Source of the DNA: Clostridiales bacterium
GTDB taxonomy: Bacteria; Bacillota; Clostridia; Christensenellales; CAG-314
Assembly: GCA_022508375.1 (NCBI GenBank)
Contig: JAFLVJ010000003.1
Location: 124,001-188,000 of the forward strand
Direction: 5' to 3'
Length of the DNA stretch: 64,000 nt
Of this stretch, positions 1 through 64,000 are shown piece by piece (positions within the stretch are counted from its first letter, which is position 1; the number at the start of each line of letters is the position of its first letter). The translations under genes were made by a program, and so were the position numbers. Under the pieces are notes generated by a model, which saw only the letters and a list, made by a program, of their open reading frames with translations, was not told where the DNA came from and searched no databases.

Positions 1-63
1 CATACACAAGACAGTTGCAAGCATAAGCAACAGTATTAAATATATATTTCCCAAATTTTTCAT
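1..63 (-). CDS. 5' end of a gene for an exported or membrane protein (partial)
   Basis: The minus strand opens with ATG at 63, preceded by a GAAAGGA ribosome site, and stays open for 21 codons to the window edge. The peptide has one Lys near the start and then a run of Leu, Ile and Met, which is typical of a signal peptide or first membrane segment. The rest lies outside the window, so no function can be given. A terminator at 206-243 separates it from the upstream locus A, so it is probably its own transcription unit. Confidence 0.45.
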   Translation of the reverse strand, partial: MKNLGNIYLILLLMLATVLCM

Positions 64-205
64 CAATAATATTTCCTTTCGTTGTTAGTGCATGCAACAA
101 GTTTACAAATATATTTTACCTTATTTAACAAGTGAAGTCAACAACCCTTAGAATTGATAGCTTTAACACCTATACTACAACCATTTACTATTTATGCAAC
201 TTTAA

Positions 206-243
206 CAAAAAAGGCAATTTGCCATTTGCAAATTGCCTTTTGA
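206..243 (-). terminator. Terminator at the end of locus A
   Basis: The arms AAAAGGCAATTTGC and GCAAATTGCCTTTT form a long hairpin. On the minus strand it is followed by a run of T (AAAAAA on plus at 207-212). It lies just downstream of the last locus A gene. Hairpins with the same GGCAA-TTGC arms recur near 10313 and 14430. Confidence 0.8.
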
Positions 244-336
244 TTGTTTAGATTTTACCATATGTGGTTCTGGATGTTAGTTTGTGCTAATTTACTACTT
301 CTGTGTTTGATTTACCACTTTTTTATAAATGAACGC

Positions 337-1470
337 TTAGTCCTTTTTAGTGACAAATACACCGGGAGCAATCTCTTGCGGTTCAAAGTCATCATCAGTC
401 GCTACGTTTTCAGTAGTATTTCCCTGCAAAAAATCCGGTTCTTCATCGACTGATTTAAGCAGACGCTTGATTAGTCCCTTGTTGATAAGTTCTACAATTC
501 CTTCGTAAGGTACATAGAAATCCTCAGTAATATAATCTTCATCACGCGTCAATTCAAGCCTTTCCGTTACCATAGCAATCAAGTCGGCCGCATACTTAAC
601 TCGCCTTGCGTTCTTCATACGGTACATCATAGGTGTATCGGCATTGGCCATTACATCGGAAACATCTTCAACGTGATACTTGGTCTCTGCAAAGTCCGCG
701 GCATTTAACGGAAGATACAGACACATCGTCTTTCCACGGAAGGAAATCTTTGCTACAACTTCCTTACCTGCCCTAAACGTTTCACGCTTCCAACTTTTAC
801 GAGATTTAATCTTTTTGTAAGAAAGCAGTTCGTTCTTGAGTTCGGTGTACCATTGCTTTGTTTCGTCATCCGATTGAATGAGCCGCGCGCTAAAACTCTT
901 GTCGTAATGCATTCTTCCTTCAAAGGACTCTTCTTCGTAAACAACCGGTATGCTCACAATATGTTCTTCAACAACAGGGGTTACTACCGAAGCAACCGTT
1001 GGCTCTTCTACCGGCTGGGCTACACTTTCTTCAACAGGTTCGGCAATCGCAATTGAATAGCATGAAATCTTGTCTTGATATACTACTGTGATTGTTTTTT
1101 TGCCTGCTTCGTTCATGTCAGGCTTTACAACATAACAACCGTTTAGATTATCTTGCGATTTAATATGGTTTAGTTCCTCCTCGGTCAGCACAACGTAATC
1201 TACGATGTTTTCCGACGTAGGTTCAAGGTTATAGATTGCCTGAACGACCAAACCGTCACATTCAAACTCGTCGCCAACCGTAAATTCGCGTCGTACGCTT
1301 ACCGTATCCAATACTATACCGCTAAGCCTGCGCACCTCACTTTGTCTGCGCCTGATAAGCACAAGCAATACCGCAAATGCAAAGATTTCTATTATTACCA
1401 AGATTCCTAAAAAAACAATCAACCAATATGTTGAGTTATTAGGAGAGATTGCATTAAGTGAATCCAACAT
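337..1470 (-). CDS. Membrane protein of the SipW module, Ig-like plus conserved cytoplasmic domain
   Basis: This 377-aa protein is the last gene of locus A, 60 bp after the SipW peptidase, with a GAGGTAA ribosome site. Residues 15-39 form one membrane segment followed by RRR, so by the positive-inside rule the rest should face the cytoplasm. Residues 52-143 resemble a bacterial Ig-like (Big_3-type) domain. A Glu/Pro/Val linker follows, then a domain at about 182-305 with WYTELKNELLSY, VAKISFRGKTMCLYL and MKNARRVKYAADLI. The same domain, more divergent, is in the 255-aa protein of locus B (25072-25839), which also sits next to a SipW peptidase. I know no function for it. A role in regulating or assembling the export of SipW substrates is inference from context only. 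Confidence 0.85.
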   Translation of the reverse strand: MLDSLNAISPNNSTYWLIVFLGILVIIEIFAFAVLLVLIRRRQSEVRRLSGIVLDTVSVRREFTVGDEFECDGLVVQAIYNLEPTSENIVDYVVLTEEELNHIKSQDNLNGCYVVKPDMNEAGKKTITVVYQDKISCYSIAIAEPVEESVAQPVEEPTVASVVTPVVEEHIVSIPVVYEEESFEGRMHYDKSFSARLIQSDDETKQWYTELKNELLSYKKIKSRKSWKRETFRAGKEVVAKISFRGKTMCLYLPLNAADFAETKYHVEDVSDVMANADTPMMYRMKNARRVKYAADLIAMVTERLELTRDEDYITEDFYVPYEGIVELINKGLIKRLLKSVDEEPDFLQGNTTENVATDDDFEPQEIAPGVFVTKKD

Positions 1471-1530
1471 TTTTGTTACCTCGCTTTATTGTCACGCACT
1501 CATAATTTACACAATCACAAGTAAAGAAAT

Positions 1531-2100
1531 TTATTCTTGTGATTCGTTGTTATCCTGTGTAGGATTAGTATTTGTATCCGGCTCTGGCTTAGTCAAATTC
1601 CAAAAATACACGCCGGCAATCGCTATTGCAACCATCGCAATAATGTAAACTATGCCACCGCCATGTATAAACCAGTCGAAAAATATACCTACCTTGGGGA
1701 TTACAACTACAACTTCCCCAGCGACCTGCTCAACCGAAACGGGATTTACATCCGCCGTGGGGTTGGCATCACCCTTGGTAATAAACATACCTTCTTCGGG
1801 ACCGTAATTGATGATGCGATGAGTAACCGGCAGATTTCCATCCGTCTCGACATACGTAACAATATCACCCAGCGAATAATCATCGGTCTTCTTTACAATG
1901 ACCATATCGCCTTGGTTAATGGTTCCGTTCATACTGCCGGTAGCAACAATCAAAAAGGCGTAACCCATAAACATAGGCACCGACGCCTTTTTGATGTATT
2001 TCTGTATTAAAAGACTAGTCGTAGGTATAATAATCAAGAGCAAAATTACACCTACTATACACCACAATACTATTGTTATCGGTTTTGTCTTGTTAGTCAT
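1531..2100 (-). CDS. sipW: SipW-type (ER-type) signal peptidase I, locus A
   Basis: This 189-aa membrane serine peptidase of family S26B should remove signal peptides from TasA/CalY-like proteins. The catalytic Ser is S56 in ATGSMNG. The general base is His94 in VTHRII, not the Lys of ordinary bacterial peptidases, which marks the ER/SipW type. Asp111 in TKGDAN completes the usual set. Membrane segments are at about 8-32 and 138-165, and the C-terminal tail is Asn/Thr/Pro rich. The start overlaps the upstream anchored protein by 8 bp, so the two are probably translationally coupled. Its likely substrates are the proteins encoded at 2719, 3670 and 4388. A second copy is encoded at 25873-26607. 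Confidence 0.93.
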   Translation of the reverse strand: MTNKTKPITIVLWCIVGVILLLIIIPTTSLLIQKYIKKASVPMFMGYAFLIVATGSMNGTINQGDMVIVKKTDDYSLGDIVTYVETDGNLPVTHRIINYGPEEGMFITKGDANPTADVNPVSVEQVAGEVVVVIPKVGIFFDWFIHGGGIVYIIAMVAIAIAGVYFWNLTKPEPDTNTNPTQDNNESQE

Positions 2101-2644
2101 ATATTACTTCAGCCCACAGAAACATCCAAACCGACAGTTGGCCTTCTGCTCGTCCGACAACCGTATCATTGCCATCGCGATCATTTTCAAACGGCCATCT
2201 CCATTCCAACGTCATGATGTGTTTACTGCTCGGCAGAATTTCTATATTGTTGTAATCTAAACCTGCGTAATGCCATTCGTCATCAATAGGCACATTGTCC
2301 ACCTTTAGACGGTATTGCATAAAGGAATCGGAATTTTGGTTGATGTTGCCGATATATTCAGACAGCTTAAATCCATATCTGAGGCTATAATCGGACTCGT
2401 TTTTAATAATGAATTTGTATGTGCCTTCACTTCCGGGCTTTATCTTGTCGTCAAAAACGGCAATTTCACCTTGTGCTTTCCACCCGCCGTCTTGATCAGT
2501 AATCTCAAATTCGGGGATTGACGACTTGGGAGCAAATATGAGCGCAAACACTACAAAGATAATAATCAGAATTGTAGCGATAATCGCCATCAAAAGTACT
2601 GTTAATGCAGTCCCTTGTTTCATTTTGTTTTGAGATTTTGACAT
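2093..2644 (-). CDS. Membrane-anchored beta-rich protein of the SipW module, locus A
   Basis: This 183-aa protein has an N-terminal membrane segment at about 12-38 and an extracellular beta-rich part with PGSEGTYKFIIKNES near residue 72. That phrase is the kind seen in camelysin/TasA-like beta-sandwich proteins. It lacks a clear A-x-A-Y SipW cleavage motif, so it may stay anchored. It overlaps the signal peptidase gene by 8 bp. Locus B has a protein in the same position before its peptidase (26617-27105), also anchored and with a PGDSREYTLNF segment. A role like TapA, as anchor or nucleator, is inference from position and not from recognised homology. Confidence 0.75.
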   Translation of the reverse strand: MSKSQNKMKQGTALTVLLMAIIATILIIIFVVFALIFAPKSSIPEFEITDQDGGWKAQGEIAVFDDKIKPGSEGTYKFIIKNESDYSLRYGFKLSEYIGNINQNSDSFMQYRLKVDNVPIDDEWHYAGLDYNNIEILPSSKHIMTLEWRWPFENDRDGNDTVVGRAEGQLSVWMFLWAEVIYD

Positions 2645-2718
2645 ATGTTTCTCCGTGAGATAACTGCCCTGCTTGCCAATACAAGCAGAGCAGTTAGTTG
2701 TTGAGGTTTATCGACTTA

Positions 2719-3555
2719 CTAAGGATTCTGCTGCTCGCTGGGAAATTGCTGTACTTGCTCGATGTCTGCACTGAAACCAAATGCAAGCTGCCAAGAGGAA
2801 CCGGCATAGCCGCTCAATGAACCCGTAGTTTCAATTTTACCGGCTTGCGCAATTTGACCAAGGATTGTATCCTCAGCGTCGTAATATTCACCACTAGAAC
2901 CCGACTTTGCTGTTCTATAAGCCCATTCCCATGAGATTTCCAGTTTTAAATCGGTAATATTGGTATTGGCGGGAAGTTCTACGGTAACAACGTTGTTTTT
3001 AGCTGTAGCAGTAATGCCGGTAGGCAAAACACCCGTTTTGTTCAATGCGGTAACAATTGCCTTAGCAAAGTCATTTGCGCCCATGGTATTGCTTTCTGCT
3101 GTTACTTCCGTTCCGTTCACCTTCCACTTTACAGGATAGTAATTGAGACCATTATTATCGGTCAAATGAATGGTTTTGAAACTGTCGCTTACTGTTATTG
3201 TAAGAACTGCATTCACTTCGCCTGAGCCGTTAAGGACAAGCTTTGCCTCACCTTTCGTACCGGGCGCAACTACATTGGCATTGGATGTGCTACTGACAAC
3301 AACGCCACCGGATTCAACTACTGTTGCGAAATTATCTTTAACCGCACCGTAGTTGGTTCCGAACATTCCGCTAGCATCAGCCGTCAACGTATAACCCCAC
3401 TTTGCAGCAGTGGCAGTCTGAGATTGAACAGTTGCCGAACTGATATACTTAGCTAAAGTAATGCCCGCTGTAGCGCCTATGGCAAGAAGCAATAGGAGCA
3501 CTATTATTGCTATACCAATACGTTTTGTATTTTTGTTGTCTTTCTTGTTTTCCAT
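2719..3555 (-). CDS. TasA/camelysin-like exported protein with SipW-type signal, locus A
   Basis: This 278-aa protein starts at the ATG at 3555, which follows GAGGAGA; an upstream GTG is less likely. The N-terminus has Lys-rich residues 1-12, a hydrophobic stretch 13-31 and ITLAKYISS at 32-40, which fits a SipW-dependent signal. The mature part begins with a TATAAKWGYTLTAD segment, a pattern I associate with TasA-like proteins, and then carries Ser/Thr/Asn-rich beta sequence with no cysteine-rich part and no LPXTG motif. As a secreted, probably fibre-forming protein it should be processed by the peptidase encoded two genes downstream. Among the locus A substrates it looks closest to TasA. Polymerisation is inference. 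Confidence 0.82.
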   Translation of the reverse strand: MENKKDNKNTKRIGIAIIVLLLLLAIGATAGITLAKYISSATVQSQTATAAKWGYTLTADASGMFGTNYGAVKDNFATVVESGGVVVSSTSNANVVAPGTKGEAKLVLNGSGEVNAVLTITVSDSFKTIHLTDNNGLNYYPVKWKVNGTEVTAESNTMGANDFAKAIVTALNKTGVLPTGITATAKNNVVTVELPANTNITDLKLEISWEWAYRTAKSGSSGEYYDAEDTILGQIAQAGKIETTGSLSGYAGSSWQLAFGFSADIEQVQQFPSEQQNP

Positions 3556-3669
3556 GATTTTTCTCCTCACTTATTCGTAATTATCTAAAAATATACATTA
3601 TTTCCTATAATTATATATTATATTACATAAATAGCATTTCGTCAACCGCCGATGCAATTGCAACGCTGT

Positions 3670-4362
3670 TTAATTCCACGATCCCGCGCCCTTCTTCCAG
3701 GCGTCCTGCCAAGCGGGAACATCGCCGCTATCCGTAGATCCGATTGCCTGAACGGTTTGCACAATGATTTCCACGTTCAGTACGTATCCTTCGGGAACAT
3801 CCGTTGCTCCACCTTCTATCAGTGCACAACTGTTTATCAAAACACCTGTTTTTTGTCCGCTTGCAACCTGACTTGTACAGTAATAATAACCGTCAACCAA
3901 CTCCCATGCTGCCGTATTGAAAGAGATGGAATAATCAGTACCTTCTATGGGCTGTCCCCAAAATACATCCACTTCTCCGTTGCACTTTGGACACTCCATT
4001 GTGCTTTCCGAATCATCTGTACCCGAGTTTTCTATACAATCCGAGCAATCCGAACAATCGCACTCAGTGGGATTTGTGCACTCGGCGCTTTTTTGCCACG
4101 TGATGATTATTGCTACACGTACGTAAACGGGATATCCCTTGTCCTCAACCCCGATAGATACGTTTTTCATTTCTTTGTTGTTGAAGTCAAGATGGAAAGA
4201 CGGATCACTTGGCTCGGCAGGTGTATAATCGTCAGCCACGTCGTTAGCATTGATTATATAATACGCAATTGTAGGCGCCGCAACTGCAACCACCGCAATC
4301 AACACTGCGATAGTGATAAGCAATGGCGCAAATCGCTTTATCATTGGTTTTTCCGATTTCAT
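3670..4362 (-). CDS. Exported SipW-type substrate with a cysteine-rich insertion
   Basis: This 230-aa protein starts at the ATG at 4362 (AAAGGA ribosome site, 9-nt spacing). Residues 11-30 are hydrophobic and end in APTIAYYI, a SipW-type signal. Between two beta segments lies an acidic, Cys-rich loop: C95, C101, C103, C106, C109, C124 and C127, with CPKC at 124-127. This could be a metal-binding knuckle or a disulfide-rich loop, which is unusual for this protein type and for a secreted protein of an anaerobe. The gene follows the 213-aa substrate gene by 25 bp and is clearly in the same operon. The function of the insertion is unknown. Confidence 0.78.
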   Translation of the reverse strand: MKSEKPMIKRFAPLLITIAVLIAVVAVAAPTIAYYIINANDVADDYTPAEPSDPSFHLDFNNKEMKNVSIGVEDKGYPVYVRVAIIITWQKSAECTNPTECDCSDCSDCIENSGTDDSESTMECPKCNGEVDVFWGQPIEGTDYSISFNTAAWELVDGYYYCTSQVASGQKTGVLINSCALIEGGATDVPEGYVLNVEIIVQTVQAIGSTDSGDVPAWQDAWKKGAGSWN

Positions 4363-4387
4363 AATACAGATTCCTTTCTTGACTTTT

Positions 4388-5029
4388 TTACAAGACATGC
4401 TGAATATATGCTTCAAATTTAAGAGAGAAAGCCCCATTTACGCTATTACGATAAAACTCGCTGACATAGATAACATCATCTTGCAAAATCGTAATTTCGT
4501 TATTGCCTACGTATGTATGCTCCTCACCCGCTTTGAAAACATAATTTTTTACATTGTTGGTTTTATCCACTATAAACTTATAAGTAGATGTTGTGTAGCC
4601 ACCGTTTTCAACGGCTTTAACAAACTCCCAATTGTCAGTCAAATCAAAATAGACTGCATCTACCTCTTCACCGTCATCATTGATGTAAGTCGGTTTGTTG
4701 TGAACCGTTATATCTATATATAGCGCGTAGCTTACTTCGGAGTTGATTTTCAACCGAATATGCGGTCCCGGGATATCTGCTCCGGGAACAACCTTCGAAT
4801 AATCAATTCCTGCAACTGCTTGTCCGTATTCCACCAGATTGAATACCTCAACTCCAACGCCTGCCACATCTGCAGAGTTATTTGAATTGTCCGAAGTAAC
4901 AAATCTGGCAAAGACTACACTAACCGACCACACGGCAAGTATTGTAATAATAAGGAGGATGCATGCCGTACGAAACAGCACACTGGCAAAAGACCGTTTA
5001 TTGATATTTATCAATTCTTCTCTGCTCAT
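4388..5029 (-). CDS. Exported SipW-type substrate, locus A
   Basis: This 213-aa protein starts at the ATG at 5029, which has a strong AAAGGAGGAG site 7-9 nt upstream; an in-frame ATG 14 codons earlier has none. A charged N-terminus is followed by a hydrophobic segment at 20-39 and VVFARFVTSD at 38-47, similar to the cleavage regions of SipW substrates. The rest is beta-rich with a PGADIPGPHIRLKI segment, as in TasA/camelysin-like proteins where a Pro-Gly turn precedes the strand. It lies 88 bp after the giant surface protein gene and 25 bp before the Cys-rich substrate. It is probably a minor or capping subunit, which is inference. Confidence 0.78.
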   Translation of the reverse strand: MSREELININKRSFASVLFRTACILLIITILAVWSVSVVFARFVTSDNSNNSADVAGVGVEVFNLVEYGQAVAGIDYSKVVPGADIPGPHIRLKINSEVSYALYIDITVHNKPTYINDDGEEVDAVYFDLTDNWEFVKAVENGGYTTSTYKFIVDKTNNVKNYVFKAGEEHTYVGNNEITILQDDVIYVSEFYRNSVNGAFSLKFEAYIQHVL

Positions 5030-5117
5030 AGCAGCACTCCTCCTTTTATTAGAATAACCGTTATATTTCAAAATATTTATCTTTTGTAATAGTGTTTTGC
5101 TTTAAGCATTATTTACG

Positions 5118-8100
5118 TTACGCTGCTGCGAAAAAACTACTGTTGCTGTTTTCTCCACCAAGCCACCCCTTATTGTTCGAGGCGTGAGAGTAAGTAACTT
5201 TAGCCGCTGCATCCTTTGTAGCGTTTAATGCGGTGATTTCAACGGCAACTATCGCTTCATTACCGCTTATACCATTTTCATATCGCCATGACCAGTCGGA
5301 AATTTCCTCAATGGTATATTTGCCGAGGGGAACGCAAACGTAAGTTTTTCCGCCACCTTTTACAGATACGGTCATTGAGACACCGTTTTCATTTGTAATC
5401 TTGAAAAGAAAGCTTTCGTTGGATTTGCCACCCGTCTCAGCAATAAGCAAATAACCTTGTGTGACAGTCGGGATATTTTCTTTGAGATAGTTGGTGCACT
5501 TTACATAAGCCTTATAGCCAATTTGCACTTGACCGTTCTGCGCAGTCCATAAGGGAACTAAACTGTGTGTTTCAATCTCATCAACCCAATATTTGACAGC
5601 ACAGGTCATTACAATGACCGCGGACTCCTCAGGTTTTAGTGCTAATTGTCCAACCCAAACATTGTCGCCTTTACTGTCGTCAGAGACCTTCGTAACGTCG
5701 AATTTAACAGACGTGACAATAGTTTTACCGTCAACACTCCTGTATAAATTCATGTTGAAATAGTATTTACTTGTGTTGTCCTCGTACTTAAAGGGAGATT
5801 GATCACTTGGCAAACTAAGCGATACTTTAAACGTAAAGGCTTGTGATTTGTAATCCGCCTCTTGTTGCGGCGTCATTCCGCCCAAGTGATTTTCAATGGA
5901 TATTGCGGTCGTTTGGTTGTAGAATGTCACGGCTTCGACAATTTCTTTTTCGCCCGTTGCAAGAGAAACTTTAGCAAAAACCTGAGATATATTTGAGTCG
6001 TCTTTTATTACCGTACTGCTACCCTTAAGCCACACATCCCCTGTTGGCAACGTCCAAGAGCTATTTTCGGGATTATTGCCTACAGTATCATGGTGCCTCA
6101 CGTCAACCTTGTACGAGCCACCGCTTTTACTGCCCATTTCAATGATTTCGTAATCGCCATCGGGAACGTACAGAGCAATTTCGTCGCCATCGCGCAATTT
6201 GAAGTAGGTACCGTAATCAACACCGTCTTTCACAATGCTTGCAATTACACCGTTTTTAAAAGTAATAAGCCAAGCATCTGCGTCAGTGAGGTCTTTCCTT
6301 GAACCATCAGCATTGAAAACGTACTCGGAGAATGCTCTATATGTGCCGTTAAGAGAATTGTGATTTTTAACGGTAAAGTAAAACTCCTCGTCATGAACAA
6401 ACGCCTCTTCTTTTACGTCCGTGTTGAATACTACGCCGCCAAGACCTTCATACATCCATATAGATATAATACCGCCGTCATCGTGTACAGAAAAGACATC
6501 TCCACCAAGACGTACAAAGTCGGGTTGACCGTTTCCTGTATAATCCGTCCTCAATAAGTGTTGAAGAATATCTTCATATTTGTCAGTGTGATGTACTTGT
6601 TCAAGGTAAGTTCTGAGCGCTTTTTCTATTTGTCCGTTATCGAGAGCATTGTTTACACTATCCCAAAACGTATAGGTAGGATGCATCGCAAACCAGTTGA
6701 GAAATGGCGCAGCAACCTTATTGAGGTAAACATATACATCACCCGTTTCGGGCGTTTCCGTAATAATGTCATCCCAATTGCTGAAATTTTCCTGTGTGAC
6801 GTTTCCGAGAGCGTCAACCCAGTTGATAACTATACTGTAAACAAATGGGTCGTCTATCCTTTTCCATGTCGGCACAAAACGTATGACGTAAATATCCATG
6901 TCGTCGGTACTGAACTGAACACGGTGTACCGCATAGTGGCTTATTGTGGTAAGATCTATTGCTCCACTGAGGAAGTGAACTTCCTCGCCATGCTTATCCT
7001 TAACAGGATTATAGTGCTCGTCAACAAGCATCCAGTCCACAAACAGGTACCTTTCGTTTAGGTCTTTGCTCGGGTCTGCCGGGCGGATAACGCCGTTTTC
7101 GTTACTGGGGATAGATATCATTTTGTTGACAAGCAGGTCGTAGTATGCGCCACCGTTGTCGTCGTACTGTGCGCCTATTTCGGCGCCTTTGAATACGCAA
7201 TTCCCCTCGTGCACAAACTGTGGCATATTGTCAGGATTAGGCACCTCAACAGACTGATCGGGGACATACCGCACTACGTACCTTACCGTACGGGCAACAA
7301 TGGTAAGCAAGCCAATCGGATAACGTCCGTAATCGTACCTGCCGTTTTCAAAAGCACCTTGTCCGCTAACACGAATGTAATAGTATCCGTCATCACCTTC
7401 ATAGATATGCTGAGAATCCAACGTTCCATTTGCTTCGGAAAGCAATTCAATATCATTGTAGGAAATAACATTTCCTTTTTCATCGAATTGGGCGGATGAT
7501 TGATCCAGTCCGTCTGGGCCTTTAATTACACCAAAGCGAGGACTACTGAAAGTGTAATAAGGGTGTCCGTATCCGTCTGCGACTTTAAAGCGGAAATTTG
7601 CACCGTTATGTTCAGCATCACCGTTAGTGAAATCAACAAGATTTACTATAACGTTGGATTTCGCCTTTCTAACCCATGTTTTTACATTGCTAGTAGAGTC
7701 TGCCGGACCGAAATATTCAATTGCTTCCGCAGTCTGACTTTCACCGTTTTGGTCGGAATATACGCCCACTAAGTTATAGACGGAAACTTCTTGACTACCA
7801 CCGCTAAACATCATCAGGTTCATACCGGTGACAACCACATTGGAACGCGCGCCTGTGATCTTGACACGGTAGATACGCTGAGTACTTCCGAAAAGCATCA
7901 CTAACTCTATTCGGACAGTTGCGCCGTCCGCAAGCTTATTTTCCACGTACCACGGATGCGTCTCATCAGCTTTGGGACCGTTATAGTTTGTGTTGTACTT
8001 GTAAAGAGGAGAATACGGCAACTGCATACCTATACCGTTAATCTCCAAAACGTCCATCAAGTAGTCGCCATTGTTCGTTTGAAACATCCATGTATATGAG

Positions 8101-10070
8101 TAGGTGCCGTCATCGGCGTTGTAAAACATATACTTAGTTTCATTGAAGAAAGACGACTGTAACCAGTTCCACGAATTAGTGCCATCTATTTGTTCAATCA
8201 AATTGTGTAAAGCGTTTCCATGTGAGAATAAGTCGCCTGGTACATTTTTTGTTTGATCGGCATAAGTATCTTTATCGTGAAATTCGTAGTCTTTCAATAA
8301 CAAATCTTCGGAATTGTAAGTGGCAGTACGATTGGGACTGTTGGAATCTACGCTTGAAGCGTTGTTTGCCAACCACTCCGCAGCAGCAGTAGCACGCCCA
8401 TTGCCTCCGTTTCTCACACCATCTGATAACTGCAAAATATATCGCACATCAAAAGTCGGGGCATCAAGCTTAGTCAATACAGCTACAATTGTACGGTCTG
8501 CCTTCACAAAGTGATTGTAAAAGGTATCGCTCATGGTCCAAGCAGAGGGTCCGTTTTCGTTGGTAAGCAATCTAAAACGGCCGGGACCTAACGTGTCGTA
8601 TATGGGATACGTACCAAGCGAATAGCCGTCGTTGTGAATCATGAAGTCGTTGATACGCTCCGTCATTCTCACAAGCATACTGTCGTGCGCTTCCTTATTC
8701 GGGTCGTCAATTGCCCAGGTAAGCACGATATTGCGTTCGCTATCATCGCCCTCTTGATGGATACAATACTTTAAAAAATCTTCGTAACTGGTGACTGTTA
8801 CCGAACTGCTGTACTCGTTAACACCATTTTCTCTCCGCACAAACAGACGCCCATTTTCATCGATGAAGTGCATCTTGCATAAGTACGTATAGTACGACCG
8901 AAGCCATTCGTTCTTCATATCGTTGTAAAAACCGGTGTGGTTAATGCTTACAGGGAAGGTATTATCGGTTTTAGTTCTTATCTCGAACTCATCATCAGTA
9001 CCGTCACCGTTGGGAGTTGTGGTAAACCACAACTTCTTGTCCATATCGATACAGATAAGTATCTTGATTGTGTATCCATACGGCACGATTACGTCAAACG
9101 AATACGCGCCATCAGTTGTACGGAACGGGTGATAGGAACCGAATACACTTTCCTCGTCTATGCCATCGGGCACAGGAGAACCATCTGCCATTTCTACTTT
9201 GTAACTGACCATGTGCTCTATAGGAACGTATTGGATGATAAACTTTTGCGGATCGGGCATGGTCGTAGTACTGACCTGCGTACTTTGTTCTTCTGCCGAA
9301 AGGAAATAGCAAACGTAGCTGTCAGATTCGGGCATTTTTATCAAACCCAGTATGTTGATATCTGCTCCATCTACCGTAACTTGCTTGACGTAGTAATCTT
9401 TGTATTGAACAAACAGGCTTTGATCAACCTTGCTTGCAATGGCAGGGTCCGCGTTTTCATTTTCCAACACCACAAGAGCGCGCAAGGAGTTAGGTTCGAC
9501 GCATACACCGTTCCACTTTAACGGAGGACGACTGTATCCTCTGTTATAAGGGTCAAGTCCTTGAGGATAGTAATACATATTCTTCCCGTTATCATCTACT
9601 CCGTATTGCTCGTAGTCGTTATTGTTGCTGTACGCTTCCAGTTTATTGCTCGCGTCGATATTATCCCCTAATTCGGTAAACGACTTCGGGAGACCTGCAA
9701 ACATAAACTTTGTACGTGGAATTGTTAAAGGTTCATCATTCGTTTCGTCAGTTTCTGCGGTTGTGTACTTCTTGTTGTCAAGAGGAAGCTTTCCCTCATC
9801 GAACAATTCCATCAACGCATAAAATTCGTCTAGCGTCATGTCTGCCGAGTATGGGTCCCAACCTTCATACTTAGCCTGTCGCATAAGACGCGACTTTATC
9901 TGTTCGCGCGTCTCTACGCGTTCTATCTTCAATGCATTCGGAAACACCTCCGCAATGACAATGACTACCGTGCTGCATACCAATAATACGATAAGCAAGT
10001 ACAGCAAAATTGTCCTAATGCGGAGCCATCCGGTTTTGTTAAGAGAGCTTGTATTCATACCACTCCTCAT
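5118..10070 (-). CDS. Giant membrane-anchored surface protein (1650 aa), first gene of locus A
   Basis: Residues 18-41 form a single strong membrane segment or uncleaved signal. About 1600 residues of beta-rich sequence follow, with many Tyr, Asp, Asn and Gly, few Cys and no LPXTG motif. Residues from about 1290 onward hold two or more prealbumin-like (SpaA/Cna-B-type) modules: one begins near AVTFYNQTTAISIENHLGG, and the last has FLFKITNENG and YVCVPLGKYTIEEISDW. The protein ends in a short Gly/Asn/Ser tail and three Ala. The ATG at 10070 has a GAGGTGA site. It is transcribed from the promoter at 10171-10198 through a structured leader. It is probably an adhesin or scaffold for the small exported proteins behind it. 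I do not recognise the central 1000 residues. Confidence 0.85.
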   Translation of the reverse strand: MRSGMNTSSLNKTGWLRIRTILLYLLIVLLVCSTVVIVIAEVFPNALKIERVETREQIKSRLMRQAKYEGWDPYSADMTLDEFYALMELFDEGKLPLDNKKYTTAETDETNDEPLTIPRTKFMFAGLPKSFTELGDNIDASNKLEAYSNNNDYEQYGVDDNGKNMYYYPQGLDPYNRGYSRPPLKWNGVCVEPNSLRALVVLENENADPAIASKVDQSLFVQYKDYYVKQVTVDGADINILGLIKMPESDSYVCYFLSAEEQSTQVSTTTMPDPQKFIIQYVPIEHMVSYKVEMADGSPVPDGIDEESVFGSYHPFRTTDGAYSFDVIVPYGYTIKILICIDMDKKLWFTTTPNGDGTDDEFEIRTKTDNTFPVSINHTGFYNDMKNEWLRSYYTYLCKMHFIDENGRLFVRRENGVNEYSSSVTVTSYEDFLKYCIHQEGDDSERNIVLTWAIDDPNKEAHDSMLVRMTERINDFMIHNDGYSLGTYPIYDTLGPGRFRLLTNENGPSAWTMSDTFYNHFVKADRTIVAVLTKLDAPTFDVRYILQLSDGVRNGGNGRATAAAEWLANNASSVDSNSPNRTATYNSEDLLLKDYEFHDKDTYADQTKNVPGDLFSHGNALHNLIEQIDGTNSWNWLQSSFFNETKYMFYNADDGTYSYTWMFQTNNGDYLMDVLEINGIGMQLPYSPLYKYNTNYNGPKADETHPWYVENKLADGATVRIELVMLFGSTQRIYRVKITGARSNVVVTGMNLMMFSGGSQEVSVYNLVGVYSDQNGESQTAEAIEYFGPADSTSNVKTWVRKAKSNVIVNLVDFTNGDAEHNGANFRFKVADGYGHPYYTFSSPRFGVIKGPDGLDQSSAQFDEKGNVISYNDIELLSEANGTLDSQHIYEGDDGYYYIRVSGQGAFENGRYDYGRYPIGLLTIVARTVRYVVRYVPDQSVEVPNPDNMPQFVHEGNCVFKGAEIGAQYDDNGGAYYDLLVNKMISIPSNENGVIRPADPSKDLNERYLFVDWMLVDEHYNPVKDKHGEEVHFLSGAIDLTTISHYAVHRVQFSTDDMDIYVIRFVPTWKRIDDPFVYSIVINWVDALGNVTQENFSNWDDIITETPETGDVYVYLNKVAAPFLNWFAMHPTYTFWDSVNNALDNGQIEKALRTYLEQVHHTDKYEDILQHLLRTDYTGNGQPDFVRLGGDVFSVHDDGGIISIWMYEGLGGVVFNTDVKEEAFVHDEEFYFTVKNHNSLNGTYRAFSEYVFNADGSRKDLTDADAWLITFKNGVIASIVKDGVDYGTYFKLRDGDEIALYVPDGDYEIIEMGSKSGGSYKVDVRHHDTVGNNPENSSWTLPTGDVWLKGSSTVIKDDSNISQVFAKVSLATGEKEIVEAVTFYNQTTAISIENHLGGMTPQQEADYKSQAFTFKVSLSLPSDQSPFKYEDNTSKYYFNMNLYRSVDGKTIVTSVKFDVTKVSDDSKGDNVWVGQLALKPEESAVIVMTCAVKYWVDEIETHSLVPLWTAQNGQVQIGYKAYVKCTNYLKENIPTVTQGYLLIAETGGKSNESFLFKITNENGVSMTVSVKGGGKTYVCVPLGKYTIEEISDWSWRYENGISGNEAIVAVEITALNATKDAAAKVTYSHASNNKGWLGGENSNSSFFAAA

Positions 10071-10093
10071 GGTTTGTTCACCTCGCGTATTGT

Positions 10094-10151
10094 GAAAGAC
10101 AAATTCACATGTTGATTATTTGTCTTTCATGCCCATATATATATGGGCATG
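10094..10151 (-). promoter_or_regulatory. Structured 5' leader of locus A: two stem-loops
   Basis: Between the promoter and the start codon, the leader contains a perfect 24-bp palindrome at 10128-10151 (core CCCATATATATATGGG). An 11-bp stem follows, made of 10094-10104 and 10118-10128 (GAAAGACAAAT and its complement). Neither hairpin has a T-run, so they are not plain terminators. They could be a repressor site, an mRNA-stability element or an attenuation-like control. Confidence 0.6.
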
Positions 10152-10170
10152 TGTACACTTATACATAATA

Positions 10171-10198
10171 ATTATAGCATAAACTACTATATTGTCAA
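10171..10198 (-). promoter_or_regulatory. Sigma-A promoter of locus A
   Basis: On the minus strand, TTGACA (10193-10198) and TATAAT (10171-10176) are separated by 16 bp. Both boxes are perfect. Transcription would start near 10164, giving a leader of about 90 nt before the ATG at 10070. Confidence 0.8.
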
Positions 10199-10312
10199 GT
10201 AAGTTTAACTTCGACTTTGTGAAACAGCCATTATATTGGTGATTATGTCTTAGTATCTTCATTGCTCGCCAATTTTATTTAACGGAGTGAAAAAAGCAAC
10301 AATACACAATAA

Positions 10313-10345
10313 AAAAGGCAACTTGCAAACAGCAAGTCGCCTTTT
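10313..10345 (-). terminator. Terminator after the aldo/keto reductase gene
   Basis: The arms AAAAGGCAACTTGC and GCAAGTCGCCTTTT pair with one mismatch. On the minus strand the hairpin is followed by T6. It isolates the reductase gene from the locus A promoter. Confidence 0.75.
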
Positions 10346-10432
10346 ACAAATCAACAAAATACTTTGTAAGTTAAGCATAAATTGAGAGCAATAAATGTTT
10401 ACAAGAGAAACCCTCGAACGCATTTATAAGTC

Positions 10433-11278
10433 CTATTCGGTTTCGTATGACAGCTTCATCGCCGCAAACGATTTCAGCATTTCATCTGTGCGGTTGTAAT
10501 ATCTCTTGTTTTTGTTGAGTTTGGCAATTTGCGCCATATCCTCGCTCGTCAACGAAAAGTCAAGTATTTCGAAGTTGTCTTTTACGTGATTGACTTTGCT
10601 CGTTCCGGGGATTACACAAAAGCCCATTTCCAAGTGCCAACGAAGGATTATCTGAGCAGGGGTTTTGCCATATTTTTTACCGAGCTCGGCAAATATAGGT
10701 TCACTCAACAGGCTTGGATCTCCGTGTCCAAGCGGATACCAACTCATAAGTTTGATACCGTGTTTGTTTAGTTCGGGCATCAGTTCGTCTTGCGTAAAAT
10801 ACGGATGCGCTTCCGCTTGCATCACCTGGGGCGCAATTTCACAGTTTGCCAAAATATCGTCGAGGTATTTACCTTCACAGTTGGATATACCGATTGACTT
10901 AACCTTGCCTGCTTTCACTGCCCTTTCAATCATTTTGTAACCGTCCATATAGTGTTCGGTAGGTTGATGTATAAACAGCAGGTCAATGTAATCCAAGCCG
11001 AGTCTTTCCAGTGTCTGCTCCACGGCATGAGGATTGAGATATTCCGTCGCCCATATTTTTGTGCTAACGAAAATGTCTTCCCTTTTTACTCCCGATGCTT
11101 TGATTGCTCTGCCAACTGCGCGTTCGTTAACATAGGCGTTAGCAGTATCCACTAGTCTATAGCCCATTTTCAACGCTTCACATACGCAAATTTCGGCATC
11201 CTTAGGAGAAATCATAAATGTGCCTATACCGATAGCAGGCATTTGTTCGCCGTTGTTTAATGTCATTACTTTATCCAT
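10433..11278 (-). CDS. Aldo/keto reductase
   Basis: This 281-aa cytoplasmic NAD(P)H-dependent carbonyl reductase has the usual AKR length. The catalytic tetrad is visible as D44, Y49 (VDTANAY), K74 (VSTKIW) and H104 (LFIHQP). GIGTFMI near residue 17 and the cofactor-binding PGTSKVNHVKDN near the C-terminus also fit. It resembles the bacterial AKR5-type diketogulonate or methylglyoxal reductases, but the substrate cannot be read from sequence. It stands alone, with its own terminator downstream and a 213-bp gap upstream to the flavodoxin gene. Confidence 0.93.
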   Translation of the reverse strand: MDKVMTLNNGEQMPAIGIGTFMISPKDAEICVCEALKMGYRLVDTANAYVNERAVGRAIKASGVKREDIFVSTKIWATEYLNPHAVEQTLERLGLDYIDLLFIHQPTEHYMDGYKMIERAVKAGKVKSIGISNCEGKYLDDILANCEIAPQVMQAEAHPYFTQDELMPELNKHGIKLMSWYPLGHGDPSLLSEPIFAELGKKYGKTPAQIILRWHLEMGFCVIPGTSKVNHVKDNFEILDFSLTSEDMAQIAKLNKNKRYYNRTDEMLKSFAAMKLSYETE

Positions 11279-11491
11279 TTTCTATCCCTCCATATAAACT
11301 TGCTTTGCCAAATTCGGACGCAAACTCACCCAAACTATCTCTGTCTGCTTGTTATGTTTTCGTAAACTTGTCTCCTATAATTTCGAATTTAATTACCGCC
11401 TTAGTTATCAACATAATAACATGTTACGTAAGAAAACACAAAGCTACCAATTCGTAGATTTTATACTCACTTAATTATCATTTGGGAATTT

Positions 11492-12001
11492 TTATAAAGA
11501 AGCACCAAGTTGATATGCTGCATCTGATTTACCTTTTCCTAGCACTTCACCTCGATTTTTCCAACCGAGATTGCGTTCATAAGTACGATACCAAGTTATA
11601 GCTTGCGAATAATCCCCACCGTCAGCCGTCATTATAAGCACACTTTCTTTTGCAAATTTACCATAACCAAGACACTCCAATTCTGCATATAGCCTATCTG
11701 CCGTTGTTTTTAAGGTTCCTGTAATCGTCCAAAAGTACAGCGGAGAAGCAAAAACTACCACATCGCAATCCGAAAAAGCAGAATATATTGGTTCCATATC
11801 ATCTTTTTGTACGCAAGGACTTTTGCTATCGGGACCCGCTTTTAAACAGCCTTTGCAACTATGAATATTCATACCGTCCAAATAGAACTCCTGCACATTG
11901 TGCCCCACACTGTGAGCGCCGTCAGAAAATGACTGTACCAGTTTTTGTGTGTTGCCGTTTTTTCTTGCTGCTCCATTCAAAATTATAATTTTTTTAGACA
12001 T
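11492..12001 (-). CDS. Flavodoxin-family NAD(P)H-dependent FMN reductase
   Basis: This 169-aa protein opens with a beta strand and NGAARKNGNTQKLV, the FMN phosphate loop of NADPH-dependent FMN reductases. SCKGCLKAG with a later Cys at SPCVQKDDM is the Cys motif common in the iron-sulfur-flavoprotein-like branch, though only three of the usual four cysteines are present. VFASPLYFWTITGTLK near residue 84 is the second flavin contact. The start overlaps the end of the MATE gene by 8 bp, so it is co-transcribed with it. A role in quinone or nitro-compound reduction is likely; the substrate is unknown. Confidence 0.87.
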   Translation of the reverse strand: MSKKIIILNGAARKNGNTQKLVQSFSDGAHSVGHNVQEFYLDGMNIHSCKGCLKAGPDSKSPCVQKDDMEPIYSAFSDCDVVVFASPLYFWTITGTLKTTADRLYAELECLGYGKFAKESVLIMTADGGDYSQAITWYRTYERNLGWKNRGEVLGKGKSDAAYQLGASL

Positions 12002-13409
12002 TGTTTGCGTCTCCTTGCTCCACTCCTGTTTCTTTTGTCAGTTTGTTTAGCCATTTTTTCTTCCAACCGCCGTGGAAGTACATACTCCAAGTCAGTATTA
12101 AACCTGCGCCCCAACCGAATGCAGTATTCCACCAAATTATGCGATAACCCATAAACGGCAAATAACAAAGCGTATAGGTAGTTACAACTCTGACAAACAA
12201 CGCAGTTGTCGCCACAATCGTCGCCTTAAAACCGTTATCTGCGCCTTGGAACAACCCAAGTATGGGAAAATATGCAGCAAGTAACGGTAAAAGTATTGCT
12301 GTTGTTCGCAGATGTGTAATGCAGTACGCCGTTGCTTCTTCCGTCAAATTAAATAGCGTTGTTATTTGCGCCGCAAGGACAAGCACTACTGTTGACAAAA
12401 TGAGTGTAACTACTTCCGACATGAAAAACGTCTGTTTTGCACCCTTAGTTACGCGCCCTATATTATCTGCACCAAGATTTTGTCCTGTGTACGTTGCTTG
12501 TGTTATCTGCAACGATGAAGCGGGTAGCTGTATGTATGATTCCACACGCATTGCAACGGTAAATGACGCAGTCATGAATTTTTCATAGCCGTTGACTGCT
12601 CGTTGCAAAAATACAAACCCGATTGCAACGATAAATTGTTGCAACGCCATTGGAAAACCCATTTTGAGAGTGTTCCATGCAAGCTTCCACTCAAAGGTGA
12701 GTTCCTTAACCTTCCAACGGAATATGGGGTATTTTTTTACCATGTAAATTACTGCTGCAACACAGCAACCTGCTTGGGAAATATCCGTTGCCAGTGCCGC
12801 TCCCAATACGCCGAGATGTAATACCGCAACGAAAACAATATCCAGTACCACGTTGATTATCGCCGCAATCAACAGAAAGTACATCGTCGCACGACTGTCG
12901 CCTACGCCACGTAAAACAGCTGCTACAACGTTGTATCCAAACTGAAAAACTAACCCCAATGCATACACCCTAAAATATACAACAGACATTTCCAACAAGT
13001 CGGTTGGGGTGTTGAGAACATATTTGAGCATCAGTCTGTTAATTGCCAGTGCTATACCCGTGCATATAACACCCATGCTCACCATCAGAAAAATAGCCGT
13101 ACATGCGTTTCTGCGAAGTTCACTGTCTTTTTTCGCACCAAACAGTTGGGCAATGATTACACCTGCGCCGGCGGAAAAACCGTTTGCAAAGGCAAGAAAC
13201 GCCATTGTAAGCACTGCCGTTGCGCCCACTGCTGACATAGCGTCTTCGCTTTCGAAGTTGCCCACAATGATTGTATCGGCCGTGTTGTAGAGCTGTTGCA
13301 ACAGCAACCCCAAGAATACAGGCAAAGCAAAACGCAATATGCCTTTCCATGGCGCTCCATTTAGCAATAAATCATTGCCATCTATTTTTTTCTTAACTGT
13401 ATTTACCAT
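11994..13409 (-). CDS. MATE-family efflux transporter
   Basis: This 471-aa protein has 12 hydrophobic segments and the MATE start pattern (WKGILRFALPVFLGLLLQQL, then YNTADTIIVGNF). It belongs to the DinF/NorM-like bacterial group that exports cations or drugs using Na+ or H+. It lies 38 bp after the PNPOx-family gene and overlaps the flavodoxin gene by 8 bp, so NUDIX, PNPOx, MATE and flavodoxin probably form one detoxification-type operon. The substrate is unknown. A second, more distant MATE gene lies at 61985-63586. Confidence 0.93.
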   Translation of the reverse strand: MVNTVKKKIDGNDLLLNGAPWKGILRFALPVFLGLLLQQLYNTADTIIVGNFESEDAMSAVGATAVLTMAFLAFANGFSAGAGVIIAQLFGAKKDSELRRNACTAIFLMVSMGVICTGIALAINRLMLKYVLNTPTDLLEMSVVYFRVYALGLVFQFGYNVVAAVLRGVGDSRATMYFLLIAAIINVVLDIVFVAVLHLGVLGAALATDISQAGCCVAAVIYMVKKYPIFRWKVKELTFEWKLAWNTLKMGFPMALQQFIVAIGFVFLQRAVNGYEKFMTASFTVAMRVESYIQLPASSLQITQATYTGQNLGADNIGRVTKGAKQTFFMSEVVTLILSTVVLVLAAQITTLFNLTEEATAYCITHLRTTAILLPLLAAYFPILGLFQGADNGFKATIVATTALFVRVVTTYTLCYLPFMGYRIIWWNTAFGWGAGLILTWSMYFHGGWKKKWLNKLTKETGVEQGDANNV

Positions 13410-13447
13410 ACAACTTTTATCACAGAAAACATCAATTAAAATGAAAT

Positions 13448-13861
13448 TTACAGGTCTATTGTTTCAGTCTTAAAGTCGCAATAATACTCGGCTGTCTTGC
13501 CCTTAAACTTCAATACACAGTAATCGGGGTCGGTTACACCTTTTTTATAAAAAAGCTTATCGCCGAAACGCCAAATCTCGTCTTTTGTTGCTTGGTCGGT
13601 GCAAACTTCCATCTCACCTACTATTGATACACCCTGATATTTGAACTTCCCGCGCTTATAAAAATATATACACGCCTTGTTGTTCGCCAAATATTGTTTG
13701 ATTTTATTGGACGAAGTGTTAGTAGTAAAGTAAATTACATTTCCGTCTATCTTGCGAGGAGCGAGCATTGCCCTAACAACAGGATAACCTTGCTCATTGA
13801 CAGATGCAATAAATGCTGTTTTCTGCTCGGATATGAATTGAAAAATTTGTGTTTTATCCAT
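13448..13861 (-). CDS. Pyridoxamine 5'-phosphate oxidase-family flavin protein
   Basis: This 137-aa protein begins at the ATG at 13861, which has GGAGAG upstream; a longer frame would overlap the NUDIX gene. It has the split-barrel FMN-binding fold pattern: TAFIASVNEQGYPVVRAM near residue 15, then VIYFTTNTSSNKIKQY and VSIVGEMEV. Such proteins bind FMN, F420 or heme and act on small molecules, and few have known substrates. It is cytoplasmic. Its position between NUDIX and MATE genes suggests a role in stress or xenobiotic handling. Confidence 0.88.
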   Translation of the reverse strand: MDKTQIFQFISEQKTAFIASVNEQGYPVVRAMLAPRKIDGNVIYFTTNTSSNKIKQYLANNKACIYFYKRGKFKYQGVSIVGEMEVCTDQATKDEIWRFGDKLFYKKGVTDPDYCVLKFKGKTAEYYCDFKTETIDL

Positions 13862-13889
13862 AGTGATTTTCTCTCCGTTTAATTGAAAT

Positions 13890-14333
13890 TTAGAAATATC
13901 CTCTTTTCTTCGCTTCCTCAATAAGTTTAGGTTGGATTAACGGATATGTCCAATTATCCACTAATTCAGGTGTAATTATTATTTTCTCTATCTCGCTATG
14001 TAACTCTTTTTCGAAAGAAAGGATGTTTGCAAAAAACAGCATCCCAAAACTTTCTTCTCCATAACTTTCATCATCGCTCAGTTTTCTTTTGACAGAATAT
14101 ACGCATATAGGCAATATATTAAAATCAACAGCTCCTGTTTCTTCTTTTAATTCTCTTTCAGCAGCTTCAAGAATGCTTTCACCTATTTCTCTATGTCCAC
14201 CCGGAACCTCGTATGTGTTTCTCGCTTTATGCTTACAAAATACCCATTTCCCATCTGTTTTAGATATAATAACCGCAAACTTCAAAAGTTCATCTTTCAC
14301 TTGCTCATAAAAATTGACTTGCAGTAGTTCCAT
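13890..14333 (-). CDS. NUDIX hydrolase
   Basis: This 147-aa protein has a complete Nudix box at about residues 45-67. It starts GGHREIGES, continues with AAERELKEETG, and has all the metal-binding Glu residues. Such enzymes hydrolyse nucleoside diphosphates linked to another group. The sequence resembles the MutT/8-oxo-dGTPase-like branch, but the substrate is not certain. It is the first gene of the probable NUDIX-PNPOx-MATE-flavodoxin operon, with 28 bp to the next gene. Confidence 0.92.
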   Translation of the reverse strand: MELLQVNFYEQVKDELLKFAVIISKTDGKWVFCKHKARNTYEVPGGHREIGESILEAAERELKEETGAVDFNILPICVYSVKRKLSDDESYGEESFGMLFFANILSFEKELHSEIEKIIITPELVDNWTYPLIQPKLIEEAKKRGYF

Positions 14334-14429
14334 AAATATACTCCGCTAAATTACTGTTTATCGTATTGTAAGTATATCATAATTGATGTTCTCAAATCAA
14401 TTGAATTAAAGTGTTCAAACGTATAACAA

Positions 14430-14458
14430 AAAGCAACTTGCGTTTTGCAAGTTGCCTT
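14430..14458 (-). terminator. Terminator upstream of the NUDIX operon
   Basis: The arms GCAACTTGC and GCAAGTTGC are flanked by A and T runs on both sides. On the minus strand it is followed by TTTTTGTT. It stops transcription coming from the lipoprotein gene and the ppdK relic. Confidence 0.75.
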
Positions 14459-14480
14459 TTGTATTAAAGTTTCTTATAAA

Positions 14481-14540
14481 TTACTTCCTGGGATTCTTGA
14501 TGTTAGCCTGTACGACTGTGTTACTCCGAGAGGCGACAGT
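14481..14540 (-). pseudogene. Relic of a ppdK 3' end
   Basis: Read on the minus strand, the last codons before TAA encode QANIKNPRK, the exact C-terminus of the complete PPDK at 16797-19442. The terminal 30 bp match with two differences, and both are synonymous. Upstream of them the frame continues without clear similarity (RTVASRSNTVV). It seems to be what is left of a duplicated or displaced ppdK. The rest of 14334-14704 holds the terminator above and AT-rich sequence with no convincing gene. Confidence 0.5.
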
Positions 14541-14704
14541 GCGCAATTTTTAATATTAATTATTCTTAGCCACATACCCATTTCCATGCTTTTGTGGACG
14601 TAAAGAGGGCATATTTTTTCCTGTTAGATTTCATTTTTGGTGCTATTTCAACTCTCCATATCATCCCTTTATATATGAGATTATATTTTTTATCAAATCT
14701 TGAA

Positions 14705-16456
14705 TCATAAATTGATCTTTTTAAAAAATGCGTATATGTGTAAATCACTCGTAATGTTTGTGTCTTGCCGTGTCGCTGTTTTTACCCCGTCAGACCATCC
14801 GACAAATTCATAACCATCCATTGGTATGGCAATAACCGTTAGTGCATCGTCACCGTGTAATACATATTGTGTATCTCCACTATGTCCAATTACATATATA
14901 TAATAACCGCTTACTTTTTGTACTTTACCACCCTCCGTTGTCTCATAGTAAACTTCTGAAACTTTTCCTTCCCAATATTCATACGGAACGCCTACTTTTT
15001 CGCCACCAACAACAGCTTTATTCAAAAAGTATAACTTTTCAGCTATCAAAGGATCTGACACAGAATCCCAAAGATATTCGGCATCCACTTTGTGATACTC
15101 AAATATATTATTTACACACAACTCAATCGTATGTGCAAACTCGTGAAGGTAAGTTTCTATCATGTCATCCCAATAATAGTGAAGCGGATCTAATAAGTTC
15201 TCTATTGGTTCATTATAATAAATTAATTGGGTTAAGCGACAATCGAAATTGATACTGCCGTACTTACTATCTGCCTCGCCTGCACTATTATGCAAATCGC
15301 CAAAATAATCATCCATACTATAAGAAACTAACACACTATCGTATTCTTGCAATAATCCCTGCACTTCGGGTATATCATACGCATAGACTTTATGATCAAC
15401 TGTGGAATTTATAGGGTGTTTTTCTTGGATGTTTTCTTTTGTCAACGGAACAGTAGTAAAATATTCGTCAACTTGGAAATCGGCAACAGCCAAGTCATTC
15501 AACTCGAAAGAAATCTTTTCCGTGATCATTTGACATATTTGCCGCTCAATGTCTGTCATTTTATAATTTACTTGAATTTTTCTATTCCCGTCTTTTGTAG
15601 TGAGTTCTGCATTAAGCTCTGTAACATAAACTATCAATATTTTATACTTATGCGTGTTTTCAGCAACCCACTTCGCATACAGTTGTGTGCCTTTGCTTAA
15701 AAACAATTCATTGCCGATAACAATGTTTCCATTTTCGTCGGATACCTGTTGTGTTAAGTACCTATCTGCATACCACCCACCAAATGTAGCATGTTCACGA
15801 CTCGGTACAACGAATTTAATATTATCAAGTTGACCATAAGTCAAAGAAATTGATTGCTCATCACAATTACTGTCAGCGTATTTGTAATTATAAGTATATT
15901 CTTGTGTAATAACTCCGAAATTCGCCGTTATTTCTTTATTTTCAATGAACCGTTCTTTTCGTGTCGGTTCTGTCACACCGTCCGACCAAGCGACAAAATT
16001 GTAGCCCACATCGGGAACAGCCGTTACTTCTAATGTTTCATCTCCGAATTTGCCACTCTGAACGAGTTCACCCTCTATTCTGCCGTTCTCTCCCGCAATA
16101 AATTTCACTTGAAATGTTTTTCTTGCAAACTCCGCACGGAAATAACGATCTTCCCTTACATTATGTATAATGCGCTCATCTTGAATTATTGTTTCATCGC
16201 TATTGATAATACCTGAATCTACCCAGCCGACAAAATAATAGCCGTAATCTGCTATTGCTACAACCTTTTGCGTGCTTCCGCCATCGCTTACTGTTTGATA
16301 AGTGTTTCCTTCGATTCTTCCACCAACACTTGCTCCGAATTCAACAGTATAAGTCTTAGGTGCTGTATTGCGCTCAGTCGTAGAATTGCACGCAGCACTA
16401 AGTACACTTAATAAAAGCATAAAGATAGTTAATACATAAACACCAATTTTTCGCAT
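14705..16456 (-). CDS. Lipoprotein with InlB-type repeats and a HEFAH zinc-protease motif
   Basis: This 583-aa protein has a lipoprotein signal: residues 1-22 end in LSAAC with Cys23 as the lipid site. Residues 34-112 and 113-181 are two divergent InlB B-repeat modules (GGRIEG..., GYYFVGWVDSG; NGRIEGE..., GYNFVAWSDGV). Residues 185-265 resemble a Listeria-Bacteroides repeat (FGGWYAD..., LYAKW). The central part, 270-480, has HEFAH at 438-442, an HExxH-type zinc-binding motif with possible ligands downstream. Residues 490-577 form a third InlB-type module (GYEFVGWSDGV). It is probably an anchored extracellular metallopeptidase. The family is not recognised, so catalysis is inferred from the motif alone. 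Confidence 0.85.
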   Translation of the reverse strand: MRKIGVYVLTIFMLLLSVLSAACNSTTERNTAPKTYTVEFGASVGGRIEGNTYQTVSDGGSTQKVVAIADYGYYFVGWVDSGIINSDETIIQDERIIHNVREDRYFRAEFARKTFQVKFIAGENGRIEGELVQSGKFGDETLEVTAVPDVGYNFVAWSDGVTEPTRKERFIENKEITANFGVITQEYTYNYKYADSNCDEQSISLTYGQLDNIKFVVPSREHATFGGWYADRYLTQQVSDENGNIVIGNELFLSKGTQLYAKWVAENTHKYKILIVYVTELNAELTTKDGNRKIQVNYKMTDIERQICQMITEKISFELNDLAVADFQVDEYFTTVPLTKENIQEKHPINSTVDHKVYAYDIPEVQGLLQEYDSVLVSYSMDDYFGDLHNSAGEADSKYGSINFDCRLTQLIYYNEPIENLLDPLHYYWDDMIETYLHEFAHTIELCVNNIFEYHKVDAEYLWDSVSDPLIAEKLYFLNKAVVGGEKVGVPYEYWEGKVSEVYYETTEGGKVQKVSGYYIYVIGHSGDTQYVLHGDDALTVIAIPMDGYEFVGWSDGVKTATRQDTNITSDLHIYAFFKKINL

Positions 16457-16478
16457 ATTTACTCCTAATCTCTCTTTA

Positions 16479-16508
16479 TTTATACCACAGTTGTATGTGA
16501 ATTGTAAA
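16479..16508 (-). promoter_or_regulatory. Probable promoter of the lipoprotein gene
   Basis: On the minus strand, TTTACA (16503-16508) and TATAAA (16479-16484) are 18 bp apart, just upstream of the AGGAG site and the ATG at 16456. The remaining sequence of 16509-16700 is AT-rich with nothing recognisable. Confidence 0.5.
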
Positions 16509-16709
16509 ACACTTGTAATAAATTACGCATTATACACTATTAATACGTATTTATAATAATATTGTAGAATGGTTCTATAAATCGTCATTGCTCTCTCCCT
16601 TTACTATTTATTCTAGCAAAATTTTATTAAAAATCAAGTGTCAACTTGGGTGGAAACAAGCTAATAAAAAGCGACTTTTGCTCTTTTTTAGAATTATTTT
16701 TACAAAAAA

Positions 16710-16743
16710 TCAGAGCCTATTCCGTTATGGAATAAGCTCTGAA
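16710..16743 (-). terminator. Terminator of ppdK
   Basis: The arms TCAGAGC and GCTCTGA, extended by CTATTCC and GGAATAAG, form the hairpin. On the minus strand TTTTTTGTA follows. It lies 53 bp after the ppdK stop. Confidence 0.8.
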
Positions 16744-16796
16744 ATACTATATATTGTTATTTTTACTTTCAGCAACCCACGAAATAGCCGAAGCTG

Positions 16797-19442
16797 TTAC
16801 TTCCTGGGGTTCTTGATGTTAGCTTGAGCTGCTGCCAAACGAGCGATTGGTACGCGGTAAGGTGAGCAGGAAACGTACGTCAGACCGATGCTGTGAGCAA
16901 ATTCGATACTGCTGGGGTCGCCGCCGTGTTCGCCGCAGATACCGCATTGAAGTTCGGGACGGGTCTTTCTGCCAAGCGTTACAGCCATGTTCATAAGTTT
17001 ACCGACACCGATTGTGTCAAGACGAGCAAACGGATCGCTTTCGTAAATCTTGGTGCTGTAGTAGCTGGGAAGGAACTTACTAGCGTCGTCACGGCTGAAG
17101 CCGAACGTCATCTGAGTGAGGTCGTTTGTTCCGAAGCTGAAGAACTCGGCTTCCTTAGCGATTTCGTCAGCGGTAAGAGCTGCTCTTGGGATTTCGATCA
17201 TAGTACCTACTTGGTAAGTAAGCTTGCAACGGCTTTCCTTGATAACCTTATCAGCCGTTTCAACGACGATCTTCTTGACATAAGCCAATTCCTTAACTTC
17301 GCCAACCAACGGGATCATAATTTCGGGAACAACGTGCCACTTGGGGTGACGCTTGTGAACGTTCAAAGCTGCCTTGATTACCGCACGGGTTTGCATGCGA
17401 GCAATTTCGGGATAAGTAACTGCCAAACGGCATCCACGGTGACCCATCATGGGGTTGAATTCGTGCAAAGATTCGCAGATTTGCTTTACTTGAGCAACTG
17501 TCTTACCTTGAGCTTTAGCAAGTTCTTCGATGTCGTGTTCATCGGTGGGAACGAACTCATGAAGAGGAGGATCCAAGAAACGGATAATAACGGGTTGACC
17601 GTTGAGTGCTTCCATAAGACCTTCGAAGTCAGCTTGTTGTAACGGTTCGATCTTTTCAAGAGCCTTTTCGCGTTCTTCTACTGTTTCGGAAACGATCATT
17701 TCACGGAACTTATCGATACGTCCTTCGCCGAAGAACATGTGCTCGGTACGGCAAAGACCGATACCTTGTGCGCCAAGTTCTGCTGCGCGTTGAGCGTCAG
17801 CGGGAGTGTCGGCATTTGTACGAACTTCCAAAGCCTTGTACTTGTCGGCAAGCTTCATGATACGTCCGAAGTAACCGCTACTGGGATCAGCAGGAACTGT
17901 CTTAATAGCAATGTCATAAATCTTACCTGTTGAACCGTCCAACGAAATAGGATCGCCCTCGTGGAAGATCTTTCCGCCAAGTTCAAATTGCTTGTTGGCT
18001 TCGTCCATCTTGATGTCGCCGCAACCGGATACACAGCAAGTACCCATACCGCGAGCAACAACCGCTGCGTGAGAGGTTTGTCCGCCACGAACGGTCAGGA
18101 TACCTTGAGCGTACTTCATACCTTCGATATCTTCGGGAGATGTTTCCAAACGAACAAGGATAACCTTTTTCTTTTGTTTGCCAAGTTCAACAGCGTCTTC
18201 CGGTGTGAACACAACGGTACCTGCTGCTGCTCCGGGGCTAGCTGCAATACCTTTGCCAACAACGTTGTTTTTGTCAGCCTTGGCAAGAGCTTCGGTGTCA
18301 AACGTGGGGTGAAGAAGCATATCAAGAGATTTAGCGTCGATTTGCATCAAAGCTTCTTGCTCGGTGATCATGCCTTCGTCGATAAGGTCGCATGCAATCT
18401 TGATAGCAGCGGCAGCCGTACGCTTACCGTTACGGGTTTGCAACATGTAAAGTTTACCTTGTTCGATGGTGAACTCCATGTCCTGCATGTCTCTGTAGTG
18501 ATGTTCGAGTGTATCGCATACTTGAAGGAATTGTTTGTAAACGTCGGGCAAAACTTCTGCCATTTGACTAATGGGCATGGGTGTACGAACGCCTGCAACA
18601 ACGTCTTCGCCTTGAGCGTTCATGAGGAATTCGCCCATCAGACCCTTTTCGCCTGTTGCGGGGTTACGAGTGAAAGCTACGCCTGTTCCGCAGTCGTCAC
18701 CCATGTTACCGAATGCCATCATCTGTACGTTAACCGCCGTACCCCAGCTGTAAGGGATGTCGTGGTCCATACGGTAGATGTTTGCGCGGGGGTTATCCCA
18801 CGAACGGAATACTGCTTCTACTGCTGCAAACAGTTGTTCCTTAGCGTCTTGCGGGAAGGGTTTGCCGATAGCCTTTTTGTACTCAGCCTTGAATTGACCG
18901 GCAAGTTCTTTCAAATCTTCCGCTGTAAGTTCAACGTCTTGCTTAACGCCGCGAGATTCCTTCATCTTGTCGATAAGAACTTCGAAGTACTTCTTGCCGA
19001 CTTCCATAACGACGTCGCTAAACATCTGAATAAATCTTCTGTAGCAGTCCCAAGCCCAACGGGGGTTGCCGCTCTTTGCAGCAAGAACTTCTACAACTTC
19101 GTCATTCAAACCAAGGTTAAGGATGGTGTCCATCATGCCGGGCATGGACGCACGAGCGCCACTACGAACGGATACAAGAAGGGGGTTCTCCTTGTCACCG
19201 AACTTTTTGCCTGCGATTTTTTCAAGTTTGGTGATGTACTTGAGGATTTGTTCCTTGATTTCGTCGTTGATCTTACGACCGTCTTCATAGTAAGCCGTGC
19301 ACGCTTCGGTACTGATTGTAAAACCTTGAGGAACAGGAAGACCGATATTGGTCATTTCTGCAAGGTTTGCGCCCTTACCGCCAAGGATTTCGCGCATTTT
19401 AGCGTTGCCTTCGCTGAACAAATAGGTATACTTTTTTGCCAC
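16797..19442 (-). CDS. ppdK: Pyruvate, phosphate dikinase
   Basis: This 881-aa enzyme interconverts pyruvate, ATP and Pi with PEP, AMP and PPi. In many anaerobes it replaces or complements pyruvate kinase. The N-terminal ATP-grasp domain has GGKGANLAEM; the central phosphohistidine domain has the catalytic His in GGQTSHAAVVARG; the C-terminal TIM barrel has QCGICGEHGGDP with the catalytic Cys. The start is the GTG at 19442 behind TTTGGAGG, not the TTG five codons earlier. It stands alone, with its own promoter and terminator. The membrane pyrophosphatase at 32331-34400 could use the PPi it makes. A fragment of a second ppdK lies at 14481. Confidence 0.96.
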   Translation of the reverse strand: MAKKYTYLFSEGNAKMREILGGKGANLAEMTNIGLPVPQGFTISTEACTAYYEDGRKINDEIKEQILKYITKLEKIAGKKFGDKENPLLVSVRSGARASMPGMMDTILNLGLNDEVVEVLAAKSGNPRWAWDCYRRFIQMFSDVVMEVGKKYFEVLIDKMKESRGVKQDVELTAEDLKELAGQFKAEYKKAIGKPFPQDAKEQLFAAVEAVFRSWDNPRANIYRMDHDIPYSWGTAVNVQMMAFGNMGDDCGTGVAFTRNPATGEKGLMGEFLMNAQGEDVVAGVRTPMPISQMAEVLPDVYKQFLQVCDTLEHHYRDMQDMEFTIEQGKLYMLQTRNGKRTAAAAIKIACDLIDEGMITEQEALMQIDAKSLDMLLHPTFDTEALAKADKNNVVGKGIAASPGAAAGTVVFTPEDAVELGKQKKKVILVRLETSPEDIEGMKYAQGILTVRGGQTSHAAVVARGMGTCCVSGCGDIKMDEANKQFELGGKIFHEGDPISLDGSTGKIYDIAIKTVPADPSSGYFGRIMKLADKYKALEVRTNADTPADAQRAAELGAQGIGLCRTEHMFFGEGRIDKFREMIVSETVEEREKALEKIEPLQQADFEGLMEALNGQPVIIRFLDPPLHEFVPTDEHDIEELAKAQGKTVAQVKQICESLHEFNPMMGHRGCRLAVTYPEIARMQTRAVIKAALNVHKRHPKWHVVPEIMIPLVGEVKELAYVKKIVVETADKVIKESRCKLTYQVGTMIEIPRAALTADEIAKEAEFFSFGTNDLTQMTFGFSRDDASKFLPSYYSTKIYESDPFARLDTIGVGKLMNMAVTLGRKTRPELQCGICGEHGGDPSSIEFAHSIGLTYVSCSPYRVPIARLAAAQANIKNPRK

Positions 19443-19503
19443 TGTTTTTTCCTCCAAAAAAATATTTTACATGGTTGAGGGCGTTTATAGCCCATACGAA
19501 TTT

Positions 19504-19532
19504 ATTGTACAATATTTTGACAATTTAGACAA
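19504..19532 (-). promoter_or_regulatory. Promoter of ppdK
   Basis: On the minus strand, TTGTCT (19527-19532) and TACAAT (19504-19509) are 17 bp apart, about 60 bp upstream of the GTG start. Confidence 0.65.
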
Positions 19533-19588
19533 GTATTTTTATGAATTTCTTTATTCCATTTAATACGCGCTTAATACGCGCAAAAACA

Positions 19589-19617
19589 AAGAACCTTGCT
19601 CGCTTGAACAAGGTTCT
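19589..19617 (-). terminator. Terminator of locus B
   Basis: AGAACCTTG and CAAGGTTCT form a strong hairpin with T-rich sequence on the minus-strand side. It directly follows the last gene of locus B. Confidence 0.8.
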
Positions 19618-19636
19618 TTTCAATCCGTATATGGAT

Positions 19637-22600
19637 TTATCCCTTAACTACTGTGTAATATCCGTCGGAATCTTTTTCGCTCCAGGTATAACCAGCGCTA
19701 GGCGTAATATTTTCAGGAGGATTATCACTTTCACCGGCTTTGAATTTGCCACCCTTGATGTTTATTGTTGCACCGGTAATCGTCACTTTTTCGTTAAACG
19801 TACCACCACTAACCGTAACGGTACCACTTGCTGTAATTGTGACTTCTTCGTTGAAAGTACCCTTAGTAATAGAAACCGTTGTACAACTAATATCAACTTT
19901 GCCGTTAATTGTTACGTCATAGGAAATGCTTATCGATTTGGCATTCTCTGCCTTAATGGCAGATCCCGTGCCTTTATTTTCAATTGTTCCGGCACTTCCG
20001 AAAGAAAGAGTACTACCTTCGGAAACAGTAACGGTATCACCGTCTTCTGTGGAGTTGGAAAGCGTAAATCCGTTTAAGCATAGCTTAATGGACAATCCGT
20101 TAGGAATCGTAATGTTTTCAGAAGTATTACCGCACAAACCAATTGCTAACGAGTCAGAAAGCGCATTGTCTTGTATAAATGCAACTGCGTCTGCAATGGA
20201 ATTGAAATATTTAACGAGAGTACTTGATGAAACTTTATACGCCAGGACAACCATTCCCCCCCAATAAACGTTACAAGATCCGTCATCGTTATCTACAACC
20301 GAGCAATCTTGTGCGATGGTTACGTTCGGTTTTTTTGCAAAGAAACCACCATGAATTATTGTATCTTCGTCGTTATCGCTAAATGATACACTACCGTTAA
20401 ACGTAGGAATATGTATCGTACCATCGGTATTACCACCATTGTATATCGTAACCTTACCTTTAAACGTTACGTCACCGTTGAAAGTGCCACCATCAATAAT
20501 CGCTTGGGCGTTATTTTCCGACACTATGTTACCATTGAGTGTACCACCATAAACAGTCATGGTATTGTTGTTGCAAATAATATTTGCACTAGTCGAATCT
20601 GTGTGCTGTACAACAAATTTAGCGTGATAAGTAGCATTTGTAGGTGTGCTTCCTGCGTTGCCTACGACAAGAGTACCGTCGTTAAGTATTACGTAATAAT
20701 TTGCATCGCGCTCGACATGTATCGATCTTTGAACGGTAGCCGTACCGCCTTGTGCTACATAGACAACTGCTTTGTTAGATGAAGTGTTGGTAAGTGTTGT
20801 CGTTTTAGTTGTACTACCGCCTCTGATTACTACCGTACCGTAAACTGTAATTGTATGTTCACCTTCAGTGTTAGAAAGCGTGTAAGTTGACATATCAAAG
20901 TCAAAGTTGTAATCGGCTGGAATAACCAAGCTTTCCGTCATGTTGGCAAGCAACTTCAAACTGTACACTGTCTTTTTAGTAGCAGCTTTGACGTATTCCA
21001 TAACATCGGCAAACGATTCGAAATAACGACTATCCAAATTTAATTTAGCCGTGCCCAATTTAACACCAAATGTGCCATTTGCATCCGGCGTCGGATCTGC
21101 CACGTAACCGGAATCGACGTAGTTATATGCAGGCGCTTCTTGATGATACCTACCGCCGGAAATCACAACTTTACCGGACGTCAATTGATTTGCCAAAAAA
21201 GTTTTGTAAAATTCACCACCGGATATTTCCGTACGCGGACTTGTTGCCCCCGACTTTGAATGAATGATATATTTTAGGAATGTGCCACCGGTAATGACTG
21301 CCGTGCCATGATTTTGCAAGCTTTGTCCGTAATTTGAGCCTTCACCGTCTTTAGCGTCAAATGTGCCACCGGAAATTTTTAGATCCGTTTCAGACTCGTT
21401 TTTGATACAAATCATCATACCGGAAAAATTTCCGCCGTTGATAGTCATAATTCCACCAACCTTGTTAGCAACAAGTGTAATGGTCGCATCGGCTGTACCG
21501 GATGGAGCATACGCATCATCATGTCGGAAAGTACCACTATTGATAGTCATTGTACCGTAGTTTTCAATTACATAGTGATTGCCGTCCGACTTTCCGTTAC
21601 CGTAGCGGATAAATTCACCGTCTTCGATAACTGCTTCGCCGTCTGCTTTTACCAAAAGTGCCGATCCCTTAGCGGTGTTATCAATTGTACCGCCGTTGAT
21701 TACCACTGAACCGCCTTGTTCTACCGTTACTGTGCCTTGGTAAATTGTTTTCTTTACGCCATCTTGTTCTATTGTTACGTTTTCGGCGTTACCGGTAATC
21801 TTGCCACCGTCAATAACCACCACGCCTTGATCCTTTACCACAATAGTTGGGGTTTTGGAGTCGTTGGATACGGTACCTGCTTTTACAGTTAGTTGTCCGC
21901 CCTGTTCCACTACGATTGCGTTACCGTTTTTGTCGTCGTTGACAATTGCTCCCAATTGGCTGTCGCTACTGTCGATAATAGTAAGCTCAGCGTTTTGTCC
22001 AACGGTGATTGTTGATGCGCCTGTAGCGTTGGAAAGAGTGTTTCCGTTGAGATCAAGGATACCTGTTTTTTCAAATGTAAACGCTCCATTTTCCAGTTCG
22101 ATTGAATCCTCGAGAACTATGCGTACGCCGTCCTGTTTAGCCGCGTCGGATAATTCACCCGGTGAAGTAACGGTCACACCGTCCATAACGTCGGCGTTGG
22201 ATTGAATAGCTTCAACAATAAACGCAACCGTGGTAGTTTGTGGATTTTCGTCAGTGCCTTGGTAATCATTTCCTACATCTTCGGGAAGTTCAACCGAAAC
22301 GTTTACCGAAAAACTCTTGACGTCAGGCGTAATTACAGACGACCATTTGTTCAACGCGGGTTCGCCCACGACTTTAGTTTCCAATACGTCGGCAAGACCG
22401 CCTTCCTTGGTTCCCAGTTTTACCCTGTACCTGATACTGACGTTACTGTTGTTGGTAACGTTGATTGTAAGTTGAACTTTGTCGCCGGGAACAACGTTGA
22501 CCAATTCAAGACTGCCGTCTTCGCCAACACCTGCCGTACCGCCCGTTTCAAATGTTGATTTATCCAATTTGGTCTGTACACCATCTACCAACGACCAAAG

Positions 22601-22774
22601 TTGCAAGCTTGATTCATCTATACTTGCTTCTATATTTACCTTACCGCTGCTTACAGTAATGTTACCCGAGCCTGCTTCATCGGTGAACCAAGCATAAGTT
22701 GCACCCACGATAATGCTCAAACATATTACTATTGCAACGATAGAAGCAATCAATGTTTTATTAGCTGTTTTCAT
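19637..22774 (-). CDS. SipW-type substrate fused to a long right-handed beta-helix (1045 aa)
   Basis: The start is the ATG at 22774 behind AGAGGAG; an in-frame ATG 34 codons upstream overlaps the previous gene. Residues 1-33 form a classic SipW-type signal ending GATYAWFTDE. Residues 34 to about 210 look like a TasA/camelysin domain (VNIEASIDESS, PGDKVQLTINVTNNSNVSIRYRVKLG). From about 215 to 1000 the sequence repeats short strands and turns such as VEQGGSVVINGGTIDN, ISGGTFDAK and VTVSGGTFNEKV, typical of pectin-lyase-like beta-helices. No catalytic site or LPXTG motif is visible. It is probably an exported adhesin or fibre tip protein. It is the last gene of locus B. Confidence 0.9.
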   Translation of the reverse strand: MKTANKTLIASIVAIVICLSIIVGATYAWFTDEAGSGNITVSSGKVNIEASIDESSLQLWSLVDGVQTKLDKSTFETGGTAGVGEDGSLELVNVVPGDKVQLTINVTNNSNVSIRYRVKLGTKEGGLADVLETKVVGEPALNKWSSVITPDVKSFSVNVSVELPEDVGNDYQGTDENPQTTTVAFIVEAIQSNADVMDGVTVTSPGELSDAAKQDGVRIVLEDSIELENGAFTFEKTGILDLNGNTLSNATGASTITVGQNAELTIIDSSDSQLGAIVNDDKNGNAIVVEQGGQLTVKAGTVSNDSKTPTIVVKDQGVVVIDGGKITGNAENVTIEQDGVKKTIYQGTVTVEQGGSVVINGGTIDNTAKGSALLVKADGEAVIEDGEFIRYGNGKSDGNHYVIENYGTMTINSGTFRHDDAYAPSGTADATITLVANKVGGIMTINGGNFSGMMICIKNESETDLKISGGTFDAKDGEGSNYGQSLQNHGTAVITGGTFLKYIIHSKSGATSPRTEISGGEFYKTFLANQLTSGKVVISGGRYHQEAPAYNYVDSGYVADPTPDANGTFGVKLGTAKLNLDSRYFESFADVMEYVKAATKKTVYSLKLLANMTESLVIPADYNFDFDMSTYTLSNTEGEHTITVYGTVVIRGGSTTKTTTLTNTSSNKAVVYVAQGGTATVQRSIHVERDANYYVILNDGTLVVGNAGSTPTNATYHAKFVVQHTDSTSANIICNNNTMTVYGGTLNGNIVSENNAQAIIDGGTFNGDVTFKGKVTIYNGGNTDGTIHIPTFNGSVSFSDNDEDTIIHGGFFAKKPNVTIAQDCSVVDNDDGSCNVYWGGMVVLAYKVSSSTLVKYFNSIADAVAFIQDNALSDSLAIGLCGNTSENITIPNGLSIKLCLNGFTLSNSTEDGDTVTVSEGSTLSFGSAGTIENKGTGSAIKAENAKSISISYDVTINGKVDISCTTVSITKGTFNEEVTITASGTVTVSGGTFNEKVTITGATINIKGGKFKAGESDNPPENITPSAGYTWSEKDSDGYYTVVKG

Positions 22775-22838
22775 TTTTCTCCTCTTATTTACTGTTGAGA
22801 ATATGTTTCGTGTTTTTGATTGTATTTTCCTGTTCAAA

Positions 22839-23429
22839 TCAGTGTTTCGTTCCGTCGGCATTGCCCTGAATTGCAAATACCGTAAGCGTGATGTAGCAAG
22901 TCATGCTCGTACTATATACGGGCGCATCCCCACTAAGCGTGACTTTTAAATCATAAGACTTTGACTGTCCGTCTATGCCCAATTCCATCCATCTGGAGGA
23001 AGGTTTCAGTATTTCATCGTCAATCGAAACTTCGAAATAACTGCCATACTCTTTGTTTTCGTTACCTTCGCTGTCAACACAGGTTATTGCGTATTCCATA
23101 CGCCACTTAACGGAAACAGCACTGTTGTTTTGAATGACAAAGTTAACGTCAAATCCCTCATACGGGGCAATATCCGAAACAATCAATAGACCGGGAGTCG
23201 TCCCATCTACTTTCCCCTTGACAAGCCATTCGTTCCTCTCAGTTGAAGTATTGAACTGATTGATATGTTCATAGTCGAAGGTTGCCAAGACGTCCAATTT
23301 GGCAGGAGAAACAACAACACTACTTGGCGCTTCGCTTGTGTACAACGCGAATGTCGCGCCTGTCACAAGCACCAAACAAAGCGCTATTGTAAGCACCGAA
23401 ACAAGTAGGTTTGTTTTCATACTGTTCAT
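22839..23429 (-). CDS. TasA/camelysin-like SipW substrate, locus B
   Basis: This 196-aa protein has an AAGGAG site 6 nt before the ATG. Its signal peptide ends GATFALYTSE at 24-33, the SipW-type pattern. A beta-sandwich sequence follows, with IAPYEGFDVNFVIQNNSAVSVKWRMEY in two parts, where a phrase like N-N-S-x-V-x-x-W/R recurs in this family. It has no anchor after the signal and no sorting motif. It lies 64 bp before the beta-helix substrate gene and 85 bp after the 259-aa substrate gene. It is probably a secreted structural subunit. Confidence 0.82.
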   Translation of the reverse strand: MNSMKTNLLVSVLTIALCLVLVTGATFALYTSEAPSSVVVSPAKLDVLATFDYEHINQFNTSTERNEWLVKGKVDGTTPGLLIVSDIAPYEGFDVNFVIQNNSAVSVKWRMEYAITCVDSEGNENKEYGSYFEVSIDDEILKPSSRWMELGIDGQSKSYDLKVTLSGDAPVYSTSMTCYITLTVFAIQGNADGTKH

Positions 23430-23514
23430 TTAAGCTCCTTAAATATCCTTTCTTGCCGCTTTCAATAACTTAAAGCAACAATTTCTTGCTATTTTGTTAA
23501 TTGCTTGTTACAAC

Positions 23515-24294
23515 TCATATACCGAATTTGCGGTCCTCAAACGTGAAAGGTAAAGCAACGTAATCTGCTAAAGCGTTTAATCCGCCCTCTGCTCCGTTCG
23601 AATCAGCAGTCGGCACACTGGGATCACCCGATGTGTTTTGCGAAACCTGTTGTTCGACAGATGCAACGATGGCACCTGAGCGGTAAACTCTTGTTGCCAA
23701 TGGATCATCGGTATATTTCATTTCGAACCTTACTCGCATTGTTTCCTGTCTTTTCGCGCCTATGTCGAACCATTTTGTGTTTACGGCAGAATTACCGTCA
23801 TCACTTTTTACGAATTGAGACACAACTTCTTTATATTCAAAGTTTTCGTCCAATTCAACATGCGTCGCAATTAAATATGAGAATACGCCTCCATGCGTAT
23901 CGTCATCGGAACCTTTTTGATCCGCCTCATCGGAAACAAACGCTACCTTCAACTGAAGTCTTGCGGGAATTGAGCCTGTGTTGCGAACTTGAATTTCCGC
24001 TACCACACTACACCCTTGCGACATATTAACTATACCGTATCCTTCATCCAAAAATGTAGCATAACCAAAAGTATAGGCCGGTTCACTGTGCGGATAATCA
24101 TTTTCTCCCGGCGATTCGTAAGCAAGATAACTCATGCCAACTACTGTGGCGGAAGCAACAATCGTTCCTGTTGTAACTTCGAGTTTACTGTCCTTTTCAT
24201 TGCTGAAAATGGCGTACGTCGTGCCTATTAACAAGCTACAGCAAAATGCCAACGTCAATACGGATACGAGTATTATTGTTGTAGTTTTTTTCAT
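23515..24294 (-). CDS. TasA/camelysin-like SipW substrate, locus B
   Basis: This 259-aa protein has residues 1-23 hydrophobic after two Lys, then GTTYAIFSNEK at 24-34, a SipW-type cleavage region. The mature part has LEVTTGTIVASATVVG and VVAEIQVRNTGSIPARLQLKV, the strand pattern seen in camelysin-like proteins, and an acidic Asp-rich loop near residue 130. The ribosome site is AGGGGTGA. It is the middle one of three small substrates in locus B and is most likely exported through Sec and cleaved by the peptidase at 25873-26607. Its exact role is unknown. Confidence 0.82.
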   Translation of the reverse strand: MKKTTTIILVSVLTLAFCCSLLIGTTYAIFSNEKDSKLEVTTGTIVASATVVGMSYLAYESPGENDYPHSEPAYTFGYATFLDEGYGIVNMSQGCSVVAEIQVRNTGSIPARLQLKVAFVSDEADQKGSDDDTHGGVFSYLIATHVELDENFEYKEVVSQFVKSDDGNSAVNTKWFDIGAKRQETMRVRFEMKYTDDPLATRVYRSGAIVASVEQQVSQNTSGDPSVPTADSNGAEGGLNALADYVALPFTFEDRKFGI

Positions 24295-24326
24295 AGTTGT
24301 TCACCCCTGTTGGGTTGATCATTATA

Positions 24327-25025
24327 CTAAATGACCTGCGTTGCGCACACTGTCATGTCAATATATACATTCTTATCTTGCGCATCGTTATTGTCTATCT
24401 TATCTTCGTCACCGTCAACGTCGGCGTTATAGTCAAGGTCGTTGACAAATGCCCATTTTACTTTAAAGGTGGCATTGGCGTCTTTGTTGACAATTCTGTC
24501 GGTGTAGGTGCTGTCGTTACCCCATTCGTAGATTCCCTGTTCAGCGTCATATATTTCGCTAAGGAAAAACGTATGTACTTGTGAGCCTACAGTAATGGTG
24601 ATTTCTATTTGTTTAGCCAGTTCTTCGTCAGTTTCGTCATCCTTACCAAGTCTAAATTGGAGGTAGTAGCCTACTGCAACGTCACCGTCATTGGTGAGCT
24701 TGAACGTTGCCGTTACACTGCAGCCGGGAGCAACCCTGTCGTCTTCGCTCAGACCGAAGATGTTAACGTTGGCGTCGGTCTCGTCTTCCGAAGTAAAGGT
24801 TACAACGCTATCGTCTGTAGTATTTTCTACGCGACCTGTTTGTGGGTTAAGCAAGCTGTTCTCAAGATGATTACGCTCAAGCGATACCTTGAGTTTACCT
24901 GCTTTGAGGTGACTTGTTACTGTTACGTCATCCGTAAATAATGCAAATGTTCCCGCAATGATGATTGCAATGCAGCAAAGCACAGTTAAGCAGGAAAGTG
25001 TAATTACTCTAACACGTTTTGACAT
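24327..25025 (-). CDS. TasA/camelysin-like SipW substrate, locus B
   Basis: This 232-aa protein has AAAGGAG before the ATG. Its signal ends in GTFALFTDD at 25-33. The mature part has HLKAGKLKVSLERNHLENSL and APGCSVTATFKLTNDGDVAVGYYL in separate strands, matching TasA/CalY-type sequences. The C-terminal part is unusually acidic (DYNADVDGDEDKIDNNDAQD), which might bind Ca2+. It is the first substrate gene after the 255-aa module protein, 46 bp downstream of it, and is probably the major fibre protein of locus B, which is inference. Confidence 0.84.
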   Translation of the reverse strand: MSKRVRVITLSCLTVLCCIAIIIAGTFALFTDDVTVTSHLKAGKLKVSLERNHLENSLLNPQTGRVENTTDDSVVTFTSEDETDANVNIFGLSEDDRVAPGCSVTATFKLTNDGDVAVGYYLQFRLGKDDETDEELAKQIEITITVGSQVHTFFLSEIYDAEQGIYEWGNDSTYTDRIVNKDANATFKVKWAFVNDLDYNADVDGDEDKIDNNDAQDKNVYIDMTVCATQVI

Positions 25026-25071
25026 AATTATTCTCCTTTAATTAAACACTTCTTTTTTTAGCAATCTGCTA

Positions 25072-25839
25072 TTAGTCTTCGTCTGTGGTTGTTGCCGCTG
25101 CCTGAGCCGCTTGACGGGCAAGTCTGCGTTTTTCTCTTTGAATACGCTTGGCTTCTTCCTTTTCTTCGCGGATTGTACGTACAGCAATGTCAATACATTC
25201 CTTAGCTGCGCCAACGTCGCTTTCCTCAAACAACTTGAAGGAGGTTGGAGCATGCTTAACGCTAAGCTTGTTTTCGGAAATAAATCTGCTGAAGGTGGTA
25301 TTTGCAATAACGAAATCGCAAATGACAGTACCTTTCTTGATACGCAAACAAATTACGCGCTTGCTGTACAGCTTGAATTCCTCGTGGCTGTTGGTAAGGG
25401 TTGATTTAATGTCGTCTATTTGATTTGCATAAGCGACAATATCATCATACCATGCCTTTTGAACGCTATCCAATAAGTTGTACTTTTGCTTGTGGGAAAG
25501 CTTCGGATCAGCCGAAAATCTTATCTGACCTTCGTACTCTTCCAGCGGGATAGCAACCACTGCCTCTTCAACAGTAATACGTTTACCGTTATACTCTTCC
25601 TGATGTTGTTCTTGAGGCTGTTCTTGCGGTTTCTCTTGAGGTTGTTGCTCTGCTACAACCGGTTGAGATTCGCGATTTGCTTCCAGTTCTTCCAACTTGG
25701 ATTCGACAATTTCGGATATTTCCTCTTCGTCAATTTCCGTATTTCTGCGCTCGCGAAGAAAATCACGTATCACAACGTAAATGGTAAAAGCGCACAACGC
25801 TACTACCAAAATCATAAAAATTATGATTGCAATGTCCAT
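25072..25839 (-). CDS. Membrane protein of the SipW module, locus B
   Basis: This 255-aa protein has one membrane segment at 3-25 followed by RDFLRERR, so its body should be cytoplasmic. A Gln/Glu/Pro-rich linker covers 55-85. A domain at about 103-222 matches the C-terminal domain of the locus A protein at 337-1470: WYDDIVAYANQI aligns with WYTELKNELLSY, and VICLRIKKGTVICDF with VAKISFRGKTMCLYL. The tail from 223 is a basic coiled coil (EEKEEAKRIQREKRRLARQ). It lacks the Ig-like domain of its partner. It sits directly after the SipW peptidase. No biochemical function is known to me. Confidence 0.82.
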   Translation of the reverse strand: MDIAIIIFMILVVALCAFTIYVVIRDFLRERRNTEIDEEEISEIVESKLEELEANRESQPVVAEQQPQEKPQEQPQEQHQEEYNGKRITVEEAVVAIPLEEYEGQIRFSADPKLSHKQKYNLLDSVQKAWYDDIVAYANQIDDIKSTLTNSHEEFKLYSKRVICLRIKKGTVICDFVIANTTFSRFISENKLSVKHAPTSFKLFEESDVGAAKECIDIAVRTIREEKEEAKRIQREKRRLARQAAQAAATTTDED

Positions 25840-25872
25840 TTGTGTCCTCCTTTTATATATATAAATATTTTT

Positions 25873-26607
25873 TTATTTATCTTTATCGGATTGCTCCAGT
25901 TCGGAAATGCGGCGCTTTAGCGCGTTCATTTCACTTTCATTTTCGATGGCTTGCTGCTCCAGCTTTTTGGCGTTGACAGCGTTGACAATCTTGATTACGT
26001 TCCAAATGATGATTATCGAACAGGGAACGATAATAACCAACGCAATACCAATGGGTTGTTTGAGCGAATATGCAATCCAACCCAAAACGTAACTTTTACC
26101 TGTTACTTTTCCCACAACGTAGTTAAGACTGGATTCGTTGCCTGTATCTATTGTCTGAACGCCGGTTGCACCGCTACTTGACAAGTTATCCCCACGTAGC
26201 GTGATGACGTAACCGCTTGTATCTTTCTGCTTAATGTCAATGATACGGTGCGTGATTGTCTCCTGTCTGGACCCGATTAGGTAACGGAAGGTGAGCACGT
26301 CGCCTACTTTTAAATCGGAGTAAAACTCCTCGGCCTTGTTTTCATCGTCAGGTACAGTCTTGATAAATACCATACTGCCTGTTTTGAGGCTTTTTATCTT
26401 GTAGTCGGATACGTCAACGTCGGGATGCGCTTCCATTGAGCCGGTAAGCACAATTCGCATTTGATAGCCGAACATGTTTACCGCCCCGTCCGTGTCGCGT
26501 TTACCGGCAATGGTAAACACCAACAGCAACAGGCATAGCGCGCAAAACAGATATATTATAATGTTAACCGCGACGGATACAACTTTGGTAAGTTTTGCTT
26601 TCTTCAT
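25873..26607 (-). CDS. sipW: SipW-type (ER-type) signal peptidase I, locus B
   Basis: This 244-aa membrane peptidase of family S26B has Ser57 in LTGSMEA, His120 in ITHRII (not Lys) and Asp140 in LRGDNL. Membrane segments are at about 11-34 and 178-202. The C-terminus carries a coiled coil (KKLEQQAIENESEMNALKR) not present in the locus A enzyme. It follows the anchored beta protein by 9 bp and precedes the 255-aa protein by 33 bp. It should process the four SipW-type proteins encoded from 19637 to 25025. The two peptidases differ enough that each may be matched to its own substrates. Confidence 0.93.
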   Translation of the reverse strand: MKKAKLTKVVSVAVNIIIYLFCALCLLLLVFTIAGKRDTDGAVNMFGYQMRIVLTGSMEAHPDVDVSDYKIKSLKTGSMVFIKTVPDDENKAEEFYSDLKVGDVLTFRYLIGSRQETITHRIIDIKQKDTSGYVITLRGDNLSSSGATGVQTIDTGNESSLNYVVGKVTGKSYVLGWIAYSLKQPIGIALVIIVPCSIIIIWNVIKIVNAVNAKKLEQQAIENESEMNALKRRISELEQSDKDK

Positions 26608-26616
26608 CTCGGGTGA

Positions 26617-27105
26617 TTAGTTTTTGTCTCCTGAAAGATTGATAACGAAGTCGGCGGTAGCATTTTGCGCTTCGTTACCGACAGTCAACGGAATGGAATA
26701 TATCAACTTGAGCGTAGTAGCTTGCTTTGGCAACACCTTGATATTTAATGTAACGATATTTCCCTTCAATAGATAAGCCAAATCGTATTCGTCGCTCTTG
26801 TCGCCATATACGAAGGTAACTTTTACCGAATCTTTAAGCGCACCGTCGTTAAGCTCGACAAATTGAAATTTCAATGTGTAGTTGCCTGAAGACTGACCTT
26901 TAAAGTTCAAGGTGTACTCGCGGGAGTCGCCGGGAATCAATCCGTTAGCGGAAGTTTCAAGCGTCTCTTGCGTGACGTCAGTATCGCTGAGCGTAACGTC
27001 TTTGACCAGTTCACTGTTTGGCGAGCTGACAGTTAGCGCCAATAGTACAACTCCGAAAAGCAAAAGCGCTACAGCTGCAATTGGTAAAAAAATTTTTAGT
27101 TTCAC
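26617..27105 (-). CDS. Membrane-anchored beta-rich protein, first gene of locus B
   Basis: The start is the GTG at 27105 with GAGGAGG 8 nt upstream, giving 162 aa. An upstream TTG at 27150 has no ribosome site. Residues 5-25 form a membrane anchor without an obvious A-x-A-Y cleavage motif. The exterior part has LIPGDSREYTLNF and GNYTLKFQFVELNDG, a beta-sandwich-like pattern. It occupies the same place before the SipW peptidase as the 183-aa protein of locus A. It may be the base or anchor of the exported structure, by position only. The Ser/Thr/Asn-rich C-terminus ends INLSGDKN. Confidence 0.75.
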   Translation of the reverse strand: MKLKIFLPIAAVALLLFGVVLLALTVSSPNSELVKDVTLSDTDVTQETLETSANGLIPGDSREYTLNFKGQSSGNYTLKFQFVELNDGALKDSVKVTFVYGDKSDEYDLAYLLKGNIVTLNIKVLPKQATTLKLIYSIPLTVGNEAQNATADFVINLSGDKN

Positions 27106-27233
27106 TCGACGTTCCTCCTCAATTTTGTGACATGGGGTGAAAAAAGGCAATTTTATAGCGTTACTATAACACGACTATTGCGTGCCTATATCATAATTTG
27201 ATTTTCATCACAAATCACCATTTTACTACACAA

Positions 27234-27262
27234 ATGATACGATTTTTGAAAACGGTTGTCAA
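27234..27262 (-). promoter_or_regulatory. Sigma-A promoter of locus B
   Basis: On the minus strand, TTGACA (27257-27262) and TATCAT (27234-27239) are 17 bp apart. The leader would be about 120 nt, with a small stem TTATAG-CTATAA near 27155-27171 and a CACCCCA motif before the ribosome site. The rest of 27263-27727 is very AT-rich with repeated AAAACGCT words, and I see no gene in it. Confidence 0.75.
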
Positions 27263-27727
27263 GTATTTTACCAAAATTATTCAAAAATATTTTTTCCTTT
27301 CTTCACTTTTTGTGGAATTTTGTGTCGCAAAATTACACTGCTTTTAAAGCAAAATCGAATCAAAAAAAGCGTTGGAAAAAAGTAGCATAAAACGCTCAAA
27401 AATAGCGTGTTTTCGTAAAACGCTACCCATGCCACAAAAACAAAGAAAAAGTAACCAAAAATCGACAAAAATTGCGCATAAAAATATCATTTAAATGATA
27501 TTAGTATAATATATATAAAACATAAAAATAGCCAAAATCTTGTAAAAAGTGTATATTTTCCGTTTTTGAATGTGCACTTGGGGTGAAATTTTTTAAGCAA
27601 AATAAGCATAAAAAAGCAACTTTCAGGCAAGAAATCAGATCGTAAAAACCATTATGTATTGCTCCGAATCAGGACTTTTGTTTATCAAATAAATTTGTGC
27701 TGAAAAAAAATAAATTTGTTCAAATTG

Positions 27728-27756
27728 TTTACTTTTTAAGCGAAAAGATATATAAT
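27728..27756 (+). promoter_or_regulatory. Promoter of the tmRNA gene
   Basis: TTTACT (27728-27733) and TATAAT (27751-27756) are 17 bp apart. Transcription would start near 27763, about 60 nt before the mature 5' end, consistent with processing of a precursor. Confidence 0.65.
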
Positions 27757-27823
27757 GGTAACGTAAACGCAAAACGGTTGTCAAATTCGCGTACTTTTGC
27801 GTTATTACGACAGTATCCTACAC

Positions 27824-28198
27824 GGGGGTGTTTGTTAGATTCGCCCGGCGCTCTAGGAGATCTGATAAGCGCGTCGCAGCGCCCACTGCGTATCAAGGCA
27901 AACTTAAATTAAACGCTAACAATAGCACAAGCCGTTCCACGAGAATGGCACTCGCTGCCTAGTTTAAAGCCAGCGCGTAGGCTCTTGCATTTTTGCGTTG
28001 CAAGATGTCCTGCGTCATAATACGCAAATAGAATGGTGACGGTTGCAATGAGACGACACCACTCGAAAATCCTTTCGTTGCAGACAACGGAAAGTTGGTT
28101 TACTATCTAGCCGTTGCGACATCAAAAGTAAACTACACGCGTAGAAGGTCAGGTAGTCTGGCGTTGGTACACGGGTGCAAGTCCCGTCACCTCCACCA
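27824..28198 (+). ncRNA. ssrA: Transfer-messenger RNA (tmRNA)
   Basis: The 5' end GGGGGTG pairs with CACCTCC just before ACCA at the 3' end, forming the tRNA-like acceptor stem, and the CCA is encoded. A T-arm (ACGGG/CCCGT) lies directly before it. The tag frame begins with the resume codon GCT at 27915 and ends at TAG 27960-27962, encoding ANNSTSRSTRMALAA. The ALAA end is the usual degradation signal. The length of about 375 nt is normal. It rescues stalled ribosomes together with SmpB, which is not in this window. The tag is longer and more basic than the common AND..ALAA type. Confidence 0.95.
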
Positions 28199-28210
28199 AG
28201 CAACAAATAA

Positions 28211-28232
28211 GGGCACATCTTGTGCCCTTTTT
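28211..28232 (+). terminator. Terminator of tmRNA
   Basis: GGGCACA and TGTGCCC with a 3-nt loop are followed by T5, 13 nt after the encoded CCA. The same hairpin type follows tRNA-Val (37679-37695). Confidence 0.9.
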
Positions 28233-28421
28233 GCATGTTTAGCGCTTGCAGTTAAAAGTCAGCAATCTACACCATTCTTCACCGCTTGGTGAGTGTGCTT
28301 ATTCAGTCTTTTTATCCCAAAATTCGCATTGATAAATTCTTCGCATTTTTGTGTTAAGTATTCGAACTTTTACACACTATATAACGCTGTTTTCTGTAAT
28401 GTTATTTTCGTATAAATAAAG

Positions 28422-28455
28422 TCGCCACAGTCATAAATAAAGTGGCGATTTTTTT
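28422..28455 (+). terminator. Hairpin with T7 in the tmRNA downstream gap
   Basis: TCGCCAC and GTGGCGA are followed by T7 on the plus strand. No plus-strand gene ends here, so it may be a second stop for tmRNA read-through or the end of an unseen small RNA. The gap 28233-28700 is otherwise AT-rich with nothing else recognised. Confidence 0.55.
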
Positions 28456-28700
28456 CATATATATTACTTGCTTTTTGCGCTATTTTCATGCGTCAATATA
28501 TATCAAAACAACCTGTATAATTTCGCCTTGTTTTGCGCTTGAAACAACAAGCAATTTTACGCAATTTTTGTTTTTACACGGCATCATTTTTCTCACCCCA
28601 AGTAACCGTTTTATTTGATAATAATTTATGCCCGTCAAGCTAACAGTAAATGCATGGCTTACTAAGTTCGCTAGTGCGCATTACCACGTAAAAACAAATA

Positions 28701-28726
28701 AAAAACGCCCTTTTTCAGGCGTTTTT
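28701..28726 (-). terminator. Terminator of the Pr6Pr-type gene
   Basis: AAAAACGCC and GGCGTTTTT form a bidirectional hairpin 58 bp after the stop codon on the minus strand. Confidence 0.75.
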
Positions 28727-28783
28727 AAACCATAATTGGCAAATGGGGTGTAAAAAACAACGTTTTTCTCTGGCAAAAATTGC

Positions 28784-29452
28784 TTAATTATTGGAGTTCT
28801 GTATGTGTTTTTGAGCTTGCTTTCGGTACAAAAGCTTTGCCAAAAATATGTACAGCGCACCGACGCCGATTACGAAAGCCAACAGTATCAGCACGTAGTA
28901 AAATACGCCCATATAAGGGGATTCGGAAGCAAACCCGAAAGCCCCCGCAGGACTGCCCCAATCCAGGAAAAAGTAAGGGTAATTGTGCCCGTCTAAAAAC
29001 TGCCAATTCAACGCGTATCCAACGCCTGCAAAACCGAGATAGTAGAAGGGCGGAATGGTTGCGGTTACACACTCCCACTTACGGTACTGAACACTGTCGT
29101 AAACAAGGAAATCGGCAACGGATGCAATGGGTACAATCACGTGCAAAAGCGTGTTGCTGAGCGAATATGCTTGGTCTCCCAAAAAGGGCGCAAGCATACT
29201 ACAATACACCACTCCCGTCAAGGTTATCGAAACGGTAAAAACCAGCTTTAGCGAATACATCCAACCGCGCATCGGCTTGTTAATAAGTATCAGTACAAGT
29301 CCTGCAATGCAGATTGTGCATATCCAAATGTTGGATTGGATTGTAAAGTAAAGTATGGCTGCGCTTGCTTCAACAACCTGTAAAACAACTCCGACTGTTG
29401 CAGACAAAATGACAATGGTTTTTAGTATCAATGAGGTAATTTTCTTTGCCAT
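28784..29452 (-). CDS. Pr6Pr-type six-segment membrane protein
   Basis: This 222-aa integral membrane protein has six hydrophobic segments. It has features I associate with the bacterial Pr6Pr membrane family: YFTIQSNIW near 35, LLHVIVPIASVADFLVYD near 102 and HNYPYFFLDWG near 155. The conserved His and Asp residues lie in or near the membrane. The family has no firmly known function; a distant relation to lipid-active FAR-17a/AIG1-like proteins has been proposed. It is a single gene with its own terminator. Confidence 0.75.
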   Translation of the reverse strand: MAKKITSLILKTIVILSATVGVVLQVVEASAAILYFTIQSNIWICTICIAGLVLILINKPMRGWMYSLKLVFTVSITLTGVVYCSMLAPFLGDQAYSLSNTLLHVIVPIASVADFLVYDSVQYRKWECVTATIPPFYYLGFAGVGYALNWQFLDGHNYPYFFLDWGSPAGAFGFASESPYMGVFYYVLILLAFVIGVGALYIFLAKLLYRKQAQKHIQNSNN

Positions 29453-29506
29453 GATAGCACCACCTTTTTATCAATTGTGCGCTCCAACAATTAAACCTTG
29501 CTGAAA

Positions 29507-30070
29507 TTACACCTTCGAATTAAACGTCGCTCGCTCTATTACCGATATCCAACAGTCCTTGACCTGTCCGTAGTGCGTCTCGTACTTGACAAGTTTATAA
29601 TGAACAAAACCACACTTTTCCTGTACTCGCATCGACTGATGGTTATCCGTGAAGTGCCCGCAAGCAATAAAGTCCACCCTTACTTGCTCAAACAGATACT
29701 TTACTACCGCTTGTACCGCTTCGGGCATGAGCCCTTGTCCCCAGTAAGCCTTGGATAAAACGTAGCCGATTTCTCTACCCAATTTGTCGCTGTACTCGGG
29801 CATTTCCTTTTCGCTGTACTCCTCGATTCCAAGTGAACCAATGACCTTTCCGTTGAACTCCAACGCGAATGTCTTTTTTTCCGATATAAATCTGTTCATA
29901 ATTTGACGCGACTCCTCAATGTCCTTGTGAGGTAGCCATCCTGCCATCTGTCCAACACCGTCAACGGATGCGTACTCGTAAAAATCCTGCAAATCACTGT
30001 CTTTCCACGGACGTAAAATCAGCCGCTCCGTTTTTATTACAACGTTTGATATATCTATTGGAACGTTCAT
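29507..30070 (-). CDS. GNAT-family N-acetyltransferase (RimJ/RimL-like)
   Basis: This 187-aa acetyltransferase has the opening TERLILRPWKDSDLQDF, GSLGIEEYSE, and the acetyl-CoA loop region REIGYVLSKAYWGQGLMPEA with VQAVVKYLF. The later HFTDNHQSMRVQEKCGFV is typical of the RimJ/RimL branch. It acts in the cytoplasm on an amine, either a protein N-terminus or a small molecule, which cannot be told from sequence. An AGGA site precedes the ATG. It is divergent from tcdA, with both promoters in the 183-bp gap. Confidence 0.92.
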   Translation of the reverse strand: MNVPIDISNVVIKTERLILRPWKDSDLQDFYEYASVDGVGQMAGWLPHKDIEESRQIMNRFISEKKTFALEFNGKVIGSLGIEEYSEKEMPEYSDKLGREIGYVLSKAYWGQGLMPEAVQAVVKYLFEQVRVDFIACGHFTDNHQSMRVQEKCGFVHYKLVKYETHYGQVKDCWISVIERATFNSKV

Positions 30071-30157
30071 GTTGTAGTCCTCATCTTCCTTTGCTTCAGC
30101 TTCATTTGCTTTGTATTATACACTTGCATGACAATAACCGCAAGCGTTACCAACAAA

Positions 30158-30186
30158 TTGACTAAACGCGCAAATCCAAGTATAAT
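30158..30186 (+). promoter_or_regulatory. Sigma-A promoter of tcdA
   Basis: TTGACT (30158-30163) and TATAAT (30181-30186) have a 17-bp spacer. The start of transcription near 30193 excludes the longer upstream reading frame and fixes the ATG at 30254. Confidence 0.85.
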
Positions 30187-30253
30187 ACAAGCAACAAACT
30201 TACTCACAATTGGTTGCAAGCTCACACTTACATCAAAAGGATACAATACAGAT

Positions 30254-31009
30254 ATGCTAAATCAATTTTCACGGACAGAACTTTTGCTTGGCAAAAGCGC
30301 AATGGAAAAACTTGCAAATTCCCGCGTTGCCGTATTTGGAATAGGAGGCGTAGGCGGATACACCGTCGAAGCGCTTGTTCGTTCTGGCGTGGGCGCCATT
30401 GACATCATTGATGATGACAAAGTATGTCTTACAAACATTAACCGTCAAATATACGCCACACGCAAAACTGTTGGCAAATATAAAGTGGACGTTGCTGCGG
30501 AGCGCATTGCAGAAATAAACCCCAATGTCGCAATACACACTTATAAAACATTTTACACGCCTGAACAAGCCGATCAATTTGACTTTGCGCAGTACGACTA
30601 CGTTGTGGACGCCATTGATACGGTCACCGGTAAAATAGGGCTTGTAATGCAAGCTATGGCGTCAAATACGCCAATAATCAGTTCGATGGGCGCAGGAAAC
30701 AAGTTGGACCCCACCGCATTTGAAGTTGCGGATATTTACGAAACAAGCGTGTGTCCGCTTGCCAAGGTCATGAGGAAGGAACTATCGCGACGTGGAGTCA
30801 AGTCGTTGAAAGTTGTGTATTCAAAAGAAAAACCGCTTACACCCATTGATGACATTGAAATCAGTTGCAAAGAGCATTGCATCTGCCCGCCTGGAACGGA
30901 GCGAAAATGCACCGCTCGCAGACAAGTACCCGGTAGCAATGCTTTTGTACCGTCCGTCGTGGGACTTATCATTGCCGGCGAAGTAATAAAAGATTTGATT
31001 CGGTCATAG
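30254..31009 (+). CDS. tcdA: tRNA threonylcarbamoyladenosine dehydratase
   Basis: This 251-aa E1-like enzyme uses ATP to cyclise t6A37 in tRNA to ct6A. The nucleotide site is FGIGGVGGYTVEALVRSG, followed by DDDKVCLTNINRQ and the YVVDAIDTVTGK strand. CxxC-type zinc ligands are seen in CKEHCICPPGTERKC. The length and the N-terminal FSRTELLLG fit TcdA (CsdL/YgdL) rather than ThiF or MoeB. It is a single gene behind a perfect promoter. Substrate assignment rests on family resemblance. Confidence 0.9.
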   Translation: MLNQFSRTELLLGKSAMEKLANSRVAVFGIGGVGGYTVEALVRSGVGAIDIIDDDKVCLTNINRQIYATRKTVGKYKVDVAAERIAEINPNVAIHTYKTFYTPEQADQFDFAQYDYVVDAIDTVTGKIGLVMQAMASNTPIISSMGAGNKLDPTAFEVADIYETSVCPLAKVMRKELSRRGVKSLKVVYSKEKPLTPIDDIEISCKEHCICPPGTERKCTARRQVPGSNAFVPSVVGLIIAGEVIKDLIRS

Positions 31010-31125
31010 GCATCGCAATACTTTATTAAGTTGTGCTTACTTGCCTCGCCTTGCTCGTTTCTGACTGAATCAAAAAATTACAATACAGTTAAACGCAAAT
31101 ATATCATACATAAGAACACTAAAAA

Positions 31126-31154
31126 AGCTCCCCTTGTTTGTATCAAGGGGAGCT
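31126..31154 (-). terminator. Terminator of the DUF362 gene
   Basis: AGCTCCCCTTG and CAAGGGGAGCT form a 29-bp hairpin followed by T6 on the minus strand. The identical 29 bp occur in the other orientation at 46164-46192. Confidence 0.85.
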
Positions 31155-31183
31155 GCCTATTTATTGACTGAAAGGATAAAGTT

Positions 31184-32053
31184 TTACTCTTTGGTTATAT
31201 CAATTAGTTCGTATTCTCTACTGCCGTAGCCGTGTTCCGCCGCAGCCTCGATGGTATGGACGCCGTTGCGCGATTCAATTCGCTCTATCAAATGCTTGCG
31301 CCCCTCGTCTTTCGAAGAGTACACCAAGTCTATACAAGCCTGATCGATTGCGATGGGGTCGGTTGAAATAAGTACACCTATATCTGCCATCTTGGGATCC
31401 TCGGCAACAGCGCAACAGTCGCAGTCAACGGACATGTTTTTCATTACGTTGACATAAACGATCTTACCCTTGAAGTATTCGATTACACTACCTGCGGCAT
31501 CTGCCATCGATTCCAAAAACTTGTCATGGTTGGCAGTCCATATATTTTCGGGGACGCCTGCACCGTGAATGTACGCCTTGCCGTAACCGGACGCAATACC
31601 GATTGACAGTTGCTTGAGCGCCCCGCCGTAACCGCCCATCGGATGTCCCTTGAAATGGGAAAGCACCAACATAGAGTCGTACTTGGCAAGATTTTTGCCG
31701 ACATAATTTTGCTTGATGACCTTACCGTTAGGAATATCCAACACCATATCCGGTCCTTCGGCGTCCATCAAATCGATATCGAAAACGTCCCAACCGTGAT
31801 CGTGGAAAGTTTCAAGGTGCTTTTCGGTTGTATTTCGTTTGCCATCGTATGCAGTGTTACATTCCACCACAGTACCGCCCACACGGTCTATGATAGGCTT
31901 GAAAAAATCCGGTCCCAAAAAGTTTTGATTGCCGGGCTCACCCGAGTGCAATTTAATTGCGACCTTGCCTTCAAGTTTGATATCTAACTTATCGTAGAGC
32001 TTGACAAGCTCACTACCCGTAAGTTTTTTCGAATAATACACTACCGATTTCAT
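31184..32053 (-). CDS. DUF362 family protein
   Basis: This 289-aa protein starts at the ATG at 32053 behind GGAGG; the promoter at 32094-32122 rules out the longer frame. It has the DUF362 pattern: VAIKLHSGEPGN near 30, SHFKGHPMGGYGGALKQLSIG near 135 and DCDCCAVAEDP with STDPIAIDQACIDLVY near the C-terminus. DUF362 proteins often accompany iron-sulfur proteins and may bind a cluster. Here there is no ferredoxin domain, only the CDCC cysteines. The biochemical role is unknown. It stands alone. Confidence 0.88.
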   Translation of the reverse strand: MKSVVYYSKKLTGSELVKLYDKLDIKLEGKVAIKLHSGEPGNQNFLGPDFFKPIIDRVGGTVVECNTAYDGKRNTTEKHLETFHDHGWDVFDIDLMDAEGPDMVLDIPNGKVIKQNYVGKNLAKYDSMLVLSHFKGHPMGGYGGALKQLSIGIASGYGKAYIHGAGVPENIWTANHDKFLESMADAAGSVIEYFKGKIVYVNVMKNMSVDCDCCAVAEDPKMADIGVLISTDPIAIDQACIDLVYSSKDEGRKHLIERIESRNGVHTIEAAAEHGYGSREYELIDITKE

Positions 32054-32093
32054 ATTGAAAATCCTCCGTGAAATATATCCATTTGTATTTTTT

Positions 32094-32122
32094 ATGATAC
32101 AGCAACTGACCGCTTTTGTCAA
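32094..32122 (-). promoter_or_regulatory. Promoter of the DUF362 gene
   Basis: On the minus strand, TTGACA (32117-32122) and TATCAT (32094-32099) have a 17-bp spacer. Confidence 0.8.
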
Positions 32123-32238
32123 TAAACACTTTGCACAACACTTAGCCCCTTACAGTAAACCTCTTAATCAATAATGGTGAACAGTTTTCCAAATTATACA
32201 TTTCCTCGTCAAAAAGTACTGATTTATTCAATTGCGTA

Positions 32239-32267
32239 TTGACACGGTCCCCCACTTAGATTATAAT
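32239..32267 (+). promoter_or_regulatory. Sigma-A promoter of hppA
   Basis: TTGACA (32239-32244) and TATAAT (32262-32267) are both perfect and have a 17-bp spacer. The leader is about 57 nt. Confidence 0.9.
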
Positions 32268-32330
32268 ATAAAAACTCTACTAAATAGGTAAATCTATGAT
32301 ATGGGATTAGATTTTACTAAGGAGATTATT

Positions 32331-34400
32331 ATGGAACTATTGATGATTTTGGCGCCTGTTGCTGCACTTGTTGCATTGGGCTACGCTTTGTTTGTCGCGC
32401 TCAGTGTCAAGAAAGCCGGCGAAGGCACCGATCGCATGAAAAGTATCGCGGCATCTATACGACGTGGCGCAAGCGCCTATCTCAAAAGACAGTACAAGAC
32501 GGTAGGCATATTTTTCGCCGTGGTATTTGTCGTTTTGATTGTATTAGCATTCGGCTTTGGATTGGTAAACAAGTTTACACCGTTTGCTTTTCTTACAGGT
32601 GGCATACTGTCCGGACTGAGCGGATTTATCGGAATGAACATCGCGGTCAGTGCCAACGTACGCACCGCTAACGCAGCGGAAAAAAGTCTCAACTCGGGAC
32701 TGCGCATCGCATTTCGCGCAGGCTCTGTAATGGGATTTGTTGTTGTAGGGCTTGGACTTGTTGACTTTTCACTGTGGTATTTTATTACCACTTATGCCTT
32801 CAAGATGAGCCCCGAAGCGGTTACAAACGCCATGATAACATTCGGACTTGGCGCTTCGTCAATGGCGTTATTTGCCAGAGTAGGCGGAGGAATATTTACC
32901 AAAGCTGCCGACGTAGGCGCAGACCTCGTAGGCAAGGTGGAGGCGGGTATTCCCGAAGATGACCCAAGAAACCCCGCAGTAATTGCCGATAACGTAGGCG
33001 ACAACGTCGGTGACGTAGCGGGAATGGGTGCAGATTTGTACGAATCTTACGTCGGTTCGCTGTTATCTGCCGCCGCATTGGGTTACGCCGCACTGGGAAA
33101 CATATTGGGGATTGTTATTCCCGTAGGTATTGCCGCAATCGGCATATTTGCATCCCTTATCGGTACTTTATTCGTACGCACAGGCGAAAAACTTTCCTCC
33201 AAGTCACTACTTAAGGCACTTAGACGAGGCACTTACATAGCTAGTGCAATTTCCGCGCTTGGTTCGTTGGCATTTATTTTGCTGGTAGATATAGACCACT
33301 ATTTCCTGTTCTTTGCAATGCTGATAGGACTTGTGGCGGGTGTTGCTATCGGATTCTTTACCGAGTACTTTACCTCCGACAATTACCGCCCTACCAAAAA
33401 CCTTGCAAAAAGCACCCAGACGGGCTCGGCAACCGAAATCATTTCAGGTCTGTCGCTCGGTATGCTTTCCACCGTTTTACCCGTGTTAATTGTTGCGGCT
33501 ACAATAATTGTGTCATTCCTTGTATGCGGTGGTACGGTCGAAGATCCCAAGATGGGACTTTTCGGCATTGGCATAGCCGCTGTGGGTATGCTGTCCACGC
33601 TTGGTATTACGCTGGCAACGGACGCGTACGGCCCCATTGCGGACAACGCAGGAGGCATTGCGCAAATGTCAGATATGCCCGAGTACGTCCGCGAACGCAC
33701 TGACGCTTTGGATGCGCTAGGTAACACTACCGCAGCCACCGGAAAAGGCTTTGCAATCGGTTCGGCGGCGCTCACCGCGCTTGCGCTGTTGTCATCGTTT
33801 ATCAACCTGGTAGATAGCGAAACGCTAAATCTTTCCATCATGAATCCCGCTGTGCTTATCGGATTGTTTATAGGCTGCATGCTTCCATTCCTGTTCTCGG
33901 CGCTTACCATGAGCGCAATAGGAAAATCGGCAGAAAGCGTCGTTTTGGAAGTGCGCAGACAGTTCAGGGATATGCCCGGACTTTTGGACGGAACTGTCGA
34001 TCCGGATTACCACACTTGCGTAGATTTGTGCACCAAGTCCTCGTTGAAACAAATGATACTGCCCAGTATCATCACCGTGTGCGCACCTATACTTGTCGGA
34101 TTGCTACTAGGTATAAGCGGCGTTGCGGGTATGCTTCTCGGTTCGACTTCCACCGGCTTTATGCTGGCGATAATGATGTCCAATTCGGGCGGCGCTTGGG
34201 ACAATGCCAAGAAATACATCGAAAACGGTAACTTTGAAGGTAAAGGCTCGCAAAACCACAAAGCGGCAGTTGTCGGCGATACTGTCGGCGACCCGTTCAA
34301 GGATACTTCAGGACCGTCAATTAACATACTGATTAAATTGCTTTCCATCGTATCCATTGTGTTTGCGTCCGTTATCGCCGCATTCCCGTCAATCTTTTAA
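32331..34400 (+). CDS. hppA: K+-dependent membrane-bound pyrophosphatase (ion pump)
   Basis: This 689-aa integral membrane enzyme couples PPi hydrolysis to H+ or Na+ export. The start is the ATG at 32331 behind AAGGAG. About 16 membrane segments are expected and visible. PPi/Mg2+-binding loops are DVGADLVGKVEAGIPEDDPR, the DNVGDNVGDVAGMGADLYES region and the C-terminal DTVGDPFKDTSGPS. TEYFTS is a variant of the usual EYYTS. GNTTAATGKGF has Ala where K+-independent enzymes have Lys, so it should be K+-dependent. H+ versus Na+ cannot be settled by eye. It may use PPi from biosynthesis and PPDK to save energy in an anaerobe. Confidence 0.96.
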   Translation: MELLMILAPVAALVALGYALFVALSVKKAGEGTDRMKSIAASIRRGASAYLKRQYKTVGIFFAVVFVVLIVLAFGFGLVNKFTPFAFLTGGILSGLSGFIGMNIAVSANVRTANAAEKSLNSGLRIAFRAGSVMGFVVVGLGLVDFSLWYFITTYAFKMSPEAVTNAMITFGLGASSMALFARVGGGIFTKAADVGADLVGKVEAGIPEDDPRNPAVIADNVGDNVGDVAGMGADLYESYVGSLLSAAALGYAALGNILGIVIPVGIAAIGIFASLIGTLFVRTGEKLSSKSLLKALRRGTYIASAISALGSLAFILLVDIDHYFLFFAMLIGLVAGVAIGFFTEYFTSDNYRPTKNLAKSTQTGSATEIISGLSLGMLSTVLPVLIVAATIIVSFLVCGGTVEDPKMGLFGIGIAAVGMLSTLGITLATDAYGPIADNAGGIAQMSDMPEYVRERTDALDALGNTTAATGKGFAIGSAALTALALLSSFINLVDSETLNLSIMNPAVLIGLFIGCMLPFLFSALTMSAIGKSAESVVLEVRRQFRDMPGLLDGTVDPDYHTCVDLCTKSSLKQMILPSIITVCAPILVGLLLGISGVAGMLLGSTSTGFMLAIMMSNSGGAWDNAKKYIENGNFEGKGSQNHKAAVVGDTVGDPFKDTSGPSINILIKLLSIVSIVFASVIAAFPSIF

Positions 34401-34470
34401 TTTAAAAAACTAACCTGTCCCCAAATATTTACCCCATGGCATACATTCTGCTAAAATGACCTATCAAAAG

Positions 34471-34504
34471 ACCTGAAACGAATAGCCGTTTCAGGTCTTT
34501 TTTC
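34471..34504. terminator. Bidirectional terminator between hppA and the phosphoesterase gene
   Basis: GACCTGAAACG and CGTTTCAGGTC are followed by T-runs on both strands, between two convergent genes. Confidence 0.88.
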
Positions 34505-34510
34505 TTGTAA

Positions 34511-35209
34511 TCAGATCGTGTCATTCTTAGTTACGTAAATACACTTGCACGTTTCAATGCAGAAACAACCGAGCATACCGCTCATCCACGTGCCCAAGTC
34601 GAGATGTACTTTGTAATAGTCGTCAATACTACTTCCTTTATGTTGAGGGCGTAAATAGGCAATAATCTTGCCGTCGCTTTGCTCAAGATAGCTAGTAGGC
34701 GTATGTCCGAAAAACACGCATTTACCGCCGTTCACTTGTACACTATGCTCTTTGAATTCTCTGTCATAAACAAGCTGTTCGGGAGTTGCTTTTTCAAGCG
34801 GTATAATCCGTCCTTCCCTGTCAAGCGGAACGCCTGCATGAACGCAAATAAAATCTTTCTCCTCAATGTAAAACGGCAAAGATTCAATCCAATCAACAAG
34901 CTCCCAATTGAGCATATCACTACCGTCAGGATAATATTGTTGCAATTGCGCCAAAACAGCGTCAAAGTCAGACGGAGAATTGCGCATAAGCCCCCAGTAG
35001 TATTTTAAGAAATCATACTCATGATTACCTAATATACATTTTGCATTGGGCATTTGATAAATCATCCTTGCAAGTTTAATTGAATTTTTGCCCTTATCAA
35101 TAATGTCACCGCAAATATAAATAGTATCACTTGGGGTGAAATTTATTTTATCTAGTAGCGCCACAAACAAGTCGTACTCGCCGTGTATGTCGGATATAAC
35201 GTACCTCAA
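34511..35209 (-). CDS. Metallophosphoesterase (PPP-type serine/threonine phosphatase family)
   Basis: This 232-aa protein has all signature motifs of calcineurin-like phosphoesterases: DIHG at 7-10, GDIIDKG at 34-40 and GNHE at 61-64, plus a late FGHTP and HAGVP for the remaining metal ligands. The size fits bacterial PrpA/Ap4A-hydrolase-like enzymes. It probably acts in the cytoplasm on phosphoproteins or dinucleotides. It is convergent with hppA and sits alone. I see no domain beyond the phosphatase. Confidence 0.9.
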   Translation of the reverse strand: MRYVISDIHGEYDLFVALLDKINFTPSDTIYICGDIIDKGKNSIKLARMIYQMPNAKCILGNHEYDFLKYYWGLMRNSPSDFDAVLAQLQQYYPDGSDMLNWELVDWIESLPFYIEEKDFICVHAGVPLDREGRIIPLEKATPEQLVYDREFKEHSVQVNGGKCVFFGHTPTSYLEQSDGKIIAYLRPQHKGSSIDDYYKVHLDLGTWMSGMLGCFCIETCKCIYVTKNDTI

Positions 35210-35363
35210 TGCTATCCCACCTTTTCACAATTTCTTGATGTTGCTTATTATAACACTTCTCGTTGCAATTGACAATCGCGTATCCACCGCCCCACTTAAT
35301 TACCAACTGCGTTGTCAATATTGCCGATGCAGCTCTAGACCTTACAACCTCTGCTCCAAACAA

Positions 35364-35390
35364 AAAACACCGTCTAACTGACAGTGTTTT
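35364..35390 (-). terminator. Terminator of the 206-aa membrane protein gene
   Basis: AAAACACTGTC and GACGGTGTTTT pair with one wobble, followed by T on the minus strand. Confidence 0.7.
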
Positions 35391-35450
35391 GTAAAAATAC
35401 AGCAACCTAAAACGACCGCTTTTGATAGATTTTGTGTGGGTTTAGTAAGT

Positions 35451-36071
35451 TCAACATAATTCGTGTAATATTTTATTTGCAGTCAATACTTCATCTTCAC
35501 CCAACACATCAGCATATTCTATTAGTATTTGTGATACTACGAATTCAGTCAATCTTTTTTTTATTATTAGTTTGGCTGCTTTTAATCTTTCCTCTTTCTC
35601 GTGAACAGAATAATTTTCTTCTATTACAATATCTCGTAACGGCAATCTTTTAATCTGTGAGTAATATTTTATAAAAAATTTAATTCCGCACCTTTCAGTT
35701 AGTTTTTTATACTGCGATAACCTTTTTTTGTATTCTCGCTCCTGTTGTTTGCGTAATCTTTCCTGCTCATAGTTTGGGTGCGCTTTTTCCCATTGATCTG
35801 CTTGGTTATATTTTTGTCCGTCTAAAGTCATTCTCACTGAAAATGCACAAATCGGAATAAGATAAAAAAAACCAAACCAATTATCTCCACTTTCAATCAT
35901 TTGTTTGTTGAATACAAGTACCATTAGAGCAATCAATGAAAATATATCAAATATGCTGGATACAACAATACGGATAATTAGCCATTTTTTTGTTTTTAAT
36001 TTAGCAAACATTGGATAAGCCATAACAAGTATAACAGCTATTAATGCACCCTTAAAAAAAACTTCTAACAT
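35451..36071 (-). CDS. Unrecognised membrane protein with basic coiled-coil tail
   Basis: This 206-aa protein has a GGAGAA site before its ATG. Hydrophobic segments are at about 5-22, 33-55 and 67-83. After these the sequence becomes highly charged and helical, with QERLRKQQEREYKKRLSQYK near 103-122, and continues soluble to the end. No family is recognised. The gene is richer in A+T than its neighbours and lies next to the tRNA-Val insertion, so it may belong to the same acquired stretch. Its promoter is not clear. Confidence 0.7.
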   Translation of the reverse strand: MLEVFFKGALIAVILVMAYPMFAKLKTKKWLIIRIVVSSIFDIFSLIALMVLVFNKQMIESGDNWFGFFYLIPICAFSVRMTLDGQKYNQADQWEKAHPNYEQERLRKQQEREYKKRLSQYKKLTERCGIKFFIKYYSQIKRLPLRDIVIEENYSVHEKEERLKAAKLIIKKRLTEFVVSQILIEYADVLGEDEVLTANKILHELC

Positions 36072-36413
36072 TTTACTTATTCTCCATAAAGATGATTACA
36101 AAAAAAATACGCCAACCGAAGTTGACGCATGAAAAACGCAAACTCCGATTGTCGCCAAACAAACTTTATACTGTACGCAATTGCATGCCCATATAAATGG
36201 AATTTGCATTTTTACCAAATTCTATTTTGAGCATGCGTGAAGAACTTTATATCAATAAAATAAAAATGTGCGTACTTCTCCTTGTATAATTAAGTTTGTT
36301 TGGCAAAGTAATTGTATCATATCGTGCGAAAATTGTCAATAACTACTATACACTACAAAAAAATGATAAAAAACAAAATTTAACACGATGGTTCGTTTTA
36401 GGCAAGCTGAGTG

Positions 36414-36554
36414 TCCAAACGGCAAAGAAGGGTTGCAGATTGTGGACTTTTAAATGCGAGTGCGACGGGAATGTACTGAACGTACATGACCGAGCGCGAG
36501 ACATGCAAAAAGGGCACAAGATGCGCCCTTATTTGCCGTTTGGTGGTAGAGATA
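36414..36554. repeat. Left copy (R1) of a 141-bp direct repeat at tRNA-Val
   Basis: R1 matches R2 (37581-37721) in about 137 of 141 bases, counted by eye. It holds a copy of the tRNA terminator hairpin (36512-36528) and ends with TGGTAGAGATA (36544-36554), the last 11 bases of tRNA-Val including CCA. Before it, GGTTCGTTTTAGG (36390-36402) is also shared with R2 (37442-37454). The rest of 36072-36413 is AT-rich with nothing recognised. Confidence 0.85.
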
Positions 36555-36648
36555 TCGCAACATAAAACGAGCCGTTTTGTAAGTTTATATGCACTTGTGA
36601 TTTGACATCAAGAAAAGGGGTGTGTGAAAGAAACCATTTTTTTAGTTC

Positions 36649-36677
36649 TTGACTATTTTGCTCATATATGCTATAAC
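36649..36677 (+). promoter_or_regulatory. Promoter of the HhH-GPD-like gene
   Basis: TTGACT (36649-36654) and TATAAC (36672-36677) have a 17-bp spacer, placed 27 bp before the ATG and just before AAAGGAG. Confidence 0.75.
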
Positions 36678-36703
36678 CAAGCAAAAAAGGAGAGTGAATT
36701 TTT

Positions 36704-37378
36704 ATGAGTGTTTCAAATGACAAAGTTGATTTATTTGCACAGTATTGTGTAGATAAATTGAACTTGGAATCTATTCGATACGATGATGAATACCAATCGT
36801 TATCAGTGTGTATATTAGATTGTATTTATTCTTTACGGGCACACTATTATAGTTGCGCTGTTCCACTTCTAAATAGATATGCTGCTAGATTTTTGCATGG
36901 CGACCGATTTGCGCCAAATGAAACATTAACGGATTTCATTGGAAATATCGAGATTGCTGGAGGATGTGTTGATTTCGCAAATAATTTACTAAAAAACCGA
37001 CAAGTACTAAATGGTGTGCTGAAATCAGAGGTTTGCTACAATCTTGCACAAAAATTAATTTCGATAAATATCAATACTTTACAGGATTTCCAAACATTTC
37101 AGGATATAGATTTATTGGAAAATACAATTCTTTCCGTTAGAGGTGTTGGATATGCAGCTCTTAACTATCTTTTCATGCTTGCAGGAGATCCAAACAGATG
37201 TAAACCTGATGTACATATACACAGATGTGTCAAAGAAGCTCTTACCTGTGATATAAATGATAGAGATTGTCAAGATTTGTTTTCACAAGTCATCGTAGTT
37301 CTTAATAAAAAATATCCTCAATTGACAATAAGAAAGCTTGACTATACAATTTGGAACATCTTTCAAGCACGTAAATAA
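36704..37378 (+). CDS. HhH-GPD DNA glycosylase-like protein in the tRNA-Val insertion
   Basis: This 224-aa all-helical protein starts behind AAAGGAG. Residues 140-160 (SVRGVGYAALNYLFMLAGD) read as a helix-hairpin-helix of the endonuclease III/HhH-GPD superfamily. KPDVHIHRC at 167-175 places Asp169 at the site of the catalytic Asp. The Lys of bifunctional lyases is replaced by Ala, and there is no 4Fe-4S Cys cluster. It may therefore be a monofunctional glycosylase or a degenerate DNA-binding relative. The N-terminal 130 residues are not recognised. Flanking direct repeats and low G+C mark it as recently acquired. A defence or mobile-element role is possible but unproven. Confidence 0.75.
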   Translation: MSVSNDKVDLFAQYCVDKLNLESIRYDDEYQSLSVCILDCIYSLRAHYYSCAVPLLNRYAARFLHGDRFAPNETLTDFIGNIEIAGGCVDFANNLLKNRQVLNGVLKSEVCYNLAQKLISININTLQDFQTFQDIDLLENTILSVRGVGYAALNYLFMLAGDPNRCKPDVHIHRCVKEALTCDINDRDCQDLFSQVIVVLNKKYPQLTIRKLDYTIWNIFQARK

Positions 37379-37461
37379 AATATATAATGCTCATTTCGCC
37401 CATCAGTAAGGACGGATTTAGTTGAAGAACCCGATACGGCTGGTTCGTTTTAGGTTTGTCT

Positions 37462-37482
37462 TGGTAGAGATAGTAGGATTCG
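37462..37482 (-). repeat. Partial second copy of the tRNA-Val 3' end
   Basis: These 21 bp are identical to 37711-37731, the last 21 bases of tRNA-Val with CCA, but continue into unrelated sequence. They look like an att-type scar from insertion at the tRNA gene. Confidence 0.75.
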
Positions 37483-37580
37483 TCCAAGCACAGCGCAGGT
37501 AAGTGAAGCGAAGCGGAACGCCACATCATTTCGTACTCCTGCTATCGGCAAAACAGCGCGACAAAATATGAAACAACGTT

Positions 37581-37721
37581 TCCAAACGGTGAAGAAGGGT
37601 TGCAGATTATGGACTTTTAAATGCGAGTGCGACGGGAATGTACTGAACGTACATGACCGAGCGCAAGACATGCAAAAAGGGCACAAGATGCGCCCTTATT
37701 TGCCGTTTGGTGGTAGAGATA
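37581..37721. repeat. Right copy (R2) of the 141-bp direct repeat
   Basis: R2 runs into the real tRNA-Val gene and includes its terminator (37679-37695). It also includes the ATGTAC-TGAAC-GTACAT palindrome (37638-37654), shared with R1 (36471-36487) and in altered form with 54012-54029. Confidence 0.85.
37679..37695 (-). terminator. Terminator of tRNA-Val
   Basis: On the minus strand, GGGCGCA and TGTGCCC form a hairpin followed by T5, 16 bp after the tRNA 3' end. Confidence 0.8.
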
Positions 37722-37787
37722 GTAGGATTCGAACCTACGACCTCTCGCATGTGAAGCGAGCGCTCTAACCAACTGAGCTATACCTCC
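37711..37787 (-). tRNA. tRNA-Val (anticodon CAC)
   Basis: The 77-nt gene has a 7-bp acceptor stem (GGAGGTA with TATCTCT, two G-U pairs), a D-arm with AGCTCAGTTGG, an anticodon stem CTCGC/GCGAG with loop TTCACAT, a T-arm GTAGG-TTCGAAT-CCTAC, and encoded CCA. Anticodon CAC reads GTG. It is the apparent insertion target of the small element to its left. Confidence 0.95.
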
Positions 37788-37958
37788 GTATTCAAGTTTA
37801 ATTATATTATATTCACGCGTGAAAACAATATAGTATGTAACGTCAATATTCGTTACAACTATATCTTACTTCACCATCGAAGAGCGCATTTGTCAAATAC
37901 AAATACGCATGTTACACCATTGTTTAGATTGATTGATACCCGTAAAGCCGATTACAAA

Positions 37959-38168
37959 TTAGTAGTTGTGTTCTTCCAGTGTATCAACGTCAATAGAATG
38001 CGCCTTGCAGAACTCGGCAAAAGCCTTTTGCGCGCCGTAGTTAGGCTTGCATCTGCCAGATTCCCAACGGTTTACGGTTGCGAAAGCAACGCCCAATTCC
38101 TTAGCCATCATTTCTTGACTGAGGTACAGTTTTTTTCTGACAGTTTTTACCTTATCTCTGAATTCCAT
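37959..38168 (-). CDS. Small XRE-family HTH regulator
   Basis: This 69-aa protein is a single helix-turn-helix domain. LSQEMMAKELGVAFATVNRW is the two-helix core, followed by ESGRCKP, as in Cro/CI-type and plasmid-type repressors. It has no ligand or dimerisation domain beyond the short C-terminal helix. An AGGAG site precedes the ATG. The 256-bp gap upstream has a 19-bp perfect inverted repeat (38287-38305) and a CAAGTACTTG palindrome that may be its operators. It lies between the tRNA-Val insertion and the chromate transporter genes, so it could serve either or itself. Confidence 0.88.
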   Translation of the reverse strand: MEFRDKVKTVRKKLYLSQEMMAKELGVAFATVNRWESGRCKPNYGAQKAFAEFCKAHSIDVDTLEEHNY

Positions 38169-38286
38169 TGTTTACTCCTCGCTGTTTCAATTCCTCTTGT
38201 AAACATGTAAAGCAAGTTTTGTGCTCGTATTATATCTTCGACGGCAACGAAAACTAACATTTTCGTCCCGCGACTTACGTCGTATT

Positions 38287-38305
38287 GTTTTACAAATTGT
38301 AAAAC
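38287..38305. promoter_or_regulatory. Inverted repeat, possible XRE operator
   Basis: GTTTTACAA-A-TTGTAAAAC is a perfect 9-bp inverted repeat with one central base, 119 bp upstream of the XRE gene. Confidence 0.45.
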
Positions 38306-38424
38306 GCCGTTTCGATGTAATAACTCATTCACAAGTACTTGCAAGCAAACTTGTTCATTCGCATTATAACATATCTGTAAAGATTTTGCAACACTTATTT
38401 TACAGAAAAATTCTAAACAGTGTT

Positions 38425-39060
38425 TTATTGCTCAACGTTAAACACTCCAAACACCACTATTCCTACCACTGCCGATAACAAAATAAGGTAAATGGGGTGG
38501 ATTTTTTTACGTTTGATCCTGATTTGCGACAGACCTGCGACAACCGCTACGATAATCAGCGATACCCAGTTAAATTGCGAAAAACCTTCGGCGTTGATGC
38601 TTTGGAAATTGAGGTTAGGCAAAATTACCTTGCAACCGACAGTCAATACCGCTGCTAAAATCAATCCCACGACAACGGGTTTTACACCGCGCAACGCGCC
38701 CTGAACCAACTTGGACGATTGAAACTTTTGAAACAGGACAGTAACAATAATTATGATTATTAACGACGGAAGCACCACCGCAACGGTCGCAACGATAGAA
38801 CCGAGTATTCCTCCAAACACGCCAAGCTCCGTTGACGACCCTACCATGTTACCTACAAATGTAGCAAGATTGATTGCAAAAGGTCCGGGAGTGGACTCGG
38901 CAATACCGACAAAGTTGTAAAGTTGATCTTCGGTGAGCCAACCGTGCTTGAGTACAATTTGCTTTACAGGCGTTAGCATTGCGTAACCGCCACCTATTGT
39001 AAACAGTCCTATCTTGAAGTACTCCCAAAACAGCGTGAGGTAAGTCATAAACGTACTCAT
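38425..39060 (-). CDS. Chromate transporter half protein (CHR family), second subunit
   Basis: This 211-aa membrane protein has the half-size CHR pattern: FKIGLFTIGGGYAMLTPV near 15-32, then LYNFVGIAESTPGPFAINLATFVG and a glycine-rich second helix. Bacterial CHR proteins of this size work as pairs and are proposed to exchange chromate for sulfate. The real substrate in an anaerobe may be another anion. It overlaps the partner gene (39057-39782) by 4 bp. The C-terminus ends in FGVFNVEQ. Confidence 0.92.
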   Translation of the reverse strand: MSTFMTYLTLFWEYFKIGLFTIGGGYAMLTPVKQIVLKHGWLTEDQLYNFVGIAESTPGPFAINLATFVGNMVGSSTELGVFGGILGSIVATVAVVLPSLIIIIIVTVLFQKFQSSKLVQGALRGVKPVVVGLILAAVLTVGCKVILPNLNFQSINAEGFSQFNWVSLIIVAVVAGLSQIRIKRKKIHPIYLILLSAVVGIVVFGVFNVEQ

Positions 39061-39782
39061 TGTTCGTCACCTCCGTCGTTGTTGATAACTTCATTACCGT
39101 CGGCGTCAACGTGCTCTGTTTTATCAACGACCTCTTCAGGTTCGTCCAAACGCTCCGACTGTTCGAGCGGAAGTTGTTTTTTCTTGGAAATGTAATCGGC
39201 AATAAACGTGTAAATAATACCAAGCGCTCCGCCAATCAATATGATAAAGATTACGTCGAAGTTGGTAAACAATGCTACGGCAAACGCAGCGGGCATAATT
39301 ATTGCCGAAAACCAACCCCATTGTACCTGTTTAGCCATTTTTACAAACGCGTTTACCACCAAGACGGTAACGCACGCTTGTATTCCCGTAAACGCCGCCT
39401 GATACCAACGGTTGCCTTCAAACGCTGCGATAAAAAAGCTTAGCGCCGTAATAATCACAAAGGACGGCAACACAACGCCAAGGGTAGCAACGATCGCGCC
39501 TAAGACACCGCGCACGCGGAAGCCTACCGACGTAGCTGTGTTAACGGCAATTACTCCCGGGGTGGACTCGGCAATTACAAGCATGTCCAGCATATCCTGC
39601 GAAGTTATCCAACCGCGCTTAGATACCAGTTCCTCTTCCAATATGGCAATCATGGCGTATCCGCCGCCAAATGTGAACAGACCCGTTTTAAAGAAGGTGA
39701 TAAACAGCGCCCACAAACTGACCCGTTTGCTTACGGTTTGTATTTCGCCTGTATTTTGTTGTGATTTATTTGTTTTCTTCAT
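39057..39782 (-). CDS. Chromate transporter half protein (CHR family), first subunit
   Basis: This 241-aa protein has FFKTGLFTFGGGYAMIAIL near 29-47 and MLVIAESTPGVIAVNTATSVG, the same core as its partner. It has a longer acidic C-terminal tail (EEVVDKTEHVDADGNEVIN) exposed to one side of the membrane. It pairs with the 211-aa half encoded immediately downstream with a 4-bp overlap. Two antiparallel halves together would make the full-length transporter. It is preceded by the radical SAM gene by 16 bp, so the three could be co-transcribed. Confidence 0.92.
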   Translation of the reverse strand: MKKTNKSQQNTGEIQTVSKRVSLWALFITFFKTGLFTFGGGYAMIAILEEELVSKRGWITSQDMLDMLVIAESTPGVIAVNTATSVGFRVRGVLGAIVATLGVVLPSFVIITALSFFIAAFEGNRWYQAAFTGIQACVTVLVVNAFVKMAKQVQWGWFSAIIMPAAFAVALFTNFDVIFIILIGGALGIIYTFIADYISKKKQLPLEQSERLDEPEEVVDKTEHVDADGNEVINNDGGDEQ

Positions 39783-39798
39783 TATTACTGCTTTTTGT

Positions 39799-40710
39799 TT
39801 ATTTACTGAACCTATGGGGTGAATTTTTTAGGGCATACACTACCGTTTCGTCGCTGAACTCGGGAAGATAGTCCACCGTTGCGGAAGCAACGTCCTGCGA
39901 AAATCCGTTACTAAGTCCCACGTTAAAAAAGTACTGCCTTACGCTTTCGTACTCGTGTTTGTGTAGCCTTCGGTTGAGTTGCGGGAACATGTCGTCCTGT
40001 CGCGCCGGAAAATACTGCGACATAAGACTTACGTATATGCTCTTGTCGAAATGGGCAATCCAATCTAACACCAGCTTACTGTCCTCAACAAAAGACGGCA
40101 ACACAAGGTGACGGATAATAACTCCCTTTGTCATGTAACCTTGACTGTCAAATACATCCTTGCTTTGCTGACGGCGCATTTCGGTAATTGCCGCGGTCGC
40201 CACTTCGAAGTAATCCGATACGCCGGCAAGCTGAGCGGAAACCTCCTCGGAACAAAACTTCAAGTCCGGCATATAGACGTCAACAAGACCGTTAAGCTCG
40301 TTCAACGCAGATAACTTTTCGTATGCGCTCGTGTTGTACACTACCGGAATACTAAGATACGGCTTGGCAAGCCGAAGCGCTTGCGCAATCTTATCGGAAA
40401 AATGCGTTGGGGTTACAAGATTGATGTTTTTCCACCCCATGTCCTGCACGTACAAAAAGATATCCGAAAGTTCTTCCACAGTAACGTTGACTCCGTGTGG
40501 CACAACGGAAATATCGTAGTTTTGGCAAAATCGGCAATGGAGATTGCACCCTGCAAAAAATACAGTTCCGCTACCGCCGTCGCCCGATATACAAGGTTCT
40601 TCCCAGTCGTGCCGAGCAACGCGTGATACGACAATACCGTCGGTTCGGCATACGCCTTGTCTAACGGTTCTATCAACGTTGCAATTTCGCGGGCATAGGT
40701 TACACTTCAT
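39799..40710 (-). CDS. Radical SAM protein, PFL-activase-like (PflX/COG1313 type)
   Basis: This 303-aa protein has the N-terminal Cys set of the PflX-like group (CNLCPRNCNVDR, then GVCRTD) and the radical SAM motif CNLHCRFC in FFAGCNLHCRFCQNYD. FSDKIAQALRLAKPYLSIPV and VVYNTSAYEKL fit the TIM barrel. It probably activates a glycyl-radical enzyme or modifies a small molecule; the partner is unknown. I place the start at the ATG at 40710 because a TTGTCA-17-TATTAT promoter puts the transcription start at that base. Two in-frame ATG codons upstream overlap the promoter and lack ribosome sites. Confidence 0.88.
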   Translation of the reverse strand: MKCNLCPRNCNVDRTVRQGVCRTDGIVVSRVARHDWEEPCISGDGGSGTVFFAGCNLHCRFCQNYDISVVPHGVNVTVEELSDIFLYVQDMGWKNINLVTPTHFSDKIAQALRLAKPYLSIPVVYNTSAYEKLSALNELNGLVDVYMPDLKFCSEEVSAQLAGVSDYFEVATAAITEMRRQQSKDVFDSQGYMTKGVIIRHLVLPSFVEDSKLVLDWIAHFDKSIYVSLMSQYFPARQDDMFPQLNRRLHKHEYESVRQYFFNVGLSNGFSQDVASATVDYLPEFSDETVVYALKNSPHRFSK

Positions 40711-40716
40711 GTGGAT

Positions 40717-40745
40717 ATAATAACTCATTTGAGAAAAATTGACAA
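40717..40745 (-). promoter_or_regulatory. Promoter of the radical SAM gene, predicting a leaderless mRNA
   Basis: On the minus strand, TTGTCA (40740-40745) and TATTAT (40717-40722) have a 17-bp spacer. The expected transcription start, 7 bp beyond the -10 box, is base 40710, the A of the chosen ATG. Confidence 0.6.
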
Positions 40746-40823
40746 GCAAAAAGAAAAAGGGGCAAGCTGTTGATTATATGTACAGATGTGCAAACATAAA
40801 ATATCGCCAAGGAGAACGGCTAA

Positions 40824-41501
40824 ATGTTTACGGCACTATTTGCATTACTAAGACGGTTGTTTTTCATGACGGGATATTTCAGCAACGGAAGTTATCCGCA
40901 GCCGTTAAGTCCCGAGGAAGAAGCCGAATGCTTGGCTCGTTTCAAGGCAGGCAGTAAAGCCGCCCGAGATAAGCTCATAACCCACAACATGCGACTTGTG
41001 GCGCACATTGCCAAAAAGTACGGCAAAAACGATGTAGATGACCTTATTTCAATCGGTTCAATCGGGCTTATCAAGGGTGTGGAAAGCTACTCCACCGAAA
41101 AGGGCACTACCTTGGCGACATACCTTGCACGTTGCATCGAAAACGAAATCCTGATGGCATTGCGTTCCAACAAGCGTTACGCTAACACGGTGTATTTGCA
41201 AAATACGCTTGGAGTGGATAACGACGGAAACGAATACACCTTGATGGACGTACTGGCGGTAAAGGAGGACAGCGTATTTCATCAAGCGGAAATGTCCATT
41301 CTCAAACAAAACCTACTAAAGATAATTCGCGAACATCTGAGTGAAAGGGAGCAAAAAATTATCCTTATGCGATACGGCCTTGAGGAAAACTCCACCCCAA
41401 TGACGCAACTGGAAACGGCAAAAAAATTGGGAATAAGCCGTAGCTACATTTCGCGCATAGAGACGCGCGCACTGGAAAAGATGAGACAATACCTCGAATA
41501 G
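40824..41501 (+). CDS. sigK: Sporulation sigma factor K (with pro-sequence)
   Basis: This 225-aa sigma-70 family factor directs late mother-cell transcription in sporulation. The body matches sigma-K: YPQPLSPEEEAECLARF, LITHNMRLVAHIAKKY, DLISIGSIGLIKGVESYS, ATYLARCIENEILM and the region 4 helix LGISRSYISRIETRALEKM. The first 17-20 residues (MFTALFALLRRLFFMTG) are hydrophobic, like the B. subtilis pro-sequence, so membrane-linked processing by a SpoIVFB-type protease is expected. The gene is continuous, with no skin-type element. AAGGAG precedes the ATG. A possible sigma-E-like -10 (CATAAAAT) is near 40795. Confidence 0.92.
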   Translation: MFTALFALLRRLFFMTGYFSNGSYPQPLSPEEEAECLARFKAGSKAARDKLITHNMRLVAHIAKKYGKNDVDDLISIGSIGLIKGVESYSTEKGTTLATYLARCIENEILMALRSNKRYANTVYLQNTLGVDNDGNEYTLMDVLAVKEDSVFHQAEMSILKQNLLKIIREHLSEREQKIILMRYGLEENSTPMTQLETAKKLGISRSYISRIETRALEKMRQYLE

Positions 41502-41515
41502 TTTAACCAAAAAAA

Positions 41516-41545
41516 ACTCCGCGTAATATACGCGGAGTTTTTTAT
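41516..41545. terminator. Bidirectional terminator between sigK and the 74-aa gene
   Basis: AACTCCGCG and CGCGGAGTT form a hairpin with A7 before and T7 after, so it works on both strands for two convergent genes. Confidence 0.9.
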
Positions 41546-41554
41546 GTAGCTTGA

Positions 41555-41779
41555 TTAGATGTTGAGCAAACGAAGAATGTGCTTGCTGAAAATCATCATG
41601 ATAAGGTCGATCAACCAGATAATCCAACAACCAAGGAAGATACGAAGGATACCAGCAACAATCTTACCTTCGCTAAATCTGGTGATAACACCAAGAATCC
41701 AGCTTGTAACGGGGATGATTGCGAGAATCAAACTTACAATGTACGGAAGACCGAAATAATCTCCACCTCTTTTTGCCAT
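41555..41779 (-). CDS. Small two-segment membrane protein
   Basis: This 74-aa protein has a very strong AGGAGG site. Hydrophobic segments cover about 12-33 and 43-64, with a charged loop (TRFSEGK) between. The N-terminus MAKRGGDYFG is basic and glycine-rich. It is similar in shape to other short hypothetical membrane proteins of Clostridia, but no named family is certain. It is convergent with sigK, and its own promoter must lie in the gap before the ProX gene. Function unknown. Confidence 0.75.
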   Translation of the reverse strand: MAKRGGDYFGLPYIVSLILAIIPVTSWILGVITRFSEGKIVAGILRIFLGCWIIWLIDLIMMIFSKHILRLLNI

Positions 41780-41874
41780 AATTAGAGACCTCCTAAAAAT
41801 TTTTGGCTGTATATATTATACAACAATGACGGTCTATTTGCAACAGGTAATTGAAAAAAAAAGTAATTTTTTTG

Positions 41875-42369
41875 TTATTTTACAACGATAACGCGTTTTC
41901 GGATACTTTCAAGAAAATTTCTCAGTCCGTTTGACGACAGCACTACCGTCGCCGTGTTGTCGCAAGGGTGAAACTTGACCTTGGGCGCATTCCACACTTG
42001 TTGGTCTATCAAAAGCGGCACCGAATAGCCCTCTCTTTCGTTGAGAAAGGCAAATGGCGATACGCTACCGCGATGAACCTGCAAATCCTCAAATAGCTTA
42101 TCCTCGGTTGCAAATTCAAACTTGGCGCATCCTACGTAGCTTGCAAGTCCGCGCATGTTGGCGCGTTTGTCCGCGGGCAGCACCACCAAGTAAAAGTTGT
42201 CGCTCTTTTTGTCCTTGACGTACAGCGACTTACATGACATACATCCGTCAACATGAATAACCCTAGCCGATTCCTCGGTGGTAACGACTGCCTCGTGCCG
42301 TAACAGCTCGTAGCTTACGCCTATACTGTCAAGATAACTTGTTACTTTGTTTATCATAGTCTCGGGCAT
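41875..42369 (-). CDS. YbaK/ProX-type aminoacyl-tRNA deacylase
   Basis: This 164-aa protein starts at the ATG at 42369, which overlaps the TAA of the upstream gene (TAATG), so it is translationally coupled. It has the YbaK/EbsC editing-domain pattern: LRHEAVVTTEESARVIHVDG, the KSLYVKD strand, VLPADKRANM with the conserved Lys, and HRGSVSPFAFLNE near residue 105. Such free-standing domains hydrolyse mischarged tRNA, for example Ala-tRNA-Pro or Cys-tRNA-Pro. It acts in the cytoplasm. The longer upstream frame is coding sequence of the membrane protein in another frame. Confidence 0.9.
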   Translation of the reverse strand: MPETMINKVTSYLDSIGVSYELLRHEAVVTTEESARVIHVDGCMSCKSLYVKDKKSDNFYLVVLPADKRANMRGLASYVGCAKFEFATEDKLFEDLQVHRGSVSPFAFLNEREGYSVPLLIDQQVWNAPKVKFHPCDNTATVVLSSNGLRNFLESIRKRVIVVK

Positions 42370-42674
42370 TATTCGGCAGCAGGGATAAATTGCAAACAAA
42401 CGGGAATCACTACGCTTGCAACCACTGCCAAAAGCACAATAATATAAATTGTTTTCCAAATGATGTTTCTGGTCTTTACAAAGCGCCACCCGACAATGGA
42501 AACGATGCAAATCATTATAACAGATGCAACAGACTGCATTACCGCTATAGTATTATCGTAAATGTTCCAAAAGGAAAGCACAAACGATACAAGATAGAGT
42601 ATTGCGGCAAACATTGTTACGCAAAAAGCAAGAAAACCGACAAATTTTCCGCCGCGATTGTTAGGATCGCTCAT
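42369..42674 (-). CDS. Small membrane protein, paralogue of the 108-aa protein
   Basis: This 101-aa protein has TAAGGAG before its ATG and three hydrophobic segments at about 12-34, 42-62 and 71-95. IYDNTIAVMQSVASVIMICIV lines up with LAGPVRILQDIATAIMICVV in the neighbouring 108-aa protein (42864-43190). The following Tyr/Arg-rich turn and the third segment line up too, so the two are tandem paralogues. No named family is recognised. Its stop codon overlaps the start of the deacylase gene. Confidence 0.75.
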   Translation of the reverse strand: MSDPNNRGGKFVGFLAFCVTMFAAILYLVSFVLSFWNIYDNTIAVMQSVASVIMICIVSIVGWRFVKTRNIIWKTIYIIVLLAVVASVVIPVCLQFIPAAE

Positions 42675-42799
42675 ATATTGATTCTCCTTAATAATATGTA
42701 AAAATTATACAGCGAAACTCAGTTAAAAATCAAGAATATTCAATAATATTATTTGGGATAATCGTTGATGAGTTGATAAACAGTATCGAGCAAGTAAAA

Positions 42800-42822
42800 A
42801 GGACGCATATAAAATGCGTCCT
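42800..42822 (-). terminator. Terminator of the 108-aa gene
   Basis: AGGACGCAT and ATGCGTCCT with a 5-nt loop are followed by T5 on the minus strand. Confidence 0.8.
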
Positions 42823-42863
42823 GAAGTTATGTTGTATAGTTGAACAAAACTACTATTACCAAC

Positions 42864-43190
42864 TTACCAAAGCATGATGAGTGGGATAACAATTCCTACA
42901 AGCACTACCAACAACACTACGATATACAGCACAAGCCATACCTTTGGTTTGTTGCGAATATATCTGTAGGCAAGTATAGCTACAACACAAATCATAATTG
43001 CAGTTGCAATGTCTTGCAGAATGCGTACCGGACCTGCAAGTCTTGTGCCTATACATGATAAAATCATTGCCACAAGATACAAAATAGCCGTTGCAACAAT
43101 AAGATAGAATGAAATTTTGTTAAGACTCCAAACTGTAGTTGAACGTGTCTTTTTCTTCTTGTTGTTGTTTTCAGATTTCTTTTCTGCCAT
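42864..43190 (-). CDS. Small membrane protein, paralogue of the 101-aa protein
   Basis: This 108-aa protein has AAGGAGG before its ATG. A basic, Asn/Lys-rich N-terminus of about 22 residues (KKSENNNKKKKTRS) precedes three hydrophobic segments. The second and third align with the 101-aa protein encoded downstream. The longer cytoplasmic tail is the main difference. A terminator separates it from its paralogue, so the two may be regulated differently. Function unknown. Confidence 0.75.
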   Translation of the reverse strand: MAEKKSENNNKKKKTRSTTVWSLNKISFYLIVATAILYLVAMILSCIGTRLAGPVRILQDIATAIMICVVAILAYRYIRNKPKVWLVLYIVVLLVVLVGIVIPLIMLW

Positions 43191-43298
43191 AGTATTTACC
43201 TCCTTACTTGATAAGGTAATTATACTACGGTCTATCGATTATGACAATTTATTTTTACAAAAAAATATAACTATGTACACAACTTATATAACAGTCAC

Positions 43299-43988
43299 TC
43301 AACTGTATAGATACAGCATTACCCCGTTAAATATCTGACTGCATATCTGGTTACGGTAATCATCCGTTTGCAGGCGGGCGCACTCCTCGGGATTGGACAA
43401 AAATCCACACTCCACAATTACAGCCGGACAGTTCGTTTCGCGACAGACGTAAAAGTCACCTGCAATTGCCTCGTGTGAGTTGCCCGTAAGGTCGTTGAAT
43501 ACACGTTGCAGGCTTTCGGCAAGCGTCATCCCGTCCTGCTTACCTTGCTGATAAAACACCTGCGGTCCCGTGCGGGTGGATTGGCTGAATTTGTTCATAT
43601 GTACGCTTATAAGCAAGTTGGGACGCGCCTTGTCGATAATTTCTTTGCGCTTTTTCATGTCCCTGAGTTTAAAGCCGTTGGTGGGCAAACCGTACAGTCC
43701 GCCTTCGGACTTGCGCGTATATACAACGTTAAATCCGCCGCGTTCAAAAATGTCACCTAGCGCCTTGGAGTATGCAAGGTTTAAATTCGACTCCTTGACA
43801 CCGTCCACACCTACCACACCGCCGTCAATTCCGCCGTGTCCTGCGTCTATTACCACAGTGAAATCGATAAGCGTTGTCTTCTCGGATGAGAACGTGTCAA
43901 CAAGCAAATACGCCATTAAACCCAGCTGTGCAAAAATCAACGCCAACAGCAGGGCAATTACCCTATTACTTTTCCACACAATAAACAT
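43299..43988 (-). CDS. cwlD: N-acetylmuramoyl-L-alanine amidase, CwlD type
   Basis: This 229-aa zinc amidase (Amidase_3) has an N-terminal membrane or signal segment at 9-30. VVIDAGHGGIDGG holds the first zinc His (H51), KESNLNLAYSK the Glu, LISVHMNKF the second His, and VIVECGFLSN the catalytic Glu. Length and order match CwlD, which removes side chains from muramic acid during spore cortex synthesis. Together with sigK this supports spore formation. It is divergent from the ferritin-like gene, and the DnaA-box cluster lies in the gap. Confidence 0.88.
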   Translation of the reverse strand: MFIVWKSNRVIALLLALIFAQLGLMAYLLVDTFSSEKTTLIDFTVVIDAGHGGIDGGVVGVDGVKESNLNLAYSKALGDIFERGGFNVVYTRKSEGGLYGLPTNGFKLRDMKKRKEIIDKARPNLLISVHMNKFSQSTRTGPQVFYQQGKQDGMTLAESLQRVFNDLTGNSHEAIAGDFYVCRETNCPAVIVECGFLSNPEECARLQTDDYRNQICSQIFNGVMLYLYS

Positions 43989-44091
43989 ATTTCATCCCCT
44001 TTACGCTGAGTTTTTAGACGGTTCATAGTTCCCGTTTTTCCCGTGAAATTCGCCCCATTTAGCCATTTTTCGCGGTTTTTTGCGCGAAAAA

Positions 44092-44151
44092 GTGGATAGT
44101 TATGCACTTATCCACAAAGTTATCCACAATTTGGTGCAAAACTGTGGACAA
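44092..44151. other. Cluster of DnaA-box-like sites
   Basis: Two perfect boxes TTATCCACA lie at 44108-44116 and 44120-44128. TTATGCACT at 44100-44108 and TGTGGACAA at 44143-44151 (opposite strand) each differ by one base. A weaker site is at 44092-44100. A GTTTCA-TGAAAC inverted repeat (44154-44175) and AT-rich DNA follow. Neither dnaA nor dnaN is nearby and strand bias does not switch, so an origin is doubtful; a DnaA-binding control site is possible. Confidence 0.65.
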
Positions 44152-44294
44152 CCTGTTTCACGATATCCATGAAACGGACAAGCTGTTGTTACATGCCTAT
44201 TTTATGTTACGAAAAAGCCAAAAATCACCGTCAAAAATGAATAATTTATGTCGAAATTTTTGCTATTTTGAACTATTGCACAGATAGTATCCGC

Positions 44295-44333
44295 ACTATT
44301 GTACACATAGTACTTTTACTATTGTACACATAG
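44295..44333. repeat. Two 16-bp direct repeats upstream of the ferritin-like gene
   Basis: ACTATTGTACACATAG occurs at 44295-44310 and 44318-44333, 23 bp apart (about two helical turns), just upstream of a TATAAT at about 44358. This arrangement suggests binding of a regulator. Nothing else is recognised in 44176-44290. Confidence 0.65.
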
Positions 44334-44449
44334 CAAAGAATCGTTCAAAAGTAAAAAGTATAATCCCGAAAACAACTGGGAAAAATCTAGCCATACGAAA
44401 CTTGAAATAATGGTCAAGCTCGTGTGAAAAAATGATAAGGAGCAACAAA

Positions 44450-45691
44450 ATGTCACTTAATCCCTTTAACGAAAAACCCATCAAAACAAATAATGATTTC
44501 TACAACTGGAAGGAGCTTGCCGTAAAGCCATACAATAAGTTTGACGTGGATCCTTACACTAAGGTGCGCGTAATACTTGCCAACGGAGCCGAGTTCGAAG
44601 CGGTAGGATTTTCCCACCAGTTTCACCGCCACTGCTCGGACAACGAATTAAGACGGGAGCTTGCAACACTGCGACGCAAGGAACAACAGCAACAAAAGCG
44701 TATTGCAGCCCTAAAGCCCATAGGCGAAGGAATACTGGAGCACACCATTGCTTACGAACAGTTGGCAGTGGACCTTACCGCCATATTTGCCGAGCGTGAA
44801 AGTAACAAGTACGTAAAGCAGGCGATGGACTTTGCATTGCTTGAGGACTTCGACCATTTGTACAGATACGCGGATTTGTTGGAAATGGACAAGGGAATAT
44901 ATGCAGAAAAACTGGTAGGTGGCTACACCGAGCTTATGCCGGGCAGACCGACAATATCCGAACACCGCTATCCCACTGACGACATTAAGCGTCATGTCAA
45001 TTTCAAGCAGGCTAACGGACTTACCAAGCTGGATATTAACATCCTGACCGCTGCCGAACAGCAGACAATGAACTACTACATGAATCAGGCTGCGTTTTAC
45101 CAAAACAAAATGGGTCGCGAACTATATACTGAAATCGGCATGATTGAAGAACAACACGTATCATTGTACGGCGGACTAAAGGACACCACTTGCAGTTGGT
45201 GCGAAGAACTGTTGATGCATGAATACACCGAGTGCTACTTGTATTTCTCCCTCATGCAGGACGAAACGGACGAATACGTCAAGCACATATGGGAAGAACA
45301 CTTCAACGACGAGCTGGCGCACCTGCACAAGGCGGTTGAGCTATTGCAAAAGTACGACGGCAAAACCTGGCAACAGGTTATCCCAGACGGCGCATTCCCC
45401 GAACTGTTGCAGTTCCACTCCAATATCGACTACATCAGGAACGTACTGCAAAATACAGTAAATATCACCGCGCGTGGCGAAGACTACGTGGAAGTATCCG
45501 AACTGAGCCCCGACGCTATGTTCTTCGAATATCAACAACAGGTAAACGGCAAGGACAATCAAGTAGCGAGTCACTGTATAATCAACAAGTATATTGCCGA
45601 TAACCGCAAGGACTACCGCTACGAAACCGCCGAACATCCCATTGAGGAATTGCGCGACCGTAAGCACGACAACACCACAGTCGGCCGTTAA
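44450..45691 (+). CDS. Large ferritin-like protein with two possible di-iron bundles
   Basis: This 413-aa protein starts behind AAGGAG. A first helical part around residues 95-150 has EHTIAYEQ and ALLEDFDHLYRY. A second, around 225-310, has EIGMIEEQHVSLYGG, MHEYTECYLYFS and HFNDELAHLHK. The spacing of the Glu and ExxH pairs is that of ferritin-like di-iron proteins, though no rubredoxin-type CxxC pair follows (only CSWC near 250). It is about twice the size of ordinary rubrerythrin. A role in peroxide or oxygen defence would fit an anaerobe, but the family is not certain. Confidence 0.7.
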   Translation: MSLNPFNEKPIKTNNDFYNWKELAVKPYNKFDVDPYTKVRVILANGAEFEAVGFSHQFHRHCSDNELRRELATLRRKEQQQQKRIAALKPIGEGILEHTIAYEQLAVDLTAIFAERESNKYVKQAMDFALLEDFDHLYRYADLLEMDKGIYAEKLVGGYTELMPGRPTISEHRYPTDDIKRHVNFKQANGLTKLDINILTAAEQQTMNYYMNQAAFYQNKMGRELYTEIGMIEEQHVSLYGGLKDTTCSWCEELLMHEYTECYLYFSLMQDETDEYVKHIWEEHFNDELAHLHKAVELLQKYDGKTWQQVIPDGAFPELLQFHSNIDYIRNVLQNTVNITARGEDYVEVSELSPDAMFFEYQQQVNGKDNQVASHCIINKYIADNRKDYRYETAEHPIEELRDRKHDNTTVGR

Positions 45692-45714
45692 TTAAAGGTA
45701 TCAACAAAACAAAT

Positions 45715-45747
45715 GCCGATAGGCTCACGTGTGGCCTATCGGCTTTT
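45715..45747 (+). terminator. Terminator of the ferritin-like gene
   Basis: GCCGATAGG and CCTATCGGC are followed by T4, 23 bp after the stop codon. Confidence 0.85.
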
Positions 45748-45781
45748 GCCGACAGATGTATATTACACTGTCTTGTTACAA

Positions 45782-46069
45782 CTAATTGTTACCTACCGTC
45801 GTGTGGCGATTGCGGTGTTCGGAATACTTGTAATCACGGTAGTCGTGATCTGTCTCAACCATGTTGAAACGAGATACACACAGCCAAACAATCATATAGA
45901 TGCCGGAAATACCTACCAAGATGTAAAGTAATCTTTCAAGCCAAACCATGCCAAAGGTAATCCAAGTTACGAAATTGAAACCGAATATACCTACGGTAAG
46001 CCAGTTAAGTGCGCCGATTATTGTCAAGATGAGCGCAATAACCGAAAAAACGTTGAAAGTCTTTTTCAA
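45782..46069 (-). CDS. DUF378 (YuzA-like) membrane protein
   Basis: This 95-aa protein starts at the TTG at 46069 with AAGGAGG 9 nt upstream; the longer ATG frame has no ribosome site. Two or three hydrophobic segments carry the DUF378 phrases GALNWLTVGIFGFNFV and LYILVGISGIYMIV. The tail is rich in Asp, His, Arg and Tyr (ETDHDYRDYKYSEHRNRHTT), likely cytoplasmic and possibly metal-binding. The family has no known function. It is convergent with the ferritin-like gene. Confidence 0.88.
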   Translation of the reverse strand: MKKTFNVFSVIALILTIIGALNWLTVGIFGFNFVTWITFGMVWLERLLYILVGISGIYMIVWLCVSRFNMVETDHDYRDYKYSEHRNRHTTVGNN

Positions 46070-46163
46070 AATGCTTTTCCTCCTTGTTAGTTGTACTTGT
46101 AGTATGAAACGCAATTTGAAATATATACATCAACACATTTATTCCTTCAGTCTGTAAACAGAT

Positions 46164-46198
46164 AGCTCCCCTTGATACAAACAAGGGGAGCTTTTTTT
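46164..46198 (+). terminator. 29-bp hairpin identical to the DUF362 terminator
   Basis: The hairpin AGCTCCCCTTG...CAAGGGGAGCT is followed by T7 on the plus strand, although no plus-strand gene ends here. The 29 bp are identical to 31126-31154 in inverse orientation. It lies between recX and DUF378, both on the minus strand. Confidence 0.65.
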
Positions 46199-46208
46199 TA
46201 ATTACTAA

Positions 46209-46829
46209 TTAGTCATCTGTGTTTAACTTATAATTAGGTATTATATTGTTAACTATATCATATCCGTAGCCACGACTAAGCAAATAGCGCTGTAGCTTTT
46301 GCAATGTTTTGACGTCCTGGGGTTTATTTCTCATGTATTTTTCCGCCAATCGCTCCGCGTCGGTCAAAGCTTGCTCACTATCCAACTGCGAATGCTCTTC
46401 GGCTAACTGTACGGCAATACCTTTGTTTACCAGTTCTTGCTTAAGCCTACGTTCACCCTTGGTTGCGCTGTTGTGCTCAACGTACAGCTTGGCATATGCA
46501 ACGTCGTCAAGGTAACGGTACTCCTTGAGACGGCCGATAACGTAATCCACCACTTCGGGCGAATATGCCTTCTTGTTGAGGTAGTCGCGCATTTGTTTGA
46601 CGGTTTTCATACCGCGCCCGAGGTAAGCGACTGCCTTTTCAAACGCTACGGATTTTTCACTGTCGAACACGGCTTCGGCTAACCGTTCTTGCGAAACTTC
46701 CTGACCGATTTTCAACCCCAGTTTCATCACCGTCAGCATTTCGAGGGCCATCGAAAACTCGCCGTCAATATACACGTTGGCGCGAGTTTTGTTGTTTTTT
46801 TGAATTTGCATGTCGGTAATCTTTGGCAT
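46209..46829 (-). CDS. recX: RecX-family regulator of RecA
   Basis: This 206-aa protein is made of three-helix repeats as in RecX: AFEKAVAYLGRGMKTVKQMR, DYVIGRLKEYRYLDDVAYAKLYVEH and GERRLKQELVNKGIAVQLAEE. The N-terminal beta region (ANVYIDGEFSMALEM) is the form seen in Gram-positive RecX. It inhibits RecA filaments in known cases. RecA is not in this window. It lies 145 bp after the 126-aa helical gene. A normal minus-strand terminator is not obvious. Confidence 0.9.
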   Translation of the reverse strand: MPKITDMQIQKNNKTRANVYIDGEFSMALEMLTVMKLGLKIGQEVSQERLAEAVFDSEKSVAFEKAVAYLGRGMKTVKQMRDYLNKKAYSPEVVDYVIGRLKEYRYLDDVAYAKLYVEHNSATKGERRLKQELVNKGIAVQLAEEHSQLDSEQALTDAERLAEKYMRNKPQDVKTLQKLQRYLLSRGYGYDIVNNIIPNYKLNTDD

Positions 46830-46974
46830 TGCTCAACCTTATAAAATAATTTTATAGATTTAATTTTAACACATAGATATATAAAAATCAATGAAAGAAC
46901 AGGCAAGACTTTAATTGAGCAATTCGACAGTATAATATTACAATAGGTTTGAGGTCGTCAAACGCGAGCAATTT

Positions 46975-47355
46975 TCACGACCTCAAACGGTGGTACTTTT
47001 CCACCGCCTCACGATACTTGGAAGCTATCTTACTAATATAGCTTTGCCGTTCGGCAGGCGTTAGCTTACTCATATAGTCCTGATCGGCAAGGCGCATGAT
47101 GGGATTGGACACAAGCTCGTTGCTTTCAAGCATCTGCTCCACCTTGGAGTAAAATTCCTGCTCCTCGCAAAATCCGTCGTAATCGTATATTTGCCGCTCC
47201 AGCTTGCGGCGTTCCTCCTCGCCCACCTTGCGAGTATTTAATCCCAAGGTTGCGGCAACCTGTTTTTCCGTTTCTATATTTTGTTTGGCTTGTTCCCAAA
47301 AGCCACTCTTCATGCGCTCCTTGGCGCGCTTAGCGTATTCTTTGAATGACGACAT
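46975..47355 (-). CDS. Unrecognised helical protein (126 aa)
   Basis: The protein has GGGAGGA before its ATG and is almost wholly charged and helical: KEYAKRAKERMKSGFWEQAK at the start, ERRKLERQIYDYDGFCEEQE in the middle and LTPAERQSYISKIASKYREA near the end. It has no membrane segment or signal. No family is recognised. It sits between rpsU and recX on the same strand, separated from rpsU by a hairpin at 47411-47440. It may be a small DNA- or ribosome-associated protein, but that is only a guess from composition. Confidence 0.7.
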   Translation of the reverse strand: MSSFKEYAKRAKERMKSGFWEQAKQNIETEKQVAATLGLNTRKVGEEERRKLERQIYDYDGFCEEQEFYSKVEQMLESNELVSNPIMRLADQDYMSKLTPAERQSYISKIASKYREAVEKYHRLRS

Positions 47356-47410
47356 TTGTTCCTCCCAGACAGCTTTTGTCTAAATTTGTCAAATTATCTC
47401 AGTAAAACAT

Positions 47411-47440
47411 AAACTGCCTACCTAATTAGGTAAGCAGTTT
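47411..47440 (-). terminator. Terminator of rpsU
   Basis: AAACTGC-TACCTAATTAGGTA-GCAGTTT forms a long hairpin with a T-rich flank on the minus strand. Confidence 0.65.
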
Positions 47441-47492
47441 CTTCTGTCGTACTTCAAAAAATCTTTTGTAAATGTTTTGTAAGAAAACGCAA

Positions 47493-47669
47493 TTACATTC
47501 TGCTACGTTTGCGAGCAGCTTCCGCCTTCTTCTTACGTCTAACGCTGGGTTTTTCGTACTGTTCCTTCTTGCGAAGGTCGCCAATGATACCATCGCGGGC
47601 GCAGCGTCTCTTGAAACGGCGCAATGCGCTGTCCAACGTCTCGTTTTCGCCAACTTTGATTGTTGCCAC
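47493..47669 (-). CDS. rpsU: 30S ribosomal protein S21
   Basis: This 58-aa protein starts with GTG at 47669, with AAAGGAGG 9 nt upstream, and ends at TAA 47493-47495. The translation begins [19 protein letters not shown], continues with [20 protein letters not shown], and ends with a basic tail, an unmistakable S21. It is too short for many ORF filters, and an 89-codon frame in another register overlaps it. It is the last gene of the HIT-mtaB-prmA cluster, which is the usual Clostridia arrangement. Confidence 0.96.
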
Positions 47670-47759
47670 TGTTTTTCGCCTCCTTTCGGTATCACCCGTC
47701 TTTGTCGTGCTTTGTTAATATAGCATAGCTAGCGTAAATTGTCAATTATTTGGGATAAA

Positions 47760-48161
47760 TTACAATGCAAGTTTTTTGCAAATTGCACCAAGATCCAATT
47801 CCTGTTTGTCGGTGAGCGGCCACATATGAAGTTCGTCGCCGTTTTTGCGCGGAATGATGTGGAAATGCAGGTGAAATACCGATTGCTCAGCCGAGGCTCC
47901 GCTTGCGTTTAATACGTTGACACCGTCATAGCCACAGTTATTGACGTAATGGTTGGATATTACTTGCACCGCCTCGATTACTGCGTCAAGATACTCCTTA
48001 TCGCAGTCAAGCACGTTTGTGCAGTGCTTTTTGGGTATTACAAGCGTATGACCTACCGCGTCGCAAGCAATGTCGAGGAAAGCATATACTTTGTCGTTTT
48101 CGTAAATCTTGTAACTGGGAATTTCACCCTTAATTATTTTACAGAATATGCAGTCGTTCAT
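47760..48161 (-). CDS. HIT-family nucleotide-binding protein (HinT-like)
   Basis: This 133-aa protein opens with CIFCKIIKGEIPSYKIYE and carries the histidine triad HLHFH at 97-101. GHTLVIPKKHCTN gives the nucleotide contact. HIT proteins of this type hydrolyse purine phosphoramidates. Two Cys at 4 and 7 could bind zinc with later His residues. GTAAAGGAG precedes the ATG, and its start overlaps the end of mtaB by 4 bp. It lies 90 bp before rpsU. Confidence 0.93.
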   Translation of the reverse strand: MNDCIFCKIIKGEIPSYKIYENDKVYAFLDIACDAVGHTLVIPKKHCTNVLDCDKEYLDAVIEAVQVISNHYVNNCGYDGVNVLNASGASAEQSVFHLHFHIIPRKNGDELHMWPLTDKQELDLGAICKKLAL

Positions 48162-49393
48162 ATTGTTTCTCCTTTACTTCCATCCAGATATGGGGTGGAT
48201 ATTTTTACCTTTACCACTTCGCCGACTTTTGCCTTGCCGGTGAAATATACTCGCAGATATTGCTTGGTGTAGCCTTCCCAATATCCGCCCCTCTTGCGTT
48301 CACACAGAATTTCCTGTACTGTGTCGCTAAAGCCCGTAGCGAAGTTGTTTTTTAGCCGTTGCTTGATTTCGTTGAGTACTTGCGCGCGTTGTGTCTTGAC
48401 TACACCGTCGGTATCTTCCCACTTGGCGGATACCGTTCCTTCGCGAGCAGAATAAGGGAAAACGTGAATATCGGCAAAGTTTACCTTTTCGATAAATTGG
48501 CGCGTTTGATCGAATTCCTCATCCGTTTCACCGCAGAAACCAACAATCACGTCGGTAGTTATGCCTGCATCGGGAAATACTTGCCTTATCTTGCATACTG
48601 CATCGTAATACTCCTGCGTGGAATACTTGCGATTCATACGCTTGAGCACCGAGTCGCACCCCGATTGCAACGAAAGGTGAAAATGGGGACAAAAATTTAT
48701 TTTTGTAAGGCTTGCAAGTAGCTCGTCCGTTACCACTCGCGCTTCCAGACTTCCCAAACGAATACGTGTGTTAACGCCTTGCAGTGCGTCAAATAGCTGC
48801 GGTAAACTTACGCCCGTATCACGTCCGAATTGCGATATATCAATACCGATAAGCACCGTTTCGGCGGCGCCGGCAAGCTTAACTTCCTCTACAACGTCGG
48901 CAATGCGCCTACTCCTAGAACGACCGCGCAAGTACGGCACGATACAGTAACTGCAAAAGTTGTTACAACCGTCCTGTATCTTTACCAATGCGCGCGTGCG
49001 CTCCTGCGTGGCAAAGCCTATTTCACCATAAACTGACGGAAGCTGCTCAACGTCAACGCCCACTCGTTCGATTTCGTTGACAATCGCCGTCTTATTGGCA
49101 ACGCCCTTTACGAAAGTAACGTTTGCAATATCTGCAAATTGCTTGGCGTTCTTCTCGGCGGCGCAACCTACAACCACTACACGGCAACTGGGGTTAAGTT
49201 TTCGTGCGCGAGCTATTGCCTGACGGGACTTGCGTTCCGCCTCGCCCGTTACAGCACAAGTGTTGAGAACGAACACATCTGCTTGTTTGAGACCGTGAAA
49301 CGCGTTGTGTCCCGATTTTATCAGCTCGGCGACTATTTGTCCGCTTTCGTATAAATTGGTTTTACAACCTAATGTAAAGACTGAAATTAACAT
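48158..49393 (-). CDS. mtaB: tRNA t6A37 methylthiotransferase
   Basis: This 411-aa radical SAM enzyme adds a methylthio group to t6A at position 37 of tRNA. The N-terminal domain has LGCKTNLYESGQI, NTCAVTGEAERKSRQ and VVGCAAEKNA, whose three Cys bind one cluster. The radical SAM motif is GCNNFCSYCIVPYLRGRSRS. The TRAM domain covers about the last 60 residues (ILCERKRGGYWEGYTKQYLR). The length is slightly short but normal. It is placed between prmA and HIT. The 16S rRNA methylase gene rsmE, often found next to prmA here, is absent. Confidence 0.95.
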   Translation of the reverse strand: MLISVFTLGCKTNLYESGQIVAELIKSGHNAFHGLKQADVFVLNTCAVTGEAERKSRQAIARARKLNPSCRVVVVGCAAEKNAKQFADIANVTFVKGVANKTAIVNEIERVGVDVEQLPSVYGEIGFATQERTRALVKIQDGCNNFCSYCIVPYLRGRSRSRRIADVVEEVKLAGAAETVLIGIDISQFGRDTGVSLPQLFDALQGVNTRIRLGSLEARVVTDELLASLTKINFCPHFHLSLQSGCDSVLKRMNRKYSTQEYYDAVCKIRQVFPDAGITTDVIVGFCGETDEEFDQTRQFIEKVNFADIHVFPYSAREGTVSAKWEDTDGVVKTQRAQVLNEIKQRLKNNFATGFSDTVQEILCERKRGGYWEGYTKQYLRVYFTGKAKVGEVVKVKISTPYLDGSKGETI

Positions 49394-49405
49394 TATCTTT
49401 TGTTG

Positions 49406-50305
49406 CTATTTTGCTTTTAGTAATAATGCGCGCCATTCGCCCTTTTGTCTGGTTTCTATTACTTCGAAAATATCCGAGTAATCAGCGAGTACGCCATCGA
49501 GTTTGACGTCCAATATGCCTGACAGTATCAATAGCGTATTGCGCCTGACAACTTGCGCTATATCTTGGCGCAAAAGATGCAAAATATCCGAGGTGAGGTT
49601 GGCAAATACTATATCGAACACGCCCTGCGTTTGCTCGGTCAAATTACCCGTCTTGACGATGCATTTATCAGTGAGCTTGTTGATTTCGGTATTGTGACGT
49701 GCCACGTCCGTTGCTTGCGCGTCAATATCTACCAGTTCGGCGCTTTTTGCCCCTAACAGTAACGCGCACAAACCGAGAATCCCGCTACCGCATCCCACGT
49801 CTAACACGGTTTTATCAGTCAAGTCAAGCTTCTCGGCAATTTCCAAGCACATAGACGTAGTTTCGTGTTGACCCGTTCCGAACGCCACACCGCTGTCCAT
49901 CAAAAATACGGTTTTAGACGTTTCAACGCTTTGCCATTCGGGGCAGATAACAATCTTGTCCGTTTCGATGGGACGAAAGGTTTCGCGAAATTTTTCCACC
50001 CAGGCGTTGCCGTCAACCGTGTTTACTACAATCTTGAGACTGCCTGCGTCCGTAAGTTCCGCCAAACTTTGACGTAAAAAATGGAGAACTCTGTCCGTGT
50101 CCTCTAGGTTGCAGTAACCCTTGACAACTACTTCGTCGGAGTAGTTAAGCTCGATTCCGTCTTCCTTGTAATCCCATGAGGGGTTGTCGTACAGGTCTTT
50201 TATATCATAAATACTTACGCCGTCCATACACACCTCTTGCAGGAAATAGGCTACTACTTCCGCCATTAGAGAATTGGTATAAACGGCAATCTCACTGAAA
50301 TCCAT
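49406..50305 (-). CDS. prmA: Ribosomal protein L11 methyltransferase
   Basis: This 299-aa SAM-dependent enzyme trimethylates L11. The N-terminal domain recognises L11. The catalytic domain has GVAFGTGQHETTSMCLE, the SAM site DVGCGSGILGLCALLLGA and the substrate loop IVFANLTSDIL, which stands in for NPPY/NILA. It lies 12 bp before mtaB and 7 bp after a PadR-type regulator gene, which is not normally part of this cluster. Confidence 0.95.
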   Translation of the reverse strand: MDFSEIAVYTNSLMAEVVAYFLQEVCMDGVSIYDIKDLYDNPSWDYKEDGIELNYSDEVVVKGYCNLEDTDRVLHFLRQSLAELTDAGSLKIVVNTVDGNAWVEKFRETFRPIETDKIVICPEWQSVETSKTVFLMDSGVAFGTGQHETTSMCLEIAEKLDLTDKTVLDVGCGSGILGLCALLLGAKSAELVDIDAQATDVARHNTEINKLTDKCIVKTGNLTEQTQGVFDIVFANLTSDILHLLRQDIAQVVRRNTLLILSGILDVKLDGVLADYSDIFEVIETRQKGEWRALLLKAK

Positions 50306-50312
50306 ATAAACC

Positions 50313-50636
50313 TTATTTGATAAGTATATCTATGAGCATTTTCGCATTTTCCCATTCGCGCTTTTTCACAGCGTACAACTCGCGTCCCTTTTCCGTAATG
50401 GTATAGTACTTACGCGTTGCACCGATGTTTTCGCCCCAGTAGCCCTTGATGCACTCCATATCCTCCAGACGGTGATATGCCGAATACAGACTCTGCTCGT
50501 TTGGAACGTACAAATTATTCGTTTTTTGGGCGATAAACTTGCGAATCTCATTGCCATACTTGGTACCTGCCATCAATGCCGACAGTACAAAGGTGTCAAT
50601 ATGCCCACGTAGAAGATCGCTTGATATAACTTTCAT
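50313..50636 (-). CDS. PadR-family transcriptional regulator
   Basis: This 107-aa winged-helix protein has GHIDTFVLSALMAGTKYGNE at 11-30 and SLYSAYHRLEDMECIKGYWG, then ATRKYYTITEKGRELYAV, the full PadR core. PadR proteins repress genes for exporters or detoxification until a ligand binds. It lies only 7 bp before prmA and may be read from the same mRNA. Its targets are unknown. Confidence 0.93.
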   Translation of the reverse strand: MKVISSDLLRGHIDTFVLSALMAGTKYGNEIRKFIAQKTNNLYVPNEQSLYSAYHRLEDMECIKGYWGENIGATRKYYTITEKGRELYAVKKREWENAKMLIDILIK

Positions 50637-50921
50637 CTTTTGCTCTCCGATACTATGTCTGAAATATACTTTAGCAAATACCGTTTGATTTGTAAAGCGT
50701 GGAGAGGGGATTTTTTTAAAAATAAATTTTTATTTTTTTGTTCACAAATGTTTAACACTGTGAAACAAAATTAAACTCGCATATTGCGCACAAAACGGCT
50801 TCGCTTCGCTCTGTTTTTGAAGATATACTGCTAACAAAAACGAACCGCTCGTTGCAGATTGTTTTGTAGCGCAACACACTCGTTTTCGCTGTTTCGGTCT
50901 GCTGATTTCGGTTACAAAAAA

Positions 50922-50944
50922 GGCTCTCATACATAATGAGAGCC
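50922..50944 (-). terminator. Terminator of the chaperone operon
   Basis: GGCTCTCAT and ATGAGAGCC with a 5-nt loop are followed by T6 on the minus strand, 7 bp after the dnaJ stop. The rest of the gap 50637-50921 has CGCTTCGC-type words and nothing else clear. Confidence 0.88.
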
Positions 50945-50950
50945 ATCAAT

Positions 50951-52084
50951 TTACTTGTAAAGTTTGGATATTTCGTCGAGGTAGGCGCGTTTTTGAGAGT
51001 AGTTCTTGATAGAACATTCGTTTTCGAACTGTTCGAGCGCTTTCTTTTGACTTTTCGTAACGCCCTTGGGCACTTCGACGTTTATTGTGGCGAACAAATC
51101 ACCGCTGATTCCGCGATTGGTCTTTATGCCCCTGCCACGGAAACGAAGTGTTTCGCCGTTTGTCGTACCTTCGGCCAGTTTATGAATAAATACGCCCTCT
51201 GGGGCGGGAATTTCGATATCGCCACCGCATACCGCCGTCATAAAGGATACAGGTACCGTAACGTACAGATTGAGGTCTTCGCGCTTGAACACTGCGCTGG
51301 GCTTGACGGATATTTCAATGATGAGGTTACCGTTTCTTCCGCCTTGTCCGCGGGCTGCATTGCCTTCGCCCACAAGTTGATGAACGGAGCCGTGCTCTAC
51401 CCCGGCGGGGATAGAAATATTTCGCGTAACGCTTTTGTTAAATACGCCCTTACCGTTGCAAGTCTTGCAGTGGTCGGTGACAATCTTACCCGAGCCACCG
51501 CACTTATCGCAAACGCCTACGGTAACCTGCTGACCGAAGATTGTGTTTTGAACCCTACGCACCTGACCGCTACCGCCACACTTGTCGCAGGTTTTCATAC
51601 TTGCTTCGTTTTTGGCGCCGGTACCGCCGCACGACGGACATTTTTCAACACGGGTATATGTTATCGGCTTGGTGCACCCCAAAACGGACTCCATAAAGGT
51701 CAAACTAATAGAGCACGTTATGTCGCTACCGACGTTGTTTTGAGCGGTGCGACGTCTGCGACCGCCAAATCCGAAAACGTCGGTGAACATATCGAAGATG
51801 TCGTCGAAGCCCGTAGCGGTAAATCCACTACCGCCGCCAAACGGATTGAAACCGCCTGCGCCGTCCATATCCATCTCGCCGCGGTCGTACTTAGCGCGTT
51901 TGTCCGGATCGCCGACAACGGAGTAAGCCTCGTTGACTTCCTTAAACTTTTCCGCTGCGGCATTGTCTCCCGGGTGCAGATCGGGGTGATACTGCTTGGC
52001 TAACTTTCGGTACGCCGATTTAATTTCGTCCTGGGTGGCGTTTTTTTCCACCCCAAGCGCTTTGTAGTAATCTTTTACTGGCAT
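50951..52084 (-). CDS. dnaJ: Chaperone DnaJ
   Basis: This 377-aa co-chaperone of DnaK is of type I. The J domain has YRKLAKQYHPDLHPGD with HPD; a Gly/Phe-rich linker (GAGGFNPFGGGSGF) follows. Four zinc repeats are visible: CPSCGGTG, CDKCGGSG, CDKCGGSG and CKTCNGKG. The C-terminal substrate domains have PAGVEHGSVHQLVGEG. It starts 2 bp after the dnaK stop and is the last gene of the hrcA operon. A CACCCCA motif lies within the J-domain codons. Confidence 0.97.
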   Translation of the reverse strand: MPVKDYYKALGVEKNATQDEIKSAYRKLAKQYHPDLHPGDNAAAEKFKEVNEAYSVVGDPDKRAKYDRGEMDMDGAGGFNPFGGGSGFTATGFDDIFDMFTDVFGFGGRRRRTAQNNVGSDITCSISLTFMESVLGCTKPITYTRVEKCPSCGGTGAKNEASMKTCDKCGGSGQVRRVQNTIFGQQVTVGVCDKCGGSGKIVTDHCKTCNGKGVFNKSVTRNISIPAGVEHGSVHQLVGEGNAARGQGGRNGNLIIEISVKPSAVFKREDLNLYVTVPVSFMTAVCGGDIEIPAPEGVFIHKLAEGTTNGETLRFRGRGIKTNRGISGDLFATINVEVPKGVTKSQKKALEQFENECSIKNYSQKRAYLDEISKLYK

Positions 52085-52086
52085 TG

Positions 52087-53892
52087 TTAGTTTTTCTTGT
52101 CGTCTTCGAACTTAACTTCGTCACTACCGTTAGGTTGTGCGTTCTGCTGTGCTTGTTGGTAGAACTTTTGGAAGATTGTAGCCGAGCTTTGAGCAATGCG
52201 GTCTGTTTCCGCCTTGAGTTCCTCGGTGGTTACGCCTTGCTTATCAAGGACTTCCTTACCTTTCTTGATTTCTTCTTCCAGTTTTTCCTTATCGCCTGCT
52301 TCAAGCTTGTCGCCGCTTTCACGGATAAACTGCTCGAGAGAAAGTATCATTTGATCCAGTCCGTTGCGCGCTTCTACCGCTTCGCGACGTTTCTTGTCTT
52401 CTTCGGCGTACTTTTCAGCGTCCTTCACCGCCTTGTCGATATCTGCGTCGGACAGGTTGGTTGAGGAGGTAATTGTAACTGATTGTTCCTTTTGCGTGCC
52501 AAGGTCCTTAGCCGTTACGTGAACGATACCGTTTGCGTCAATGTCGAACTTGACTTCGATTTGAGGAATTCCGCGCGGAGCGGGAGCAATTCCCGTAAGT
52601 TGGAAACGGCCGAGCGTCTTGTTGTCTGCAGCCATTTCGCGTTCGCCTTGAAGAACGTGAATGTCAACGCTGGTTTGGTTATCGGCAGCTGTACTGAAAA
52701 TTTGCGACTTACTTGTGGGGATTGTCGTATTGCGCTCGATAAGCTTAGCCATTACTCCACCCAGTACTTCGATACCGAGCGACAACGGAGTAACGTCAAG
52801 TAGCAATACGTCCTTAACTTCGCCACCGAGCACACCGCCCTGAATGCTTGCGCCGATAGCTACGCACTCGTCGGGGTTGATTCCCTTGTAGGGTTCCTTA
52901 CCGCTGTAGTTCTTGACAGCTTCCACAACGGCGGGGATACGCGTTGAACCGCCGACAAGGATAACGCGGTTGAGGTCGTTATTTGTTACGCCTGCGTCTG
53001 CCATTGCCTTTTTCATAGGCTCGATTGTTTGCTTGATGATACCGTCGATAAGGCTTTCGAACTTAGCACGTGTAATTTCTATTTCGAGGTGCTTGGGACC
53101 TGTTGCGTCTGCGGTAATGAAGGGCAAGGATACCGTTGTCTTAAGAGTAGATGACAGTTCGATCTTAGCTTTTTCCGCCGCTTCCTTAAGACGTTGCATT
53201 GCCTGCTTGTCGAGGCTGAGGTCGATGCCGTTGCTCTTTTTGAACTCAGCAATCAGGTAATCCATCACGATACGGTCAATGTCGTCACCGCCCAGACGGT
53301 TGTTACCGTTGGTTGCCAACACTTCGAATACACCGTCGCCGATTTCGAGAATCGATACGTCGAATGTACCGCCGCCCAAGTCGTAAATAAGAATTTTTTG
53401 ATTTTTGTTTTCGCCCTTGTCCAGTCCGTATGCCAATGCTGCCGCCGTGGGCTCGTTGATGATACGAAGTACTTCAAGACCGGCGATTTTGCCTGCGTCC
53501 TTGGTTGCCTGACGTTGCGCGTCACTAAAGTACGCGGGTACTGTGATAACCGCTTGAGTAACCTTTTCGCCAAGATATGCCTCGGCGTCTGCCTTGAGCT
53601 TGGACAGAATGATTGCGGAAATTTCCTGCGGACTGTATGCCTTGCCGTCAATGTTTACAGTGTAGTTGGTACCCATTTCGCGCTTGATTGAAAGCACTGT
53701 TCTGTCGGCATTTACAACTGCCTGACGCTTTGCAACCTGACCTACCAGACGTTCGCCGTCCTTAGTAAAGCCTACGATAGAGGGTGTTGTTCTGTTACCT
53801 TCTGCATTTGCAATTACTACCGGTTCGCCACCTTCAAGTACTGCAACACAGCTGTTAGTTGTTCCAAGGTCGATTCCTATAATTTTTCCCAT
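52087..53892 (-). CDS. dnaK: Chaperone DnaK (Hsp70)
   Basis: This 601-aa ATP-dependent folding chaperone has the nucleotide domain with [33 protein letters not shown] and [14 protein letters not shown]. The linker [15 protein letters not shown] leads to the substrate domain and helical lid, which ends in a Gln/Asn-rich tail with the final EDDKKN. AAAAAGGAG precedes the ATG. The 187-bp gap to grpE contains a GTAC palindrome element but no clear terminator, so read-through from the hrcA promoter is expected. Confidence 0.98.
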
Positions 53893-53962
53893 AATTTATG
53901 TTCTCCTTTTTGATGTATTATTTTATTTTTTACCCCATATGGGGATTTTTTCTATTTATTTT

Positions 53963-54081
53963 GAGGCGGTAGAAGCGAGCAAGACGAGGCAAACGAGCAT
54001 TTACAAGGGGAGTGTACTAAATCGTACATGACCCGCAGGAAAGCGCAGTTTAACAAAGTATTGCGATGTTTATAGCGCCTC
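53963..54081. repeat. Palindromic intergenic element between dnaK and grpE
   Basis: GAGGCG (53963-53968) and CGCCTC (54076-54081) bracket a stretch with the inner palindrome TGTAC-TAAATC-GTACA followed by TGACC. The same TGTAC...GTACATGACC core occurs twice at the tRNA-Val repeats (36471-36491, 37638-37658). It looks like a short dispersed repeat. Confidence 0.45.
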
Positions 54082-54676
54082 ACGCTCCCACTATGACTTC
54101 GGCATAACGAAGTATTTTATCACCCATCGTGTAGCCCTTCTTGTACACTTCCACAACAAGGTCGGTGAACTCCTCGCCCCTGTCCAGTTTAGACAGCGCA
54201 TTCATCTTCATCGGGTCGAACGGTTGTCCCATGACGTCCATTTCCTCTACGCCACATTCCTTCATTATTTGCAGGAACTGGTCGTACACCATTTGGAAGG
54301 CTTTCAGGTTTTCATCCGATAAGTGTTGCTTTGCCAACTCGAACGTGTCGATTACCGCAAATATCTTGGTTATTACCGCTTGCATTCCTTCCGTCTTAGC
54401 CTGCTCGCCGTTAAATTTCATACGGCGCTTGTAACTTTCGAAGTCGTTTTTCATTGCTACAAGTTGATTGAGGTACGTGTCCGACTTATCCGCAGAGCTT
54501 TGCAGTCTTGCGCAGGTTTTGGTTAGCTTTTCGTTTTCTGCCGTTAAGCGCTCCACTTCCGCGATGAGTTTTTCATTTTCTTCCGTCAGCGCTTGTTCCA
54601 GTTCCGTTTGATTTTTTTCTACCCCAGTTGAAGTTTCCTTTACTTCGGGTTGTGGGTTTTTACTATCTTTTTTCAT
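54080..54676 (-). CDS. grpE: Nucleotide exchange factor GrpE
   Basis: This 198-aa protein has a long N-terminal coiled coil (ENEKLIAEVERLTAENEKLT) and the GrpE core: MKNDFESYKRRMKFNGEQAK, then MDVMGQPFDPMKMNAL and the final VYKKGYTMGDKILRYAEVIV. It releases ADP from DnaK. It lies 15 bp after hrcA. The acidic N-terminus is longer than the core requires but typical of Gram-positive GrpE. Confidence 0.97.
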   Translation of the reverse strand: MKKDSKNPQPEVKETSTGVEKNQTELEQALTEENEKLIAEVERLTAENEKLTKTCARLQSSADKSDTYLNQLVAMKNDFESYKRRMKFNGEQAKTEGMQAVITKIFAVIDTFELAKQHLSDENLKAFQMVYDQFLQIMKECGVEEMDVMGQPFDPMKMNALSKLDRGEEFTDLVVEVYKKGYTMGDKILRYAEVIVGA

Positions 54677-54691
54677 CTATACTCCTTGTTG

Positions 54692-55720
54692 TTACGATTT
54701 ACGCGTGGATACGTAGTCGATAATTATCTCGCTTATCTTGTCCAGTACCGACAGCACCTTTTTGTAGTTCATGCGGACAGGTCCGATAACGCCGATTGAA
54801 CTGCTTACGTTATCGCCCAAACTCACGCGGGTTGTTACTACCGCGCAACCTTCGGGAGCGTTTTCTTCCGAGCCGATCTTGACCGTCACACTGCCGTCAG
54901 CACCACCGTCGTTGGTAAGAATTTCCGCAATCTTTTCCTTGTTTTGCATTTCGGCAAGAAACTTCTTAGCGTGAGTAACGTCTGTGTACTCGGCGTGTTC
55001 CAGTATCTTGCTTTCGCCGTACATTTCGACGTCCATACCGTTTAGTAACGAAACCTTTTTAAGTACGTCGATAATTTTTTTGAATAATGCGTTGTACTGT
55101 GCAAATTCGTCGTTGACAAGCGCAAACGGATAATTGAAGTTGATAAATTCGCTTACGTGCTTCCCGCAGAAAATCTTGTTGAGCCAGTGCTGCGCTTGAG
55201 CAATCATGTGTTCGTCGAAGTCGTCGGGCAAATCCACCATGCCGTCCTTCAACACTCGCGAATCGGTAACTATTACCACCAACATCTTTCCGTTGGATAA
55301 ATCGAGTAGCTTGATTGCCGTGATTGTATCCGACATGTCTTCCTTGACTACCACCGACGTGTAGTTGGTGATTTCCGCAAGTATCCTCGTTACCTCCGTC
55401 ATAACTTCCTCGAGCGAATTTATCTTGCGATTGAAGTACTGCTCGATCAGCTCCGCCTCACTGCCTGTAAGATTGCTTTCGTACATCAGTTCGTTAACGT
55501 AAAAGCGAAAAGCTTTTTCCGACGGAATGCGCCCCGCAGATACGTGCGGTTGAATGAGATATCCCATGCTCTCCAGCGTGGACAACTCGTTGCGGATTGT
55601 CGCGGAAGAACACTCCGAAAGGTAATCTTGCTGAATATCCTTGCTGGCAACGGGTGTTGCCTTGTCGATATAACTGTCCACTACTGCGCACAGTATTTTT
55701 TTCTTTCTGTCCGATAGCAT
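54692..55720 (-). CDS. hrcA: Heat-inducible repressor HrcA
   Basis: This 342-aa repressor binds CIRCE and is helped by GroEL. The start is the ATG at 55720 behind AAGG; a longer frame from 55765 would run through the CIRCE operator. The N-terminal winged helix has SDRKKKILCAVVDSYIDKAT and LSECSSATIRNELSTLESMG, then GYLIQPHVSAGRIPSEKAFR. The C-terminus has LGDNVSSSIGVIGPVRMNY, the conserved HrcA end. It heads the operon hrcA-grpE-dnaK-dnaJ and represses it. Confidence 0.97.
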   Translation of the reverse strand: MLSDRKKKILCAVVDSYIDKATPVASKDIQQDYLSECSSATIRNELSTLESMGYLIQPHVSAGRIPSEKAFRFYVNELMYESNLTGSEAELIEQYFNRKINSLEEVMTEVTRILAEITNYTSVVVKEDMSDTITAIKLLDLSNGKMLVVIVTDSRVLKDGMVDLPDDFDEHMIAQAQHWLNKIFCGKHVSEFINFNYPFALVNDEFAQYNALFKKIIDVLKKVSLLNGMDVEMYGESKILEHAEYTDVTHAKKFLAEMQNKEKIAEILTNDGGADGSVTVKIGSEENAPEGCAVVTTRVSLGDNVSSSIGVIGPVRMNYKKVLSVLDKISEIIIDYVSTRKS

Positions 55721-55754
55721 ATCAATATACCTTGTCACGAAAAATATGTGAGTG

Positions 55755-55781
55755 TTAGCACTCAAACCGTTCGACTGCTAA
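55755..55781 (-). promoter_or_regulatory. CIRCE operator
   Basis: TTAGCACTC (55755-55763), a 9-bp spacer and GACTGCTAA (55773-55781) match the CIRCE inverted repeat with one changed base in the second arm. It lies between the promoter and hrcA, where HrcA blocks transcription. Confidence 0.95.
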
Positions 55782-55792
55782 TTTACCCCTCT

Positions 55793-55821
55793 AATATATC
55801 ACTATATGCCCCACTTGTCAA
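55793..55821 (-). promoter_or_regulatory. Sigma-A promoter of the hrcA operon
   Basis: On the minus strand, TTGACA (55816-55821) and TATATT (55793-55798) have a 17-bp spacer, directly upstream of CIRCE. Confidence 0.88.
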
Positions 55822-55852
55822 TAAAATATACAAATTTTTTTCAAAAGAAAAA

Positions 55853-55870
55853 ACCCCGCACGTGCAGGGT
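55853..55870 (-). terminator. Short hairpin upstream of the hrcA promoter
   Basis: ACCC-GCAC and GTGC-GGGT form a compact hairpin followed by T6 on the minus strand. No minus-strand gene ends here, so it may insulate the heat-shock operon. Confidence 0.5.
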
Positions 55871-55959
55871 CTTATTTAATCACTTACTTAATCAAAAGGA
55901 TAAAATATTCCGAGAAGAATTATTTAAAAGATAAATTACTATATTTATCCATTGTATAT

Positions 55960-55988
55960 TTGACCTGTGTTGCAAAATTATATATAAT
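55960..55988 (+). promoter_or_regulatory. Promoter of the cyclodeaminase-family gene
   Basis: TTGACC (55960-55965) and TATAAT (55983-55988) have a 17-bp spacer, about 24 bp before the ATG with AGGAGA between. Confidence 0.85.
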
Positions 55989-56011
55989 CAATATATTCAC
56001 AGGAGATAACC

Positions 56012-56602
56012 ATGTTTGAAAAGCTTACAGTAGAGGAATACAACAATATATTGGCAAGCAATGCCCCTACTCCCGGTGGCGGAAGCGCGTTGGCGCAAGT
56101 GGGAGCCATCGCGTGCTCGCTTGTGGAAATGAGTATCAACGTTACGCTTACCAAGCCCGCCGACAGCGATGTGGCGCAATACCTCAACAGGCAGCTTGAT
56201 GTTGTTACGCGGGCAAAGAAGGCGTTTTACAAGTTGAGCGACGAGGACGCTACTGCTTTTCAAAGGATAATAGATACGCTACGTCTGCCCAAGTCAACTG
56301 ATGAAGAAAAAACTCAACGCTCACGCGAATTGCAAAAGGCGTATCACAAGGCGGCAATTGTTCCGCTTGACGTTATGAGCCTGTGCCGTGAAATAATAAA
56401 GCTGTGCAAGGTTCGCGTAATGCCCTACCTCAGCAAGTACGTCAGCTCCGATTGTGTGATTGCAGTTGACCTGTGCGTAACCATTGCAAAGAATTGTTTA
56501 ATTAACGTCCACTCTAACACACAGCTATTAACCGACCCCACGCTGAAAAACACGTTGGAAAAGCAAGCTGCGGAAATACTGCACGACGTGGAACATTTAT
56601 AA
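56012..56602 (+). CDS. Cyclodeaminase/cyclohydrolase-family protein (folate C1 metabolism)
   Basis: This 196-aa protein is a single FTCD_C-type helical domain. APTPGGGSALAQVGAIACSL at the N-terminus is the folate-binding signature. LSDEDATAFQRIIDTLRLPK and the later conserved SDCVIAVDLC fit the same family. Members are formimidoyl-THF cyclodeaminases or methenyl-THF cyclohydrolases (FchA) in anaerobes. Which reaction applies cannot be decided here, as no folate genes are adjacent. It is a single gene with its own promoter and terminator. Confidence 0.9.
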   Translation: MFEKLTVEEYNNILASNAPTPGGGSALAQVGAIACSLVEMSINVTLTKPADSDVAQYLNRQLDVVTRAKKAFYKLSDEDATAFQRIIDTLRLPKSTDEEKTQRSRELQKAYHKAAIVPLDVMSLCREIIKLCKVRVMPYLSKYVSSDCVIAVDLCVTIAKNCLINVHSNTQLLTDPTLKNTLEKQAAEILHDVEHL

Positions 56603-56617
56603 ATCACCATTAACACA

Positions 56618-56653
56618 AACAGGGTTTACCGTTGCGGTAAACCCTGTTTATTT
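56618..56653 (+). terminator. Terminator of the cyclodeaminase-family gene
   Basis: AAACAGGGTTTACC and GGTAAACCCTGTTT form a 14-bp stem followed by T-rich sequence, 15 bp after the stop. Confidence 0.88.
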
Positions 56654-56716
56654 GTGTATTGTAGTTAATTTCAGTTTTTTTAGACCTTAATTTTTCCTAC
56701 CCCATGTGACGAACAG

Positions 56717-59197
56717 TTATTTCGCTAGCTTGGTAAAGGTAATCTTACCGTCGAGGGCATCGACGCGGATAATGTCGCCTTTATTTATTTCGCCGGTAAG
56801 GATTTTTTCCGCCAATACGTCTTCAACCTTGCGCTGAATGGTACGTTTCAATGGACGCGCACCGTAATTTCTGTCGAAACCGTCGGTGGCTAAAAATTGA
56901 ATTGCACGTTCGGTAAATTGCAAGTTGATAACGCCTTGCAGACGGGTATAAAGCGAAAAACACATCAGTTCGGCTATGCGAACCATTTCCGCCTTGCCAA
57001 GGTAGTTGAATGTAACTATCTCGTCCAACCTATTGAGGAACTCGGGACGGAAGAACCTTTTGAGCGCTCGGTCAATGCTGTCCTGCATTGCGGCAAAGTC
57101 ACCATGTGAGCCAAAGCCAATCGCTGAGCCGTTAAGCTCGTTCATGCCGATATTGCTCGTAAGTATAATTACCGTGTTGCGGAAATCTATCGTCTTGCCG
57201 TGAGAGTCGGTAAGTCTGCCTTCGTCCAGTATTTGCAACAGCAAATTGAACACGTCGGGGTGCGCCTTTTCGATCTCGTCAAATAGAACCACGCTGTAGG
57301 GCTTACGCAGCACCTTTTCGGTGAGGTAGCCACTTTCCTCATATCCCACGTATCCCGGGGGCGCTCCGATAAGCTTGGCAACGGACGCCTTTTCCATATA
57401 TTCGGACATATCTATGCGGATAATATCGCAGTTTTTGCCAAACAGACACTCCGAAAGCGCCTTGGCAAGCTCCGTTTTTCCCACCCCAGTAGGCCCAACG
57501 AAGATAAATCCGCCTATTGGACGATTTGGATCCTTGAGTCCTGCGCGTTGACGGCGCACCGCACGCGACACCACCTTTACCGCCTCGTCCTGACCTATTA
57601 CGCGCGCGCTGAGTTCGTCTTCGAGGTGAACCAGCTTGTCCATTTCCTTGCGGGACAACTCCGAAACGGGAACTCCCGTCATTTGCGACACGACCTGACG
57701 GACGTATTCGGATGTAAGTACGCACTTGTATTCACGTACCTGCTGTTGGTAATCCGCCTGTTCGTATTCGTACTTGAGGTGCAAATCGTTGTATTGCATC
57801 TGCAAAGCCTGTATCTGCGCTATATCCTTGTTGTTTCGAGCCGCCTCCAACTTGCGCTTGACCGCCTTAAGGTTGTTGGTTAACTCCACAAGCTCGCGCG
57901 GAACCTGAAACTCGGTAATCTTCAACTTGCTACACGCTTCGTCAATGATGTCAAACGCCTTGTCAGGCAAATATCTATCCGTGACATATCTGACGGATAA
58001 CTGCACCGCTGTTTCTATTGCATCATCGGTAATTACCACCCCATGGTGCGATTCGTACTTACTTTTGACGCCTTTGACAATTTCCATCGCCAGCTCCGGC
58101 GAGGGTTCTTCAACCGTGATGGGTTGAAAACGACGCTCTAAAGCGGGATCTTTTTCGATGTACATACGGTATTCACGCGTGGTCGTTGCGCCTATTACGT
58201 GCAAGTCTCCGCGCGCCAACGCAGGTTTAAGTATTTCCGCTGCATCCATTGCGCCCGTTGACGTTCCGCCTGCGCCCACCATGTTGTGGATTTCGTCAAT
58301 AAACAGGATAATGTCGCCTTCGTCAATTACCTGCTTGACAAGATTAGTCAAACGCTCCTCGAAGTCACCCCTGTAGCGCGTTCCCGCCACCATTGACGCC
58401 ATGTCAAGTTGAATTAAACGCTTTCTTTGAAGTTCCACGGGCACCTTGCCCATGGACATGCACATTGCAAGTCCTTCGACAACAGCTGTTTTACCTACGC
58501 CTGCCTCGCCTATAAGTACGGGGTTGTTTTTTGTTCGGCGAGTAAGCGTTTGTATCACGCGCTCCGTTTCAAGATCCCTGCCTATTACAGGGTCTATACC
58601 TCCCAGCAACGCGCGTTCAGTCAAATCGATACCGTACTGGATGACGCGATCCTCGGTCCTTTGGGACTTGATGCTGTCAAAGGTTGTTTCGTACACGTCA
58701 TCTATAGGATCTTCCTCTTCGAAATGCGGTTCATCCTCATGCTCTACTGTTATATTCTTAGGTATGCCCAAGTTTCTCAGTTTTGCTCCGTTGGGCAACT
58801 CCTTCGCTATTGCGAAAAACAAATCCGACGGCTTTTGACTGTGTTTTCCAAGGATAAACGCAATCTTTTCGTAAGCGTAGGTTTTATTCATTGTAAGCAT
58901 TGCCAACAGTATGTGGATACAGTTGACGTTAGCTTCATCCAACTCGCCGGCAATGGTCAACGCACGATCGTTAAGCTCATCTACCTCGGGCGAATTGTGT
59001 AAAATACCGCCATATCCCTTTAATCTCGGTTCAATGTTTGTTGAATCCAAATCAAATTGTTTCAAAAACGGCCAAGTTTCATTGTCTATTACCGTAAGGG
59101 CGTACAAGACGTGCTCGCTTTTCAGTTCCGAAAGTCGAAGATTACGCGCGAACCTATTGGCAAATTCATAAACACTTTGCAAAGTTTCCGATTGCAT
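56717..59197 (-). CDS. clpC: ATP-dependent Clp protease ATP-binding subunit ClpC
   Basis: This 826-aa double AAA+ unfoldase feeds ClpP. The start is the ATG at 59197 behind AGGTGA. The N-terminal Clp_N repeat domain covers about 1-145. The first AAA+ module has [13 protein letters not shown] and the arginine/sensor region [10 protein letters not shown] middle coiled part with [20 protein letters not shown] follows, then the second AAA+ module with [14 protein letters not shown] and [15 protein letters not shown]. Unlike in many Bacilli, ctsR, mcsA and mcsB do not precede it, so control must be different. The P-ATPase gene lies 63 bp upstream. Confidence 0.94.
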
Positions 59198-59226
59198 CTT
59201 TTTCACCTGTCTAATTGTGTACAGAT

Positions 59227-59255
59227 ATTGTAGCAAAAAATCGAAAGTTTTACAA
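59227..59255 (-). promoter_or_regulatory. Promoter of clpC
   Basis: On the minus strand, TTGTAA (59250-59255) and TACAAT (59227-59232) have a 17-bp spacer. No CtsR-type operator is visible near it. Confidence 0.6.
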
Positions 59256-59260
59256 GAGAA

Positions 59261-61840
59261 TTAGCGCTTTTGCGCGTAATTTGTGTTTAACTTTTTCTTT
59301 TTGTCTAAATTTTTAAAGCGAAAATTTTTGCGCAATATTCGCGACAGTTCACGCGCAAGAGTGGGCAACAGCGACAGAGCGATGGCGATAAGATAAAATT
59401 GCCAACTAAGTAGCCCCAGTCCAAATACTTTTTGGAAAGGCGGAACAAATGCAACCACTGCCACAAGTCCTACGGAGAGGAAAAAGCTAAGTAACATAAA
59501 CTTGGTAATTCCACCCCTGAACAGACCTTGGTTGTTGCGCATTTCCAACACGTAAAACAGTTGCGATATCGACAGCACCAGATACGCCATCGTACACGCC
59601 GCTATTTGACTTACAGTGTTACCTATCGCGTAGCCGACAAGCGTTGCCAATGCAAACAAAAATCCGCCAAGCGCGACTCGCCTACCACCGCCACCGCTGA
59701 AAAACGTTTCGTCCTTGCCCTTGGGCGGACGGAGCATTACGTCGCTTTCCTGCTTGTATATACCAAGCGCCAAGCCGGGCAAACCGTCGGTAACAAGGTT
59801 TACCCACAACAGTTGCATTGCGGTAAGTGGCGCAACGTTCCATATCAATAGCGCAACGAATACCGACAGCACTTCGCCGATATTACACGTAAGCAGATAT
59901 GTAACGGATTTTTTAATATTTTCGTAAACGCTACGACCTAGGGACACGGCGTCCACAATTGTTGCGAAATTATCGTCTGTTAGTATAATATCCGACGCGT
60001 CCTTGGCGACTTCCGTTCCGCTACCCATAGCGCAACCTATATCGGCGGATTTCAACGCCGGCGCATCATTTACGCCGTCACCAGTCATGGCCACCACAGC
60101 GCCTACACTTTGCCAAGCATTTACTATACGCAATTTATCCGCGGGTGTTACGCGAGCATATACCGCTATTTCGTTTACCTTTTCCGCAAGTTTTTCGTCC
60201 GACCAGCTTGCAAGAGTTTCGCCGTCGATAGCAAGGTCATTTTCACCCAAAATACCCAACCCAAGTGCAATTTCCTTGGCTGTATCAACGTTATCGCCCG
60301 TAATCATTACAGGACGAATACCTGCGCTCTTGCAGGTAGCGACAGCCGTTGCCGCCTCGGCTCTCGGCGGATCCACAATGGTAAACAAGGCGGAAATGGT
60401 AAGCTGTTGCTCCAATGCCTGCGAACGCGGAAAGTTGTGGGCAACTTCCCTGACGGACAGCGCCATCACGCGCAATCCTTTCTTAGTGTACACCTTGTAC
60501 TGCTTGTTGAACGCCGCATAGTTATCGGCGGATTTCATGGCTTCAAGACTTCCCTTGGTTACGGCGTAGTACCTACCGTCCGACTTTACCACCACCGTCA
60601 TCAGCTTGCGGTTGCTGTCAAATGGGATTTCGTATAACCGCAGCGCATGCTTGGTTATTTGCGTAATGCTTGCTACGGCAATTTCCGTCGGATCCCCAAG
60701 CCACTGACCTTCGGCGTTCAACACCGCGTCGCTACACCAACAGTACGCCTGTAACAAATTATTTTGTTTGTCCAAATTTTGCGCCCCAATGTACGCTTTT
60801 CCGTCAAAAACGCCCGTAAGGCTCATTTTGTTTTGGGTGAGCGTGCCCGTCTTATCCGAACAGATAACCGTTGCGCTACCCAAAGCCTCAACGGCGGTAA
60901 GGCGCTTGACGACGGCGTTTTTACTGGCCATTTGCTCTATGCCCTTGGCAAGCACTATCGTAACTACCGCGGGCAAACCTTCGGGAATTGCCGCCACTGC
61001 GAGCGATACGGATGTGAGCAAAATATCCACAAATACCGAGGCAAGCGTTGCGCCTTCTGTCATGTTCTTCACGCCCTTGACGAAACCGATTATCAACACC
61101 AACATGCACACCGCAAGACACACCAAGCCGATAACTTTGGACAGTTGCTTCAGTTTTTGTTGCAACGGCGTAAGGTTGTTTTGCGAATTGGCAAGCATAC
61201 CGGCAATTTTACCCAATTCCGTGCGCTTGCCCGTGGAAACTACCCGAGCGTAACATCTGCCCTTGGTGACAAGACTACCGCTAAATATCCTGTTGACGTC
61301 GCTGTCGCGTTTGCCGTGTGCAAGCGCTTGCTTTTCTACCGGGATACTTTCACCCGTAAGCGCCGATTGATTGACGAAAAAGCTTTCACTCGATATCAAT
61401 ACGCAGTCGGCTGTCACTACGTCCCCCGCCTCGAATATGCAGATGTCGTCAGGAACAAGCTGACGGCTATCGATTAGCGTTACGGTATTATTTCGCGCCA
61501 CCTTGGTTTTGGGCGAGGTGAGCTGCTTGAGCGCCTCCAAACTGCGCTCGGCGCGAAATTCCTGAATTGTACCGAGGGTTGCATTTGCCAACACTATTGC
61601 AATGATTATAATCGGTTCGAGCAAATCCGCGCGCTCGCCTGTATATAGCGCCATTACAAAGGACAACGCCGCGGCTACAAGCAGGATTATTATCATCAAA
61701 TCGCCAAACTGGGTGATAAATTTGCGCAAAAACCCGCGTTTGACCTTTTGCTCGGTTACGTTTTCGCCGTACTCGTTGAGTCGTGCCACAACTTCATCGT
61801 CTGTCAATCCGCTGTTTACTATCTTGTCCGATTGCGTCAC
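59261..61840 (-). CDS. P-type Ca2+-transporting ATPase (P2 type)
   Basis: This 859-aa membrane pump has TGES at 162-165, the phosphorylated Asp329 in CSDKTGTLTQNKM, and TGDGVNDAPALKSADIG in the hinge. AIPEGLP at 285-290 in the fourth membrane helix is the Ca2+-binding signature of P2A/P2B pumps, and about ten membrane segments are visible. It resembles the bacterial Ca2+-ATPases that export Ca2+; Mn2+ is another option. The C-terminus is basic (RKNFRFKNLDKKKKLN). It is transcribed towards clpC. Confidence 0.95.
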   Translation of the reverse strand: MTQSDKIVNSGLTDDEVVARLNEYGENVTEQKVKRGFLRKFITQFGDLMIIILLVAAALSFVMALYTGERADLLEPIIIIAIVLANATLGTIQEFRAERSLEALKQLTSPKTKVARNNTVTLIDSRQLVPDDICIFEAGDVVTADCVLISSESFFVNQSALTGESIPVEKQALAHGKRDSDVNRIFSGSLVTKGRCYARVVSTGKRTELGKIAGMLANSQNNLTPLQQKLKQLSKVIGLVCLAVCMLVLIIGFVKGVKNMTEGATLASVFVDILLTSVSLAVAAIPEGLPAVVTIVLAKGIEQMASKNAVVKRLTAVEALGSATVICSDKTGTLTQNKMSLTGVFDGKAYIGAQNLDKQNNLLQAYCWCSDAVLNAEGQWLGDPTEIAVASITQITKHALRLYEIPFDSNRKLMTVVVKSDGRYYAVTKGSLEAMKSADNYAAFNKQYKVYTKKGLRVMALSVREVAHNFPRSQALEQQLTISALFTIVDPPRAEAATAVATCKSAGIRPVMITGDNVDTAKEIALGLGILGENDLAIDGETLASWSDEKLAEKVNEIAVYARVTPADKLRIVNAWQSVGAVVAMTGDGVNDAPALKSADIGCAMGSGTEVAKDASDIILTDDNFATIVDAVSLGRSVYENIKKSVTYLLTCNIGEVLSVFVALLIWNVAPLTAMQLLWVNLVTDGLPGLALGIYKQESDVMLRPPKGKDETFFSGGGGRRVALGGFLFALATLVGYAIGNTVSQIAACTMAYLVLSISQLFYVLEMRNNQGLFRGGITKFMLLSFFLSVGLVAVVAFVPPFQKVFGLGLLSWQFYLIAIALSLLPTLARELSRILRKNFRFKNLDKKKKLNTNYAQKR

Positions 61841-61943
61841 AGTACTACTTCTCCCCTAGCCGTGAAGGATTTAAATTTCGCACGGCTGAAAATATTTCTG
61901 TAAATTATATGAAGAAATAGGCTCGGGTATTACGCACAAAAAA

Positions 61944-61968
61944 AGGCTCCCCTATGAGAGGGGAGCCT
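61944..61968 (-). terminator. Terminator of the second MATE gene
   Basis: AGGCTCCCCT and AGGGGAGCCT form a hairpin followed by T7 on the minus strand, 16 bp after the stop. Confidence 0.88.
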
Positions 61969-61984
61969 GTATGTATTGACGTTA

Positions 61985-63586
61985 TTAGTTTTCCAGCCCA
62001 ATAAGGTTTTCCCTGTACTGTTTTTCCTTGTAGGCGAACTGCTTACGGTAGTCGCGTATGGCAAAGGGCAGATACACCAGTACGGATAGGACTTCCGCAA
62101 ATGGATAACAGAACCAAATTCCCTTTTGTTGCCACAGATAATTGAACAGCAACGCCGACGGAATAAGAAACAGCAATTGACGGGACAGACTCATCAAAAG
62201 ACTGGAAACGGGACAGTTGATGGATTGCAGCATGTTGATAATCAGTATGCTAAATGCCGCGGGAATAAACGCTATACTTATCGCGCGGAAAGCATAGGCG
62301 CCTTCCTTGACGAGGATTGCATTAGCCTCTGCCAGTTGCTCGGCCGTCTGCCCCTCGGATACTTGGTTGCTCTTGAATATGGACATGAGCGCTTCGGGCC
62401 ATATCTGAAACAGCAACGTTCCCACCGCCAACACTCCCAGCGCAATAAACAGTCCCAGCTTGAATGTGTCGTTAAACCGCTTTTTTTGATTTGCGCCGTA
62501 GTTGTAACTAAGTATGGGCATTGCACCCTGCATAAGCCCGAATATCGGCATAAATACGAACGATTGCACCTTGAAGTATGCCGAAAGCACAGTTATTCCG
62601 TTGGGGTAGCTCTTGAGCATCACGTTCATGATTATCGTAACTACGCTACCCATGGCGTTCATTACAAACGCGGGCGTACCTATGCGCAAGATACGCGCGA
62701 AATATTTCTTTTGAAACCTAAAGCCTTTGAAATTGATAGAGACGTCCTGTTTCTTGAACAAAAATACCGCGACGTCAATACCTGCAGCCGCCCACTGTCC
62801 GATAACCGTTGCAAGAATTGCACCCAGTACGCCCCATTTGAACACAACGATAAACAATGCGTCAAGGGCAATATTGGTAAGCGCGCCCACAAGTTGCGTT
62901 ATCATGGGAATCTTCATATTGCCCGTTGCTTGAAGTATTCTCGCAAGGGTAATATCCACTATCAGACCGATACTGCACGCCATATATATTTCCAGATACA
63001 GCGCGCCTTGATTTACGACGTAATCAACGTCACTGGCGTTGTCGCTGTTGACAAACGCGCGCATAAACGGCTTGGATACAGCAAACGCCAACGCAAGCAT
63101 AACAAGCCAGGAAGCAATTGCCATGACAAGCGCAGTTTTAGCAGCCTTGTTTGCGTTTTCGCGGTTGCCTTCGCCAAGCTTACGGGCAATGTAAGCATTT
63201 GCACCAACGCCGATACCGATAGCAATCGCCACAACAAACATCGTCATGGGCATGACAATACTTACCGCATTAAATGAGTCCTTGCCGATGTTCAGTCCTG
63301 CGTATCCCTCTACCGTGTAATTGATATTGGTCAAAAACAGCGAGTCCACAATGTTGTACAGCGCCTGTACCAACATGGAAAATATCGCGGGCAGACTCAT
63401 TGTTAATAGCAACTTGCCAATACGCGTGTTGCGCATCTTGTCCGACTGTAACGCTTCGCCAACGGGGCGACTACTTTCATTATCACTAAGCGTAGTTGAC
63501 TCGGCTTGTTTGTCAGCTGCGATTTCTTCGACATCCGTACTAACTATTTCATTATTTTCTTTTGTCAAGTCTTTTTTATTTTTCAA
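61985..63586 (-). CDS. MATE-family efflux transporter
   Basis: This 533-aa protein has an unusual polar N-terminal tail of about 70 residues, rich in Glu, Asp, Ser and Lys, before the MATE core (IGKLLLTMSLPAIFSMLVQA, then LYNIVDSLFL). Twelve membrane segments follow, with FVMNAMGSVVTIIMNVML in the second half. I prefer the TTG start at 63586 because AGGTGAT lies just upstream; an ATG at 63625 would add 13 residues but has no ribosome site. It probably exports drugs or toxic metabolites; the substrate is unknown. Confidence 0.92.
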   Translation of the reverse strand: MKNKKDLTKENNEIVSTDVEEIAADKQAESTTLSDNESSRPVGEALQSDKMRNTRIGKLLLTMSLPAIFSMLVQALYNIVDSLFLTNINYTVEGYAGLNIGKDSFNAVSIVMPMTMFVVAIAIGIGVGANAYIARKLGEGNRENANKAAKTALVMAIASWLVMLALAFAVSKPFMRAFVNSDNASDVDYVVNQGALYLEIYMACSIGLIVDITLARILQATGNMKIPMITQLVGALTNIALDALFIVVFKWGVLGAILATVIGQWAAAGIDVAVFLFKKQDVSINFKGFRFQKKYFARILRIGTPAFVMNAMGSVVTIIMNVMLKSYPNGITVLSAYFKVQSFVFMPIFGLMQGAMPILSYNYGANQKKRFNDTFKLGLFIALGVLAVGTLLFQIWPEALMSIFKSNQVSEGQTAEQLAEANAILVKEGAYAFRAISIAFIPAAFSILIINMLQSINCPVSSLLMSLSRQLLFLIPSALLFNYLWQQKGIWFCYPFAEVLSVLVYLPFAIRDYRKQFAYKEKQYRENLIGLEN

Positions 63587-63760
63587 TTTATCACCTGTAT
63601 AATAAACGGCTGTCCATTCAGACAACCGTTAGTTATTGTAACATATTATTGTTTTTCACACAACCAAATTTGACGTCGCAAAACAGTATCGTGTTATAGA
63701 AAAAGCGCTTTTTAGTTAGAAAATACCACCCAGATACCTATTTTTACATGTACGCGCGTA

Positions 63761-64000
63761 TTACTGCAAATTGTTTACATACTTGCAAAACTTAATGTTA
63801 TATTCGCCGTCCTGTACGGTTTCGCTGACTTCTACTAAGCTCCACCCCGGCAATTTGTCAAGATTGGGGAAGAAAACTTGCGCGTTGCCGTCAGCCTTAA
63901 CCTTCGTTACGTAGGCGTACTTACAGCGGTCAATCAGTAGCGAATACACGCTTGCACCGCCACAAACAAACACGTCATCCGATGGGTAGCTTGCAAGTAA
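63761..64000 (-). CDS. folA: Dihydrofolate reductase, 3' part only (runs off the window)
   Basis: The last 79 codons of the gene are present and the frame is open to the window edge. DVFVCGGASVYSLLIDRCKY is the conserved cofactor-binding segment of DHFR (the GGxxxY pattern). AYVTKVKADGNAQVFFPNLD matches the following strand with the usual T-x-V/I...D-x-FFP pattern, and the end EYNIKFCKYVN resembles the final beta strand. It would reduce dihydrofolate with NADPH. The N-terminal half lies outside. Confidence 0.9.
   Translation of the reverse strand, partial: LLASYPSDDVFVCGGASVYSLLIDRCKYAYVTKVKADGNAQVFFPNLDKLPGWSLVEVSETVQDGEYNIKFCKYVNNLQ

Follow-up and report, generated by a model that had tools for sequence, protein, structure and literature searches.

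Work on surface fibres and giant adhesins mostly looks at them from outside the cell. The signal peptidase SipW has been credited with a second function, for which Terra et al. (2012) is reportedly the primary paper. As described, the Bacillus operon consists of tapA, sipW and tasA only (PMC4551309). SipW of B. subtilis is reported to be bifunctional, the second function being regulatory (PMC4238804, PMC13082335, PMC9486643), and one of these papers reports an influence on matrix gene expression (PMC13082335). Open papers yielded no description of the domain discussed here beside or fused to SipW, and none that uses the name 'DUF5655', a Pfam family to which we return below. The recurring, predicted cytoplasmic module that we describe, either fused to SipW or encoded after giant surface proteins, suggests a dedicated inside partner for surface export.

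The window, that is the whole stretch of 64,000 nucleotides analysed, covers bases 124001-188000 of contig 18 in a genome of 1.63 Mb and 24 contigs, with uncultured Clostridia as its closest named relatives. An earlier sequence-only reading had pointed to two proteins in it, and both open frames are present as claimed: protein A (337-1470, 377 residues), which has a ribosome-binding-like GAGG upstream and three paralogues in its own genome, and protein B (25072-25839, 255 residues), also modelled with AlphaFold. All features given below for the window lie on the minus strand. From N- to C-terminus A consists of a membrane helix (residues ~16-39; 1354-1425), an Ig-like, Big_3-related domain (residues ~46-145; 1036-1335), a linker, the domain shared with B (residues 188-305; 556-909) and an A-type extension PYEG...LINKGLIKR (residues 306-340; 451-555), in which P142, Y143, L149 and L154 (A-family alignment columns) are conserved. 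The helix is predicted from hydrophobicity and charge: RRRQSEVRR follows it, so that the positive side is the side of the shared domain. B is built from a membrane helix with a helical continuation, a linker, the shared domain (residues 104-222; 25174-25530) and a basic C-terminal helix (residues 222-250; 25090-25176), which lies within an AlphaFold helix of residues 206-252 and has R238, R239 and R242 conserved. The Ig-like domain proposed earlier for A is supported by a repeat 41-44% identical to repeats of two own-genome paralogues on contig C19; Pfam calls these repeats Big_3 (PF07523; best 1.5e-11) and gives no Big_3 match for A itself. For B the coiled coil that had been proposed is consistent with the helix at residues 2-56, which comprises the membrane helix and its continuation. 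Membrane helices were assigned by a hydrophobicity rule throughout, and gene calls in the examined loci are simple open frames.

Each protein has a SipW-type signal peptidase gene as its upstream neighbour. The one near A (1531-2100) lies 60 bases upstream and matches TIGR02228 with 82.7 bits, over the curated cut-off of 51.85. Directly upstream of this SipW gene is X1 (2093-2644), a single-pass protein with a predicted extracellular domain, and the operon further contains three exported proteins with signal-peptide-like N-termini (2719-3570, 3670-4437 and 4388-5071; together 2719-5071), which from their sequences are likely SipW substrates; 3670-4437 has a weak BsaA-like match (TIGR04090). 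The second SipW-type gene (25873-26607) lies directly upstream of B with a gap of 33 bases. It is more divergent, with 48.3 bits for TIGR02228, just below the cut-off, and 67.6 of 190 for NF046067 (1e-18); it is peptidase-like and has the operon order of its relatives. Upstream of it lies the small exported protein X2 (26617-27150), found at this place in most recovered B-type operons (phmmer matches in L145-L150), and downstream of B there are three exported proteins with TasA/CalY-like N-termini (22839-25025), in an order identical to that of a related genome (G321, L145). Signal-peptide-like N-termini and gene order link the exported neighbours to SipW, and their processing by it is putative. 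The own genome has a third SipW gene (L012 3399-3953, G000:C12), which has a large exported neighbour and comes without a domain gene.

According to the sequence-only reading, A and B have in common an uncharacterised domain at residues 182-305 and 103-222. Profiles and models indicate that one common domain is real, and the proposed boundaries are roughly correct, with the core at 188-305 in A and 104-222 in B. Pairwise similarity is weak (BLASTP E = 0.001; Smith-Waterman score 48, equalled by 6 of 1,000 shuffles), and homology is accepted because the profiles of the two families align. With bridging members taken out, the comparison of 101 A-type and 15 B-type sequences gives a probability of 98.0% (E 1.4e-13, 123 columns), against 0.1% for five column-shuffled controls. 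AlphaFold models the domain of A with a mean pLDDT of 95.3 and that of B in blocks mostly above 90, and the order of elements is identical in both: two helices, four strands, a helix, a strand and a long helix. Moreover, a single protein of the related genomes (G332:C13:14650-15276) is matched by both families. The strings by which the likeness had been described, WY....L.....Y and V....R.KG...C.Y, occur in neither protein; what the two do have in common is WY, the closing helix and a basic beta hairpin that reads RGK in A and KKG in B. A final basic helix, likewise proposed for both, exists in B, where it is long and C-terminal, whereas A ends in the extension mentioned above.

Relatives of A are found as the three own-genome paralogues, in 71 loci of named genomes and in 34 of the 61 related genomes, and relatives of B in 17 of the 61. 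The family is spread across many uncultured gut Clostridia. Relatives in Bacilli/Erysipelotrichaceae (L075-L087) carry the domain behind four N-terminal membrane helices and have other gene neighbours, which shows that the family extends beyond the clostridial order.

The domain was rightly called uncharacterised: no Pfam or NCBIfam family covers it in A or B, searches of both proteins against Pfam, NCBIfam and PHROGs gave no convincing match, and the A profile matched no PDB sequence. A confident match to an unrelated enzyme family was not seen either. DUF5655 and YjbR recur among the Pfam matches below threshold. For DUF5655 (PF18899) the gathering score of 24 bits is not reached, the best family member being a SipW fusion (L195) with 21.9 bits; Pfam gives no match between protein A and this family at E <= 1, and a PF18899 search of the own genome found none. 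Nonetheless, a profile of nine DUF5655 sequences aligns with the domain over 116 columns (hhalign 92.1%, E 6.1e-7; five shuffled controls at most 0.5%), and among the proteins retrieved with the A profile is L089, a genuine member of DUF5655 from a different family within the phylum. The sequences of YjbR/MmcQ (PF04237) give no profile signal (hhalign 0.5%), and one of 94 members matches this family in a Pfam scan (6.6e-6). At the structural level, YjbR and YdhG proteins head the solved structures matched by either model (2fki, 2a1v, 3h9x, 2oc6, 9t2w, 2kl4), with VIA-align Z of 7-8.8, a strength at which the tool warns that single matches can be chance, and a Foldseek probability of 0.9-1.0 at an E of 0.01-0.1. 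The double-wing fold is accepted because the lists of both models share their top proteins and the sequence evidence agrees. From profiles and models we conclude that the domain makes up its own family, which adopts the double-wing fold of YjbR/YdhG and has DUF5655 as a distant relative. The C-terminal part of a defence-candidate model, PDC-S18, matches the shared domain of the SipW fusion at L195 4648-6798 with 1.6e-18, so the PDC-S18 candidate family contains a DUF5655-like domain.

Frataxins and the DNA-binding domain of phage T4 MotA rank after YjbR and YdhG. Frataxins bind iron through an acidic ridge. The presence of frataxin and CyaY among the fold matches might be taken to mean that the domain is a frataxin-like iron binder, but the A-type domain is strongly basic: 17 columns are occupied by K or R in 75% or more of the sequences, against 4 with D or E, and the median pI of the core is 9.7. 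The acidic ridge is therefore absent as a conserved feature, and the iron-binding reading is scarcely credible. The conserved basic residues lie in the hairpins and where the last helix begins.

As to its side of the membrane, the domain is well supported as cytoplasmic by sequence-based prediction, in agreement with the placement first proposed from charge. In 60 of 62 single-pass members K and R are more numerous on the domain side of the helix (mean 4.4 against 0.6). The domain also occurs in fusion with SipW itself, as one or three copies in four proteins from 4 genomes (L136/L184, L186/L195, L189/L197 and L196), always after the third and last membrane helix; given that the catalytic part is outside, a domain behind this helix is inside. 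In three proteins (L154, L155, L228) a large exported ectodomain is followed by a membrane helix and then the domain, and L227 is similar except for two predicted helices. In L198 the order is reversed, the domain preceding a membrane helix behind which an X1-related extracellular domain follows, and three soluble proteins without a membrane helix (L054, L120, L048) carry a uL15-like ribosomal domain. Total cysteine content, at 0.84% compared with 0.98% for the ectodomains of giants, is uninformative as a marker of side.

The opposite arrangement, in which the protein would be a passive structural anchor or an outer-face domain with Ig-like repeats and domain both extracellular, has in its favour the Big_3, Flg_new and Flg_new_2 repeats lying between the membrane helix and the domain. 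Big_3 and Flg_new repeats are usually extracellular. However, charge, the SipW fusions, the fusions of ectodomain and helix and the soluble uL15-fused members all place the domain inside, no sign of an extracellular location was seen, and we regard an outer-face position as very improbable. If the domain is inside, Big_3 and Flg_new-type repeats are inside as well, which is odd and unusual for the cytoplasm. The membrane-anchored Big_3 repeats (window 1036-1335 and paralogues) have a single cysteine in 26 of 41 motif hits; at the matching position of about 10 extracellular Big_3 motif hits in the same genome mostly Tyr or Thr is found, and no cysteine was seen.

The link to SipW was examined by a census of the 61 related genomes; some loci had been chosen for SipW, and for this purpose the general neighbour table is unsuitable. 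Among approximately 42 SipW-type genes, 14 are tied to the domain: 4 are fused to it, and the others have a domain gene as immediate neighbour (8 B-type and 2 A-type), where one of the eight B-type cases has a 251-base gap and a broken frame. Since a domain gene comes up once or twice per 1,500 genes, we estimate that about 0.1 such neighbours would be expected by chance. For this and the other counts, orthologues within one genus are not independent. The SipW-linked domains occupy four separate places in the domain tree, some of them with modest support. In B operons the order X2-SipW-B is kept, with exported proteins following, and in G325 (L198) an X1-like ectodomain is joined to the shared domain (phmmer 1.4e-9, BLASTP 2e-12); all three partners are thus tied by fusion or gene order. 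The connection to SipW peptidases that had been drawn for the domain as a whole is therefore real, and it applies to the B type, to the fusions and to two A-type cases. It does not extend to the A type generally, most of whose genes come after a membrane-anchored giant or after some other gene: in the loci examined, no A-type gene stands beside a separate SipW gene except in the window and in G325, which makes this adjacency an exception for the A type. Elsewhere in the order, another gene pair recurs beside SipW (L199 6403-9481, L200 6822-10836, L202 4452-7500 and L212 9730-13776); it encodes uncharacterised proteins of ~510-530 and 480-830 amino acids.

The commoner context of the domain is not SipW but a position downstream of a giant protein with a C-terminal membrane helix. 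Of 110 domain genes, 44 directly follow a large protein whose sole membrane helix lies near the C-terminus, while for the remaining genes of these loci the figure is 3 of 1,176 (p = 1.3e-47); by a stricter criterion the numbers are 38 of 113 against 8 of 1,176. Gaps between giant and domain gene are mostly -20 to +30 bases, and four proteins unite a giant surface part and the domain in one chain. Example giants contain MBG_2, DUF1542, GA, cohesin and DUF6273 domains. In the own genome, a surface protein of 2,848 amino acids that combines 28 DUF1542 repeats with a membrane helix at its C-terminus (L010 153-8699, G000:C19) is directly followed by two of the A paralogues, one with two and one with four Ig-like repeats. 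For about half of the domain genes in clostridial genomes the upstream gene is not giant-like; among them are SipW-linked, fused and soluble members as well as genes without an assigned partner.

This one-to-one pairing with giant exported proteins would suit a dedicated cytoplasmic chaperone or quality-control factor that takes nascent surface proteins before export, and the type III secretion chaperones SycT, Spa15, SycE and CesT are indeed among the weaker fold matches. These nonetheless rank under YjbR and YdhG with Z of 3-5.6, values that are common for the tool, and the exported giants are probably Sec clients, so that we hold a chaperone to be unlikely.

Further contexts were observed. 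A B-type gene (L152 8531-13828, G332:C13) heads an apparent type IV pilin and prepilin-peptidase operon, which is a surface-assembly context. In 11 of 94 proteins the shared domain is followed by a uL15-like (Ribosomal_L27A) domain, and some of these proteins have no membrane helix (examples of the fusion are L048 7551-8858, L054 7908-9002, L120 1102-1941 and L011 8565-10301). In L048 and L051 the upstream gene starts with MENFSVYENIATRTGGEIFIGVVGPVRTGKSTFIKKF and presumably resembles SpoIVA.

We slightly favour the view that, in this bacterial order, surface-protein export has in this domain a cytoplasmic partner, an adaptor or regulator, tethered to the membrane. A single N-terminal membrane helix would hold the small basic domain at the cytoplasmic face. 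It would be encoded directly after, or fused to, a SipW that processes TasA-like fibre subunits, or alternatively after or fused to a giant surface protein anchored by its C-terminal membrane helix. There it may gather SipW or the surface protein with a cytoplasmic supply or control, such as nascent chains, message or regulators, and its conserved basic face would hold a putative anionic ligand. The placement of the domain is supported by sequence and models, and from it we infer the activity as adaptor or regulator. Gene order and fusion, as features of sequence, signify association and not contact. A role in sensing or assembly control rather than structure, as had been argued from the cytoplasmic location, is plausible, and a passive tether fits this location equally well.

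The strongest rival, which we would call possible but doubtful, has the anionic ligand as nucleic acid: a membrane-tethered regulator would bind DNA or RNA and make the expression of surface proteins, or their local translation, depend on the export site's state. YjbR proteins and the C-terminal domain of T4 MotA have the double-wing fold, and DNA binding has been inferred for YjbR (PMC7641849), though that inference itself rests largely on structure. The basic positions described above, in the hairpins and the beginning of the last helix, would fit a nucleic-acid surface; they would equally suit lipids or acidic linkers, and the latter are present in the members themselves. The uL15-like ribosomal domain in 11 of 94 members, the homology to the C-terminal part of the defence candidate PDC-S18 and the reported influence of SipW on matrix gene expression (PMC13082335) also agree with such a regulator. 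If it existed, the SipW fusions would combine peptidase and regulator in one molecule and supply a physical module for the reported regulatory function of SipW. That such a module couples the export of fibres or giant proteins to expression or local translation seems to us rather unlikely.

Returning to the favoured membrane-tethered partner of surface-protein export, the comparison with known systems is as follows. DUF5655 resembles the domain by profile over its whole length, but the family described here stays under the Pfam cut-off, is membrane-tethered, is often in tandem and is tied to surface export, whereas in the DUF5655 protein L089 the domain stands at the end of a soluble protein. 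PDC-S18 is similar in its C-terminal part, as seen with the SipW fusion. YjbR/MmcQ and YdhG/DUF1801 share the fold and provide the best solved structures for both models; in contrast, their known members are small, soluble and single-domain, and for YjbR the profile comparison gave 0.5%. Big_3 proteins have in common with the A-type proteins the repeat that here lies between membrane helix and domain, with the difference that it is predicted to be cytoplasmic and often has an unpaired cysteine, which Tyr or Thr replaces in the genome's extracellular copies. The tapA-sipW-tasA operon of B. subtilis likewise has a SipW-type peptidase beside exported fibre-like proteins. It contains no such domain gene, whereas here the domain is added on the cytoplasmic side of SipW as a neighbour or by fusion, and this module renders the reported second function of SipW testable via one domain.

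Follow-up and report, generated by a model that had tools for sequence, protein, structure and literature searches.

Copies of a tRNA-Val 3′ end, an ERIC-like palindrome and a putative DNA glycosylase gene stacked behind a tRNA-Val gene of a Clostridiales bacterium

The locus described here lies in a window of 64,000 nt (the whole stretch of DNA analysed) and is anchored by an intact tRNA-Val(cac) gene on the minus strand (37711–37787, identified with ARAGORN). Read in tRNA sense, this gene is followed right behind its CCA by R2 (37710–37582), a copy of a palindromic repeat, then by a spacer, X (37581–37483), a 21-nt stretch identical to the tRNA-Val tail from C56 to A76 (37482–37462), a 907-bp gene segment (37461–36555), an 11-nt remnant of the same tail (TATCTCTACCA, 36554–36544), a second palindrome copy, R1 (36543–36415), which is 97% identical to R2, and the second copy of a 14-nt motif (TGGTTCGTTTTAGG, 36402–36389), the first copy of which (37441–37454) is found at the end of the gene segment nearer the tRNA. 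R2, X, both tail pieces and R1 are assigned to the minus strand, as is the tRNA. The gene segment, enclosed by the two tail copies, has imperfect inverted repeats (CCTAAAACGAACC / GGCTCGTTTTATG) at its ends. X contains the motif TACGAAATGATGTGGCGTTCCGCTTCGCTTCACTTAC, which sequence comparison finds in common with units behind other tRNAs, and an imperfect inverted copy of a segment of the tail (37537–37546, minus strand; GATAGCAGGA versus TCCTACTATC, one mismatch, longest exact run 5); when X is searched by blastn against its own genome, this locus alone matches. In R2, GGGCGCATCTTGTGCCC-TTTTT is a terminator-like hairpin by eye; a consensus scan did not list it.

As direct repeats the two palindrome copies span 36411–36554 and 37578–37721, that is, 144 nt with 5 mismatches at a spacing of 1167, so that the figure of about 97 percent identity given by the first-pass annotation holds. 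Both also end in tRNA sequence, as it had stated; at R2 this is the junction with the intact tRNA-Val end, but R1 adjoins the last 11 nt only (TATCTCTACCA in tRNA sense, 36544–36554). The further 21-bp copy it had placed at 37462–37482 is exact, and the 11-nt TGGTAGAGATA, part of that copy, occurs at three sites only in the 64-kb window (36544, 37462 and 37711). Thus the intact tRNA gene (37711–37787) stands on one side and a displaced 3′ fragment (37462–37482) on the other, the arrangement by which tRNA islands are recognized.

A single gene was expected inside and a single gene is found (36704–37378, plus strand; 224 aa). Its product has no Pfam, NCBIfam or PADLOC match at E ≤ 1; it is 33–35% identical over 95% to jumbo-phage proteins, some of them annotated as N-glycosylase or DNA glycosylase. 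The best Bacillus jumbo-phage relative reaches 35% over 95% (E 2e-25), phrog_29694 is matched at 1.1e-25, and relatives also occur in Bacillus and actinobacterial plasmids. IMG/VR holds no relative, the sole match among PDB sequences has an E value of 0.76, and a single-sequence AlphaFold model (pLDDT 38) is useless. Judged by these likenesses the gene encodes a putative phage/plasmid-type DNA glycosylase, and the presence of its relatives in jumbo phages and plasmids makes a mobile origin likely. The gene is in none of the other loci compared, the relatives' tRNA-Val loci included. There is no integrase gene in or near the stack, again as first described; an IME or an island would have an integrase of its own, while a CIME lacks one. 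The two Phage_integrase genes of the genome are both on other contigs.

The proposal that the 141-bp repeat marks the ends of an element did not stand. R1 and R2 are tRNA-end copies of a dispersed imperfect palindrome of about 125 bp, which is also found behind the tmRNA, other tRNAs and many protein genes, and because the family is dispersed through the genome they were rejected as attachment sites. The search for the repeat elsewhere, which had been recommended, yielded 35 family cores in the genome (core pattern, at most 2 mismatches) and none with the pattern reversed. As single-stranded DNA, R2 forms one long imperfect hairpin (−25.3 kcal/mol, z −4.9; 0 of 200 shuffles as good). Elsewhere in the window a shortened copy lies behind the tmRNA (28196–28289, plus strand) and another between grpE and dnaK (53960–54083, minus strand), with the grpE stop codon in its closing stem. 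Relatives of R stand directly behind tRNA-Leu in a genome from another family of the order (G043), behind tRNA-Arg in G017 and behind tRNA-Ala in G003; at these three genes and at the tmRNA of the window they share the CCA of the RNA. A covariance model from seven tRNA/tmRNA-end copies (model R1) also matches weakly behind protein genes. Rfam has no convincing model for R, for the E2 module described below or for the gene-end copies (weak overlaps at E 0.08–0.55 were dismissed). A REPIN/RAYT system was rejected, the genome having no Y1 transposase; PF01797 is absent from it (G000, 89% complete) and from G023, and is present in 12 of 25 genomes of the genus. A small repeat, CGCG..TTTCTTCGAAA..CGCTGGGGGTCG..CTCGCC.CGCG, is nested in three palindrome copies (L079, L081, L097) and recurs behind the tRNA-Asn of the same genome (L012), where it is followed by another GCGGGGAGCCA and another terminator-like hairpin. 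The palindrome core was also seen in seven IMG/VR viral contigs (L100–L106).

A stop codon of a same-strand ORF lies 36–53 nt before the core, i.e., at the element start, in 26 of 30 copies, a count somewhat favoured by the script, which picks the longest ORF ending within 230 bp, and made with a pattern that missed the grpE copy of the window; the exceptions are L072 (none), L082 (−24), L094 (−148) and L097 (−93), the others falling between −53 and −36. In 23 copies (the grpE row, out of register with 3 of 10 pairs, was kept), pairing between the outer 10-nt arms covers 8.8 of 10 positions, versus 5.05 when right arms are dealt among copies and at most 6.4 in 2000 such shuffles; 21 of the 23 left arms are distinct. 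Within one type, represented by 19 copies, similarity between copies falls from 72% in the interior to 45% and 55% in the two arms. Arms that pair in each copy, yet differ more between copies than the interior does, change fast but together. That the element copies the end of a gene on insertion was considered and rejected, for the closing arms of the grpE copy do not match the end of the sister gene. A long imperfect single-stranded hairpin with covarying arms that starts at stop codons is reminiscent of attC, and R1 and R2 might accordingly be seen as recombination sites of an integron-like cassette that would excise one gene plus R. This is very unlikely: the copies are scattered behind genes such as grpE instead of forming arrays, no general GTT-type core is seen by eye, and in relatives R stands at tRNA and tmRNA ends with no cargo.

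The family bears a likeness to ERIC. The 44-nt ERIC core was found exact in E. coli records, and a profile of 28 R-family copies (alignment A3, from which L071, L079, L081, L082, L096 and L097 were dropped as nested or ill-defined and L076 and L077 for weak ends) scores four ERIC loci, representing two distinct insertions, at 16.5–16.8 bits, the best of 2000 dinucleotide shuffles reaching 5.1. In 49 kb of natural E. coli sequence the only good match of the profile is ERIC (E 1.8e-4; next E 11). Shared are the format of an imperfect palindrome of about 125 bp, intergenic and also at gene 3′ ends, and a central GTCA-stem-loop-CTCC, the profile match being collinear over positions 26–101. ERIC ends in a 7-bp TIR with terminal TA (PMC2229807); the R family, in contrast, has neither constant TA ends nor a fixed terminal repeat, and its closing arms vary by copy. 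The host range differs as well: ERIC is reported from Enterobacteriaceae and Vibrionaceae (PMC10969869), whereas the R core occurs in genomes of Clostridia, Christensenellaceae and Lentisphaerae. An exact core search of GTDB species genomes returned 66 stretches (metagenome genomes of Clostridia and Christensenellaceae, Lentisphaerae, and one stretch from Alistipes), among which single odd genomes may reflect binning errors. In one Lentisphaerae genome (SIG89 contigs, L183–L244) many near-identical 115-bp hairpins have the same core; their ends are constant and they are not at stop codons, unlike the copies in Clostridia. Since covariance model R1 does not match the four E. coli ERIC loci and fixed TA ends are absent, the family is called no more than ERIC-like. 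In the open-licence papers searched, no matching description of ERIC-like repeats outside Gammaproteobacteria was found.

The element-type repeat of the locus is the 21-bp tail and not the 141-bp repeat; the first-pass annotation was right about the repeats and in suspecting an insertion linked to the tRNA, but assigned the element end to the wrong repeat. Copies of a tRNA's own tail (last 18 nt, at most 2 mismatches, within 1 kb) lie downstream in 25 of 71 distinct tRNA contexts, which is not a frequency because many contexts were fetched for carrying a unit. None lies upstream and none is found with shuffled tails in these contexts, and chance as the origin of the tail copies at the Val locus is therefore excluded. 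Twenty-four of 33 tail copies are exactly 21 nt long, starting at C56 of the T-loop and ending at A76. The units that they close follow 14 tRNA types, are mostly 154–174 bp plus tail, gene-less and equipped with a hairpin, are of similar anatomy across tRNAs, and sometimes stand in tandem or near an integrase gene. At tRNA-Glu, 76-bp units recur with a period of 97 bp; at the tRNA-Glu and tRNA-Thr of the window's genome a second terminator-like hairpin follows the displaced tail, as expected if the old gene end had been pushed away. Unit starts lie near base 80 of many contigs, and in metagenome assemblies the units seem to cause contig breaks at tRNA genes. The open-licence literature searched contains no matching description of gene-less tRNA-tail units. 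Among the contexts inspected, tRNA-Glu(ctc) of G006:C14 (L316, 3099–4308) has six tail copies in 1.2 kb, at spacings of 94, 97, 332, 180, 97 and 334, the last close to a shortened, 249-aa integrase ORF; L035 (G003) has a perfect direct repeat of 126 bp (1663–1788 and 1822–1947) that overlaps the 5′ side of a tRNA-Ala, and L015 has a possible 6S RNA (344–553; 41.5 bits, Rfam cut-off 46.4).

The tRNA-Val(cac) gene stands beside a conserved XRE-type neighbour in 18 genomes of the genus, this one included. Ten of these loci have a tail copy near the tRNA, which bears out the earlier idea of a tRNA-end insertion target, though not with R1 and R2 as element ends; the other eight have none (weakly so in G004, where only about 107 bp of contig follow the tRNA) and include sites of tRNA plus terminator, e.g., G020, G014 and G012, all from other species with flanks that are not letter-comparable. 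The full arrangement, the fixation of which in distant relatives had been named as the sign of an old duplication, was found in its own genome only. Directly behind tRNA-Val, where R2 stands here, nine relatives have a hairpin module, E2, in which inverted ends enclose a terminator-like hairpin. A model built from ten such modules (alignment A4; 2 of 12 units, one truncated and one long, were omitted) matches 24 of 25 genus genomes at E ≤ 0.01, with 307 matches, several 180–195 bp apart; weak matches may be ordinary terminators, and the tail copies are the firmer evidence. A further hairpin, TTGGGCATTCGGCTACCAACTGCACACCGTGCAGATTNGCTTCACGCCGAATGTGCTTAC, was seen at tRNA-Val loci L163, L166, L162, L168 and L122, and its version in G009 seems to covary in both stems. 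L168 (G002:C28) also has, at 16535–16550, a degenerate tRNA-Val tail that shares the unit-end sequence. It is separated from the tRNA by about 16 kb and lies past ABC-transporter and surface-protein ORFs; no integrase was seen there.

Such a landscape might also be old and immobile, with hairpins selected as terminators or stabilizers of 3′ ends, tails spread by unequal crossing-over, and R1 and R2 kept alike by gene conversion. The covarying stems, the near identity of some tandem units (0.97, 0.95) and the partial clustering of units by tRNA across genomes (Val 0.83, Glu 0.85, in a comparison of units of up to 260 bp) would fit this. It is nonetheless quite unlikely, as tail copies are missing from eight of 18 tRNA-Val loci, the grpE copy is not found in the 330 bp before dnaK at 23 other loci of the genus (two of which have another gene before dnaK), and matches of the R covariance model vary widely, from 13 in the window's genome to 0 in 16 of 25 genus genomes.

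An inverted copy of a tail segment often occurs inside units, about 98 nt from the tRNA. Across 27 units, the longest stretch that matches the own tail exactly in inverted orientation measures 10 nt in 7, 8–9 nt in 3, 6–7 nt in 4 and at most 5 nt in 13, the Val locus being among the last. Summed over units, this inverted match comes to 174, a value reached in none of 5000 permutations that reassigned the tails between units (maximum 167). When a single unit represents each tRNA type, the sum is 83 against a permuted maximum of 82. The margin is small. That this inverted arm is a binding site is a guess. Four arrays of G002 and G006, those behind tRNA-Pro(ggg), tRNA-Ser(gga), tRNA-Val(gac) and tRNA-Glu(ctc), have tyrosine integrases (249–309 aa) 0.4 to 5 kb past their last tail copy; many units are far from any integrase gene. 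Pairs of E2 and integrase at tRNA-Leu(cag) were set aside, the integrase being upstream of the tRNA in what may be synteny. One enzyme could serve many tRNAs via the shared T-loop, but reciprocal recombination would then give a tRNA a foreign tail unless the incoming unit brings the right one. Related unit bodies at different tRNAs (the nearest neighbour of the G002 Val unit is the G012 Ser unit, at 0.77) are not easily explained by a core-matching integrase and are a real difficulty for the shared-enzyme view. It is mainly on their account that target-site duplication is kept as a rival, in which a transposition-like enzyme, Cas1/casposase-like or other, would make a 21-bp staggered cut and need no matching attP core. 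The tail copies, always target-specific and constant in length (21 nt in most), agree with it; this length cannot separate the models, however, because C56 to A76 is 21 nt in every tRNA. Moreover, unit ends are dissimilar, with no terminal inverted repeats of the kind seen in casposons by eye, and the internal inverted tail copy is left unexplained, so that we consider a duplication of this kind unlikely.

On balance we favour, with moderate confidence, a stack grown by accretion at the tRNA tail. Small units lacking an integrase would insert successively at the tRNA-Val T-loop, each leaving a 21-nt tail copy (C56 to CCA) at its far end and setting a new hairpin, probably a terminator, behind the tRNA; larger elements of the genus would probably provide the tyrosine integrase in trans. 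The proximal unit would be R2 plus X (228 bp, no gene), followed by the 0.9-kb segment with the DNA-glycosylase-type gene and by the older R1. A possible ancestral state is seen in G023, whose Val locus reads tRNA-E2-X-tail-R, with one R behind the displaced tail and no glycosylase cargo; X plus tail match at 83% between the two genomes. From a G023-like ancestor, the gene segment may have entered at the displaced tail, of which 11 nt would remain in front of R1, and E2 may then have been replaced by a copy of R, perhaps of R1, giving R2 at 97% identity. Because G023 has a single R and no such cargo, R probably predates the cargo. Accretion is supported by tail copies that lie downstream only, by their recurrence at 14 tRNA types, tandem units, the integrases at four arrays, the cargo-free locus of G023, the phage/plasmid-borne cargo family and the dispersal of R. 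Against it stand the lack of an integrase in or near the stack, the many units away from integrases, the related bodies at different tRNAs, the extra step required to bring R2 into the place of E2, the biased set of 71 contexts, and the fact that the genomes compared are all of different species and mostly draft, with no excision or strain-level presence/absence seen.

Tycheposons of Prochlorococcus offer a parallel in that their cargo segments are bounded by partial tRNA copies; they differ in carrying integrases and more genes. Dehalococcoides ssrA islands are stacked and bounded by copies of about 20 bp of the RNA gene's 3′ end, and 15 of them without an integration module were proposed to be cis-mobilizable and mobilized by accretion (PMC3146451). 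The Val stack shares such short 3′-end copies as borders; the Dehalococcoides islands, as described there, hold genes and occur at ssrA only, whereas the units here are mostly under 200 bp, gene-less, and placed behind 14 tRNA types. Islander filters tRNA/tmRNA islands on an integrase gene and on length (PMC4383910). A regenerated tRNA and a displaced fragment mark the two ends of its islands as they do here, but by design gene-less units this small would be filtered out. With at least this one main survey filtering in that way, arrays of 100–200-bp units without genes would escape notice. The stack looks like an overlooked miniature form of mobile elements that dock at tRNA ends. A wider reading, possible though rather doubtful, is a genus-wide system of tRNA-tail cassettes resembling a scattered integron: many tRNAs would be anchor points for arrays in which tiny units without genes recur with a period of about 97–195 bp. 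A unit would consist of a terminator-like hairpin whose arms covary, in many cases an inverted arm specific to the tail, and a 21-nt tail as separator, and would occasionally hold one gene such as the glycosylase gene; all would be driven by few trans-acting integrases that recognize the near-universal T-loop.

By itself the Val locus is a modest example; what merits attention are the gene-less tail units throughout the genus and an ERIC-like repeat outside Gammaproteobacteria. It is not known what moves ERIC, and the repeat described here would provide a second setting in which to find out. If the tail units are indeed mobilized in trans, few elements that integrate site-specifically would be smaller, and the units would be an example of one recombinase system using many tRNA genes.
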